DNA of 64,000 nucleotides from contig JADIIU010000024.1 of assembly GCA_027603945.1 (NCBI GenBank), positions 62,001 to 126,000 on the forward strand. Reading direction: 5' to 3'. The notes beneath the pieces were generated by a model. That model was not told the DNA's origin. It made no database searches and saw only the letters and a program-made list of their open reading frames with translations. Positions 1 to 64,000 of the stretch are shown in pieces. Position 1 is the first letter of the stretch. Every line of letters begins with the position of its first letter. Source of the stretch: Terramyces sp. JEL0728 (Eukaryota > Chytridiomycota > Chytridiomycetes > Rhizophydiales > Terramycetaceae). Both the position numbers and the translations under genes were made by a program.

Positions 1-2742
<2,742 letters not shown>

Positions 2743-3075
2743 AAGATGGATTCTGAAAGAATTTTTTAATACGTGGCACACAATTACAGTGGAAACACAA
2801 TTTGGTATTCCTCTAGTATGGCGGGATGTCCTTCGATTCCATCCGCTGTTGTTCAGCGGTCCCGTTTCTGTTGCCTATCAGCATTGCCATAAGTAGTAAT
2901 TTATCAACGATGCAGAATCAATTTGATATCCTTGAGCAATATCATTGGATTTATCTGTACGGATTCCCTTTTGATTGTTTGGCGGCAAGTCCGGCCTGCA
3001 ATTCAAGATCACGCAGTGTCTTGAAATACACGCAATATCTCCAAGAGATTCCGCTGGTAATTCAAGTTACAAATT
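2743..3075. other. Intergenic spacer upstream of the SERCA gene
   Basis: 333 bp between the SERCA start codon and the stop codon of the rhodanese-DUSP gene, both on the minus strand. It must hold the SERCA promoter and the 3' end of the upstream gene. I see no conserved ORF, RNA gene or repeat; the open frame on the plus strand does not look like protein. Confidence 0.5.
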
Positions 3076-4156
3076 TTATTTATAAAAAGCTGCATATCTA
3101 TACATAAACTCCAAGTAATCAAGATAATAAAAGTAAGATTCACTCATCCAAAATAATGATATGGAATTCTGGGGTTCCATCGCTTGTAGTGCCTTTGAAA
3201 ACCCTGCATTCGGTCTAATAATGGGACGCAACTAAGTTAATCAAGCAGTACTTTGTAGGTATGGTTCCATGCGTCATAGAGTGACATTTTCTTGTATTTG
3301 ATCAGGTACGCCAAAACAATTGTTGATGATCGTGACACTCCAGCATGGCCTGTATTAGTAATAATTACAATGAACGAGTACGCTAGTGTTTTGTCTTCTA
3401 CACTCTTCAATAATTTTAGTTGTCTCTTCAAATAGCTCGGTAATTGGCGCTGATGGTGTATCAGGAACTGGGAAATCATGGAAAACAACACCGTCAGAGG
3501 ATAGCGTATCAGATTGAAATCCCCATCCTAATCGAATCACTTTTTTGATGTTATGTTTGAGTAACTCAGCTCTGGTGCATCCAAAGTAGGAAGACAAGAA
3601 CAAAAAATCCAAGATTTTTGTTGGCGCATCGCCCTCTAACCCAAACCACACTTTGTCAACTAGTTCCTTTTGGTATTTTTTAATATATTCTATCGGCTTG
3701 TTTCCAGGAATTCCTCCCAATGATCCCAGGTATAAATGATCTACTTGGTGATTGAATGGTTCTTGTTCAAAACAACTCAGCAGTGGATACTAGGTTAATA
3801 ATAGTTACCAATTTAACAAATTCCTGTATTCCCCCTTCCAAGTAATGGCAAGATCGGCACTTGCCTTCTTTCTGGATTAATTCAGCCAGATTTCTAGCGT
3901 TTTCATTCCCAGTTTCGTCATAGACAAATACATGGTTGTCAATCCTCTGATCAAAGAAAGTGTTTTGTATACTGAATTGAGCGTCTGGGTTTGTAAATCC
4001 ATTGCCTTGAAACTGCTCCTTCCAATTTGAGAGGTATTGGTAATGCCTCGATCCCGGTATAGATCCGTTAGGATTCTGACAAGCGTCGATTATCAAGGTA
4101 TTTAAATAGTTTTGGGAGAGTAACTCTACCAGATACTCAGCTGCACAAGTTGTCAT
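3076..4156 (-). CDS. Rhodanese-dual-specificity phosphatase fusion (STYXL1/MK-STYX-like architecture)
   Basis: 340 residues after removing three introns of 19, 19 and 20 nt (3790-3808, 3350-3368, 3232-3251). The N-terminal half (residues about 5-125) is rhodanese/CH2-like and ends in the typical YLEGGIQEF; I see no clear rhodanese active-site loop. The C-terminal half (about 140-310) is a dual-specificity phosphatase beginning DHLYLGSL. Splicing 3350-3368 creates the full catalytic loop HCHAGVSRSS, and the last exon supplies RPNAGFSKAL. The general-acid Asp is probable in FPVPDTPSAP. This domain order matches animal STYXL1, but that protein has lost its catalytic Cys while this one keeps Cys and Arg, so it is probably active. 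It likely dephosphorylates a MAPK-type target (inference). AATAAA overlaps the stop codon. Confidence 0.88.
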
Positions 4157-4292
4157 TTATCAAAGAAAAAAAACGAGTGGCACGAGATTGAAAGATTGAG
4201 TGATTGATTGGTTGGCATATTTAAACATTCGTTTATTAAATCAGTCGACTTTACTTGCAGTGAATCCTTGCACCAGCAGCAGCAAAGCCAAG

Positions 4293-4649
4293 TCAGATTC
4301 CGTAAGCCATCCAGAGAGATGAGAAATAAGTTTCTTCCTTTTGATATCCGTTTGAATATTTTTCTACAATTTGTTCAACAAGATCAATCTTTGCTCCAGT
4401 GATTTTCTCAACTGCCTTTCCACTTTGAAAGAATATAAAGGTGGGGTATCCATAAACAGTCACGCCTGTCGTTAGCGGTAGCTCTAGTGCTTTTAGAAAT
4501 ACGATATTCTTGTAGCTGAGTGAGAGGCTTTCGTACAGCGGTGCGATTACTTTACATGGACCGCACCATTCGGCACTAATTTCAAGTATTGCTAGTTGAT
4601 TATCTGTAAGAATCTGATCCAATTCTTCCTGACTTTTAATTTCAATCAT
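4293..4649 (-). CDS. Thioredoxin
   Basis: 118-residue intronless thioredoxin-fold protein with the classic redox centre AEWCGPCK at about residues 26-33 and the cis-proline loop YGYPTFIFF. It starts at a clear ATG and runs to the usual C-terminal helix (VEQIVEKY). Expected role: cytosolic protein disulfide reductase. The last 18 residues (QKEETYFSSLWMAYGI) extend past the normal fold. An overlapping frame there is also open (LSGWLTESDL...), but no GT...AG pair links it, so I keep the simple reading. The upstream neighbour ends only 49 bp before this start. Confidence 0.9.
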   Translation of the reverse strand: MIEIKSQEELDQILTDNQLAILEISAEWCGPCKVIAPLYESLSLSYKNIVFLKALELPLTTGVTVYGYPTFIFFQSGKAVEKITGAKIDLVEQIVEKYSNGYQKEETYFSSLWMAYGI

Positions 4650-4698
4650 CTGCAGTTTAGGCAGGAAAATTTATAACCGAAATTGAGATCCACTAAAC

Positions 4699-5352
4699 TC
4701 AAGTATATTTATTGGGATTATAAGTCTTTTTCTCTCTTTTAATTGCTTCCTTTTCAATTTTCATATAATACTTTCTAGTTTCCTGCAACTGCTTTCCAAA
4801 CTCTTGTTTTTTCAACTCTTCAATATGGCCAACTCTGTAGAATGTTCTCAAGTCTTTTTCCAATTCCTGCCTGGTTTTTTTCAGCGGAGTATGGATCTGA
4901 TTTGAAATATATTGCTGGTGGATATGGTACTTTTCACTTGGAAATACTTGATAATTCCTATCCTGCGGAAGGTTATTTAATTGCAGATCTTCGCTAGACA
5001 GTGATTTTATCATTCCTTCGTTTGTCTCTTTTGGGGCTTCTTTTTCTATTAGTGTCTTTATTGCTTCCTGTTTCTGCCGGATAATATTAGATACGCGCGT
5101 TATGGTTTTCGATACTATTTCAGAATGGTGTTTTTGTCTTTCTAGCCTTGCCAGAGCTTGTTTCTGGCGTTCCTGTTTCGCTGCTTCAGCTGGATCAATA
5201 TCTTCTTTTCCTTTGGGGCTGTCTCCGAAATCAATCCACCATGAGAGAGATGGTTTCAAATTTTGTTTGTGTCTGACTATTTTGTATTTGGGAAGCGGAG
5301 CGTTACAGTTTAGATTTATCCCTTTACAGTATGGTTCTATCGATATCTCCAT
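4699..5352 (-). CDS. Hypothetical charged coiled-coil protein
   Basis: 217 residues, single exon, ATG at 5352. I do not recognise a family. Residues 1-55 are proline/tryptophan-containing (KPSLSWWIDFGDSP). The rest is rich in Lys, Glu and Gln with heptad-like stretches (AAKQERQKQALARLERQK; QELEKDLRTFYRVGHIEELKKQEFGKQL), so long helices are likely. No signal peptide or membrane segment. Length, composition and the intact ATG-to-stop frame between two well-supported genes argue for a real gene. A flagellar or cytoskeletal role would fit the style of the protein, but that is only a guess. Confidence 0.7.
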   Translation of the reverse strand: MEISIEPYCKGINLNCNAPLPKYKIVRHKQNLKPSLSWWIDFGDSPKGKEDIDPAEAAKQERQKQALARLERQKHHSEIVSKTITRVSNIIRQKQEAIKTLIEKEAPKETNEGMIKSLSSEDLQLNNLPQDRNYQVFPSEKYHIHQQYISNQIHTPLKKTRQELEKDLRTFYRVGHIEELKKQEFGKQLQETRKYYMKIEKEAIKREKKTYNPNKYT

Positions 5353-5488
5353 TCGTGTGAAAAAAGTGGAGAATAAAAGCGAGACATTCTCCTAACGCAG
5401 CAATACAAGAGTAAAACGAAATCTAATGTTCAAAGGAAATTTATTCAAAGGTCAGCGGCAGTTTCAACCAATCTAATGTTAATGATAA

Positions 5489-6982
<1,494 letters not shown>

Positions 6983-7047
6983 GGTGGCAAGAAACGTTCA
7001 AGTGGAACAATGGGCAGTAGCTACTTATGATAATACCGATGTTTAAT

Positions 7048-8413
7048 TTATTGAGCAAAGTAATAAGTAAGGAATGACAAAACTAATACCCAGGTTCCAG
7101 ACAGAGCATAGGTACTAGCTGTGTTCTTTGAGGTGGTAGCCGCTCCTGTATTGTTTGCAGCAGGGACATTGCTAACTGACGAGCTGATGCCGTTTGTAGC
7201 AGCCAAAGCATTGAACAGTTCGAGCGCGTTTGTTTGGATATGAACATCAGCAGCGACTTGCGGTCCAGCCCAGTTTAGAGCATTGCAATTCCATTGATCA
7301 TCACAATATTGCGCTAGCGATTGCGCACTCTTTTGGAAGGCAGCTTTAATTTGTGATTTGACATCAGAGTTTTGGGAAAACATGTATAGGTATTGAAGTC
7401 CTCTGACGTGCAAACCTTTAGGAGAGACAACGTAAACCAAGCAGTTTGGTTCACATAAATCGGCGATAATTCCGTTCTTTGCAAAGGTTTGAAGGGATTT
7501 GAGGGCAATGCTTTCAGCAGTCTTAATTACATCTTGGTTTCCAGAAGCTTTGTAAAGCCATGACAAAGCACCAACCAAGAAACCAGAGTTGTACGCGACT
7601 TGCAAACTTGATAAAGCACAAGTACTGTCAGCAGTTAAACCGTCATATACAGCAAAGTCGGATCCAATGATTTTGGAAGACATCATCCAGTTGTAAATCT
7701 TCATTGAATTGTCAATGTAAGTTTGATTTTTGGTCAATAAATAGAGCCTTGCACCAAGATTGATGGCTTGTGAATTGGTGATTGCAGATTTGTAAAACTT
7801 TCTTTGTAAATTTGTATCTAGACGACTAATATTAATCATAATTACTTTCTGTTCCAATAGATACCACCACCGCAAGTATTGTCCCACTGTGCCCATACAT
7901 CATCATAGGTACTAAATTAGAGAATCGCAGTACCTTTGCACCAATCCTTGATAGCTAACCCCACCAGGAATGTTTGTATTTCCGCCAAACAATTCAGCAC
8001 CGCCAATGGCTGCTAATCCCCACCATTGAATGTCATCATTCTACCATGAGATTAATTCTTACCCATCTTCCGATCAATCCTTGAATTTCTTTATCGATAC
8101 CCAAGAATGAACCAACAGAACCATATGACGCAGCCTGTAATCCTTTGTTGACGTTCTGGCTGTATTGGCCATCACCAGATACTCTGGCGTATTCAAAGAC
8201 CGCACCCCAGCAAATGCCGCCTTCATACCATTCATATCCAGCAGTAGTTGTACCTGCATTCAAGGGCATAATAGTTCCATCGACACCTTTTGGCGGATTG
8301 TAATAGGAAAATAACCTTTTAGCAATCGCTTGCTGGGCTTGAGCAACTGCGGATGTGCTGGTAACATCAAGTGTTGCTGAGTGCACAAGGTTGAATACGA
8401 TGAATTGGAACAT
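7048..8413 (-). CDS. GH76 alpha-1,6-mannanase-like protein (Dfg5/Dcw1 family), GPI type
   Basis: 433 residues with three introns of 22, 22 and 20 nt. A short hydrophobic start (MFQFIVFNLVHSA) is a signal peptide; the C-terminus ends in a hydrophobic tail (WVLVLSFLTYYF) preceded by small residues, as in GPI-anchored proteins. The GH76 catalytic Asp pair lies in RWNDDIQWW, which is only restored once the first intron is removed. Family blocks include EWYEGGICWGAVFEY, YDDVWAQWDNTCGGG and QMNALELFNAL-like HIQTNALELF. In fungi this family cross-links GPI-mannoproteins to the wall. A plus-strand paralogue starts 713 bp away, so the two form a divergent pair. Confidence 0.93.
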
Positions 8414-8532
8414 TTCAAGAAATGAGGACCGCAGTCTCTTTTATATGTGTGGCTCGCTGAAAAGATTGATTGTTGGACTTGCACTTTTGGAACAATGTAA
8501 ACACAAAACACCCCTCGCGGAACGAAATCTGT

Positions 8533-8584
8533 AAATACAACTCATTTTTGGGGATATTATACCGAAAATACAACTCATTTTGGA
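8533..8584. repeat. Direct repeat of AAATACAACTCATTTT in the GH76 intergenic region
   Basis: The 16-mer AAATACAACTCATTTT occurs at 8533 and again at 8566, 33 bp apart, each followed by T and/or GG. Two copies about three helical turns apart upstream of the minus-strand GH76 gene would suit a regulatory site, but only position and repetition support that. Confidence 0.7.
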
Positions 8585-8790
8585 TTAATCTTTAATCTTA
8601 AATTTTGCGGCGAAGTCATTTTTAGTGAGCCCATACAGCTTTTAGTCTTGTAAAGTCATTGAATGTAATTGGATGTCCACAGGCAATCCGACGATGCGCT
8701 GACATGAGAACTACGACCGTGTTGCCAGTCCAAAGTATTTATATGGTAATTATCAGAAGCATTAAAAGTGCAATCCAAGATGATATTATA

Positions 8791-8845
8791 GGATGTTGTA
8801 TCATATATTGGGATGTTGTATCTTATAGGATGTTGTATCATATAT
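8791..8845. repeat. Triple tandem repeat GGATGTTGTATC(A/T)TATA
   Basis: Three near-identical units begin at 8791, 8811 and 8828, with 20 and 17 bp spacing. The motif GGATGTTGTATC plus an AT-rich tail recurs each time with one substitution. It sits midway between the divergent GH76 start codons and may be a binding array or a local slippage product. Confidence 0.75.
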
Positions 8846-9126
8846 CGGCATATTAAACTCAATTATGATTGCCCCCAATTACGAAACAATTACCTCAGTG
8901 GCGGACACGATCGTCATGCATCAATCAGAGGATCTTCTATGTGTGCAATGCGGGAAGGCACAACCAAAATATTGCTAGTAATCGAACGAGTGAATTAAAG
9001 GAATTCTAGTGAAATTCATTTCTCTCTGCATTCCATCAATTGTTGTCATCCAAAAGCCCTGGTTTCAAGTGAAGCCCCAGCAAGCCAAGTCCAATAAATG
9101 CGACACTGAATTAAGATTTGTGTATC

Positions 9127-10521
9127 ATGTTTAAACTAATATTAATTTCAATTGTATATTCAGCAGTTAGTGTAGATTTCAGTTCTCCTGGTAATTTTGG
9201 CATTAATGGTAGATAGTGTCAAATCAGCAACCACCAACATTGCTAAACAATTGATGAGCTACTATAGACCATATCCTGCTAGCCCTCCGAATGCCAGGGA
9301 AGGACATATTGTTGAAAGCACCAATCAAGACCAAACTGGTTTCCAGTGGTACGAGGGTAAATTAAAGCTAAAATAGGTGGCATTATGTGGGGAACCATGA
9401 TGGAATACATGAGAGTCACTGGGGATAACCAATACTCTACCACTGTAGTAAACGGGCTGACTCTCGGGTCGTCTGGTACAATTGGCTCTTTTCTTGGAGC
9501 AAACAAAGTAATTAATGGACTTGCTGGCAGATGGAATGATGATATTATGTGGTGGGGATTGGGTGTAGTAACCGGCCCTGAAATATTTGGAAATCCTGCT
9601 GCTGTCATGCCTGGTGGTGTCAGTTACTTGGCTTTGATCCAAAGTACGTATGATGATGTTTGGGCCCAATGGGACGACAGCTGTGGTGGTGGTATCTTTT
9701 GGAACCGAAATAGACAAGATCCAAACAAATCAAGAAAATTCATGAAATCAACAATTACTAATGCTCAACATATTAACATTGGTGCCCGATTGTACTTGAT
9801 GACCGGCAACAAAACTTATATTGATAACGCTGTCAAAGTGTATAACTGGCTGAAGGGTGGAGTAATTAGCCCAGATTTCAGAATCTATGACGGTGTAATG
9901 TCAGATTCAACCTGTGCAAACAGCATGACAGACACTACATATTTATCTGATTCATATAACCCTGGTACTTTGGCCGGTGCCCTTGCATGGCTGTATAAAG
10001 CAACTAATGATCCGCAATACATGACTGCAGCAGAAAACATTGCAAAGAAAGCTCTTTCTCTGTATAGCAGCAATGGAATTATCCGAGACAGATGTGAAAC
10101 TTCTCAAGCTGGCTGTGCTCAAGATCAAGTTTCTCCAAAAGGAACATTTATCAGAGGCTTGTCTTATGTTTACATGTTCTCAAAAAACTCTGACATAAAG
10201 TCGCTCATTCAAACCACCTTGCAGTCATCCGCAAAGGCCTTACTCCCAATGTGCGACAATAACTGGAATGTATATAGCGATTACTGGTCCACTGGAAAAT
10301 CAGTTTCAAAACAAGGTGTTCATTTGCAAATGAACGCGCTGGAATTGTTCAATGCGCTTTCTCTGATTTCTACCAATGGCCAAACTTCCAAGCTGCAACA
10401 ACCGGTTACCGCACCTCAGACCCAACCAGTAGCGCAGGCTCCAGCAGGACCTTTAGATTCTAGTGCTGAATCGTTTTGCCTGCTGGCTTCAATTGCTAGT
10501 ATTCTCTTCATGTTGGTGTGA
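9127..10521 (+). CDS. GH76 alpha-1,6-mannanase-like protein, second copy, GPI type
   Basis: 450 residues, introns of 22 and 20 nt near the 5' end. The first exon gives a signal peptide (MFKLILISIVYSAVS), so the ATG at 9127 is used although the long open frame starts only at 9385. The catalytic pair is in RWNDDIMWW; other GH76 blocks are FQWYEGGIMWGTMMEY, YDDVWAQWDDSCGGGIFW, ARLYLMTGNKTYIDNA and LQMNALELFNAL. The C-terminus has a Ser-rich site then SFCLLASIASILFMLV, a GPI-anchor signal. It is clearly paralogous to the minus-strand copy but diverged in its intron positions and linker. AATAAA lies at 10532-10537. Confidence 0.94.
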
Positions 10522-11390
10522 TTGTTTTTTCAATAAAAAATTGGTGAATGATTCTTTTTTTGAATACCAACATTTTACCAATAATTTGCGTTTTTTCCGT
10601 TCCAATGACTGACCAACCCATATACGTTGAATGCCAAGCGTTTGTGCGCAGCAACAGAAATCTTCAGTCTGTTACAAGTGTCAATTTCAATATCTAATAA
10701 ACCATATCAGAGCTCTAGAACCCTGGATATCCCCCCTGAATCGCTGCTTGCCAATTTACGTGCATATTGACGTCCTTTACCAATAGGTAGCTCTCTCTTG
10801 GGGCCCTTACCAATTGCTGTCTGATTCATATCTAAACAAGCAAATGCGCTCAGATTGCATCATATACAGCATGGCATTACATTCAATTAAGCTCTCACTG
10901 CGAGCTCTCGTGCCTGCCGACTACCGGCAAGCAATTTCAACTCGCGACAGCATCCGGAAACTATAATCAAGATGTAGTAAAGTATCGCTAATATCGACTG
11001 TTATTTCAGCTGAGGGAATCATATTCCACTGGCTTTCAGACTCGCGGCAATCAATCCGCTATCGCAAGATACCTGGAACTCCATATGTTGATTAAGCTTT
11101 TAATTTTGTTTGTTTATGTTGCCAACCCCCCATTTTGCTGTTTGGTCGGAATCACGCTTTCGTCATGGGCCAGTCTCGTCAAAATCCTTTTATTTTTTGA
11201 TGCAGCTGCCAAACATCACGAATAGATTACGTCGCCTGTATATTATAATCCTCCACTTGCCTTTCGAGAGAACAATGGGTTTATTTGTTTGGACAAGGGT
11301 GTGTCTCCATTGTGGCTGCGCAAGCCACTTTGATTCGTGTATAAAGCGCCAAATCGCTTTTTTGAATCTAAAAAGTCCTCATCTTTTAAA
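10522..11390. promoter_or_regulatory. Long upstream region of the actin gene
   Basis: 869 bp between GH76 and actin, the longest clean spacer in the first half of the window. It contains the GH76 polyadenylation signal, a CTGCCGACTACCGGCA-type imperfect hairpin near 10915-10930 and several TTACCAAT-like words (10780-10815). Consistent with a strong actin promoter. No coding potential or tRNA was recognised. Confidence 0.5.
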
Positions 11391-12603
<1,213 letters not shown>

Positions 12604-12625
12604 GTCTATTTTGTTTTGCTTGGTC

Positions 12626-12631
12626 AATAAA
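12626..12631 (+). terminator. Polyadenylation signal AATAAA of actin
   Basis: AATAAA 22 bp after the actin stop codon, the normal distance for a poly(A) signal in such a short 3' UTR; the next gene begins at 12711. Confidence 0.6.
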
Positions 12632-12710
12632 CCCCTTTCTTTGAATATGTAATTGTATTTCACTCTTGATGACTGTTTTGAAATTCCAAGTGGGGTTTAC
12701 ATTTTTGTCA

Positions 12711-13701
12711 ATGGCGAAACGCGTCGATATAGCAACAGCGCCAATTAATCTACCCAGCAACTTCAATCGGGGCAGGGTTAATGATAGAGACGATTTCATG
12801 TCAAAAACCGCACCAGCTGCACTTAAAGCTGAGCCGTTCAGGTTCTTTCCGCCTGCAATTTCCCCCGCTACACAGAAACAAAACTACAGACTTGCAAATT
12901 TAATAAAACTTTTACAAAGCACAAATACGAATGACAGATTACCAAAGATTGACGGGAGTGAAGAAAATGAATTTAATCGCGATTCAATGGCAGTTAGTTT
13001 CGACAAGAATTGGTCTGAATTAATGAAAATGATAGGTCAATTGCGGATTTACGGTTAGATTATGCAAAAGATTTGAATGAAAGTGATAGTGGATTAGATT
13101 TTATGCCAAATGCCGACGACTATGGAGATATCCATCAAAAGCGAAGGCATGTGGACATGAAGAAACAATTAGCTGGGCCGCAATCAGTCGCAAATGGGAA
13201 TCAACCTGGCCAAAAGGCATTGGTTGGGAGAAAGCCGGTGAGGGCGATAATGAATGATTTATCTAAAAGGATTCAAATGCTAAAAACCAATCCAGTCCAA
13301 TGGGAAATTCTGCAACAAAAAGTTTGTAATGCGTTTTTGACACCAGTGGGTTATACGAGACAAACAAAGTCTGCTGGAGATCACATCCATTTGAATAAGA
13401 AACTAGCCTGGGAACCAAACCTGAAAAAGAACCTGATCGAAAACCAAGTACTGGACTGCTAAATTAGAAACTGAAACATCAGGAGCGGCTAGATACTGTT
13501 TTGAAAAGGAAGCACCAGCTAGACAGCAGGGACCTAGCACGACATGTATACAATTTGGAACAAAAAGATGCGCGACTTGTAATAGGTGCTAATTTAGGCC
13601 CGGAATTTGGCAATAGAAAAAGACTTTGCTGGATCAACACAGATTATCCAGGCAAGATGGTTTGTGGTTATATTTTTGGCGGCAAGGATATCAATGATTG
13701 A
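12711..13701 (+). CDS. Hypothetical protein, possibly cytoskeletal
   Basis: 315 residues, introns of 23 nt (near 13035) and 20 nt (near 13447). I do not recognise the family. The N-terminal third is low in order (FRFFPPAISP). The central part has helical stretches (RAIMNDLSKRIQMLKTNPVQWEILQQKV) and the C-terminus ends in a globular-looking block with Trp, Gly and aromatic residues (LGPEFGNRKRLCWINTDYPG). The first intron begins GTCAAT rather than GTAA/GTAT, so that splice is less certain, though it restores the frame. The next gene starts 52 bp later on the same strand; no short intron joins them. Confidence 0.68.
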
Positions 13702-13753
13702 GAGACACTTGACTGTAAAGCAAATACTTACTTAGTCCACTCATCAAAATAGA

Positions 13754-14509
13754 ATGTTAAGTTTGAGGAGAAATCATGCCGCAATTGTAATTCAAAGATG
13801 GTACAAGAATTTCCTCTATGCTAAAATTCAAGAAATGAGGAAAAAGGCGCTGGTAGTGATTGGAAAAGCGTTCAGGCTGTTTTATATGAAGTGGAAGAAT
13901 GCGAGGTTAAGACTAGCCTCTGATAACATTCAATCCTTCTTTCAGGAAGTTTATGATGTATCAAAGCTGATGAAAATCGTAAAGAAATATCGATTCTCAG
14001 GTAAAGTGATCCTAAGTACAGTAATTAAAGCTCAAAGATATTGCAAAACGTTTTTGAAAATACGGGAGAGCAGGATAGTTGCGATTTCAAAACATTGGGA
14101 AAATATGGAGGCTGTCTGGTGGACTCAAAGAGGAAAGGGAGGAAAAGGGAGTGTTCAAGACCTGGAGGACAAAAAGCCAAAGTCCAAAAAGAAAAAGAAG
14201 AAGGAAGATGACAAAATATCTCTTAGAATCGCAGAGTAAATCCTTTTTTACCAGAAATATCAAGCATAAAATAATTTTAGAAAATCTTGTCGAACGGCGA
14301 AAAGTGTTTGTTAAAGCCTGGATTGGAAAACTAAAGGTGGATGCAGAGGCAAAGGTACACCATTTATTTATCATAGCTGCTTTTAACATCAAACAAATCC
14401 AGGAATGTGATGGTCTTTAAGGTAAGCAAGATTTAACAAGCTTCTTCCTCCCAACCAACAATTATTTGAAATGATGGAAAAGGCATACATTGAATCAAGA
14501 TTTAAATAA
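13754..14509 (+). CDS. IQ-motif protein
   Basis: 231 residues with introns of 19, 22 and 19 nt. The N-terminus has an IQ-like calmodulin-binding stretch (AAIVIQRWYKNFLYAKIQEM), then repeated aromatic/basic helices (IGKAFRLFYMKWKNARL, VIKAQRYCKTFLKIRESRI) and a lysine-rich linker KPKSKKKKKKEDD. The spliced C-terminus reads LLPPNQQLFEMMEKAYIESRFK. Such IQ/basic helix proteins are common in flagella, but no specific orthologue is assigned. The stop codon lies inside AAATAAAG, so the poly(A) signal overlaps it. Confidence 0.72.
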
Positions 14510-14515
14510 AGTTTT

Positions 14516-17500
14516 TTACTTGAAAAATTCAGTCTTCCCCTTATTCCCTGATTGTTGCAGCTTCACTGTTGATTTCGTAATATCCACAAGATCGTGGGGG
14601 TAAAGTCGATGGTAAACCCGTAATCCAGCCATTATGCTTGGATTGCTAGTTTTGGGGCCTTGATACCACTGTCTTTTAGGTTTTAAAGAAAAATGTTCTT
14701 TTGCATATAATGTTTGTGAAAATCTGGACTTTATAGGAGCTGCTGATGAAACAGTGCGCTCTGGAGCTCTTATATTTGGTTTGGATTTAGCATCATCTTC
14801 TTTGCTGCCGCTTTTGGCTCCTTTGAATTTATTGACAAACTTTTTCAGATTGTTGGTTCCCATTTCAGCAGTGACATCCCACGGATATAGCGGGTGGATA
14901 TAGGTGGTAGGATTTCCCAGTTCCCATAATTCCATTTGCCCCAAAACACCAATAAACTCGCTTGTGAACTGCTGTGAGTTATGACTTACTAAGAATAGCC
15001 GAACTGTGCAATCAACTGATGCCGTCATGATTATATTTTGTGATTCAATGTATTCAATGCAATTGATTGCCGAAATGTGTGCTCTATACGAATGAATCAA
15101 TGAAAGTGTATTGTTTGTTAATTCTTTAGAGTATGAATATCCTACATCGTTTATATCAAAGATGCTGACATATCCGCTGACATCTCCAGTGATCAGCAGT
15201 GTATTTGCTGCATTAGTTTGAATTTCGTAAATCGCTTCCTTCCTCCCCATCGAGCCATCTACTTCTAGCTGGAGCTCTCCACTATCCACGTTCCAAAATC
15301 TTATTACACCATCCCCACCACATGTAAGCAATGTTGCCGCGCCAGCACTATTCACCCGTTCTTTCAGGAATAGCACTATTTCAGAACCGTAATACCTTTG
15401 TCTATGGTAGTTTTTTGGACTGAAAATCCATTGGCTGGGTCAAAGACTTCGTAAATTTTAAACTTTTGGATTATGTGCCCGGAATTTAAGTTTGTCACAA
15501 AAATCTCTCCATTATATGATGAACTAGCTAAAAAGCAGGGCTCGCAAAATGCTATTGACACAATATCATCAGTGTGCCATTGAGATTTTGAGTTGGATGG
15601 ATGGGGCCAGGTGTAGCTAGGATATAATATTGCGGCATTTGGATCGTCGGCAAACATGTTAATTTTTCTTTCCCAGCCAGTGGCGATAATATACGTTAGA
15701 TCTTTAATGCTGATATACTTGATTAAGTAAAATATACCGCCAAACTTGTTACTTCGGAATTATCTCCTTTTATCAACTCTTGAAGCAATTCCCCATTGTT
15801 GTAGTTCCACACTCTAATGGTGCCATTTCTTCCCCCTGTTATCAATCGTCTTCCACAGTCGTCCATGAGCATTGTAGTTATTTCGCTGCCACCATGAGTA
15901 TTGCCAAATTGAAAGGTTTTTTGCCCAGAGAATATATCCCAAACATTTACTATTCCTCCGTCACATCAATGTTAAAAATAAATTACCCAGTAATGATTTG
16001 TTGGAACGTTGCATTGTAAATAACTCCCCGAACGGGAAAGTCATGACTTTTCGGGTGGTTTTTGGTGGCATACCTGTCATTTATCATATACAAATGGATC
16101 GTGTTTGATGCCGTAACTATTCTACTGTCCAGCGGGTTGAATATAACAGTAGAAAGTTGATCGTCAGGTCTCTGTCGATCAGTATTTGAAATTGTTTGAA
16201 GACACACCTGCTTTCGTATATCCCATACTTTCACTTGTTTGTCAAGTGAGAGTGAGATTATTTGACCGCTCTTATCGTTCACGGAAATTTCGGTTATTGG
16301 AGAGGAGTGACCTTTCAAAATTGCCATTGGATGCTCTAGGCGATGTGGATTCCAGAGTCTAATTTGTCTATCTGTGCCCCCAGTCACAATGGTAACTGGA
16401 AACCGGCAATATGCAAAGGAGTTTACCCCTTTGTTGATGGGAGAAATGTGGTACTGCCATTTATGATTATTATCAAGCTCGGCTACCACTAAACTTTCTT
16501 TAGGGTCTGGCGAGCATGATATGATGGACTTAATTTCTGGTATGTATCGAACTTTCAGTACCCAATCATTATGGGCTTTTCTTTTCCACACAGATCCCAA
16601 GTGCTTTAACAACTTGGACCCTTCTTTTTCGATGTAGATTCGCTCAATCTGTCCTTTTTGTCGAACTGCAACTTTAATCATTTTGTCATCATCAAATGTA
16701 AATACATTTACGTGTCCTGAATCAGTTCCGTATATCAACATGCTCTTTGGTGAAATTTGAGTGTCCTTCATGACATAGTAATCTAATGAAAGAACATTGG
16801 TATTTTGTAGATCCAAACACAAACACTTTTCCATGGTAGTTGCCTCTAACTGTTATTTGGTCTTACCATAAAACGTTATCTGGTGGTCATCAGTTGCCAA
16901 CGCTATCTTTTGTAAATTATCCATGTACACGGCATCATGCACCCATCGGTACGGTGTTCCTTCAAATATTGGATCGACAGTTACATCGAGCTCTGATTTT
17001 CTCTTTTCTGCTTGCAGTTGCCTGGATTAATTAGAGCAGGTACCCAACATTTAAAAAAGATCTTTGAAGTTTGAAGTTATCATTCCAATAGCATATCGTT
17101 CCGTCTCTACAACAGGTCATATATCGTTTTTGCGATGAAATATATTGTATTCTGATAATCATTTCTTTGTGTTTGGTATTAATTTTATTATTTCTATCAG
17201 TGGTGTCAAACAGTTTCATTTCAGCTGCTTCCACCATTTGTTTTTCGCCCTCTGCACGAAGCAGCATGTAGGTACTGAAATCGTCCCAGTCGATTTGATT
17301 ATCTATTTAACAACAATAGAGTACCAGTATTGGCATCAATCTTCATAAATATTGCTGTCATCTGATCATCTGTTTGGCCCTTTCCTAATACAGTAGCAAA
17401 AGCTTGTTTGAAATCATCCATGCTAATCATCCCCGTTTGCTTATCAGCTGACGCCTTTCTCAATGAATAAATACCTGAAATATCGAAAGTAATTCTTTAA

Positions 17501-17675
17501 AATGAGACAGATTCATGTCTCTTTCCGCTCTGTAAGTGGCTGTATCTTTGACTATATTCACTTTATCAGTATTTGCATGGTATTTAATTATTCTGGCTTC
17601 TCTCGAGGAGCTAATCTTCACATTCTGAGGAGATTTTCCTGATTTTGTGTTCATTGAAAAATTTTTGCCTGACAT
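14516..17675 (-). CDS. EF-hand WD40 protein, WDR49/WDR64-like
   Basis: 1004 residues after removing seven introns of 20-22 nt. An N-terminal EF-hand region (loop DANTDNQIDWDDF, rebuilt across a splice near 17300) precedes a long WD40 array: YMTCCRDGTICYW, VTGGTDRQIRLW, SLSLDKQVKVWD, ITGGRNGTIRVWN, LTCGGDGVIRFWN, TASVDCTVRLF. The C-terminal tail (FSLKPKRQWYQGPK) is basic. EF-hand then about a dozen WD repeats is the WDR49/WDR64 layout, a group largely restricted to ciliated lineages. One intron (15967-15986) can only be removed with a TG acceptor. Start chosen at the ATG at 17675, not the GTG just upstream. Confidence 0.85.
15967..15986 (-). other. Non-canonical 20-nt GT...TG intron in the WDR49/64-like gene
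   Basis: The intron reads GTAATTTATTTTTAACATTG. Removal joins IITG to CDGGIVNVWDIFSG, completing a WD repeat; the next AG dinucleotides downstream give the wrong frame. It keeps a TTTTTAAC branch-like element and the usual 20-nt size. Confidence 0.75.
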
Positions 17676-17965
17676 CACACCTCACATAATTCCTCAATTT
17701 TAACTGGAAACTCATAAATAATTCACACTCCATTCACTACCACATCCCATTTTGCATAGCATATAATACTTTCCACATACTTTATTCGTGTGCACACTGC
17801 CTTGACTGTGTTTTTACGAATGAATATAGATAGGTTTGATCCAAGTAAAGGTGTCCATTCTCCTGGGCATTTACTTCTGGGTGACACAAAGAGTACGATA
17901 TATTTGCTACTGCAGGCTGCTCACGAGGTTTCTCCATAGTGGATTCAATCATATTAGTTTCTACG
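17676..17965. other. Spacer between WDR49/64-like and RhoGEF genes
   Basis: About 290 bp holding the promoter of the WDR49/64-like gene and the 3' flank of the RhoGEF gene, both on the minus strand. Nothing else recognisable. Confidence 0.4.
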
Positions 17966-19327
17966 TCAATCAGCTAGTTTACCTATTTCATTTATTGTGC
18001 GATCTTTCAATTGCGACACACATTCATCCAACAAGGTATCACTCTTCCTGAATTCATTTTGGGATATACTCTCCAAGTTTGAGTTTTCGATATGAGTTGC
18101 TTGACTATTGTGCGGCAGGTAGTATAACTGTTTCTGGTCAATTTGGTGAATATCAGCAGCATCGAAGGAATTGCTTGTATCTTTGTTGTGCTTTCTTAAA
18201 ATTGGTGGCTGTTGTCCTCCATTACATATTGATTTAATCAGTAGATCAGTTGCAGTTTTAATTTGCTGAATCCATAATTTCTGTTCTTCTATCGAGCTGG
18301 ATATCAAAACCATTTTTTGACTACCTCCAATAATTAAATTGAACGCACTCTTTTCTGGTGTTAGTGCAGCTTTACTGTCATTTTCTTTACATTCAGATAT
18401 GGTAATATTAAGGAGGGAAACCAGATCTAGTAGGACGAGTTTCTCTGATTTTTTGACTGGCTTGCAAATGAGAATGTAGTCTGATAAAAGTACTATGAAA
18501 CGAATGGAGTGCGAGTTATACAAAGATGGTTTACTTTTGAGAACTGTCCCGTGATAGATTAATGTCCTATTAAATGAGGGATAAAGGTGAAACTATATAA
18601 ATTCATGGTTACATTCTCTCCAAAAATTATGTTTCCCAATAAACCGTTCATTGCCTTTGTTCTATCCTCGTTAATTCCCCTCTGTTCGTTAATAAATCTC
18701 AAAATTGCTTGAAATTTCTGATCGGCTTGTGCTAGACCTTGATGGTCAACGTGATACTCTGGGGTGTACTTCATAATTTCTCGAATGAGCAAAGGATATT
18801 TGCATATTCTTTGAATTGGCTTTAACAAATATGATGATAAATCCAAGCCTTTGCATTTTACGGCACAAATCTGAATCAGTACCACTTCTTACTCTCGTGA
18901 ACTGCATAAAATTAACATCATTGGTTTTCATTTTAATAAACTGCATTGCAGTGGAGTGATTCGAGCAGTATTTTTCATATCTCATGAAATTTTTGCACGG
19001 CGTGAATAACAAATTACTTGAGATAGGAATACTTTTGACACATACAACAATATCCCTTTTCCTTGATTCCTTTGTTTTTCCAGTGCATTTAAAAATGCCA
19101 ATGTTAATGCAGAGTTACTTGACTAATAAATATAATTTCGTTTATATTTGAAAATACCGTTTCTCTCTCTGCTTGGTCCAAGATTTCCAATTTTTTGAAT
19201 CCATTGTGGTATAACAGCATAAGAAACAAGTTACCTCCACCACTAGATTGAGATCATTTATATATTCTTTTTCTGTGTCAATTAACTCTGATATAACTTT
19301 CTGCCGTTTCTGTTCTGTGTCATTCAT
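17966..19327 (-). CDS. RhoGEF (DH-PH domains)
   Basis: About 416-419 residues. DH domain opening VISELIDTEKEYINDLNLVVE, continuing VFSNINEIIFISQAFLNALEKQ, and the conserved helix LSSYLLKPIQRICKYPLLIREI; then a PH domain (HGTVLKSKPSLYNSHSIRFIVLLSDYILICKPV). It should exchange nucleotide on a Rho-family GTPase, acting on actin. Five introns are needed. Two (19215-19234 and 19099-19118) fit only with TG acceptors. A third is ambiguous: either 29 nt ending AAG (19017-19045) or 20 nt ending CG. The last two are ordinary GT...AG. ATG at 19327; the frame upstream begins with GTG. The C-terminal 80 residues have no known domain. Confidence 0.85.
19099..19118 (-). other. Non-canonical 20-nt GT...TG intron in the RhoGEF gene (second intron)
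   Basis: The intron reads GTAACTCTGCATTAACATTG. Its removal joins NEIIFISQ to AFLNALEKQR within the DH domain. It shares TTAACATTG with the TG intron at 15967-15986. No AG in the right frame nearby. Confidence 0.75.
19215..19234 (-). other. Non-canonical 20-nt GT...TG intron in the RhoGEF gene (first intron)
   Basis: The intron reads GTAACTTGTTTCTTATGCTG. Splicing joins LNLVVE to LYHNGFKKLEILDQAERETVF, giving a gap-free DH helix. No AG acceptor exists in the next 30 nt that keeps frame. Confidence 0.72.
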
Positions 19328-19462
19328 AGTGATTATTGTGTCAAATTTTACAATGCATTGTTTGTGCACTTTACCAACATAGGAACAGCACGAACCACAG
19401 GTTTTAATTGAAGATTGTTCTATTTACAAATGTATTTTAGTTTGACAGTTTATTTAAAAGGT

Positions 19463-21287
19463 CTAGGCTTCATAAATATGTTGCAACTCGTTTAAAGTAT
19501 CTCTAATAACATTACCCAATTCGCCCCCCGCAGATAGTTCACTCAATATCATATAGGCGTTTTCAAATTCTTGCTTGCACTTCTGGCTTTTTATAAACCT
19601 AGCATTAGTTGGCTATCTCCCTGTCCTCCAAATTGAAATCAAGAGACTGCCTCCCATCCGCAATATTTAACGTTGATAGAATGATATCGCTAAATGATTT
19701 TGACAGCAAAGTCAGTGTGTTACAAGACAGCTTGATATACCTATTTTAAAAATCCCTTACTCTTCATACATTTCAAATAGCATTTCACTGAGTAGGGGTA
19801 TGAGCATGGAGCATATTTCAAGGGTAAGCAACTTTGGCTTACAAACCAACATACGAAGAATATCTGCAACCACACCGGTTTCGCGAATTTCGACTAGTTG
19901 TGCAATTGAAACTCGTATGTCTTCTTCATTCCACACGCTTCTTATACTGCGTATATTCTGTAATCTTGATGTCATTATATTTAGCACTGAAGTGTGTCTA
20001 AAGTTCAGACTGTCCAAAGCATCGTCAATAGTTTTCAAGCTATTTCCAGAACTGATTAACATTGGCTGAGAAGGTTTCCCAGGAATCTTGCGGTGAATAA
20101 GTGACATACCTGCTTGATAAATGTCTGCAGATCCAAGTTCAACACCTTTGAACCATCAGGACTGGGAATATATTTAAATTTCTTTGACAATGCCTTTGAT
20201 TGAACCACAGGTTGCTGCACCTCATTCAGTCCCAGATCCTTAGTTTCTTTTGTAATGATTCTAATCTGCTGCTCCGTTGGATCCGCTATTGCTGTGACTT
20301 TTTCTTCATAATCATCACTGTTAGTAGGAATATCGGATATCTTGAATCCCCAAACATCAATAAACGGTCCATTAACTGTGCAAGCTATTGCTTTATCAGT
20401 GTCTGGCAACACTTTGATATCTTTGACATTTGCCCATTTTGCTGGCATTTCATCCACAAGGGAAATTGGTTCCCAAGTCAAAATCTTACATTAGCCAATA
20501 TCTACCTGGAGCGAGTCTTGTGCGGCAGCCAGTAAATTTTGCCCATCTGGGGTAAATATGATCTGTTCCGAGTATGATTCTTTGTAAGACGAGATCAATT
20601 CAAAATTCTGTAAATCATACACCCGAAGATATCCATCCATCGAGCAAGATGCGATTATAAATTCTGAAGGATTAAACGAAATCGAATGAATCGGCCCATC
20701 TGCGTCTGCAATGGTGTGCAACAGTTTTCCTGCTGTCATATCCCAGATCAATGATTAGTTTAGGTTTACCTTTACCGTCCCATCCTCACTTCCAGAGGCA
20801 ATCCATCTTCCATCTGGAGTGATTTTTAGAGAATTGATTCCAAGATCGTGTCCGTGATATGTTTGAATACATCCTTTCCTTCTCACATCCCATATTTTTA
20901 GCGATAGATCAGCAGACCCTGACGCAAAGAATTCTCCAAATGGATGGAATTCTACACTTTTGATATTTGATCTATGTCCCGCTAACGTTCTAATTACTTT
21001 TGCTTGTTCCAAATCCCATAATTTCAAACTACCGCCAGCTGAACCGGCAACTACGAGCTCTTCTGGCCAATCTAGCGCTACCGACTCTACCTGGGTTACA
21101 TGTCCAGATAAACTCTATTATTAAGCCCAAATACAAGTATGCTCTTTTGTTTTCCAATCGCCCATAGATTAACGTTGCGGTCCTGTCCCCCGGTCGCCAT
21201 TACTCGTCCTGATTTCGGTCCTATTTTTGCACACGTAGTCTTCATTGCGTGTGCATTGAAGGACACTATTTTCTGAGATTTCACCAT
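19463..21287 (-). CDS. KATNB1: Katanin p80 WD40 subunit B1
   Basis: 566 residues, six introns. Seven WD repeats at the N-terminus (FNAHAMKTTCAKIGPKSGRVMATGGQDRNVNLWAIG..., SADLSLKIWDVRRKGCIQTYHGH), then a linker and the con80 domain (RHTSVLNIMTSRLQNIRSIRSVW...). This is the regulatory subunit of the microtubule-severing enzyme katanin, targeting it to centrosomes/basal bodies. Two introns are unusual: 20749-20769 ends in TG (joins DGTVK to IWDMTAGKLLH), and 19599-19617 appears to start with GA. With both removed the gene is a whole number of codons. ATG at 21287 is clear; the 3' end at 19463 follows LNELQHIYEA. Confidence 0.93.
19599..19617 (-). other. Candidate GA...AG intron (19 nt) in katanin p80
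   Basis: The intron reads GATAGCCAACTAATGCTAG. It has an ideal ACTAAT branch element and TAG acceptor but GA where GT is expected. Removal joins NLEDRE to FIKSQKCKQEFENAY in the con80 domain. A 22-nt GG...AG alternative gives nearly the same protein. Without splicing a stop follows at once. Confidence 0.6.
20749..20769 (-). other. Non-canonical 21-nt GT...TG intron in katanin p80
   Basis: The intron starts GTAAACC and ends ACTAATCATTG on the minus strand. Its removal gives DGTVKIWDMTAGKLLHT, matching the consensus end of a katanin WD repeat (TVKxWDxTAGK). There is no AG at a frame-compatible position. Confidence 0.82.
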
Positions 21288-21371
21288 TGGTAAAAGTCAA
21301 CAAAACTTTGCAGCACTGCATGTCAAACGGAATATAGATTTATTCCAAAAGTTTCAAAGTCAAAATAGAAT

Positions 21372-22112
21372 TTATTGTAGTAGCTTTGGGATATTATCGG
21401 CAAACCAAGCCCCATCATCCTTCTGGTTGATATCTGGCAGACCAGACACAAGCTGTTCGCTAAATATCCCAGATTTTAATCTCATCTGTACCAAGGCATT
21501 TGTATACGCAGCCTTAAATTCAGGATGTCCTTGGATGGTAAAGTATTTGTGGGGTTTATACATGCTCTGTACTGGTGATAAATCCGTGGATCCCAACACA
21601 ACAAATCCAGGAGGTACTTGAACTACATGGTCTTTATGCATAGACTGAATAGCAATCGCATCTTTTGATAACAGTTTTCGCCCTTGGTCATTCAGGGTTA
21701 CAGAAATCCATCCAATCTCCCATCCTTTGTCGTTGGGCTTAACTGAATTAATTCCATATACCCTTTCCCCCTAAGGCTTCCGCAATGATTTGGTGTCCAA
21801 AACACACTCCAATGAACTTTACCTGGCTGTTATCGTGGTCTTTCACGAACTGCTTTAACTTTAAAATCCATGGAAGGTCTTCGTAACATGAATATCTTGA
21901 ACCAGAAATGATAAACTGATCATATTCCATTGGATTAGTTGGATATTCTTCTTTGGTAACATCAAACGCATCCAGTTTCCCAAACAAATCCGAAAACATC
22001 TTTGCTAAGGTTAAGTATGGTAACCATAATCTCCATGGACTCCTACCAACTCGTCTGCTGGGCGGTCCTGGTGTTAATTTCATTATACACACACTAAAAG
22101 CCCAGTTTTCAT
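21372..22112 (-). CDS. Class I glutamine amidotransferase-like protein
   Basis: 226 residues, introns of 21, 20 and 19 nt. Starts MKTGLLVCDRPADELVGVHGDYA. The nucleophile elbow GVCFGHQIIAEALGGK holds the catalytic Cys (about residue 98), and the triad His-x-Glu is in IQGHPEF. No second catalytic domain is present, so it belongs to the stand-alone GMP-synthase-like amidotransferase or peptidase group (YLR126C-type in yeast). The true acceptor of its amide group is unknown. It lies 37 bp from the stop codon of RAB3GAP2. Confidence 0.9.
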
Positions 22113-22149
22113 TTTGGAGAAAATGAATCTGCAAACGAAATATAAATCT

Positions 22150-25100
22150 TTACTTGTATAAATCAAACCATTTCGCCATCAAGCGGGCATCGTTCATGTG
22201 CACTTTGGCAAGTTGCTGCACGAATGAATTCCTTTCCGCAACCACACTTTATCAGTTTATATTACCTATCTGATTGCTTTTCATTCAAAACCGTTTCACA
22301 TATACAAGATTCAAATTGCTTCAAATTGGTAAAGTATCGTTTTGGATGTACCAGCTGCAACTCGTTGGAATACGTGAATTTCAACACATGGAGCATACTG
22401 ATGTAATCAACAACTGAATTGCTAAGTTAAAATCGTAGAACCATGATACGGCAAGCTCGTTAGGCAGCATCATTGTCAAATCACCAAAAAATGAATCAAA
22501 ATAAGCAGATTCTGTTTTCTCTGTTAATTTCTGCGAAATATCAATTGGATGCAGTATTGTCTGACATTGCTGCAACGGCTTTAAAATTTCTATGCAAATA
22601 TCAATTAGTCGAATAGAAGTTGTAACTAAATCAACCACCGGCTACCTGAAAACTTTGCAAACCGCTTATTTACAGGCTCTTTGGGTTTACCATGTAATTT
22701 TTCAATCATTTCTATGTGGTCATGCAATTGGTCTTTGATTCCAGCTTGAAATACACATGCGATACAGTATTGCAGTTCCGAATCTTGGATTTTAACATAG
22801 TACATCAGTATCTTGTCTAGACAATCTACTTGATTAGTTGATTTCCAATTTCCAAATTCAAACCAAATCAAGTATGCAACAATAATATCACTTGAAAGGG
22901 AAATGTTGATGTCAATAGCCGTTTTCTACTTTAAAGTAATATTACTGCAATGAACTCTTCAAAATCGTCAACTGAGGATATTTGTATGTATTTGGCGACA
23001 AGGTAGTTAAAACTGCATGTTTCCTTCTTCCATTAGGTGAGCTTACCTTCAAAAAATCAAGTAGCTTTACTCTACAATTCCCTTGCAAATACTTGTAAAT
23101 TTGAATGCATTGGGGTGCGTGCTCCAAGACTTTGACTGCCTCCTCAGACGGATGGCTGCTTGAATTTTTTATTGCTAGTGCAATCCAGTAAGCAAGGACT
23201 GGGTTATAGACTTGTTTCATCAAATCTGCAACTTGTGATTGCTGATCACTGTTCAACAGATAATAACTTGATATTAACAAAAAGTTATTTTTGGTATGGA
23301 CGCTTATCCCATCAAAAGAAATGTATTCATCCAAATAGCGGACTAGAAATACCTATTATTACCAGCAAAATTACACACAAATCGTAAACATCCATTCGTA
23401 GCCCATCCAATATGCTTGAAAGATTATTTGGGCGAATTCTATCCAGCAAAAACCCAGCCAAGTCGGCTACAGAGGACTCTTTCGCACCAATGGTAAATGG
23501 TGCAATTTTAGAATCATTAGCACGCTCTGACCAAGCCGGATTGACCGAAAAGGATCGTATAAACGTTAGGTAACCGATCTGTGATTGCGGGTTGGTTGTC
23601 TTGTATTCATTACTGATCATTTCATTAATCCACTGTGGATAGCTGTCTTTCTGATCAACATCCACCGCCATTGATTCGTATAGCTTAAAGAAATGCAGGT
23701 ATTTGATCATATTTAGTTCAACAAAGTTATATTCCACATTTGGATTCTCCAAAATATTCGGGATGTATTCCGTAACTGGTAATAGGATATTTTTGAATGC
23801 TTGGAAAGGAAAACTGTCAGAAAATAATTCCAAGGCCTATGTCAGCACGGTTTACTTTGAGTTTAATACTCATTGAATGCAAATTGGATAAATAGTTGAC
23901 GATTGTTTCTGTAGATTCACGAATGTTTTGATCGGTTAACCCATTAATCAGCCTCTTTAAATCTTTAAATTCGTTGGGATGTTTCCTACATTTAAAGTTT
24001 GTTACAGTTCTACAGTAATATTTATGCTTTTCAAATCGCCACTGGTAGCCAATAGATAGCACTGGGAATTAAATCTATTTGGTTCTCCTTTCCAGTGCAT
24101 TCCTCCGATAATGGACGCTGGTGTATGAACGAGCTTTAATCCTTTTCCGACATTCATCGCGCATATCCTTGCACAATCTGGTATTGAATGGATCTCCAGG
24201 ATACCAGTATTCCCATATATTACCAATAACTGGCTCACAATAGTAGGGTCAGTTTCATTGGAAATCTGTATCCATCCAAGTTGCGCATCTCTAATTCCTT
24301 TCCAGATAGAAACAATTGTAGCATCAGAAGTGTCATACAGTAAGACTCGTCCTAAATTGTCGGATACTGCGCAATAGCCCCCTCCAGGTTGAACTGAAAT
24401 ACGTACTGCACTTCGATTTCCATCTTCAATAGTACATTGTGCATTTAGCTGAGTTGGTCTGAAATTTGTTGATGGATTATCTTCTGCAGCACCAATGTTC
24501 AGCAATGATTTCGCATAAGAAAATACCGCACTAAGTTAACAATGGCTACGTTGACACTTCCGAGGATTTGTTTGCCACCAGCCCAGCCAAAGAGTATTTT
24601 GGCGTTGCTTCGGAGCTTAAATACATTGCGATAAAAGGATAACCAACCCCAACGAATCTCGCGGTCAGATTTGGCTGAGTGATAAGCTTCCCTGATACAA
24701 TATCATAATCAAAATCAAAAATATTTGATTCTTTGGTTGGTCCCAGGCTAACTACGTTCATTATGGTTTCTTGCCCGTACAATAAATATTTCTTGAAAAT
24801 CAAAGGAAATGGATCAAAAGTGAATAATTCTAAATGAGCGTAATCGAACCTTCTGCCGTATTCATTTTAAAGGTCATCCAAATAGACGCTGCATCCACGC
24901 AAATTACAAGATGGTCAACATTAATTCATAAATACCACTGTAGTAGATCACAAGCTCTTCAATATCGTCTTCGCACGCCATTGCCTTGAAAGCGATCGAC
25001 GCTATTGCTGATTGCCTAAAGTTTTGGCTTATTACACTCTCCCCCTTCTCATTATATATTCTGAAATTTCCATTTGAATATCCAATTATCAGACAATAGA

Positions 25101-25451
25101 TAAATCTAACATAAGTCCAAGATACTGTTCTTTGTTGTTCGGCATATACAGCGCAGTACACAGAATACAAGTAATGGTTTCCTTCTCTGCGGCAATGCCT
25201 TCCCCTGTCAATTGGAATTTATTTCCATTTCTGGTATATATTGAAAATTTGTACGCAGTTGCACACGCTAAATGATTGCCATCCAATCCGACCGATACAA
25301 ATGTAAAGTTGAAGCTGTTCAATATAAAATCCATGGAATCCACACTTGCTTGGGACCCAGGCTTGATATCTCTCTCCCAACTATCTTTAATTTCTACTTC
25401 CAGAATGGTGCTTTTCTTTGCCTCAATTTTAGCAAATCCACAGATTTCCAT
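22150..25451 (-). CDS. RAB3GAP2: Rab3 GTPase-activating protein non-catalytic subunit
   Basis: 1021 residues, twelve introns (17-22 nt), all but one GT...AG. N-terminal beta-propeller-like part with ETITCILCTALY, IIGYSNGNFRIYNEKGE, VQPGGGYCAVSDNLGRVLLYDTSDATIVSIWKGIRDAQLGWIQ, the strongest family signature (GRVLLxDxxxxxxxxxWKGxRDAQxGW). The C-terminal helical part ends ERNSFVQQLAKVHMNDARLMAKWFDLYK. It should pair with RAB3GAP1 as a Rab GAP/GEF for membrane traffic and autophagy. The intron at 24915-24934 ends TG; that at 22398-22414 is only 17 nt. Start at ATG 25451. Confidence 0.88.
22398..22414 (-). other. 17-nt intron in RAB3GAP2
   Basis: The intron reads GTTGTTGATTACATCAG, GT...AG with a TGATTAC branch-like element. 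Removal joins NLAI to HMLHVLKFTYSNELQL and keeps the frame into a convincing C-terminal exon. The shortest intron I can support here. Confidence 0.65.
24915..24934 (-). other. Non-canonical 20-nt GT...TG intron in RAB3GAP2
   Basis: The intron reads GTATTTATGAATTAATGTTG. Its removal joins EELVIYYS to DHLVICVDAASIWMTF, the expected next beta strands; no in-frame AG is available. Branch-like element AATTAAT. Confidence 0.75.
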
Positions 25452-25490
25452 TTGGCAAATAAACTTTTTCAAGCAAATTATTTCAATTTC

Positions 25491-28117
25491 CTAGTAAACT
25501 ACTTTTTTATTATTACAGGTTAAACATTGGAATAAATTGTCTGCTTGGAACCACAGCGGCGATTGTGTTATCTTACAGATACTACAAGCTTTGTCTGATT
25601 CCAATTCATCCAAATGTTTAGATTTCTTCAAGTGGCAATCGCAATGGTCTAGCAATCCTTGGGAATATGCTCTCTTCTGGCCTCTGCCAAGTAGCGGCGG
25701 ACTGCACTTGTGCTCAATAAGTTCAGAAATTAGCTGAGGGACAACTGTGGTGGTCTTGGCACTTTTTCTACTGTGTTGGGAACAATACCCTCCAACTTCA
25801 ACCTTGTTTTTAATGATTCGAACAAATAAGTGGTTGGTAGAGAGTCTCATCTGCGAGCAAGTGACATGGAAATACGAATTACAAACTCTTTCTGAGCATC
25901 TGATTGTCGCACCACCTCGTTGTTTACAGATTGAACAAACCTTTTTTAAAATCCTTAATACCTGTACCCAATTGACCTGATCTATTAAACCAATACATTC
26001 AATATATTCCAAAGTCGTTGGGTTCCCAAACTTTATCTGTGGAATCCAAATAGCACATTGACTGTGTGCCCAATCAGTTCCAATAGTCTTTTTCAAAGGT
26101 GAAAACCTTGCGTCTATTTCTAAAGTGCATAAAACGCACTGCGGTATCTAATATTAACATCAACTACTAATTGCGGGTCAGTTTTGGCTTTGAAAACACA
26201 AACATCGCATCTATATTGACCACTGCCTTCCAAGTCTTTGTGCGATACGCCGTAACATGCTGAATTAGAGATATTTACAGGTATGGACAGTGAGGTGGCA
26301 ATCAACACATTTAACATGTTGAAAACTGGAGCTCTCCAATGGATCCTTGCAAACAGCACATATTTTGGAATTTCCATAATTTGGTTGATCGTTTGCTGCT
26401 TTAGTAACAAATACCTTCCCTTGATGGCTTTCTTTCGTGTTCACTTAAAGGTTTCTTTGTGCCATACTTTAGCCAATACTTTCTACAAGAATCGCAGTGC
26501 ATTATAGCACCAACAGGAAGTGGTTTGCGAAAGTTTGCAGAGTTTTTGGTAAAGCAATTTGTGCATTCCAACTCTTCTTCGTCGCTTTCATGCACTGCTT
26601 CCTCATCTGAAGTATCAATATCCATCTCTTTTAGTGCTGGTGAGTTTTCCTTTTCCGAATCGTCATTTTGCTTATACTTGTCGGTATAGTCCTCTTTGAA
26701 CATGTAGTAGTATAATATAACGTCCTTTAAGGTTTTATGATTCAAAAACTACCATTAGCATGCGAATACTTCTTTTTGAATCCAGTATAGATCCTGATTG
26801 TATTTCACTATGCCCGCATCCATAGCAGCCTGGTCAGCACTTGACCAAGTTGGCAAACAAGAGAAATCTTGTGGATGTGTTTTAATGTGATTGAATGTAT
26901 TTTCTTTGTTGCAATGGAATTCGTGTAAACATTGTGTTAGGGCATCTACAGCTGTGGAATCCAGTTTCTCAACATCCAAAATTGTTTTACACTCTTCCAA
27001 AAACACATCCACTAAGTCAAAAATAGATTACAATCGCAATCGTCTGGAAGATAAAACACACATTCATCAGTATTATATCTGTCTACTGTTCCTTCCTCTG
27101 CCAGTTCATCCTTGGCAGTTGGATCAAATGGAGTTGCATCAGCTTGATGTTCTTTCCCCAACCTACTATGAGCTTTTGGGTATCCTCTCATTACATCATT
27201 AGCTATAGTTAAAAAAAATTACTAAGCAGGTCAGCAGAGTTGGAGTATTCGCCAAAATAATAGAACGGGAATTCTGGTAGTTCTTGGTCAGTATTTTCTA
27301 AGATCAATCATTTAAAAACCTTCTAAATTTGCCGCCTCCATATTGATTGCATCAGCACTAACAGTTTTGCGGAGTTTTTTCACATTTCCAGTAACCGGTT
27401 TCTGCTGACACACAGAACACTGCCAGGAGTGGACCTTTGGCCGTTTCCTTTCCAGTCCAACACAATCAGTATGATAGGTATCGCTACAGCCCTATGTTTA
27501 ATATTAAACTACTTCGCATTGCACCACTGACTCTCCAATGTTACACCATCCATCACAACTTGGGCAAATTCTCTTGAACAAAAACGTCTTTCCCTTCCCT
27601 TGTTCCACCAACAGGTATTTGTAGTTCCGGATATGACTTTGGACTTTTACTGGTAGATTTGCCGCTTTTTCTATGGGAATCACATCGTATCTTCTTTTTG
27701 TATACCTGCCATTAAGAAAGAATACCTGTCGTAAACTAGAATAAGATAAATACATACGCTGGCTAAAGTAAAAACAGTCGTCCTGCTTTTTGTATTTCTC
27801 CAGATCTTTAATGTGATCAATGTGCATTATGGTCAATTTGCCTTTAATTGCCGCTATAGGATTGTAATCTGAAGACATGGTTGCAAACACTACCCTGGGT
27901 TTCGTTCTGGTTGATATTTCATGCTGTCTGGTGTACCATGCTACTCTTACAGTACTTTGAACCAAATTAATCGCCATTATCCTTCCTATATAATAACTAC
28001 GTTAGCTGAACTATACGGAGAGTTGGGTTCTTCCGGGCGTAAATATACAAAATCTAACTTAGACAGAAATATACCATCGATGTTGTATGTAATTCCCTTC
28101 CTAACAAAAGATGTCAT
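25491..28117 (-). CDS. SNT2: BAH/PHD/SANT/extended-PHD chromatin protein, Snt2-like
   Basis: 812 residues, about nine introns. Order: BAH domain (KLDFVYLRPEE ... VRVAWYTRQHEIS), first PHD finger (CPSCDGWCNIGESVVQCEGCSDTYHTDC), ELM2-like stretch with PDDCDLDVFLEEC, SANT domain (WSSADQAAMDAGIVKYNQDLYWIQKEF), two Cys4 motifs (CTNCFTKN...CDSC), second PHD (CAVCKDPLE), extended PHD (CVLCTLEIDARF...CSICKQRGGATIRC...FHVTC) and a GATA-like C-terminal finger (CSICKITQSPLWFQ). This is the fungal Snt2 layout, a histone-binding partner of Rpd3 and Ecm5. The 5' splice joining BAH halves (26 nt, near 27980-28005) is the least certain. Only 39 bp separate its stop from RAB3GAP2. Confidence 0.85.
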
Positions 28118-28199
28118 TTTCCAACTTGAAAAAATTGGAAACAACGGACATGATTTGAGAGGAATAAAAAAGATTAATCGAATGTATGAAATGCGAAAT

Positions 28200-28752
<553 letters not shown>

Positions 28753-28770
28753 TTCAAATTTTTTGTTAAA
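28753..28770. promoter_or_regulatory. 18-bp divergent intergenic gap
   Basis: Start codons of UBE2E-like (minus) and the MATH protein (plus) are separated by 18 bp. No room for two separate promoters and 5' UTRs, so each promoter probably extends into the other coding region, or a single bidirectional start is used. Confidence 0.6.
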
Positions 28771-31700
28771 ATGTCCACAAAAGCAATCTCGCCCAGGTTG
28801 GAGGCGAGTATCGATTACAGCAATGCCGAAGAACTAGTGATTCAAGAGTATACCAACGAAATTGCGATAGGAGACACGGACGAGTTTGACAATCAATACC
28901 AAATCGTGGCAAACTACAATCAAAACTATGAATATGGTGTCTCGGAACAAAATGGTTATCAAAATTATAGAGATTTTAATGACAATCAATTGGACATTCC
29001 AGAGAATCCAAGTTATACGCAGAATGAGAAGACCGAAGATTTTTCTCGTTCCCCAAGATTTGCTAATGAGCAACATCGTGGGTATAACGGAGTGAGTGAA
29101 ACTGGAGAGCAAAATTATGGATACGGCGGATATACCAACGAATATCAACAGGATTATAGCCCGAATCAATATCGTCAACCCGAAAATATCCAACCCTTAC
29201 CAAATCAACCAAGGGTAGTGAGACGATCATCACTGGATGAGTTGAAAGATGTTGTGAATGGTTTAGACGGATCATATGTTCAGGATGAATTTGGCAAAAT
29301 TGATAATCCTGGAGGACTGTTTAAAATCATTCCACTTGAAACTCAGCTGAACGCCAATTACTTTTGGGATATTCCAATTGACAGTTTACAGGAAGAAAAG
29401 TTAGTGTCATTGCCATTTGGGCCTCGAGATTGGTCCTGGCAGATAATGTAACAGTTTGATCTAATTCAGCTTATATCCCAAGGGGACCGGTGAAACTCAA
29501 GGTCTGTCAATGAGTGCATTCCTACGTCCATTGAAAAATGAACTGGAAAGCGCAAATGAAAATTGGGCCAGACCGATTTCTAAATTTATTTTTTGCATCA
29601 AGAAGAGCTTTGAAACCCAAGGAGAGTATGGAGCCGAATTTGAAGAAAACTACGTTACACAATATTCGCAAGACGATTTCAAAGAGTTTTCTCAAACCGT
29701 AAACGGATGGGGATTTCAAGACTTTTGTTCGTTACCTTTAAATGAATCGGAAGTTAGGAGCGCAAACAACACAATCAGGATTTCTGCGCAAGTGCATGGC
29801 CCGCTCCTGCTCAAAACTAGCACTATTTTGTATGAACAGCCAATTAGTCTTCCTATTACACTTGGGCAGGAATTGGAAACAAACGCATTTGGTCCTGCTA
29901 CTTGCCAGTGGCAAGTAAAATTAGTTCCTATTAGTGATGAATTCGGGAAAATTTCTTGTGTTTCGGGATACTTGTACCCTGTAAAATCTAAATTTGAAAA
30001 TTCTCTTGGACAACAGTGGGATCGGGTTATTTCAACATTTACACTTAAATTAGTCGACAAATACACTTCTCAAACTATCTGCTCGAAATCCCTTACTGGC
30101 GGGTTTGTATTCACGGAGGATAATCTATTTTCTGGATGGGATACATTTATGTCCATAGAAGATGCTCTTTCCACGAATTTAGTTATTCTACATGCCGAAG
30201 TGACCTGGGATCCAAATTCACTCAACGAGAATACAGTTCTTGGGAAACTCAAGGCCGCTTTGCAAAATTCGATTGAAGAAAAGAATCAAACTCAACAAAG
30301 AATTGGATTTTTAGAAACGGAACTGGTAAAGTTCACTGAAAACGAACAATCCCTATCTCAGTATATACAACGGCTGAATAGCCAGCTAAATGAACAGCAA
30401 ACTGCGCTTTACAAAAACCAACTCGCCAGCCAAGAATTGGAAAATCTACGCCAAAGAGTGACTCTGTTAACAACCGAATTGGAAGACGCTCGTAACGAAC
30501 AAGTGGATTTTTACTCTACAAACGTAAGGCTTTCAACAGCAAAGGCTAGAATCGCAGAAATCAGAACCAAAATGGATAGTGACGATATTCAACCGCCTGT
30601 AATGCCCGGAGATATCCATGCGGAGCTTGCGCATTATAAGTCCCAATTAGCGCAGGTTTTCCACGAAAAGGCGCAAGTTGATCTCAAACTCTCTCAATCT
30701 CTTTCAGAGTTGCACTTTGTTCAGAGGAGTAAAAAAGATGAAGTATTACTAGCACCAATTCAAAACCACGAGCATTTAATCCATGCAGATAATTCCATCG
30801 ATCCCCAACAAAAGATTATCGATGCGATCGACACTAGCCGCATCGAAATATCGGCTGGAAAAGCCGTGCTGGAAGAAGTTAATGCCAAAACCGCCGTTTT
30901 GCAATTAACCTGCATTTCAAAAACAGAAAAATCAGGATTAATTGCAGAAATTTCAATGATCCAATGCCAGCTGGATGTTGCAGCTGCAACAATGTATGAA
31001 TTAGAGGAAGAATATCTAGCTGATAGCCCAAATGCGGAATTTTCAACGGTGCTTGCCGAACTTGAAGAAGTACGTACAGCAATGGCATTCACCCGAGAAT
31101 CAATTGAAAAAGGGAAAACGGTGAACCTTAGCCCAAAAAAGAAATATGAAACTCCTGCAGGAGTTGCTCCTCCTCCTATTCTTCCATCAGTCAATCATCC
31201 AAAATCAAGAAAGTCCTATGTTGCAAATGAGGCAGTGATCAATTCCTCTGAAGCACACGTGAATGATAACAATTTCAAAGTATTGCAGCCTCAATTTGAC
31301 TTTTTCACAGGGAAATTAGATTCAGTGGTGGATTTGATTAAAAATACTTTGTCCACTCCCCGCGAAAGTGTGGTAAACGCTCAAAAATTTGAACTGCAAA
31401 TCGAATCGTGGGCACCAAAGGAGGATAGCGATTCAAAACTAGATGCAGGCCAACTTCAGGTAAACGTCGACTTATCCAGATTTTATTAAAGGAATTAAAG
31501 CGAAACCAATCTCAGAAATATTTGAGCTTTCTTTCCTTCTTTGCATTGCTTGCTATGGTTTATTTTTCAGTCTATTCCACCATTTTCATTGTCTGCGATC
31601 CATCGAATTCGAACACTGCTTTTAAATCATATCAACCTGTATGCAATACCGTTGTGACACCATTGTGGGAGAATGTGAAAGATAAATGGCACCAATCGTG

Positions 31701-33636
31701 TGAAAAGTTGGCTTTGGAGATACTACCATCTTATGCAAAGAAGTTTACCATTGGAGCAAAAAGAATACAAGGAATTAAGGGGCAAAATTCTGGGGACGGA
31801 GAAAATATTCACCCTAAAGATCACAATGTGCCAAAAACTAGTTTTCCAACAGGCGCTCCAGTGAATCCATCAGATTCTGCGACATTTTCTCACCTATCTG
31901 CTGAAGTTGTCGAAGAGTTGTATCCTGCCGTAATACCAATTATTGAATCAGCGATTGCTGCTGAAGTTGACCTCACTACTTCTTCAGCTACTCCCCATCC
32001 AACTGAAAACCATGGTGGCCAAGGGGAAAAGTCTCTTGAAAGTTTTCCTGATATTCAAATTATTCCAACCAAAATAGAAGTGGTTATCCGGCACGACGAC
32101 AGCGATGTTTTACAAAGTAAATTTCCATCGCAGGAAAAAGAACAGGTTGTTTCTATCGTTCCAGTTCAATCTACCAATGAAATTCCTGCCGTTCAAGTCA
32201 TATTAGAAGAGCCAGAGACTTGGACATCTTCTGAAGGTTCTACCAGTACCATCTCTGAACAACATACAGAAAGCTCTAATCCTGCAGTTGAGTCTCCCGC
32301 TTTAATTGCAGAAACTCCAATAGCGGCAAAGGAAATTACTTTTAAAGCTCTGCCAGATGAAACTGTCGAAGATGCTCAAGCAACTAAGAGAGACAGCGAG
32401 ACGGACACGACTGGATATAGTATTGATTTGAACTCCAGCAATACTAATCAAAAACAACCCAATCATACACAAGAGTCAGCACCTGTAGTAAAGGCTGAAG
32501 AGCCGATTGGAAAGAAGGCGATTGTAACTGATAGAAGGGAAGAGCCAGCGCCAATTGCAGATCAACACGCCGCTTCTATGTCTTCCGACGGCTTGTTGCC
32601 TATAGTCGATACTTTTTCCAACGATAGTCCAGTATCCGACAAGGTTGCAGAGGAGGAACAAGTGTACACCATTCTCCCATATGGAGAGATCGACAATATT
32701 GACACTGAAAATGTTGACGATAGAGGAGAAACCCCGGTGTCTTCAATCAATGAACTTAAATTTGAAACTGACATATTGGACAAAGAACATACAATTAAAC
32801 CAAATGGAGATCTTTACGAAAATATTGAAAACAGCTCAGTGGAATTTCCAAGCGAAACTCAAGCTTCTTTGGTCAGAGAAGATATACCAGTATCTGGCAA
32901 TGTAATCGAGGAAGAACAACTGTATACCATTTTGCCGCATGGAGATATCCACAAAAATATTGTCGCTGATAATGTTGATGCTACGGAAGAATATCCACAT
33001 ATATTTGAATCGGACATTGCAGATCCAATTGGAGAGCCCAACAGTAATATTGAAAACAATCAAGATATTCGTCCAGATGGAGACGTTAACAAAAATTCAA
33101 GGGAAAGTGTTGGAGAAGCTGACGGAAAGATTGATCAAAAAATCAATGATGAATTTCCAAGAGATATTGCAGTCGAAAAAGAGCAAACAGTTTCTACCGG
33201 AGATGCAGAGAAAATGATTGAATCTGACGATGAGCATACAAAGGAAAATGATTTGGATAATTCAAAAGCAGGACTCGAAGAGAAAATTTACAATAATGTA
33301 TCAGACAGAGGTATGACAGCTGAAGAATCAACTTCCGCTGATCCGCCATTGGAGTCTTCTAACTTATCGAGCGGGAGTTACCAACGAGGTGTAGATAATG
33401 TAGGAGAAAACGAAATAAGAGATGATGCGGCAAATATTGAGGCTGTTTCACACTCTGAAAATCTAAATATTACCCACACTGACGAAGACGAAATTGGAAT
33501 CAAGCCGTCTTATGATGAACCTTTGCCTGATAATGAAGGAATAGTTGAAAATAGCGGCGATCTCAAAAAAAGAGATGAGTTGCCGGCACCCGAAGAGGAT
33601 ACTAGATCTAGTGTAGGAAAAGGTACGTTTCACTGA
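28771..33636 (+). CDS. Giant MATH-domain, coiled-coil, membrane-spanning protein with acidic C-terminus
   Basis: 1607 residues with only two introns (22 nt near 29449 and 20 nt near 31459). Residues 1-160 are disordered, rich in Asn, Gln and Tyr. About 190-400: MATH-like fold (ANYFWDIPIDSL, then ILYPKGTGETQGLSMSAFLRPL, KFIFCIKKS), apparently repeated. About 470-750: coiled coil. Near 890-915 a hydrophobic segment (FLSFFALLAMVYFSVYSTIFIV) looks like one transmembrane helix. The remaining about 690 residues are acidic, with repeated motifs such as EEEQVYTILPYGEID and EEEQLYTILPHGDIH. Splicing at 31459 fuses two long frames, which is why the gene looks split. Function unknown; a membrane-anchored scaffold is an inference. 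Confidence 0.78.
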
Positions 33637-33709
33637 TATAGATTCCAAAACCAGAAAGAGGCTCAAGAAACTCACACAACAATAAAACCATTATAACTTT
33701 GATTACTAT

Positions 33710-34794
33710 TTATTGCACTTCTTCAACATTCAATTCTCCAAGAAATAGTGTCTTGTCATTGCTGCACGATGCTAGAATATTACCATACCAATCCACTTGA
33801 TTTACGCATCCTTTGTGTCCAGGTAACTTGTATACCATCTTCCCGCTCCTTCTTTCCCACACCACAACTGATCTATCGCCAGATCCGCAAGCAATATAAT
33901 CTGCATCAGGAGACCAACAGGGTCTGATCAAATTCTTTTCAAATCCATGAGGAGCGCCTACAATTAATTGATGGTACCTTCAAATGTAGACTGCAATCTG
34001 GTATTTTTAAGCGCAAACGGTTTCACATCCCATATTTTCACTGCGTTATCCATTGCGTTGGATATTAACAAATCTCCATTTGGCGAAAGACATAATCCTG
34101 TAATGGTATCCTTGTGGGAACTCAGTGTGTATGCAACATCCCCTCTACGTAAATCCCACGCCTTTTTTAACAAACTATTACTTTAATATCGTTTTCAATC
34201 CCTCCAGCAAAAACCATTCCACCATCAAATGAAAAAGCAGTCGCAGTCAATGGATATTTTTCTTCAAAATGAAATACAGCTAGGGTTACTTTAAAAATTA
34301 CGATTCTTTTGGCGGATATCCCATACTTTTAGTGCACCGTCGTCTCCAACACTGGAAATCAATTCCGGCCCTCTCTTTGAAACTGATATTGAATTTACAA
34401 TAGCTTTATGGCTTTTACATTTTTTTATCATTTCACCAGTTTCTAAATCGAATACACCAACAGTGGTATCTGTGGAGCACGAATATAATAATGTAGAGTC
34501 TCTAGCCCACTGTACTTGCAGGACAGCTCCTTGGTGACCTTTTAATACCCCGTAATTTTCTACAGTATTTGTTGTATTCCACAGCAGGATAGTCTTATCT
34601 CCTGATCCAGATGCCAGATGTCTTCCGTCTGGAGAAAATAAACAAGTTAGCACTTCTTTTTGATGCCCCGATAACTGCATAATTGGTGATGCGAGATCGG
34701 ACGTTCTTTTTATCGGTTTATACAGCTGCTTTCCTGTATCAGACACTGCTACATCCAGTCTCTGCTTCTTTTGTACATGAGTCAAGGCACTCAT
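33710..34794 (-). CDS. SNRNP40: U5 snRNP 40 kDa WD40 protein
   Basis: 340 residues, introns of 22, 20 and 20 nt. Seven WD repeats: QLSGHQKEVLTCLFSPDGRHLASGSGDKTILLWN, VFDLETGEMIKKCKSHKAIVNSIS, ELISSVGDDGALKVWDIRQKN, A-WDLRRGDVAYTLSSHKDTITGL, AMDNAVKIWDVKPF, GFEKNLIRPCWSPDADYIACGSGDRSVVVW, LPGHKGCVNQVDW. The EKNLxRxxWSPDxxxIAxGSxDRxVxVW block identifies Prp8-binding protein. It is a core spliceosome subunit, noteworthy here because of the extreme introns. Human length is 357. The stop of the next gene is 28 bp upstream of its ATG. Confidence 0.93.
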
Positions 34795-34822
34795 TGATCT
34801 CTAGATTTGATTCGAAAAAAAT

Positions 34823-35666
34823 TTATTCAGTTTTTGCTCTTGGAGGAGTGTTTTGATCATATCCAAAGGAATCTCCAACAGAGTAGAGCAGGGATACACA
34901 AAAGATTGTAATCACTGTTAAAGCAACGGTTAACCAGAGCAAGATGTGGAAGGAAGTGCTGATATCTTGTAATTCACAGGAGTTTCCAGACCTTAATCAG
35001 AATGTAGTTACCATGTAACCGGCCCATCGTAATTCTTTACTCTGTTTCCTTTCGAATCCGTTAAATAATTGACTGTGCATGAACAAAAGTAACAAAAAGT
35101 GTTGACTTTTTGGGGATGGGCTTGCTTGGTACACTCTCCATGGAAAGAGCAATTTGAGAATTGACTAGATTAAAAATTAGTACGTTTGGCATGCTTGAGG
35201 GGTTTGCGGACAAACGATTGACGATGCTTGTCTCTTCATCAAATCTCTTGGGATGTAAATTATATCTGCATCTTGGTTTATCCACTACCATTAGTTGATA
35301 TTACATCCTGAACTTGTTCATCGTCGCTCAAGTAAATAATTTCATTAGAATTTTCCAGTTCGTTTTTGTTCTTGTGAGTTTATTCTTACCTCCAAAAATG
35401 ATTCCCTGTTGACTTTGTAATCAATTTTATCTTGTTAGAAATCAACTACCTGTTGCGCCGCTGATGATTACAACCTTGTTGGACGTTGGCTCGTGGAATG
35501 GAATACTTTCAAAATCAACTAGGATATCCAAATTGCCAACCGCGGATGGTGGAGGGTTACTTTTTGCTGAAATCAAAGTTTTCAAATCGTCAAAATCAAT
35601 CCCAACTGTATCTAGTTCGAATACTAGCGATAAAGATGCCGCAACCAGCAGGAGTAATTTCAACAT
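34823..35666 (-). CDS. Vps3844-like vacuolar sorting membrane protein
   Basis: 248 residues, five introns of 19-20 nt. N-terminal signal peptide (MLKLLLLVAASLSLVF). The spliced middle reads DDEQVQDWINQDADIIYIPRDLMKRQAS, then a Cys-rich EGF-like module CSFHGECTK...CYFCSCTVNYLTDSKGNRVKNYDGPVTWSGNSCELQDIS, followed by a transmembrane helix (FHILLWLTVALTVITIFCVSLLY) and short tail. This CSxxGxC...CxxCxC...WxGxxCxxxDIS pattern is the fungal Vps3844 (DUF3844) C-terminal domain, acting in vacuolar sorting. One splice (near 35290-35310) has an alternative open frame, but the chosen one gives the domain. AATAAA overlaps the stop. Confidence 0.82.
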
Positions 35667-35948
35667 TTGAGATTGAAAAAATTAATTCGCGTTGAATAGA
35701 AATTGAGGATGAAAATAGTTAATTCTTGATTAGCTGAATTCGGATTGCTGCCTTTGGATTCTAGTTCAGATCTCTAGTCCTTTGTAAATTCAAGCTAAAA
35801 GTGCTTGTGTATTCGACAGCACCGTGCTCCCATAAGGGAAATCTAATTATAACCGCGAAGCAATTGACTCAGATTGCGTGTATCGATCTAGTTGGATTAT
35901 TTACGAGTTACAATTACTCACACTCCGACAGTAACTTTTTTTGAAAAA

Positions 35949-36787
35949 ATGCAATGCTCGTTTGCTAACGATGGCTACGATCTACATCTGCACATATGGT
36001 CAATCTTTATAGTAATGGTTGCATCTTGTATTGGAACTTTGGTACCCGCAGCTGTTGAATCATTCATGCAGTCCCAGCACATAATCACAAAGTTAAAGCT
36101 ATTTGGTTGTGGAGTAATTATTTCTACAGCGTATATTCACATGTTTGTCCCTGCTAATCAGCTCTTTATGAACGACTGTCTCCCTGAGTTGGGATATGAT
36201 GCTTTTGCAGGATTGTTTTGCTTAATTGGCACATTGATTACATTCGGATTCCAGCTGATAGCAAGTAGACCGATGGATACTAGTAGTCACAGTTATGGCA
36301 CCATTGAACCGAGAAAGGCTAGTAAATTGGCAGCGTTCATCTTGGAGTGTGGGATCTCATTTCATTCAGTATTGATTGGGATCGCATTAGGGACAGCAAC
36401 AGAACAATTCATTCCGCTTTTAATTGCAATTTCAATTCATCAGTTTTTCGAGGGGATTGCACTGTCAGCGGTAATCTTACTTTAAACCAGGTATTTTCCG
36501 AGGCTTCCTTCTCAAAGGGTAAAATGATTATGATGACAATCGTTTACTCTTCTACAGCACCGATTGGAATAACCGTTGGAATCTTTCTTTCCATGTTTGT
36601 TAAAGAGCATTCCACGCAGTCATTGTTCATCCAAGGTGCATTCGATGCTCTATCTGCCGGTATATTGATATTCAATGGATTTTGCAATATTTTGGCTCCA
36701 CATTTTGACAATAACTACGTAAAATCTGATTATTGGTATGTAGTTGGTGGATGTATCATCATGGCGGTCATCGGCATTTGGATCTAG
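35949..36787 (+). CDS. ZIP-family zinc transporter
   Basis: 272 residues, one 20-nt intron near 36470. Eight predicted membrane helices; the metal-binding helices are clear: ISFHSVLIGIALGTATE (TM4) and ISIHQFFEGIALSAV (TM5), plus STAYIHMFVPA early and AFDALSAGILIFNGF near the C-terminus. The cytosolic loop is short with HSYGTIEPRK rather than the usual His-rich run. Imports zinc or iron across plasma or organelle membrane. ATG at 35949 chosen; an upstream frame only extends with a non-ATG codon. Confidence 0.93.
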
Positions 36788-36974
36788 GATTCAATTTGGC
36801 TGTAATATACTTTTTTTTATTCTGGCGGAATTGTCAGGTTGGTGGATTAGAGTAGCGTGCACAACGAGGAATAATAACCAAGAATAAAATTCTGCAACTG
36901 AAGGATTCTACCTTGCACTCAGTTGTGGATATATTATAATATTCCCAATTGTCCTTTCAAAATTTTGTAAAAAA

Positions 36975-39900
36975 ATGAAGGATCTCGAAATCATAAAAAG
37001 TGTGGTTTGCTTGGATATCGATTTCGTTCATAAACCAAAATGCTTTTGTTCATTAGTAATTCAGCCGACAAAACCAATTAAACAGCTTGTTATTAATACT
37101 CTCGTCAACATCAAATCGATTTTACTAAACAAAAATATCCCAGATTACCAACAGAAAGACGGCAGCCTGACGATAAACTTGGATACCAGTGACTTGATTA
37201 CCGTAGAAATTGACTATGATTTTGACTTGAAATGGTAACCAAAGTTAATGAAAGGTACGGTCCGTATGAGAAGCAAAACAAGAGTATTCAGTGTCAAATC
37301 AGCGCAATTAAACAGCAGGCGAGATGGTGGCTACCGTCAATAGATAATATACAGGACAAGTATATCTTTGATTTTCAAATTACTGTTCCAAGCAGCTACA
37401 CTGTGATTTGCACTGGGAATTTGCTGGGGAAAAACACAATCAACGACAAAGTAATGTTTTGTTATGAAATGAACACTCCAGTATCACCAAATAATATTGT
37501 AATTTCAATAGGAGAATACGAATCTACCAAATTTTCCTATTCCAAGCCAATCAAAAATGACGATGTAAGTTCGAAAATCGATTATTCATTGGCCGGATTA
37601 ACGATAGGAAGACATGCCGGAAATTGTCGCTCCATCTCCTGCAAGAGTGGAAGTATTTTATTTATCCAAATTCAAAAACAGTATCCATGCCACCTGTTTT
37701 TACCTCCCACAAGCACTTGAATTTATAGAACAGTGGATTGGTGCTTCCTATCCATTCGATTCATGCAAAATTGTATTTGGTGAAACTACCAGCTGTCCGA
37801 TCATCGTTGGCGCTACAGTAGTCGTTGCTAGGTACTTGTCTTTAACCCAGTGTGAATTTATTAATTACCGAACACGTTATTGATCATGTATTTTTAACTA
37901 GATTTAATCTTGTTCAAGGGTTAGCGTGCCAATGGTTCGGTATGTACATTAACCATGAATCTTGGTCAGATATATGGATCATTGTTGGGTTTACAAGATT
38001 TATTGCCTACCAATGTATGAAAAAGATGCATGGGAATAATGAAATCAAATTCAGGATCAAAAAAGATATGGAGCGCGTTTGTGTAATTGATGTGAAACAG
38101 CCAGCGTTGTGTCCTATTAATACTGTAAAAGTAAAAGATGACATTCTGGTGGGGCAGTATTTTTCTCCATTCGAAGATGCTTTTTCGACAAGGTCAGAAT
38201 TAATGAACTTGAAATCCTGTTTGGTCATGAATATGATGGAAAAGAGATTTGGGAAAGGGCTGCTGCAAAAGATGGCAAACAAGATTCTAGTAACGCAAAT
38301 GTCTGGTGAATTGACAACCGGGCTGGGAACATTACAATTCTTGAAATTCGCAAGAAAGGTATCTGGAAAGTTGGAATTAAAAGAATTTGCTGATCAATGG
38401 ATCTATGGATCTGGGAGTCCTATTTTCACTACGACTTATAATTTCAATAGAAAAAAGATGGTTATTGAATTAAAGATTCAACAAAGATCAAGCAATGCAG
38501 GAATGGTTGGAGCAACTCACAAGTTCACTGTAATTACTGCTAACATAGGGGCCAATGGTAGTCAGAGTTCAAGAACCAGGAGGCACGTTTGATACGGAAA
38601 TCAGAGTGGAAGAATTTATAAAGATTTACGATATAATATACCATACCAAATACAAGCGGATCAGGAGAGGCGCGGAAAAGAAAAAGAAAAAGAATTTAAA
38701 CGGAGAAGAGGAATACGAAGAAGAAGAGGAAGAGCCAAGAGAATATGGACAAGAAGAAGGGCACGACATCATTGCGGAGCCAGATAGAATTACTTTTGAG
38801 TGGATTAGGTTGGACCCGGAAGGTGTATGGCTTTGTTACAAGACTTTTGAACAAGAAGATTTCATGTGGAACTCTATTCTCCGACAGGACAAAGATGTAG
38901 TAGCGCAGTATGAAGCCATCCAAGCTCTTGCCAAAATGCCAAACAACGCTACATGTGCGACGCTCACTCTATTAATGAAGGATTTGAATTTCTTTTACCG
39001 CTTGCGGATGGAAGCAGCGTACGCGCTTATCAACTTTAATACACCAGAATTAGAAAACATGGGACTGGTAAATCTGCTGAAGACCTTGAAAGAAAATTAT
39101 TGCATGGACACTCTGGAATATCTCCCAAAACAGAATAATTTCCAAGATTTGCAAGATTACTACATGCTTCAATCAGTAGTGTATGCTATATCCAAATTCA
39201 GAGATTCTAGAGGGTGGGCACCGAGTAAATCTCGACACGCATTAATAGATATGCTCAGACTTAATGATAATACCAATAATGCATATACGGATTCCGGTTT
39301 ACTAAGTTTATTACTAGATTGTATTGGGAATATGTTCTTGGCACGTCCAAGATCTGCTGATGATATCGCCTCAAATCTACTAGAAAGATCGCAAATTAAA
39401 GAAACTAGAGTATTAAGAAATGAAGATGTAGAAGAATTGGAATTTCCTGCTGATTTATCAAATTGGTCAAGATTCAATTCAGAAACTGTGAAAAACTATT
39501 TTGAAGATGAAGATCACGATTTACTGAATATCTGTATCAAGGAAATTGACAGGTTACTTGTTCGCGATAGATTTGCTCCGTCTCACCAAAACAGTGTCAC
39601 AGCTACTTGCTTAGAAGTAATGATTAAGTGGCAAATCGCTGGATTAATGCAGCCAAATTTGAAGCTGTTTTTATTCTATTCCAGGTTTGGTCATTTCGTA
39701 TCCATTAGAGAAATTGCAATAGAAGGATTAATTTTATTAACTGCTCTAAACAACACTGTTATTCTAAAGTATCTGGCAAAGCTCTGTCTTCTTGATCCTG
39801 ATGCTGTAATTAGATATTACACTGCCAGATCGCTAATGTCGTATGTTGCCATATCAATTGCTCAAGTTGAAGGCGGGGCTCAGCAAGGAAAGAGAAAGAA

Positions 39901-41420
39901 AGTCCTTAAAGATATTCTTCAGATACTAACCGATGCATGGGGGACTGAATAGTATTTGCGAATTAATAACAGTGAAAATATGGAGTATACAGTTCAAAAA
40001 TATCTGCACAAAATAATCGAAATGGGCAAAGATTTTAATCCTGTTGCTCCGAAACTAAAGTTCAAAATGCCGTCGATGAAAGTCACTGTACCTGCAATTG
40101 TGGAAGATGGCATGGACATTGATATACCTCTAATTAGATCCCCAGCTGATAGCGAGGCTGCAATAGCTGCTACACCAACCTCTAAACCAAAGAAGGAAAA
40201 AGTAAAGAAAGAAGCTACTAAGGTGGTCGAGCCCGCAAAAATATTAAACCCAGCATTCGATAGAGCTCGTAAAGTCCTAAAAAGGCTGTTTGCACAAAAG
40301 ATTTCGTTTTGGTTTAAAACACCAGTACTCTTGACTTTATTTAGGTTGATCCGGTTGCTTTAAATTTGCCAACATACACAACCATAGTAAAGACCCCTAT
40401 GGATTTGGGAACTGTCAAGAAAAAGCTGGATAATGACGAATATGCCACTGAGGAAGATTTTGCAACAGATGTTCGATTAACGTTTGGAAATTCATTGCTA
40501 TTTAACCCAGCCGGATCTCAGGTTTCGATCGATGCAAATATTTTATTGCTTAAATTTAATCGTGAAATTACAATGAATGACTTTGATGGGCCAAAAGGAT
40601 TCCCAGACAATGCACTTCAAATCATCGACAAATTATTAGAGTCTGAGCATTCTGCAATATTTAGATTCCCAGTAGACGCGAATCTATATCCAGAATACTA
40701 TGAAATTATAACCGAACCAATTGATATTCAAACCATTACTGTTAAACTAAACGAGGAGAAATATGTAGATTTGAACCAGTTTCATGACGATGTGCAACTG
40801 ATTTTCAAAAATTGCTTTACATTTAACAAGAAGGGAACATTTGGATATGCAGCTGGGTCAGAATTGCAAAATTTATACCAGAAATTGATCAAGGTAATTT
40901 CAATATAATTCAGCCATATGCAAAAAGTATCACTAATCAGCAGGCGGTAAAGCCAAAAGTTACAGTAAAGACAAAGGCTACTCCTGTGAAAGTTTCTACT
41001 CCTGTTAAACAAAACATAACCACCTCCGTCTCTGTTGCCGCAGAAACCCCCCAAGTATCCGAAGAAGTGCTGGCAACCCCAACCCCTACTTTGGCCATAC
41101 CAACAGAATCGCCATCTAAAATTGCATTCAAACCAATCAAACTGAAAATGAAGTTGAAGCCTCTTGCTCCACCTCCGGAATCTCCAGCTGCAGCCCTTTC
41201 TACCCAGACGCCTGAGCAAGTAAATAGCGAAAATATAAGCGAGGTTCAAAAGTCGGATGATAGCATGGACGTGGTCGATGAGCCGGTTCAAATTCTAAAA
41301 GTAAAGAAAGAAGAGCTAACAGAAAAAGCTTCAGTAGCGCCTGTCGCTCCAGTTGAACCTCAACCACCTACTGAAGCGCCAAAGAAACTAAAGCTCAAGT
41401 TTAAATTGTCTTCAAAATAA
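36975..41420 (+). CDS. TAF2: TFIID subunit TAF2 with two C-terminal bromodomains
   Basis: 1427 residues, seven introns (19-21 nt, one of 43 nt at 37565-37607). N-terminal M1-aminopeptidase-like fold without a catalytic HExxH: ARWWLPSIDN, VNLLITEHVIDHVFLTRFNLVQGLACQWFG (no zinc site), then the acidic insert EEEYEEEEEE and HEAT-like helices (ALAKMPNNATCATLTLL, NFFYRLRMEAAYALINF). After about residue 980 come a basic linker and two bromodomains: NLPTYTTIVKTPMDLGTVKKKL and ANLYPEYYEIITEPIDIQTITVKL...FNKKGTFGYAAGSEL. The tail is Pro/Lys-rich. An apparent stop at 39950 lies at the edge of a 21-nt intron. TAF2 binds core promoter DNA in TFIID; the bromodomains would add acetyl-histone reading. Confidence 0.9.
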
Positions 41421-41454
41421 ATCTGTTCAAAATTTTCACTTTCGCGTTCCGACA

Positions 41455-44418
41455 ATGATACAATCTGAAGTACGAAAGTCGGATAAAATAAAGCTCTCAA
41501 ATCCAAAAAAGAAATTATTAAGGTCGTTGTTTCCCTCATGGGAAATGGAGCAATATCCAAAGAAATTGATGGTCGCCATAGAGCATGCAGAACGTCATGA
41601 CACAATTCGAAAACAACTGCATTCTTCTTTGCTTGCAAATGTAGAGGAATTGGCAAAGACGAGACCAAGATTGAGATACGGACGGCTGGGACTGGATCAG
41701 CTGCCAATTGCAGATCTGGCAAAAGTAGAGGAGCACGAATTTGTAAAGGAAAGGAAATTACCAGCAGCGCTATTATCAACAGAAACAGACAAAGAGCCAG
41801 GATTACAACCCAATATACGGGACAGCATGGCGGTGTTGGTATCGGAGATTGAGAAAGTCAACTGGCTTTCCGACTATGAAAAAAGAGGAATAGTAAGTAG
41901 CATATGACTTTAGACGCATATATTCATCCTCAATATCGCAAATAGGTTTGATGTGATAAATAAATTGATATTCCCGCAGTTATCAGTGAATGAAAACCGG
42001 AACATGGCAATCAAGATATTTGATGAAATTCGGATAATCAAGAATGATGTCCTTGCAATTATGTTTAGATTGAAGAAACGAATGGCAAAGGCTGGCGTAT
42101 TCGATGACGATTTAAACAGTGATAGGTTAATATCGAAATTCCGGACCATGCTTAGTAGAAGGTAGATATTCTTGACATGGAATGTATTTTACCGATATTA
42201 TCGGAAGGGCTGAGCTGAGTTTAAGAAGAGGAAATAGAAGATATGGATTCATACTCGGCGCAGATGATGTTAATGGAGTTGGAGATGTACATTATTGCTG
42301 ATAGTAGCTCTACCACGATTTAGAAATGCTCATCAAACCACTACCTAAGCTTAAAGTGGATAATGTTATCATTGAATACAACAATAAAGTTCGTGCAGAA
42401 GAGCTGGCCAAGATCCAGGATGAATCATCAAAGGATGCAGCCGCCAGACTTTTGCGAAGGCAGCTGGTTATAACCCCGGTTGAAGAAACACAAAAGGTAT
42501 CTCCGGAACAAAAAGAACACATGCAGATGATAGCATCAGATCTGACCCGATTGATCAATGCTCCAATTAATGAAAACGAGGAGGTTTCTCCAGTTATTTG
42601 GACGGATGATAAATTGGACTCGCACGACACCATTGCGCAAAGTATACTACAATATGAGGAAAATCCAATTCCATCCTTTGCAAGCTGTATTGCAGAAGAC
42701 CCCATTTTGTTGGCTCACCAGGAGCTTTCTCTTGTACACAGAAAGAAAACTACACATCCAAAGGTACTGCCTTCCTAATAAGATCACCAGCAAGATTTTA
42801 CCAAGGTACCTCAAAAATCGATCACATAATGTCAAATTTGATTTCAATGCTCTGTTAAATAGCGCCAAATCAATTGAATTCAAAGGGCAAGAAGAGCTCA
42901 ATCCACGGGTCGAAGAAATGGTTGGGAAAATGGTTACATTTAATTAACTGTAGAACAAAAAGATGCGCAAATTCAAATCCAGAGTGAGTGATCGGACTCC
43001 AAAGGACTACATAGTTATATCAGAGAATGGAAAAATAGATATCAATGCCATTTCAAAAGAGGCTCTTGGGAATACAGCGAGTTTGGATATTCTAGGTGAT
43101 TAATTTTAATATCAAGATGCCAATCTAAGCAGGTTTAAAGAAGTTGAAGAGCTGTACACTGAAATCATGAAATCGGTTGATAAAAACAAGGTGGAAAGAG
43201 ACGATGGTTCTTTTTATTAATAGTAGAACAGGAATTGGTATATGCGTGTCCACCAGCTCCAATCGAGCATAAAATGGAAGACTATTTCGGAATAAGCAGA
43301 ACGTTATGCGTCAGGCCATTCAAACCAATTATCCAGAAAAAGGACGATGTGGCAAAAACCCCAACTTCAGCAAACATCATGCTACGAATCAATAGGAGAC
43401 ATTTACATGCAGACCAGTTCAGAAGAAATAGAATATTGGCAATGAAAAAGACAATTTCCTCAAAATACAATTTCAGGTATAATTTTGGTGGGTATATTCC
43501 TTCAAATATGTATAAAAAATCGAAAAAGAACACTGTAGTGACAGTTGATGGATTTGATGAGTTTGTGGCAAGTGTTTACTCTGATTTCATTCCAATGCTG
43601 GTATTCCAAGACAAGCGAGAACTGGAACGGCAACAAGAATTGGAAGAGCAGGAAAAGATACTATCAATGAACTTGGAAGAAGAGAAATTGGAAAAGAAAA
43701 AGGAACAGGAGCGGTTAGAGAGAATAGAAAAGATTTTCAATCCACAAAAGAATCATTGGAATGCTGAAGTCCTTGATTACATTGCTGGGTTTACTGAGCC
43801 TAAAACAGAGGATAAAACGTAAAACTATCTAATTTCAGCAAAGAAGCGCAGGATGGTGAAGCTGCGATCCCATCTAAACCAGAAAAGGATGTAAATTGGA
43901 GATTAATTTCTAGTCTAATCAATCGCAAAAAGAGCTGGAATCACTATGGGTTACTCTTCAAATGCCAAATGACCAAAAACTCGACATGGCAATTAAATAT
44001 GGATCACACAAGTTTTCAAAGCTAGAAAATGTAAGCTTAGTTAATCCAAGGCAATTAAACTATGGAAACAAGCGTCAGAGCTTATCATCAAGAGAGAAAC
44101 GCTCCTGGAAGAAATCGAAGCGTTTGAAATGGCATCATCAGACCCATCGTAATTAATCACTAAAATAGACGGTTCTTTGAAAAAGGACAGATGGAAGCAA
44201 GATTCAAGGAGGCTGAACACAGAGAAAAGTTACTTCGCCCTCTGCATACACTGGATGCGAAAATCAAGGATATTTCCTGCGTGATTAAAAACGAGCTTTC
44301 AGAGACGGTGACATTCAAAGGTGCTCCTTATGTCGAAAAAATGAAAAGGGATTACCCGGATATTCTGCGCAAATGTAAAGCCTACAGAGCTGAACTAAAA
44401 AAGGAGGCTGAACTCTAA
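41455..44418 (+). CDS. CCDC87-like coiled-coil protein (probable flagellar)
   Basis: 903 residues, eleven introns, ten of 19-23 nt and one apparent 46-nt intron (42162-42207). Signature blocks: SRRAELSLRRGNRRYGFILGADD, LWVTLQMPNDQKLDMAIKYGSHKFSKLENAIKLW, and the C-terminus SDPSRFFEKGQMEARFKEAEHREKLL...VTFKGAPYVEKMKRDYPDIL. The MAIKY, SDPxRFF and GxPYxEKMxxD motifs are what I associate with CCDC87, a sperm/cilium-linked protein in animals. Charged helices around 700-740 (EKILSMNLEEEKLEKKKEQERLE) form a coiled coil. The exact flagellar role is unknown. Assignment is from memory of the family pattern, so moderate. Confidence 0.75.
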
Positions 44419-44722
44419 TGTGTTTCTTTTTATATTGTGAAATAAAGTAGTGTTATGGGTGTATCACTTTGGATGCGGGGGCATGATTAAGGAGATGGGC
44501 CAGATCACCTACAGTATCAACTCAAGTTACGTATCCTGAGTGGATCAAAAAGCTTCCTGGTTCCCATATTGCAGTCCGTGTTTGTAAAGCGATTGAATGT
44601 GGTGGGTTTGTGTGCTTGTGTGCTTATTTGGCGGTTTGTACAGTTCCGAAAAGCATGGGCCCCGTTTCGTCTCGCAAGGATGGTAATTAAAAAGGTAGGG
44701 CTCAAAGCTTGAATTTAACTTA
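44419..44722. other. Spacer between CCDC87-like and Cys-pair genes
   Basis: 304 bp. Contains AATAAA near 44440 for the upstream gene and, presumably, the promoter of the small gene at 44723. I looked for a tRNA or snRNA and saw none. Confidence 0.4.
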
Positions 44723-45147
44723 ATGTCTGTCGAAGAGAAAGCACAACCACCAGCCGATACTCATTTGCCTCCACCATACCAAAACCCGCTCGATATCAGT
44801 GCGGAAGAATACGAAGGATTCTTGGAGTACAAACGAAACAAAGAGTTCAATGCCAAACATGGTTACTACAAGAATCCATTCCACTGTCCAAACTGCCATT
44901 CAGCTGTAAAGTCTAATTAACGTAGTGGTATATTAAAAGAAGCAGAACTCCTTCTGATGATTCCTCTTCTTCAGCAGATTCAACCAAGCTATCTGCCGCC
45001 GCCAAAGGATTCGCCTTGCTTTCGTTGATTGGACGAGTCCATGGTAGCTTTGTAACAGAAACCCGTCCGGTAGCTGGTGCACGCTGTAAAAACTGTATTT
45101 ACAAACTAAGAGAATCTGACCTTAAAGGATTTGTACTTCCTGAATAA
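44723..45147 (+). CDS. Small protein with two CxxC pairs (zinc-ribbon-like)
   Basis: 134 residues, one 20-nt intron. Proline-rich N-terminus, then NPFHCPNCHSAWYIKRSRTPS and later ARCKNCIYKLRESDLKGF. The two Cys pairs about 75 residues apart could bind one zinc. A Ser/Asp-rich linker separates them (SDDSSSSADSTK). I do not recognise the family. The stop codon sits within AATAAA. No membrane segment except a weakly hydrophobic GFALLSLIG. Confidence 0.75.
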
Positions 45148-45630
45148 ATATCTATCACTGAATGGGTTCTTGTCCTTGAAAGTATTTTACAGCTCTTTGT
45201 ATTTTCACTAAACATTCAAGGCAAATTACAGTGGTTCGGAATTGCGATATCTCTGATGTATCAGTAATTTGCCGATTCGTCCTAATTGAGAGTTACTTAA
45301 TGGACCGCGGAATGCTACTTGGAGTCCCATTGTCGCTAAAATTATCTTGCAGATAAACATTTGTGATTAATTTTTTGTGAAACTGCAAGGGAACAGCTAC
45401 GTGTCACTTTCAGGTTGATCTAATACATTCACCGTTGAAATTGGACTTTTGCAAACTTGAAAGATAAATGGATTGCGGATTCACGAAGGACGATAGTGCA
45501 AGATATTTTATGCAGGATTCATTCAGTAAAATTCTTGGTGTTTCACAAAAGTACCCGAACTTGTCAAGCACAAGGTCTGCTTCAAGCCACAGGAATATAT
45601 TTCTTCATTTGCTTTTCAAGAAACTACGAA
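45148..45630. other. Spacer upstream of the P450-like gene
   Basis: 483 bp, including the 5' flank of the P450-like gene. The open frame continues upstream of the chosen ATG (45631) to about 45457, but that part (KDKWIADSRRTIVQ) lacks family similarity and a good start. No RNA gene seen. Confidence 0.4.
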
Positions 45631-47231
45631 ATGGCAGAAGACCCTACCATAGCAGCAATGCGTGCTGAAGGCACCATCATCCTGGACGATTACTTGAAGA
45701 CCCCAAAGACAAGAACTGGAAGCGTTGGAGAAATCCTATCTCTATTTTCAGAATTATACAACTCTCCAGATCCTACCGTACAGATTTTTATGCTGTTCTT
45801 TTTAATCTTCCTGGGAGTTCCATTCATTGGCGGCTGCGTTTTGCTGATTATGAAATTCTTCAAGGTAGATACAGTCCGCCCACCAAGAGCGTTTAGTTGG
45901 GTTCCGGTTGTCGGCACATTTATCCAGTATTATATGGTAGCTGAATCTAATATTAGAATCCTATTGAATTTATCAAAAGACAATTCCGGAATAAGGGTCG
46001 AGTGTTTCTTATAGATATCGTCTTGACTGAGACTGTTTGTGCCTATGGCGAAGAAAGCATTGTAGAAGTCACTGACAAGAAATCTCCATTCAGTCACTCT
46101 CTGTATTATGCGGACCAACTCGGAACTCTGATGACCAAGGGCTACCGATTAACGATCCAGAAATTTATGGATTTGGCTCAAGAACGTACAGATTTCTAAT
46201 CTTTAGATTTCAAGAAAATTGATTCTGTTGGCACCACGTCTGCTGATTTGAAGCAATTCCTGACTATAAAATTGGAGCCTTACTTGAACAATCCCAACAT
46301 GGATCTGTTTGCTGTCTCTTCGTCCCTTTACTTTAACACCATGATCCGCTTTTGTTTTGGTCCTAAAATTGCTGAAAACTGTACGGATTTGGTGGACGAA
46401 CTGCACCAAGCAGAACTTAACGCCAAATTCTCTCTCTTGAAATTGTTGGGAAATTATGGACTTCCTTTAGGACCAAATTCACAATTCACCAAATTATTGA
46501 TCACGCTCGGAGAAATTATTGAAAAAGAAGCAAAGAGACGAGCAAAGGAAGGAAAGGAAGATGATTATTTACAGACTTTATTAGACTCTACCGAAAAGGA
46601 AGATAGAGTATTCATCGCATCCCATATTGCTCACTTTATCTTGTTGTCGCACTCTGGTTCTGTTGCTTCCACTGCTTGGACTGCTTACCACTTGCTGAAG
46701 GATGAAAAACTTTACAAAAAGGTCGAAAAGGAACTAAAAGGAAACAATTTCAAAACCCTCTCAAATTGTCTAGTTGAAACCTCCAGAAGATACGGTGCAA
46801 TGTCATTATACGGCGTCTTTAAAGACAAAGTTAATATGGGAGGATATGATTTCAAGAGAAACGAGTCCTTGTTTGTTTCTCCAGCCAGTGTAAACCTTAA
46901 TCCAGAGGTAATTTCTTTTTAATTCTAGTTTTACGATGAACCATTAGAATACGATCCAGAGAGATGGGGCAAAAAGAATCCAGAGAACAGCAAAAAGAAG
47001 GGACAATTGGTTACGTTTAATGGTACTTTGTATGAAACCAACTGTGAGAAGTTTGTCAATCAATTGGTTGCCAATGTATTCATTCCATTGCTTTTCGACT
47101 TGGGAACCAAACTGACTGCTTCTCAGTCTGAAATGACAGTTTATCCAGACTACTTTTCTACCGAATCTAACCCATGGGGCAAATGCTCGGTTTCCTTTGT
47201 AGCAAATCCTTCCACTAAAAAGAATCAATAA
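45631..47231 (+). CDS. Divergent cytochrome P450, CYP51-clan-like, degenerate heme site
   Basis: About 507 residues. N-terminal membrane anchor (IFMLFFLIFLGVPFIGGCVLLI), proline hinge and FSWVPVVGTFIQYYM as in CYP51. K-helix ExxR is present (VETSRRYG) and the PERF motif reads YDPERWG. The heme loop is abnormal: TFNGTLYETNCEKFVN keeps a Cys but not the FxxGxxxCxG spacing. The I-helix lacks the usual AGxxT (SHSGSVASTAWTAY). Introns: about 35 nt (or 29 nt with TG acceptor) near 45990-46025, then 21 and 21 nt. It may be a sterol- or lipid-binding pseudoenzyme or an unusual P450. Convergent with the MBOAT gene, 7 bp between stops; its stop overlaps AATAAA. Confidence 0.78.
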
Positions 47232-47238
47232 ATCTTTA

Positions 47239-48341
47239 TTAGAATATCAATGGAATATTCACAATTTCCCATGCTCTTTCTCGTAAGAAGGGATTCATAA
47301 ACAGAGGACCAGTGGCTATCATTACCAAATTCGCGTAAAGCACTTTGATAATCCATGGAACTTTTTCAAACCTGATTCCGTTCCTATTTGCAATTTTTAA
47401 AGCTGCTACTTCAGCAATACAGATTAACCCATGTAGCATAAAGAAAAAGAGTTGTTCATAGCATGATGGTTTGTCCAAAACGATAAATAATATCCATTCA
47501 TGCATTAATGCACTGGCTGTAAACGCACACATAGATGCAAGCATAGTAGGCACAAGTGGGATTGGCTTTCCAAGAGAAACTTGCTTTCCATAGCCCATCA
47601 CGATCAATACTGGAACAAATACACCTAGTTAATCTTGTACTACTTCTTCGGAGGCAATTTCCAATAATTAGATTCCATCTATTACTCCAGAAATCTCTAA
47701 CGGATGTGGATATATAAGGCAGGTTCATTATTGGTATAATTGGAATTTTAAACAGATTTGCATTCAAGTGCAAGAGTAAATCTGCAATGATATCCAGTAA
47801 CAACGAAAGCAATATTCCCAGCAAGTATACATCCCACAAAAACCTAAGCCCGGTGGTTTGAAATGGTTCTGGATCCCAATGAGTAGTGCTGATATACAGC
47901 TGCAATTGGCGATAAATGAGGTATTTGATCACCAAATTGCGAATAGTCTTTCCGTAGTAATACGGAGTCTGATCCTTATATAAAATCGCATTCTTTTCCA
48001 ATAAATCCAGAGATGATTTGGAAATATTCACCAGATCTTTATGTTTGTCTCGATTAGCAACTTGTACCTTTGGTAGTAAATGAACATAGGAATTGAATGT
48101 ACTCCATGTACGTCCATTTGGAAATTTCTTTTGGAAGAAAGAGCATTTCAGTGAACCTGAATACGTAGAGCAAGTTCAAGGCGAACCCAAGAAACGGCGG
48201 TTTGGCGATCATTGGCTGCACAACCAAATAAACCATGAATAGGATGACTACTGCATGCGGAGCTTGATACTTGAGGAGCAAAAAGTGATAGGATGGAAAT
48301 AAAATGGGAAACGGAAAAGTGATTAGCACTGAAGCGTCCAT
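47239..48341 (-). CDS. Wax-synthase-like MBOAT acyltransferase
   Basis: 354 residues, introns of 19 and 19 nt. Multiple hydrophobic segments. The wax synthase signature TSVRDFWSNRWNLIIGNCLRRSVFVPVL is followed by SMCAFTASALMHEWILFI, which carries the family His (LMHEW). It should transfer an acyl chain to an alcohol, sterol or diacylglycerol-like acceptor in the ER. ATG at 48341 chosen (MDASVLITFPFPILFPSY); nine upstream residues are open but start with a non-ATG codon. It lies tail to tail with the P450-like gene, which may act on related lipids (inference). Confidence 0.85.
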
Positions 48342-48782
48342 AAAAAGAGAAACCAAAATCGTCAATTTATTCCAAATCAGGTGGGATGTAATTCTTCAAA
48401 TCCTGTTCTCTCAATTTATAACTACAATTTTTACACTTTACTCCATTTTCAATAGTGTCGGTTTCGAATGGTTTGCGGACAATGAGGTTGTACATTTTCT
48501 GTCCAAAGTGCTTGGGTTCAGCTGCTTTTGGATTGTTCTGGGATTTTAAATACCATTCGCAATGGCACTGGGTTAGTAATAGTTACATTTGGACAGGAGA
48601 AGTGCGGACGGTGACTGTCGACCATTGAGTATACGGATGTGCTTGAATATGGCGGAGGTGCGTCGAATTGGCCCTTGCCCATCTTTTATTGTAGCTTGGA
48701 AACTTTTGAAACTTGTCCCCGAAAAGTTTAACGGGATCTGCGAAACTAAAAGGAATATAGGTGTCTTTAAACGGGTTTTATT
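48342..48782. other. Spacer between MBOAT and the secreted-protein genes
   Basis: 441 bp. Probably the MBOAT promoter and the 3' flank of the first secreted-protein gene, both minus-strand. GC-rich patches near 48600-48700 but no recognised gene. Confidence 0.4.
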
Positions 48783-49088
48783 CTACCATGGAATTAATTG
48801 AACAGAGTAAACATCAACAGATGAGACAGCATCTGGAACTGGGCCAGTCCAGTGTTGTGGTTGAGCAAGGTGAGTATTGATAATTGTCTTGCAGCCGTAA
48901 TCTGAAAAGTATTGGACGGCAGTATTAGGAGAAAGAGAACCAATAGATACCAATCTGGTAGGGGCTACACCGTTAATGCCATAGCAGCCGTACCCATTTC
49001 CGACTGTGTTGTCATAAGAGGTTACGTTGAATTGAACCGTTTGTGCCAAGGCGGCAGATAAGAGAGTGACTGCAAAGGCGACTTGCAT
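48783..49088 (-). CDS. Small secreted protein, copy 1
   Basis: 101 residues. Signal peptide MQVAFAVTLLSAALAQ cleaved after AQ, then a compact domain with GNGYGCYGINGV, SLSPNTAVQYFSDYGCKTIINTHLAQPQHWTG and a hydrophobic C-terminal strand VYSVQLIPW. The only cysteines after the signal are in GCYG and YGCK, so one disulfide is possible. Family unknown. Head-to-tail with a close paralogue 171 bp upstream, so a recent tandem duplication. Such secreted pairs are often wall or host-interaction proteins, which cannot be tested here. Confidence 0.85.
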   Translation of the reverse strand: MQVAFAVTLLSAALAQTVQFNVTSYDNTVGNGYGCYGINGVAPTRLVSIGSLSPNTAVQYFSDYGCKTIINTHLAQPQHWTGPVPDAVSSVDVYSVQLIPW

Positions 49089-49259
49089 TGTTTTTGAGCG
49101 TACCGGCAGCACTTTTTATAGGTAGAATCAGCTGATTATCCTTGTACACGCCAAAGGGATTGTCAAAGAGGTGCAACGTGATTCCTGTGTAATTACCCGG
49201 ACGGATATCCAGCCTGCACTTACTAATTGCTTCAACTCCAAGATCAAATAACTTTATTT

Positions 49260-49553
49260 CTACCATTGAATGAGTTTAACAGAGTAAACGTTGGTGCTGG
49301 CGACATCTGCAGGAACGTCCCCAGTCCAGTGTTGTGGTTGAGCAAGGTGGGTGTTGATAATGGTTTGGCAGCCATAGTCAGAAAAGTATTGGATGGCAAC
49401 ATTTGGAGAAAGGCTGAGAATAGACTTTAAGTGTGGGGAACCAACTCCATAGCAGTTGTACCCGGTACCAACAGTTGCAGAGTATTCTTTGAATTGGATG
49501 GTTACACTTTGAGCAAGTACAGAGGAAAGGAAAGCGAGGGTTACGATTTGCAT
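49260..49553 (-). CDS. Small secreted protein, copy 2
   Basis: 97 residues, paralogue of the gene at 48783. Signal peptide MQIVTLAFLSSVLAQ; mature part VTIQFKEYSATVGTGYNCYGVG...SLSPNVAIQYFSDYGCQTIINTHLAQPQHWTG...VYSVKLIQW. The block SDYGCxTIINTHLAQPQHWTG is identical apart from one residue in both copies, suggesting strong selection on that surface. A frame extension upstream uses GTG, so the ATG at 49553 is chosen. Intronless. Confidence 0.85.
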   Translation of the reverse strand: MQIVTLAFLSSVLAQSVTIQFKEYSATVGTGYNCYGVGSPHLKSILSLSPNVAIQYFSDYGCQTIINTHLAQPQHWTGDVPADVASTNVYSVKLIQW

Positions 49554-49781
49554 TTGCAGGTTCACAGTTCATCCGTGCCTGCTATTTATTGGAAATAAGG
49601 AATCTATAAAAGGAATTGATGAAGCTGCGCTCCTGTCGAATCAGGAACCACACTGCCTCTCGGGGTTCTGATTACTGATCAATTACATTGTTAAGTGCAC
49701 TCGATTACAATTCTTTTATTTCTCCAAACTCTTGTCAAATTGCTTGGCGACAGACACATCGGTTCGGGTAAATTAAATGGC

Positions 49782-50677
49782 TCAGAGTTTATTCAAATCA
49801 TTGATTTCTTTGAATCCTTTAACATACTTTTTCTCAATTCCACGAACCACTCCTTCTCGCTTCAACAAGGCTTCAACCCATCTTTTTACATTCTTGTATT
49901 CATTGACTTGGAGGAATTCAGTAGCGTCGTACCCGTTACCATCGTAGAATACTCTGATCCATGGGAAAATGGCGATATCAGCAATAGTATATTCGCTACC
50001 AATGATATAGTCTTTGCCTTCAAGTTGCTTGTCGAGCACATCAATGATTCTCTTTGTTTCCATTGTGAATCGATCAATTGCATACTCAATTGCAACAGGA
50101 GCGTATTTGTAGAAATGGCCGAACCCACCGCCGATATATGGCGCTTCATTAATAATCAACTACCTGTTCCTACTTGCCAGATTAGCCAGTTTGTAACTTC
50201 AGTTCTCTTTGCAAGGTCTTTTGGATAGAGTTTACCATACTTTTCTGCGAGGTAGATCAAAATAGAAACGGATTCAAATACACGTTGAGGAGGAGATACA
50301 GAGTAATCTACTAATGCAGGGATCTTGGAGTTTGGATTGATCGCGGTGAATCCGGTAGTGAATTGGTGTTGCTGCATAATACTGATTTCCCATGCGTCAT
50401 AAGGAATACCGAGTTCTTCCAACAGGACTGTTACTTTAATTCCGTTAGGAGTTCCGAGCGAGTACAACTGGATAGGATGTTCGCCCCTTGGTAGTTCAGC
50501 TTCAGACCTTGCACCAGCAGTTGGTTTGTTCATTCCCCCAAATGCACCATGGGATTCAGGTGTTTTCCATACTTTTGGCACGACATAAGATTCTGGGAGC
50601 GATGGTTTAGTTGACATTTTTACGATTTGGAGATTCCTGCGAGGTTTTAAAGTGGTGCGGAAAAATGTAAACATCAT
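49782..50677 (-). CDS. YghU/Ure2-like glutathione S-transferase
   Basis: 271 residues from the inner ATG at 50617, or 291 from the ATG at 50677; one 20-nt intron. The sequence follows bacterial YghU closely: NKPTAGARSEAELPRGEHPIQLYSLGTPNGIKVTVLLEELG, INPNSKIPALVDYS, FESVSILIYLAEKYGKLYPKDLAKRTEVTNWL, APYIGGGFGHFYKYAPVAIEYAIDRFTMETKRIIDVLDKQL, YTIADIAIFPW. Expected activity: glutathione-dependent disulfide reductase or peroxidase. The upstream start adds MMFTFFRTTLKPRRNLQIVK, basic and Ser/Thr-containing with no acid, as in a mitochondrial presequence, so two start sites may give two locations. Ancient bacterial transfer is possible; the intron shows it is nuclear. Confidence 0.93.
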
Positions 50678-50990
50678 TTACAAAAGAAATGAGACCATTT
50701 TTTATGTAAACTGCCGCATTGCAGGGAAATTCAACTTAATGCAATTTAGTACGAGATCTTTCTACCATTGCGATTGAAAGCCGGCAATTTCGGAGAATCA
50801 CTTGAATATTGAAAGGTATAGAGAGAGCAGTATTAAACCTATGAGTATGTTGGGATTGAGCTGCTTGCAAATTAAGGATGGACAGTTAATCGCATCATCA
50901 ATAAAGAAAGCCTCAGCAAATATCTACTTGCCCTGCAACTTGAGATTTCATGATTTGACAAATATTTTTTTTTGAAAAAAAAAAGAAAAA
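50678..50990. other. Divergent spacer between GST and BRX1 genes
   Basis: 313 bp between divergent start codons. Ends in a T/A-run (50967-50990) just before the BRX1 ATG. No other feature recognised. Confidence 0.4.
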
Positions 50991-52009
50991 ATGGTTAAAA
51001 GAAAAGACCAAGAATATGAGGATGGAGCAGCAAAAAAGAGAAAAGAAATAGTATCGCTGGCAAATGGCGGATCAGATTTGGAGTCAAACGATGAAGACGA
51101 TTCAGAAGATGAACTGGTTGGACGAAAAGCTCTTTTGAAGGAACACAGCACAACAGAACCAAAAGAAACAGGAAAATACAAGCAGAGGGTATTAATAATT
51201 ACATCAAGAGGCATTACTCATCGGTAAATTCCATTTTTAATCAGCTTCCGCCATTTAATGAATGATTTAAATGTATTGATGCCCCACTCTAAAAAAGATG
51301 CAAAGTTGGACAGCAAGGCTCATTTAGAAGATTTGAATGAATTGGCTGAATTGAACAACTGCAACAACTGTTTGTATTTTGAAGTCCGTAAACATCAAGA
51401 TATGTACCTTTGGATGTCGAGAACTCCAAATGGGCCATCTGTCAAATTCATGGTCAGAAATGGTATTTTTTCGTTTATCTAGTCCATACTATGGATGAAT
51501 TGAAAATGACTGGCAATTGCTTGAAAGGCTCGCGTCCGCTATTGTCCTTTGATGCTACATTTGATGGCGAACCGCATTTACAACTGCTAAAAGAAATGTT
51601 CCAACAAGTATAATTGGTCTTATTATAGGTATACGCTACTCCAAGAACAAGCCGTAAAATCAAACCGTTTATTGATCGCGTAATGTCTTTCTCTGTCCTT
51701 GACAACAAAGTATGGATTAGAAACTATCAAATCATTGAATCACTAGCAGAGGAAAACAAAAAGAAATCAAGTCTAGTCGAAATCGGGCCAAGATTTGTTC
51801 TTGAAATAATGAGGATATTTGATGGTTCATTTAGGGGATCTACATTGTATGAAAACCCTGAATTCGTTACACCAAACAATGTTCGTAGAGCACTCAAAGG
51901 AAAAGCCAGTATCAAGCACCAAAAGCGCATTGAAGATAAAACCAAGCGCGAAACTAAACTAAGGGCAAATACTATCGCCAAAGATCCTTTGGATTCAGTA
52001 TTCAAATAA
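50991..52009 (+). CDS. BRX1: Ribosome biogenesis protein BRX1
   Basis: 318 residues, introns of 21, 20 and 21 nt. Acidic/basic N-terminus (DDSEDELVGRK), then Brix domain: QRVLIITSRGITHRFRHLMNDLNVLMPHSKKDAKLD, LYLWMSRTPNGPSVKF-like MYLWMSRTPNGPSVKFMVRNVHTMDELKMTGNCLKGSRPLLSFD, VYATPRTSRKIKPFIDRVMSFSVLDNKVWIRNYQI, EIGPRFVLEIMRIFDGSF. Works in early 60S subunit assembly in the nucleolus. The stop codon overlaps AATAAA. Confidence 0.97.
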
Positions 52010-52135
52010 AGTTATTAAATGACAATGAACCAGTACTTGAATCACACATAAATAGCGTTGCGAGCAGTTTTAAAAGAATACAATCCTATTACGAGCTTGA
52101 CATCAATCCAAGGTCAAAAAGAGTTCAAAAAGAGT

Positions 52136-53591
52136 CTAGGATATATTCATATACTGCTTTGAACTTTCATACACAACATAAGAAATAGAAACAGCCGGCA
52201 GCACTTTTAAAAGCGTTGGTGCCAAACCTCTATAAAACCCAACAACTCCTTCGCGCCTATATGTTTTCAAAACAACGTCAAATGCAGAATTATAATACGT
52301 AGGATGACTAGGTGTGCCTTGGGCTTGTAATCTAACATCAATAAAAATTACCTCGTTCGTATGAGAGAAAGAGGGTACATCAAGACAGCACCGCAAGTGC
52401 CGCTGACCATACCACACCCAAGAGTGATCGGAATAGGCATTGGCTGATTATCATTCTTGAAAGTCAGGTAAGTATTTTTCAATGTTTCAAATACTGCCAA
52501 ATCCACACCTGCATACGGCACTAGGTTAAATTAAAAGTACTAATTCCGATTAATGCTGGCACACATCCTCGATAGAATGCTCTAATTCCATTTTCTCTGT
52601 ACAAGTTCTTGCAAGTTTGGACTAATGATTGTTCAATATGGGGTTTAATAGGTTCGCCAATTGACATTTTCCTACTAACGATTTGGGCCATTGTCCTTGT
52701 TTTTATAGTTTCAATCGGATAAATGGCAAATTGAGATACGAGGCCACCCATGCCACTAGCATTAGAATAAATTACCCTGCAACAAGTCTTGGTATCATTC
52801 CTAGTGATTCTTTGTCTGTATTGTAATGATCAGCGATAAATTGTTTGGAATATTCAAACACGTAGAATTTCAAGGCAGATTCAGGTACAATTTTCAATAC
52901 ATTCAATCCATTCCCTCTGAAAAAAGAAAGAATGCCCCCGTCATTGTAAATCTTTGCAATCCCTTTTCTAATCGACACCCAATGATTGTAATGTCTATGG
53001 GTTTGCGTTTCAGTTTGTAACAATACTTTTAATCTATCTGCATTAGAAACGGTTACCTAATGGTGCAGTGCACGTTCTAGAAACACAGCCAGCAACCCCG
53101 CCGGCTAATAAATACTTTAATCTCATAATATAATCTTGACTGACATCAATATACACATCAGAATTAAAATCTGCCTGATAATATTCATAAACTGATTCCA
53201 GTGTAGTTTTGTGCGGCAGCAATAATAAAAAGTCTCTCCAACTATTATAACCCACTCCATTGCTATCCCCAACAGCATTAATAAATTCCTTGATTTCCTG
53301 GTCGTTGATTTTTATTCCAGCTTGATTGAAACTATCCCGCAATTGAGAGAATTTAATTCTTTGCTGATTATCTGAAATCAAGTAAAATAAAGATTCAAGT
53401 TCCAACTCTTTTTTAAAGCAGAAATCTGTAAATTCTTGCATATCAATTTTCCCGTCTTTTGTTTTATCGCATTCGTTCAGTAGCAAATCGCAGTACTGGC
53501 TGTTCCGAAAATGCTGGTTTAGCGACTGCTTGTCTAGGAACCCTTTATGGTCGATATCCAGTTTATCGAATAATTGCTTGTAATATTTCAT
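52136..53591 (-). CDS. EF-hand mitochondrial ATP-Mg/Pi carrier (SCaMC-like)
   Basis: 458 residues, introns of 19, 20, 20 and 20 nt. N-terminal calmodulin-like half with EF-hands (DKLDIDHKGFLDKQSL, CDKTKDGKIDMQEF, AVGDSNGVGYNSW), then three mitochondrial carrier repeats with PxD/ExxK/R motifs: APLDRLKVLLQ, YPIETIKTRTM, YPLSLIRTRLQAQG. Ca2+-regulated exchange of ATP-Mg for phosphate over the inner membrane. Length matches SLC25A24/Sal1. Two of the three PxDxxK-type motifs are built across splice junctions. Confidence 0.95.
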
Positions 53592-53935
53592 TGCTTTTTT
53601 TGAAAATTTTTATCACAAGGAAACAAATACATGTTTCAAGATGTCCGAAACAGATTGAGTTATTCCCAGCAGTAGTTCTTGGGTAGATACAGGCCAGCTG
53701 TGCCCAGTACCAGAGAACTAGTGCGGGGATAGTAAGTTTATCCATCAAATTGTTTGTGGGAAGGTGAGCTCGGCGGGAGACAAGCATTTCTCCCAAGTCT
53801 GTTGGAATCGTTTGTATTTCATACATGTTGGGTTTCGTATCTCACCCGCCATTGGCTGTAATACCACTCGCATGGCAATCCAGATACTCTCAGAATGTAA
53901 ACGCATACCGATGGCATCCCAAATCCAATAAGTGT
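53592..53935. other. Spacer between SCaMC and ROMO1 genes
   Basis: 344 bp holding the SCaMC promoter (minus strand) and the ROMO1 3' flank. An AT-rich start and a GC-richer centre; no recognised element. Confidence 0.4.
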
Positions 53936-54251
53936 TTATTTTTGAATGCGGGAAATGTAAATTTGCTTGTGAAGATAAGATTGCATTGCTGGTCCTTCAC
54001 AATCACCTCTAATTGTAGATCCAACAGCAACCAATAGCCCAAACCAACCACCAGATTGGAGCATCGCTCTACCTATGGTGCCCACATAAGTCTTTCCTGG
54101 AAGAGGACCAGAAGTTAGAACCTGAATTCCTCCGATAAATAATCCTGCCTATGTTAAGACTGATTACTGCAGCACCAGCTGAAAATCCAATTATGAATCC
54201 TTGCTTGACTTTGTCGAATATTTGGGATGCATTTGAGCGTTGAGGAATCAT
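53936..54251 (-). CDS. MGR2: ROMO1/Mgr2 family TIM23-associated membrane protein
   Basis: 98 residues, one 19-nt intron. Two membrane helices with glycine motifs: FDKVKQGFIIGFSAGAAAGLFIGGIQVL and TIGRAMLQSGGWFGLLVAVGSTIRGDC. The (L/M)LQSGGxFG...GSxIR signature is diagnostic. Mgr2/ROMO1 couples TIM21 to TIM23 and gates lateral release into the inner mitochondrial membrane. ATG at 54251; the divergent sirtuin starts 21 bp away. Stop overlaps AATAAA. Confidence 0.94.
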
Positions 54252-54272
54252 TTTCAACTTTTTTTTGCAAGA
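54252..54272. promoter_or_regulatory. 21-bp divergent intergenic gap
   Basis: The start codons of ROMO1/Mgr2 (minus) and the sirtuin (plus) are separated by 21 bp, mostly a T-run. Either both use leaderless or extremely short 5' UTRs, or transcripts overlap. Confidence 0.6.
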
Positions 54273-55716
54273 ATGCAAGATCCTCCAGCAAAGCGACAAA
54301 AAACCCAAGACCATGGACCTCCAATAGAAAATCAAATACATGTTCAAGATGAACAGCAACAAGGACAAGGAGGTGAGCAGGAACAGCGCACAGATGAAGA
54401 AGAAGAACACATTATCGAATTGTATGATTTTAGCGAAATGGAAAAGGCAATATTACTGGATGAAGCTATAGTGAACGGTACTATTCCGTAATGAAAGGTT
54501 TCTGGCCTTGGCTTCGCAAATACAGCAGATTTGGCTTGCACTCGCTATTCAAGGTATTCGACAAGGAACTGGAACCAGAAGATCACAAAAAGCACCCTGA
54601 ATTACTATTACCATTGTTGAAGGAAATATTTGAAATCAAAGTATTGTTTAGTTAACGAGGCTCCAAGGAGAACACGTTTGGGACACTGCAACACATTCGA
54701 CGATGTAGTGGAGCTGATTAAAAAATCAAAAAATATTGTTGTTTTAACAGGTGCAGGCGTATCTGTATCTTGCGGCATCCCAGACTTTCGATCAAAAAAC
54801 GGAATCTATTCACGATTATCGGAATTTGAATTATCAGATCCACAAGAAATGTTTGACTTGGAGTACTTTAAATTCCGGCCAGAAACGTTTTATTCATTTG
54901 CTAAAGAGATATACCCAAGCAACTTTAAACCGTCACCTTCTCACATGTTTATAAAGAAATTGGAAGAGCAAGGAAAGTTGCTGAGGAATTACACGCAGAA
55001 TATTGATACTTTGGAAAATATTGCAGGGATCAAGAATGTAGTACAGTGCCATGGTATATTAACATTAAAATAGGCTCTTTTGCAACTGCCAAGTGTATAT
55101 ATTGCGGATACCAAGTGCCTGGATCGGCAATCGAAAAGGAAATATTCAGTCAGGTAATTTTGAATTAAAAAGACTGTGCCTTACTGTCCCAAATGTAAAA
55201 ACCAAGAGTTGGGAATAATGAAACCAGATATAGTGTTTTTTGGCGAGAACCTGCCAAATGAATTCCATTCAAAGTTTGCTGAAGATAAAACAAAGCTGGA
55301 TTTATTGATTGTTATGGGTTCATCGCTAAAAGTAGCACCTGTTGGCGAAGTGAAAGGTATTTTTAAGGTAACAAGATCGTATTCCGAGAAACGTGCCTCA
55401 AATATTGATTAATATGGAATCTTTGAACCATATGGAGCAGTTTGATGTCCACCTGTTGGGGTACTGCGACAGTATTACAAAAGCGCTTTTATCTAAACTT
55501 GGATGGGGCAAAGAAATTCAATATGAAATTAAACAAGGCGATGAGCCATGGAAGTGGCTATTTGAAGGTGCTTCTGAAGCGGTACACGAAGAGACATCTG
55601 AAGAAAGTAGCGTTGGGCCAGACACTGAGGATGAAGAGGAAGAACATCATGAAGAAGAGCATAATGACATCCAAGAAAGTGAAGATAGTAATCAATTTAA
55701 ACACGATTGGCCGTAA
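54273..55716 (+). CDS. SIRT1-like NAD+-dependent deacetylase
   Basis: 448 residues, introns of 20, 19, 20, 19 and 19 nt. Nuclear-type acidic/basic N-terminus ([11 protein letters not shown]), then the sirtuin core: [32 protein letters not shown], catalytic His in VVQCHGSF, zinc Cys CIYCGY and [49 protein letters not shown] and SCGIPDFR place it in class I (SIRT1/Hst2/Sir2). Acidic C-terminal tail ([13 protein letters not shown]). Likely a nuclear histone/transcription factor deacetylase. Confidence 0.95.
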
Positions 55717-55746
55717 TATATTCGTATTAGATTTTTTGACGCGTTC

Positions 55747-56914
55747 ATGGCATCAAGAACAGCACTCCTGCTACAGCGAGAGAGATACTACTTTAACGAC
55801 CAACTTCCATGGGTAAATCAAAATAACAAAGGGAATAGAAATAGACACATCGCACAATATTTTTGAATGGCAGGTAAAGTTAAAGGGACCTAAAGAAACA
55901 AATTGGGAGGATGGAATCTTCAAACTGTGCCTGTATTTTGATCATAATTACAATGAAAGCCCACCACAGGTATTCTTTCTCACTGTCCCATTTCATCCAA
56001 ACATTGAAATCGAAACTGGCCGTCCATGTATTGCATTTTTGAGTGACATTGATTGGTGGAGGAGTGATATTCAAATTGTTGAAATGCTGATCCACATTCA
56101 AGTATTTGGTTGTTAATTAGAATTTGCTGGATGAACCTGAGCTGGAGAACGCGGTCAATATGGACGCAGTTGATATGATTGAGCATTCGCCAAAATTGTA
56201 TAATCAATTGGTTAGAGATGCAGTCATAGCAACTCAAAGGTTAGAACAAGGGGTGGAGATATTTGACGAGTGCTACGAGCAGTTATCTGAAATCCATTCG
56301 GAAATAGAATCATTCACAGGCTCAAGACGAAACTCTGGATTGGAACCTATTACAAAAACAGTAGATTTAAAATCGGAAAAGGGATCGGATAAGCCGTTTA
56401 CCAGACCCAAAGTGATTAATTTATCGTTTGACAAGTACTATAAAGAATGGTCAGAAACTGCCACGTCAAAGGAACCTTTAATTCCACCACAGGGTAAAAT
56501 CAGAGCCAGGAAACTATTAAAGTTTCGCACAGCGCATACAAAGATTTCAAATGCGCAAGTCAAAGACCTACTCGACCAGTACCTCCATTTAATATAGAAA
56601 CAATGAATTGCGTTATGGGAATATCAAGGGAATTCAGCCAAGAGAAAAGAAAACGCCAAGATCAAAAATAGAGCGGATGCAGGACCTGAAAACCATTTAC
56701 ACTCTCCAGGACGTCCCAGATGAAAGTGCTGGTACATTCTGTTGATGTAGTTAAAATACCTCAAGTGCAAATGATCCCCACGATTGAAGAGGAGGAGGAA
56801 AATGTGGATCAAGAGCGAGCCAAGACTGGTGAATCGATGGATTGGGAGAGTGAAGCTGACAAACTTGTTGATTGGACAGAGGCTCTACCAGAGTTGCCGA
56901 ATGATGTTATTTGA
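55747..56914 (+). CDS. UBE2U-like ubiquitin-conjugating enzyme
   Basis: 363 residues, four introns of 19 nt each. Residues 1-165 form an E2 fold: ERYYFNDQLPWGIEIDTSHNIFEWQVKLKGPKETNWEDGIFKL, PFHPNIEIETGRPCIAFLSDIDWW, with HPN and the catalytic Cys in RPCIAFL. The TGxPCIxFL and ENAVNMDA (cf. ENPVN) patterns fit UBE2U rather than UBC4/6/9. The C-terminal 190 residues are non-catalytic and charged, ending acidic (TIEEEEENVD...DWTEALPELP). UBE2U in animals is mostly testis-expressed; conservation here suggests an ancient link to flagellated cells (inference). Confidence 0.85.
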
Positions 56915-57015
56915 ATAATAAAATGTAATTTAGGTATGGAATTCCATTGGTGCCGCTACTCTGAGCAACTGATTCTGCATTATGTTTCGCCAATGTCTTT
57001 TATCCGCGTTTCTGG

Positions 57016-58806
57016 ATGATTCTATATTACCCTGACAAAAAGTTTATGAATCTCATCCCAATACTGAATGAAAAACTGACTGGAGACAAAATCAATCTTC
57101 CATCTTCAAAGCTTGAAAAAGTCATTGAACAAGACCCGCCATTCACATTTTCACTCACTGGCAACAATAAAATATCGCACGCAATCGTAAAGGAATTTAC
57201 CGCTCAGGAAGGTACAATAGAGTTGGGACCTTTTTTAATGGACCAATTGAAAAGTGACGAAATCCATATTGTGCAAATACAGCTGCCTAAATGCACATTT
57301 GCCAAACTGAAACCATCGTCAAATTTCAATTTGGTTACAGATACAAGGTCACTGCTGGAAGCTCACCTGCGCAAGAACCACAAAACACTGACTATTGGTG
57401 AAACATTAAAAGTACCGATTTCAAACACAAAATACTGTGAATTTGAAATATTGGAATTGAAACCATCGAATGCTTGTTTATTATTAGATACGGATATGGA
57501 AGTTGATATCGAAGGACATTATTCGTTTGATTCGTTTCGATGGATAAATAACCAGATGGAAATCAAGAATGCAGAGCCAGATGTTTATAGGATTCCGTTT
57601 TTGAATGAAAATGTGCTTGTTGAATGTAATGGACCTGTTTTTGTATCCAAATTAAATGAAAGCCCGTCAAAGGATGACCACGACTGGTTTGGTCTGGATA
57701 AGATTGAAATCACAGTCGATGAGCCATTTTACATTGCTGTTGAATGTAAGGATTACACGTTAAAACTAACTTCCTACAAGGATCCTCAGGCAGTCCAGTC
57801 CAGTTCCGGAACAAAGCAGCCTGTCCAACCTGAAGGAACAGTTGAATGTGAAAATTGCGGATCGTTTATTCCCCAAGATAAATTAACTTTGCACCAGGCG
57901 TTCTGTTTTAGAAACAATGTAAAATGCCAAAAATGTGCAATGGTCTTGCAAAAATCAGAATTCGATAAACACATTCACTGTGAAGTATGTAACCAGGTAC
58001 TATACATTAACACTAGTTGAATACCGAGTATCATTATTTACTGCATGAAACTGTAGAATGTAGCTGTGGGTTGCTGCTACCAATCCAAAATGTAGCGCAA
58101 CACAAGAAAGAATGTGTACATGGATTGATTAAATGTCGGTACTGTCATTTAGTAGTCGAGTCGGGAGGAAAATCTACTTTGCCCAAAGATTTATACTTGG
58201 GAACAGGATTAACAGTACACGAAAGCGATTGCGGCTCGAGAACCATAACATGTCAGCGATGTACAAAGAATGTCACACTTAAAGGTACACTGTTTTAATA
58301 TAGATGTTCAAACTCACATGTTGATACATACCATCCAGCTGAAACAGCTGCCTAAACCAAAGAAATGCAAGAATACGAATTGTGTGAATATTCTACAGTA
58401 CCAAAATAATCTCGGGCTATGTTCTACTTGTTATCAGCCGTTCTATTCTCCACGACACGATCCAACAAACCAGAAACTAGCGCAAAAGATTATCACAGCG
58501 TACCATACCCAATTCACTGAAGGTTGTTCAAATATGAGTTGTATGAACGAGAAGTGTGGTAATAGGATAGGAAAGATTGAGCCTAATGAAAGTGCGGTGA
58601 AGAGTGTAGAGTTGCTTAAACTGTGCAGCATTTACTCTAAAGATCCGCAGTACTGGTTTTGTGTTGGAGAGAAGGGAGATAAAAAGATGGGATTGGCAAA
58701 AGGTGTTGTTGGATGGGAGTTGGAATGGGTGTGTTTGGGATTGGAAAAGCACGAAGAGTATGGTGCTTTGATGAAGTGGTTGAACGTTTCTGCTCCTAAA
58801 AAATAG
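57016..58806 (+). CDS. Ufd1-domain protein with zinc fingers and AZUL-like module
   Basis: 583 residues, introns of 20 and 19 nt. N-terminal Ufd1-type double-psi barrel (GDKINLPSSKLEKVI, GTIELGPFLMDQLKSDEIHIVQIQLPKCTFAKLKP). Middle: TRAF-like C2H2/C2HC zinc fingers (CENCGSFIPQDKLTLHQAFC, CQKCAMVLQKSEFDKHIHC, CSCGLLLPIQNVAQHKKEC, CRYCHLVVESGG). C-terminus: CKNTNCVNILQYQNNLGLCSTCY, then AYHTQFTEGCSNMSCMNEKCGN, which resembles the AZUL zinc finger of UBE3A. Suggests ubiquitin or proteasome association. The start is uncertain: ATG at 57016 or 57046; sequence upstream is open in other frames. Confidence 0.85.
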
Positions 58807-58876
58807 TTGTATTACGATTAGGAATAAAAACTAGAAATTTGATTAAATTTATGTTTATTCAACCAGGGAAAAATCC

Positions 58877-59132
58877 TCATGGACGAATGTCATCAAAACA
58901 GACAGTGTGAGACTCTTACTCACTAAAACCCTCTTTTCTTTTCCATTTTTGATCGATTTGTATATCGTCATTGCCCACACGAGGTAGGTCTTTACTGAAA
59001 GTAATCCGAAAAACTTTCTTGGCATCGCACATATTTTAGTGCTGCCGAACAAGATAACCATTTTCTGGCTCTTTTCTTTAGATCCTTACCCTTTGGGCAG
59101 ACCTTGAAGTATAACTGGTATTGCATCTCCAT
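58877..59132 (-). CDS. Tiny hypothetical protein with unusual introns (uncertain)
   Basis: A 64-residue model, MEMQYQLYFKVCPKEPENGYL / CDAKKVFRITFSKDL..., ending KRKEGFSDFDDIRP. The first intron (59071-59089, 19 nt) is a normal GT...AG. The second (59030-59050) and third (58899-58919) would both need TG acceptors. Without them the frame stops after GYLVRQH. The downstream frame keeps a credible composition, so I report it, but I do not recognise a family. Confidence 0.4.
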
Positions 59133-60765
59133 TATGCACACCGATTTCTTTGGATAGTGCTTCCACAGCTGATGACGGTTAGTAGCACAACACAACTACT
59201 GACACACAGAACACCACACAGGCACGTTATTTAATGTCGCGGCTCCACGACAGATCCACAGCTACTTGCAGCGAGTAGTTATTTCATATGAAGATCACTT
59301 GATATTCCTTTGAGCGTGTGGCTTACGGGTGAACAACCAATCATCTTCAAGCAAGAGTTGCAGTATACTTTCAACGAATAGAGTAGCTTGCTGGGGATTA
59401 GTTCTGCGTATAGATCATCAGCAATAAACGATTGAGGTTTATCGTGTGCTGATCCTGTCCGTTCCTGATAACGTCAATTGCAGTACAGAGTGAGTGATTG
59501 TAGATCCATTCATCTGTTTATTGATCACAATCTGTTATTTCTATGGACAGATATTTCATGATCCACGGTTATTCCCTGATATCCGTTATTTCGAGACTAC
59601 TCTGACTTTTAGAACCAAATCATCCTCTAGTGAGTGTTGGAAACATCTCCGGGTTTGCTGTGGGAATAGTATTAACATGAAATTTCAAAAGTCTTGTCAC
59701 TTCAGTGGAAATTCCGGTAATTTTGGAAAATGATAAACCAAGTGCTACTGTTCAGTATAGGCCAGGTAAATAAACGGAATAAGCCCGCTTGGATATAATA
59801 AACATGAAACTTTCACTAATACAAAGCATTCCTACTCCAAAACCAAACCCAACATTTCCAATTAACACTTCATCCTTATTCAGGCTAAAAGCAAAGTTCA
59901 CAATAATCCATTTAGTCGGGTACGATCGGCAAACAGAGCCCTACGTATGGTTCTAGCTGTAGTTATAAATCACCATCACAGCGGTTTGATCTTTTCTCTT
60001 GCGATCATTTTGAATTACGAAACGTGTTTTTGGTTTTTGGTTTTGTTTTTGCTAAAAGTTTGCAGCTAGCACGAGGTTTAATGCTCTGTAGTCCAATTGC
60101 AAGCAACCCGGATGATGATTATTTATGTTCCATGCTGATTCCCACACTGCAAAATGCTTGCAATAAAGAGTTTTTTGAAATTTCATTGATAGAAAGAATT
60201 TACAAAGATGGAATCAACAATATTCACTTACATAGTCATCACACCTTCGGATTTAGAAACCGTCAAAGATCCAGTCCACCAGAGAATTATTTTCACAATT
60301 CATATGCACAACCATGTTTTTCTATTAATCATCCCTTTACAACCAATAAATACTATTATCCCCTAGAGCCAAGCCAAACCCATTGCAACTACTTTTACTC
60401 CCAGCAGTAACAACTCCCGTAAAATCAGTATTATTAGGCTGGTTTTGATCAAACTAAAAACAGTGCGGAAATGGTTAATCTTTGTCGCAGAGTGATTTTA
60501 TCTTACTTTTCATCCATATTTTTACTATAATTTGCTTTTGAGATATCTTTTTGCAAAACATGGGTACACACCCCATCTTCACATCTTGCCCAAAAAGCTA
60601 GCGCAAAACAGCGGAAGGGATTATTCCATTCCATATCAACGCGATATTTAGTTTCTACAAAGATTGCTTTTATTTCCGGTAATTTTGTTGAATAATTTCT
60701 CTCGTCCAAATCCGCCGCTGGAAAGCCCGAAGCCGCAACCTTTCACCCTTTTATTTTCCTTGGAA
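59133..60765. other. Long low-density region with weak ORFs
   Basis: About 1.6 kb without a recognised gene. An ORF at 60081-60410 (plus, 109 residues, MLCSPIASNPDDDYLCSML...) and another at 60503-60709 (minus, about 68 residues, FVETKYRVDMEWNNPFRCFALAFWARCEDG) have protein-like composition but no ATG-supported complete model or known domain. The velvet promoter must lie at the right end. Could hold short genes with several introns that I failed to assemble. Confidence 0.4.
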
Positions 60766-61418
60766 ATGAAAAAAAGCGAAATGATATCGCCTGAATCAGC
60801 AACACCTTATAAATTGGATATTATTATTCGACAACAGCCAAATATTGCTCGCTGCTGCGGTGGACTAATTACTCCACTGATTCCAAGTCATATGTAATAA
60901 TGCCATTAATCCTAGCAATCCAATGCTGATTTTACAGCTGTGTTTTGAAGATAGAGAGCTAGAAAAGGTAGATTTAGGTTAACCGAAAGAGAATGATCCA
61001 AGATAACAACCTGATGTGCCATATTCGACTGGTATCTCTCGAAGATAGCGCAAACTTCATAAACTTCCCAAAGAGGGTAGATACAAACTTTTTTGGGGAG
61101 CTATACATACAAACAACGATTCTGACGGACCCGCAAGATGGCGAGCAGCGTCTGTTCTTCATATTCGATGATTTATCAGTTCGCTATGCAGGGATTTACA
61201 ACTTTTGCTGCCGTGTGTTCGACATGGACTCGTAAAAACCGACTGATGTTAGGGCATTTATGGCGGAAATAGTAACCGATGAGTTCCAAGTCGTAAAGAA
61301 AAGGTACTTTAAGAAAATAAGAGAGTTTACGCTTCTTCAGCAATCATTCGAAATCCAAGGTGTGTTGGACAAGAACTCTAAAAAATACCAGAGAGAATAT
61401 CTTTATTACGATGATTAA
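60766..61418 (+). CDS. Velvet-domain protein
   Basis: 195 residues, introns of 22, 22 and 21 nt. Almost entirely a velvet domain: YKLDIIIRQQPNIARCCGGL (the QQPxxARxCG motif), NPMLILQLCFED, NFFGELYIQTTILTDPQDGEQRLFFIFDDLSVRYAGIYNFCCRVFD (the FxFxDLSVRxxGxYxFxF core), then FQVVKKRYFKKIREFTLLQQSFEIQGV. Velvet proteins (VeA, VelB, VosA) are NF-kB-fold DNA-binding regulators of development in fungi. It lacks long disordered tails, closest to VosA/VelC-size minimal forms. ATG at 60766 chosen. Confidence 0.88.
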
Positions 61419-62262
61419 TACTCTACTTTATAAATACAATAATTTCACAAAAAACATTTTCCTAGTTTCATATTTTATGCGAGCAATTTTTGTGTAATTT
61501 ACTCTGCAGAACCAAAGATTGTTCCAAAACAATTATTGCCGCTATTTGCAATTATTACTCATATTTCAACGACCAGCCTTTAATTTGAAGTGATTTGTGT
61601 TTCTTCCTTTTTTTCACAAAAATTGTCTTGGCACCAAAAAAAAAGAGGAATAACCCCGTACAATCAAGAATTCAAGAATTAGGCCGGATCAATCAGACAG
61701 GAACCGCCGGGCATCACCAACAGACACGTTAGTCGTAGCCAGTAATTTACAATAATGGTCCCGCAACTTGCTTAATATGGGTAAATGGATCCGATAGAAC
61801 ATGTTTCAAGAGATGGAGTGCGAAATAACCCAAAAAACAGTCAAGACCAACAAGCAAGTACAATAACTGTTTATTCTACCTTAAAAAACCTTCAATTTTT
61901 CCATCTGTTTTGAACAAGATGGAAAAACTATTTCTCAATGCAAGTGCGCCATTATTGCTATTGGAAGCAGAGAATTTCGTGCAATAATCCCAAATACAAT
62001 GATAGATCTGCAAACTAACAGTGAAAGTGATCAAAAGTGCCTGTATTTCAGATTGGCAATAAACTGGTTGTTTGAAAACTATGCAAGCTCAGCGTCCATT
62101 TTGCATTGAAAAGGTCTAATAGTGCCGGCCAAACATATTGACTATTGGATTGCGATCCATTGGGAGCCAATGCCTTTGCCAATGTTGATTTTGACATTGA
62201 AAATTTCCTTTTAAAATGCGCTATTGTGACAATTTTCGCATTATTCTACAAGCTAGATTTCA
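61419..62262. other. Spacer with a weak ORF upstream of CDC20
   Basis: 844 bp. AT-rich. An ATG at 61785 opens a short frame (MDPIEHVSRDGVRNNPKN...), and around 61890-62105 another frame stays open (AIIAIGSREFRAIIPNTMIDLQ), but I could not join them with a credible short intron. May be a decayed or fast-evolving gene; otherwise promoter sequence. Confidence 0.35.
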
Positions 62263-63517
62263 ATGACAGAGCCTCCAATCAGAGCTAAAAGGGACAGATT
62301 CATTCCCCTTTTGTCTTCAAGAGATAAAGTCAAATATCGGGAATCGTTTCGTCAGAATAACCGACCACCGCTGAACCCGTCACTTTCATTTTCATCAAAT
62401 ATCCCTCCAGTACTGACAAAGCATTCTCAAGCATTGGCAGATTTGAATAGAATAATGTCTGTCCCTAGTAGAAAATCAACAAAAAACACGGCTTTGGAAT
62501 TCAAACGGAATGTTCCCAATTCAGCAGAAATGGTTTTAGATGCACCTAATGCAAGAGATGATTACTATTGTTCTTTATTAGATTGGGCCGCATCTGGCGA
62601 TTTACTAGTGGGTTTGGCAAACCAATGCTTCTTATGGAACAAGGTACAAAAACTTAATAAAGAAAGGAACTTTACAGCTGGTGCACGAAACCAATGAGCA
62701 AGATCACATTAGCACAGTCGCATTTTCTCCAATAGTAAAAAATTGTGCAATTGGAACAGAAGCGGGCTCGCTATTGGTGTACGATGTAAATACAAACAAT
62801 TTAATTCATGATTTTGAAGATCAAGATGGGGTATCTGCGCTTATATGGAAATCTAGCACAGAAATAGTAACTGGTGATCCAGATGGAAATATAGTGCATT
62901 GGGATATCCGCACAAGCAAGAACAGGGTAATAGAAGGGCACCATCTGGATAGAGTTGTAGGGATTGCAAAAAGCGTGGATAATGTAATTGCTACTGGTGG
63001 CAATGGTAACATTGTGAATATTTGGGACGATAGGAGATTGGACAAACCTAGATTGGTGATCAAAAGCCATACAAGTGCCGTTAGAGCACTCGCTTGGTGT
63101 CCTTGGAGCCCCCACATTCTCGCTACAGGAGGCGGGCTGGATGACGGCACTATACAAATCCACAATACTGTATCTGGCAAGCTGTATCAAAAGTTTGAAT
63201 CTGGATCGCAAATTTGCCAAATGCTTTGGTCTCAGCACTACAAGGAAATACTCAGTGCAAACAACTGCGCTGAAAAACAACTCTGTATATATAAATTTCC
63301 TGAAATGAAGGCTATCCATACACTTCCTGGCCATAATGTTCGGCCTATGCACCTGGCTCTTTCGCCTGATGGCCAAACTGTAGCGTCCATTGGGGATGAC
63401 GAAACGTTAAAGGTGCTTGAGACTAATATGTAGTTTTGGAAATGCTTTGAGACAAGAAAAGGCCAGAAACCACTCGCATATGTAAAGAAGCCAGAAGAAT
63501 TACTTACCATTAGATAA
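62263..63517 (+). CDS. APC/C activator CDC20/CDH1 (WD40)
   Basis: 404 residues, introns of 19 and 21 nt. The N-terminal C-box appears in KRDRFIPL (residues about 9-16). Seven WD repeats follow: YCSLLDWAASGDLLVGLANQCFLWN, HISTVAFSPIVKNCAIGTEAGSLLVYDV, ALIWKSSTEIVTGDPDGNIVHWDIR, VDNVIATGGNGNIVNIWDDR, AVRALAWCPWSPHILATGGGLDDGTIQIHN. The last spliced exon ends EELLTIR, providing the C-terminal Ile-Arg tail that binds the APC/C. Choice between CDC20 and CDH1/FZR1 is open. Drives cyclin and securin ubiquitination. Confidence 0.95.
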
Positions 63518-63629
63518 TTTATAGTCGCGTCCTAATATAATTCATTCCGCATACACACTGCGAACCATATTCACACTTGTGCATTTGGGTACATAGCCCG
63601 TCATTTATGCTTTTGTTTTTCCCAATCTA

Positions 63630-64000
63630 ATGTCGAATCAAAAACAACCACGAAAACGACCACTCACAATCCCTACACAATTGGAAGTGATTGACGGAAT
63701 AGAATGGCTCACATTTGTATACACGGCAAAAGGGGTATCTATCAATTATAAAATACGAATCGACACTGATTCTGTAGACACCAATAGTCTTACCAAAGAG
63801 TTTAAAATAGAAAATTCTGTCTACCCCAAAGCGTACTGTGAACGATCAGAGTACAAAGGGAATAGGTGGGAGTACGAAACAACCGTAAACGAAATCGGCT
63901 GGAAACTGTGCTATTTAAACATGGATATACTGGTAGGAAAGAGAGGACTGTTGCAGCGTGCAGTTGATAGGTAATCGAGCGCTTACAGTAGCTTTAGAAA
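63630..64000 (+). CDS. DUF8032-type fungal protein, N-terminal part (cut by window end)
   Basis: Starts MSNQKQPRKRPLTIPTQLEVIDGIEWLTFVYTAKG. The core reads YKIRIDTDSVD, NSVYPKAYCERSEYKGNRWEYETTVNEIGWKLCYLN, VGKRGLLQRAVDS. A 21-nt intron at 63971-63991 joins QRAVD to SFRN, matching the family ending. This conserved block is found in fungi, often in putative nuclear proteins; its function is unknown. No catalytic motif seen. The gene continues beyond the window. Confidence 0.8.

What the first reader, a model, noticed from the sequence alone, without database searches (positions are those of the whole stretch)
15967..24934. Five GT...TG introns in four neighbouring genes
At 15967-15986, 19099-19118, 19215-19234, 20749-20769 and 24915-24934 (minus strand), only a TG acceptor restores frame and domain continuity (WD repeats in the WDR49/64-like protein and katanin p80, DH domain of the RhoGEF, RAB3GAP2). 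Two share the ending TTAACATTG. All keep the usual size, GTAA/GTAT donor and branch-like element. With them removed, katanin, RAB3GAP2 and WDR49/64 are all whole-codon. This suggests the acceptor may be chosen by distance from the branch point, with AG not strictly needed: a relaxed 3' splice rule. GT-TG introns are very rare elsewhere.
Basis: partly seen in the sequence, partly recalled or inferred. Interest (0 to 1): 0.9.

Follow-up and report, generated by a model that had tools for sequence, protein, structure and literature searches.

The report
Tiny fungal introns ending in TG
A chytrid fungus whose introns are almost all only about 20 letters long appears to end roughly one in thirty of them with TG instead of the near-universal AG, which would make it a natural place to study how strictly cells must obey the splicing rule.

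Summary
All five sequences are present (the fifth lies at 24916-24935, one base off), and in each a 20-21 nt stretch GTA...TG must leave for the frame to continue. Homologues support four of the five junctions residue by residue, WD-repeat profiles the fifth. The window is contig C24 of a 15.0 Mb assembly; protein hits identify it as the chytrid Terramyces sp. JEL0728.

In 344 kb I modelled 182 genes with 604 tiny introns: 559 end AG, 20 TG, and no other dinucleotide exceeds 5. Outside the window TG is 15 of 471. Eighteen of the 20 TG introns are required by at least 3 nats each, 14 by more than 6, where no other non-AG ending remains. These 18 share the donor, branch motif and branch-to-end distance (5-6 nt) of AG introns and end YTG.

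So this is a recurrent minor class, about 3%, not five accidents. U2AF35, Prp18, Slu7 and Prp8 (one domain searched) are present, so loss of these factors is not the cause. My reading: branch-proximal exon ligation escapes proofreading and tolerates UG. No RNA was available; splicing itself is inferred.

The parts
15967..15986 (-). 20-nt GT-TG intron in WDR49/64-like WD-repeat gene (phase 2); branch TTAAC; junction QQIIT|GCDGGIVNVWD
   Evidence: 10.1 nats on its own; several WD-propeller Pfam profiles span residue 535, one over its curated cut-off (PF24817, residues 400-566)
19099..19118 (-). 20-nt GT-TG intron in RhoGEF (DH-PH) gene (phase 0); branch TTAAC; junction FISQ|AFLNAL
   Evidence: 9.5 nats; ungapped with Globomyces P0122; Pfam RhoGEF profile 1-180/180 spans it
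19215..19234 (-). 20-nt GT-TG intron in the same RhoGEF gene (phase 0); weaker branch CTTAT; junction LVVE|LYHNG
   Evidence: 3.9 nats; ungapped with P0122; inside the RhoGEF profile match
20749..20769 (-). 21-nt GT-TG intron in katanin p80 (phase 0); branch CTAAT; junction EDGTVK|IWDMTAG; retained it reads into a stop after 4 codons
   Evidence: 4.8 nats; five homologues of other species cover the junction without a gap (KIWDMTAG or KLWDMTAG), and the two public Terramyces models end or start there
24916..24935 (-).
   Evidence: 3.0 nats on its own; aligned with two vertebrate RAB3GAP2 with one single-residue gap a few residues downstream of the junction; the public Terramyces model retains it and then drops over 100 residues; the Boothiomyces model breaks at the same place
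18998..19017 (-). candidate 20-nt GT-CG intron in the RhoGEF gene (GTAATTTGTTATTCACGCCG); single case
   Evidence: 4.9 nats; ungapped with P0122
14516..17675 (-). gene: WDR49/64-like EF-hand and WD-repeat protein, 997 aa, 8 introns
17782..19327 (-). gene: RhoGEF (DH and PH domains), 466 aa, 7 introns of which 2 TG and 1 CG
19463..21287 (-). gene: katanin p80 WD40 subunit B1 (model 19605-21287, C-terminal piece 19463-19552)
22150..25451 (-). gene: RAB3GAP2-like, 1020 aa, 12 introns of which 1 TG

Best explanation
Terramyces sp. JEL0728 has almost only ultra-short U2-type introns (18-23 nt) in which the branch adenosine lies mostly 5-6 nt before the intron end. About 3% of them end in (Y)TG. The spliceosome selects donor and branch site in the usual way; the 3' splice site is read at exon ligation, where the first suitable G within reach of the branch is docked. 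Because the 3' splice sites here are branch-proximal, exon ligation probably bypasses the Prp22-dependent proofreading that rejects non-AG sites in yeast, so U instead of A at -2 is tolerated, while C and G mostly are not. TG introns then arise by point mutation of YAG and persist. Shown: the TG endings, the frame need, the branch distance, the specificity for T, and the presence of the main 3'-site factors. Inferred: that splicing occurs at TG in RNA, and the proofreading-bypass mechanism.
For: Census AG 559, TG 20 of 604, next GC 5; 15 of 471 outside the window. Replacing each TG intron alone by AG-only models nearby costs 3.0-23.9 nats in 18 of 20, 4.5 or more in 16, over 6 in 14, where no other ending remains. 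Allowing introns of up to 90 nt keeps 20 of these 20. Reading through meets a stop after 1-47 codons in all 18. Planted control: of 200 AG introns whose end a script changed to TG, 179 were recovered exactly, 156 with 3 nats or more; spurious TG nearby 3, other spurious non-AG 6. Branch A 5 or 6 nt before the end in 18 of 18 TG and 498 of 559 AG introns; -3 is T 14, C 4. Alignments cross TG junctions without a gap in prolyl-tRNA synthetase (two junctions), dynamin (46), Pol III RPC1 (47), CHD1 (48), RhoGEF (two), katanin (23). Both U2AF35 zinc fingers keep human-like residues, Prp18 continues into its conserved loop region, Slu7 is an open model from ATG to stop, Prp8 PROCN matches 2-407 of 407, a partial Fyv6/FAM192A match is over its cut-off. 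Passages: loss of Prp18 or Fyv6 in yeast opens branch-proximal sites including UUG (PMC10711555, PMC11651659).
Against: No RNA evidence. Two of the 20 TG calls are weak (0.7 and 1.3 nats: an alcohol-dehydrogenase-like gene and Ku70), two more (in the window, 3.0 and 3.9) are moderate, and two alignments (APC2, Ku70) have gaps next to the junction. In 5 of the 18 better cases the next AG downstream (+9 to +27) is in frame, including RAB3GAP2, so a longer AG intron is not excluded there by frame alone. No TG intron among the 18 is 19 nt long against 144 of 559 AG introns (Fisher p 0.0099), which the simple picture does not explain. In the planted control AG-to-CC introns were recovered almost as well (164 of 200), so the method finds any ending, and single non-AG, non-TG introns of 3-5 nats exist (CG 2, GC 2, AT, CC, TT). 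The snRNAs were not resolved. Sampled stretches are 2.3% of the genome and not random.
Confidence: 0.8

Rival explanations
1. Assembly or base-call errors (A read as T), or a damaged allele chosen in the assembly of a diploid.
For: The assembly comes from one isolate and no reads were available.
Against: Errors or random mutations should give GG or CG about as often; at 3 nats or more TG 18, CG 2, GG 0. About 3% error at one base is hard to square with 182 largely open gene models (88,769 codons). A second public contig of the same isolate (4,367 bp, protein P0003, 99% identical) gives a katanin model that starts at the first ATG after the same junction, as expected if that copy also lacks AG (inference). 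In Boothiomyces the public RAB3GAP2 model breaks at the same point (inference).
Confidence: 0.05
2. The real introns are longer and end at the next downstream AG, so the proteins lack a few residues.
For: The next AG is in frame in 5 of the 18 better TG introns.
Against: It shifts the frame in 13 of 18; conserved residues just after the junction (IWDMTAG in katanin, the stretch around GNIGGSRSHEYH in prolyl-tRNA synthetase) would be lost or damaged. A model that may use AG introns of up to 90 nt still prefers TG in 20 of the 20.
Confidence: 0.07
3. Any dinucleotide serves; the cut is made at a fixed distance from the branch.
For: Single introns with other endings have 3-5 nats of support, e.g. 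the CG intron at 18998-19017.
Against: AG in 559 of 604 and a clear excess of TG over every other non-AG ending; the distance itself varies from 4 to 7 nt in AG introns.
Confidence: 0.06
4. TG introns are slow or regulated: mostly retained, spliced only in some stage, as a switch on the gene.
For: Retention would truncate the protein in all 18; non-canonical sites go with poor splicing or low expression elsewhere (PMC3879977 and PMC7072748, passages).
Against: The genes named so far are unrelated and mostly housekeeping (Pol III, dynamin, a prolyl-tRNA synthetase, condensin-like), with no common theme.
Confidence: 0.15

Closest known systems
TG 3' splice sites in human U2-type introns (Szafranski et al. 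2007, PMC2374985; abstract and passages seen)
   Same: U2-type donor with TG acceptor
   Different: In human they were found only as alternatives next to an AG site; the paper states that constitutive TG acceptors are not found. Here no AG partner is needed by the gene models, the introns are 20-22 nt, and the class is about 3% of introns.
TG or CG acceptors in BOC1 introns of the alga Micromonas (PMC3879977; passages seen)
   Same: Small introns with TG or CG acceptors; 34 reported, most with EST support
   Different: BOC1 introns are described as lacking a discernible branch motif and belong to one low-GC chromosome region; here a clear branch motif (mostly YTRAY) sits 5-6 nt from the end, TG far exceeds CG, and TG introns occur on all three contigs sampled.
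Branch-proximal non-AG sites in yeast lacking Prp18 or Fyv6 (PMC10711555, PMC11651659; passages seen)
   Same: Non-AG sites including UUG used close to the branch point
   Different: There it takes loss of a second-step factor, and AUG, ACG and UGG are used as well; here Prp18, Slu7 and a Fyv6 match are present, and CG/GG are not favoured.
Ultra-short-intron genomes: heterotrich ciliates (15-16 nt; in Stentor Slu7 and Prp18 listed as not found), mikrocytids (16-17 nt), a reduced genome with 18-21 nt introns (the chlorarachniophyte nucleomorph, name recalled) (PMC9505925, PMC10245619; passages seen)
   Same: Uniformly tiny introns
   Different: This is a fungus that keeps Slu7 and Prp18; TG endings were not mentioned in the passages I saw.

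Membership tests
U2-type spliceosomal intron | GT (or GC) donor with GTA/GTR consensus | tested here: met
   20 of 20 TG introns begin GTA
U2-type spliceosomal intron | branch motif YTRAY (or a near variant) upstream of the end | tested here: met
   of the 18 better-supported TG introns 13 have YTAAY, 3 TTAAA, 2 CTTAY
U2-type spliceosomal intron | AG at the 3' end | tested here: not met
   TG by definition; no AG between branch and end in the listed sequences
U2-type spliceosomal intron | removed from mRNA | not testable with these tools
   no transcript data held; only frame and homology
TG-AG tandem acceptor (human type) | a nearby AG acceptor used in alternative splicing | tested here: inconclusive
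   next AG at +7 to +62, frame-shifting in 13 of the 18; alternative use cannot be seen without RNA
Prp18-deficient type 3' site relaxation | loss of Prp18 or Slu7 | tested here: not met
   Prp18 and Slu7 genes found and open
Prp18-deficient type 3' site relaxation | sites branch-proximal | tested here: met
   branch A 5-6 nt from the end in 18 of 18

The most novel reading that the evidence does not exclude
In this chytrid lineage the shrinking of introns to about 20 nt has moved nearly every exon ligation into the branch-proximal, proofreading-free regime, so that UG has become a legitimate, constitutive 3' splice site used in several hundred introns (18 cases in 344 kb scale to roughly 800 in 15 Mb), some shared between genera.
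Probability: 0.5. Interest if true: 0.75.

Novelty: new variant of a known kind. Interest (0 to 1): 0.6.

Why it matters
The AG at intron ends is among the most constant signals in eukaryotes, and the human work concluded that TG cannot stand alone as an acceptor. A fungus with hundreds of TG acceptors, the main 3'-site factors in place and uniformly tiny introns would let one test directly whether branch-to-acceptor distance sets the need for AG and for proofreading. It also matters for annotation: the public models of this isolate are broken at these sites in the three genes I compared (katanin, RhoGEF, RAB3GAP2).

Tried and rejected
Pattern counting without gene models (GTA, YTAAY, any trinucleotide) does not show TTG above background (14 against 10.7 expected), so the case rests on frame and homology. 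A model with a free donor (prior 0.94 for GT) gave GT 590 of 609, GC 6, others 3 or fewer: the relaxation is on the acceptor side. Clustering of five TG introns in 9 kb has a permutation p of 0.028, but the region was chosen because of them, so I do not claim a cluster. My first margins banned every non-AG intron in a 3-kb stretch, so neighbouring introns shared a margin (e.g. RAB3GAP2 5.3 there, 3.0 alone); I replaced them by single-intron margins, which are the ones reported. The 3-nat line was drawn after seeing the margins. U6 search gave two hits below the cut-off; the one read does not look like U6, so U6 is unresolved; U2 and U5 were not searched. FAM32A gave no hit, but rang in no control either, hence uninformative. 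The 18S rRNA search did not complete. The organism name comes from protein hits on a contig of the same length, 140,349 bp, not from a marker gene. Rfam on the window: no match. Literature searches on this organism, chytrid introns or TG/non-AG acceptors (listings, with passages of nine papers seen): no listed title reports TG acceptors or 20-nt introns in Terramyces. The paper I recall as describing this isolate's genome is not held. Rows dropped before counts: gene models under 200 aa and the lower-scoring of overlapping models. Homology was looked at for 13 of the 20 TG junctions with a match reaching or adjoining the junction (five in the window; ProRS two, dynamin, RPC1, CHD1, NIPA, APC2, Ku70); for others Pfam gave nothing at the junction or was not run.
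Full report
What was checked. The five sequences were read out of the window. A gene finder written for this purpose (codon-pair model, donor, branch motif, length 17-24 nt, and a free last dinucleotide re-estimated from the data) recovers all five as introns of 20, 20, 20, 21 and 20 nt.

Where it comes from. The window is G000:C24:62001-126000 of a 15,016,339-bp, 231-contig assembly. The katanin product matches a public protein of Terramyces sp. JEL0728 on a contig of 140,349 bp, the length of C24. Terramyces is a chytrid fungus, order Rhizophydiales.

How common it is. In 344 kb (104 kb of C24 including the window, 140 kb of C1, 100 kb of C2), 182 gene models of at least 200 aa carry 604 introns: AG 559, TG 20, GC 5, AT 4, TA 3, and 2 or 1 of nine others. 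By place: window AG 124, TG 5, other 4; rest of C24 AG 44, TG 0, other 5; C1 AG 133 and 57, TG 3 and 4, other 4 and 1; C2 AG 201, TG 8, other 11. With a flat prior on the ending, TG remains the second class, 24 against 18 for AT and 16 for TA, so some weaker non-AG calls are noise. When introns of up to 90 nt are allowed, 593 of 612 are 17-23 nt: this fungus has almost only tiny introns. All 20 TG introns survive that test; five further TG calls appear, two of them 78 and 80 nt, which I do not trust.

How solid single cases are. For each non-AG intron I forbade it and every other non-AG intron within 60 nt and took the loss. TG: 23.9, 13.6, 13.2, 12.8, 11.2, 10.3, 10.3, 10.1, 10.1, 9.7, 9.5, 8.1, 6.5, 6.4, 4.8, 4.8, 3.9, 3.0, 1.3, 0.7 nats. 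Others at 3 or more: TT 5.0, CG 4.9, GC 4.9, AT 4.3, CC 3.5, CG 3.1, GC 3.1. Above 6 nats there are 14 introns, all TG. As a control the ends of 200 real AG introns were changed to TG in the script: 179 were recovered exactly, 156 with 3 nats or more; 3 spurious TG and 6 other spurious non-AG introns arose nearby; changed to CC, 164 of 200 were recovered. Corrected for this sensitivity TG would be about 4% of introns.

Homology. Katanin: five homologues of other species read KIWDMTAG or KLWDMTAG straight across; the public Terramyces model (P0001) stops at EDGTVK and jumps, and the model from a second, 4,367-bp contig (P0003) begins at MTAGKLL, just after it. RhoGEF: Globomyces P0122 aligns without a gap over both TG junctions and the CG junction, and the public Terramyces model (P0121) starts after all three; the Pfam RhoGEF profile matches over its full length. 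RAB3GAP2: the public model retains the intron and then drops over 100 residues; my model aligns with vertebrate RAB3GAP2, with one single-residue gap a few residues after the junction; the Boothiomyces model skips about 22 residues from exactly this point, which suggests, but does not show, a non-AG acceptor there too. WDR49/64-like: several WD-propeller profiles span the junction, one over its cut-off. Elsewhere: prolyl-tRNA synthetase (two TG introns), dynamin, Pol III RPC1 and CHD1 align without a gap across the TG junction to solved structures; APC2 and Ku70 have gaps next to it and decide nothing. NIPA is spanned by its Pfam profile; the profile matches of the condensin-like and HEAT-repeat genes do not reach their junctions, and three further proteins had no Pfam match.

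What TG introns look like. Donor GTA in 20 of 20. Of the 18 at 3 nats or more: branch A 5 nt (10) or 6 nt (8) before the end, -3 T 14 and C 4, lengths 20 (13), 21 (4), 22 (1). AG introns: 4-7 nt, 5 or 6 in 498 of 559; length 19 in 144 of 559. The absence of 19-nt TG introns (p 0.0099) is unexplained. Branch scores are slightly better in TG introns (p 0.024), which may be selection by the method. Retained, each meets a stop after at most 47 codons. The next AG downstream shifts the frame in 13 of 18.

Machinery. U2AF35 is present by four exon-wise hits; in the two pieces fetched both zinc fingers, read across tiny AG introns by eye, keep CSR (human S34) and the CRQYE...CTRGGFCNFMHLK stretch (human sequence recalled); the middle was not read. 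Prp18, once a 20-nt GC-AG intron is removed by eye, continues into its conserved loop region. Slu7 is an open model with three AG introns. Prp8 PROCN matches positions 2-407 of 407. A partial Fyv6/FAM192A match is over the cut-off. So loss of these second-step factors is not the cause, in contrast to Stentor, where Slu7 and Prp18 are listed as not found (PMC9505925, table passage).

Mechanism. In yeast, 3' splice sites near the branch point are suggested to need Prp22 less and to escape its proofreading; without Fyv6 or Prp18 such sites, including UUG, AUG, ACG and UGG, are used (PMC11651659 and PMC10711555, passages). Here the sites are 4-7 nt from the branch A. I infer that nearly the whole transcriptome works in this regime, and that UG is tolerated while CG and GG remain poor. 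That U can replace A in the contact made by the -2 base is a structural guess.

Known relatives. Human TG acceptors were found only beside AG (PMC2374985). Micromonas has 34 TG or CG acceptors in small introns, most with EST support (PMC3879977): so TG acceptors outside the human tandem setting have a precedent, and the present case is a new variant, not a new kind. In a survey of 130 fungi all combinations other than GT-AG, GC-AG and AT-AC average 0.257%, though one species, Meyerozyma guilliermondii, reaches about 13% (PMC7072748); that text does not contain 'GT-TG'.

Verdict. The decisive missing piece is RNA.

Noticed in passing
window 19599-19617 (minus): The last katanin intron appears to start GA (GATAGCCAACTAATGCTAG, 19 nt) or GG: the C-terminal exon seems to join in frame only so (EDRE|FIKSQKCKQEFENAY, read by eye; a GG-AG variant with 0.6 nats). 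A single non-GT donor.
   Followed up: partly
whole genome sample, 344 kb: A chytrid fungus in which 593 of 612 modelled introns are 17-23 nt long; I found no report of such short introns in fungi in the listings.
   Followed up: partly
L031 (Prp18 gene), about 1790-1809: The Prp18 gene itself seems to carry a 20-nt GC-AG intron (GCAAGTTTTCTTTGATCTAG, by eye); GC donors are about 1% (6 of 609).
   Followed up: partly
window 25513-28117 and 22150-25451: Public annotation fuses the PHD-finger gene and the neighbouring RAB3GAP2 gene into one protein (P0136, 1519 aa), and so does the Boothiomyces model (P0137); my models keep two genes.
   Followed up: no
18 better-supported TG introns, C24, C1 and C2: None of the 18 TG introns is 19 nt long although 144 of 559 AG introns are; unexplained.
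   Followed up: no
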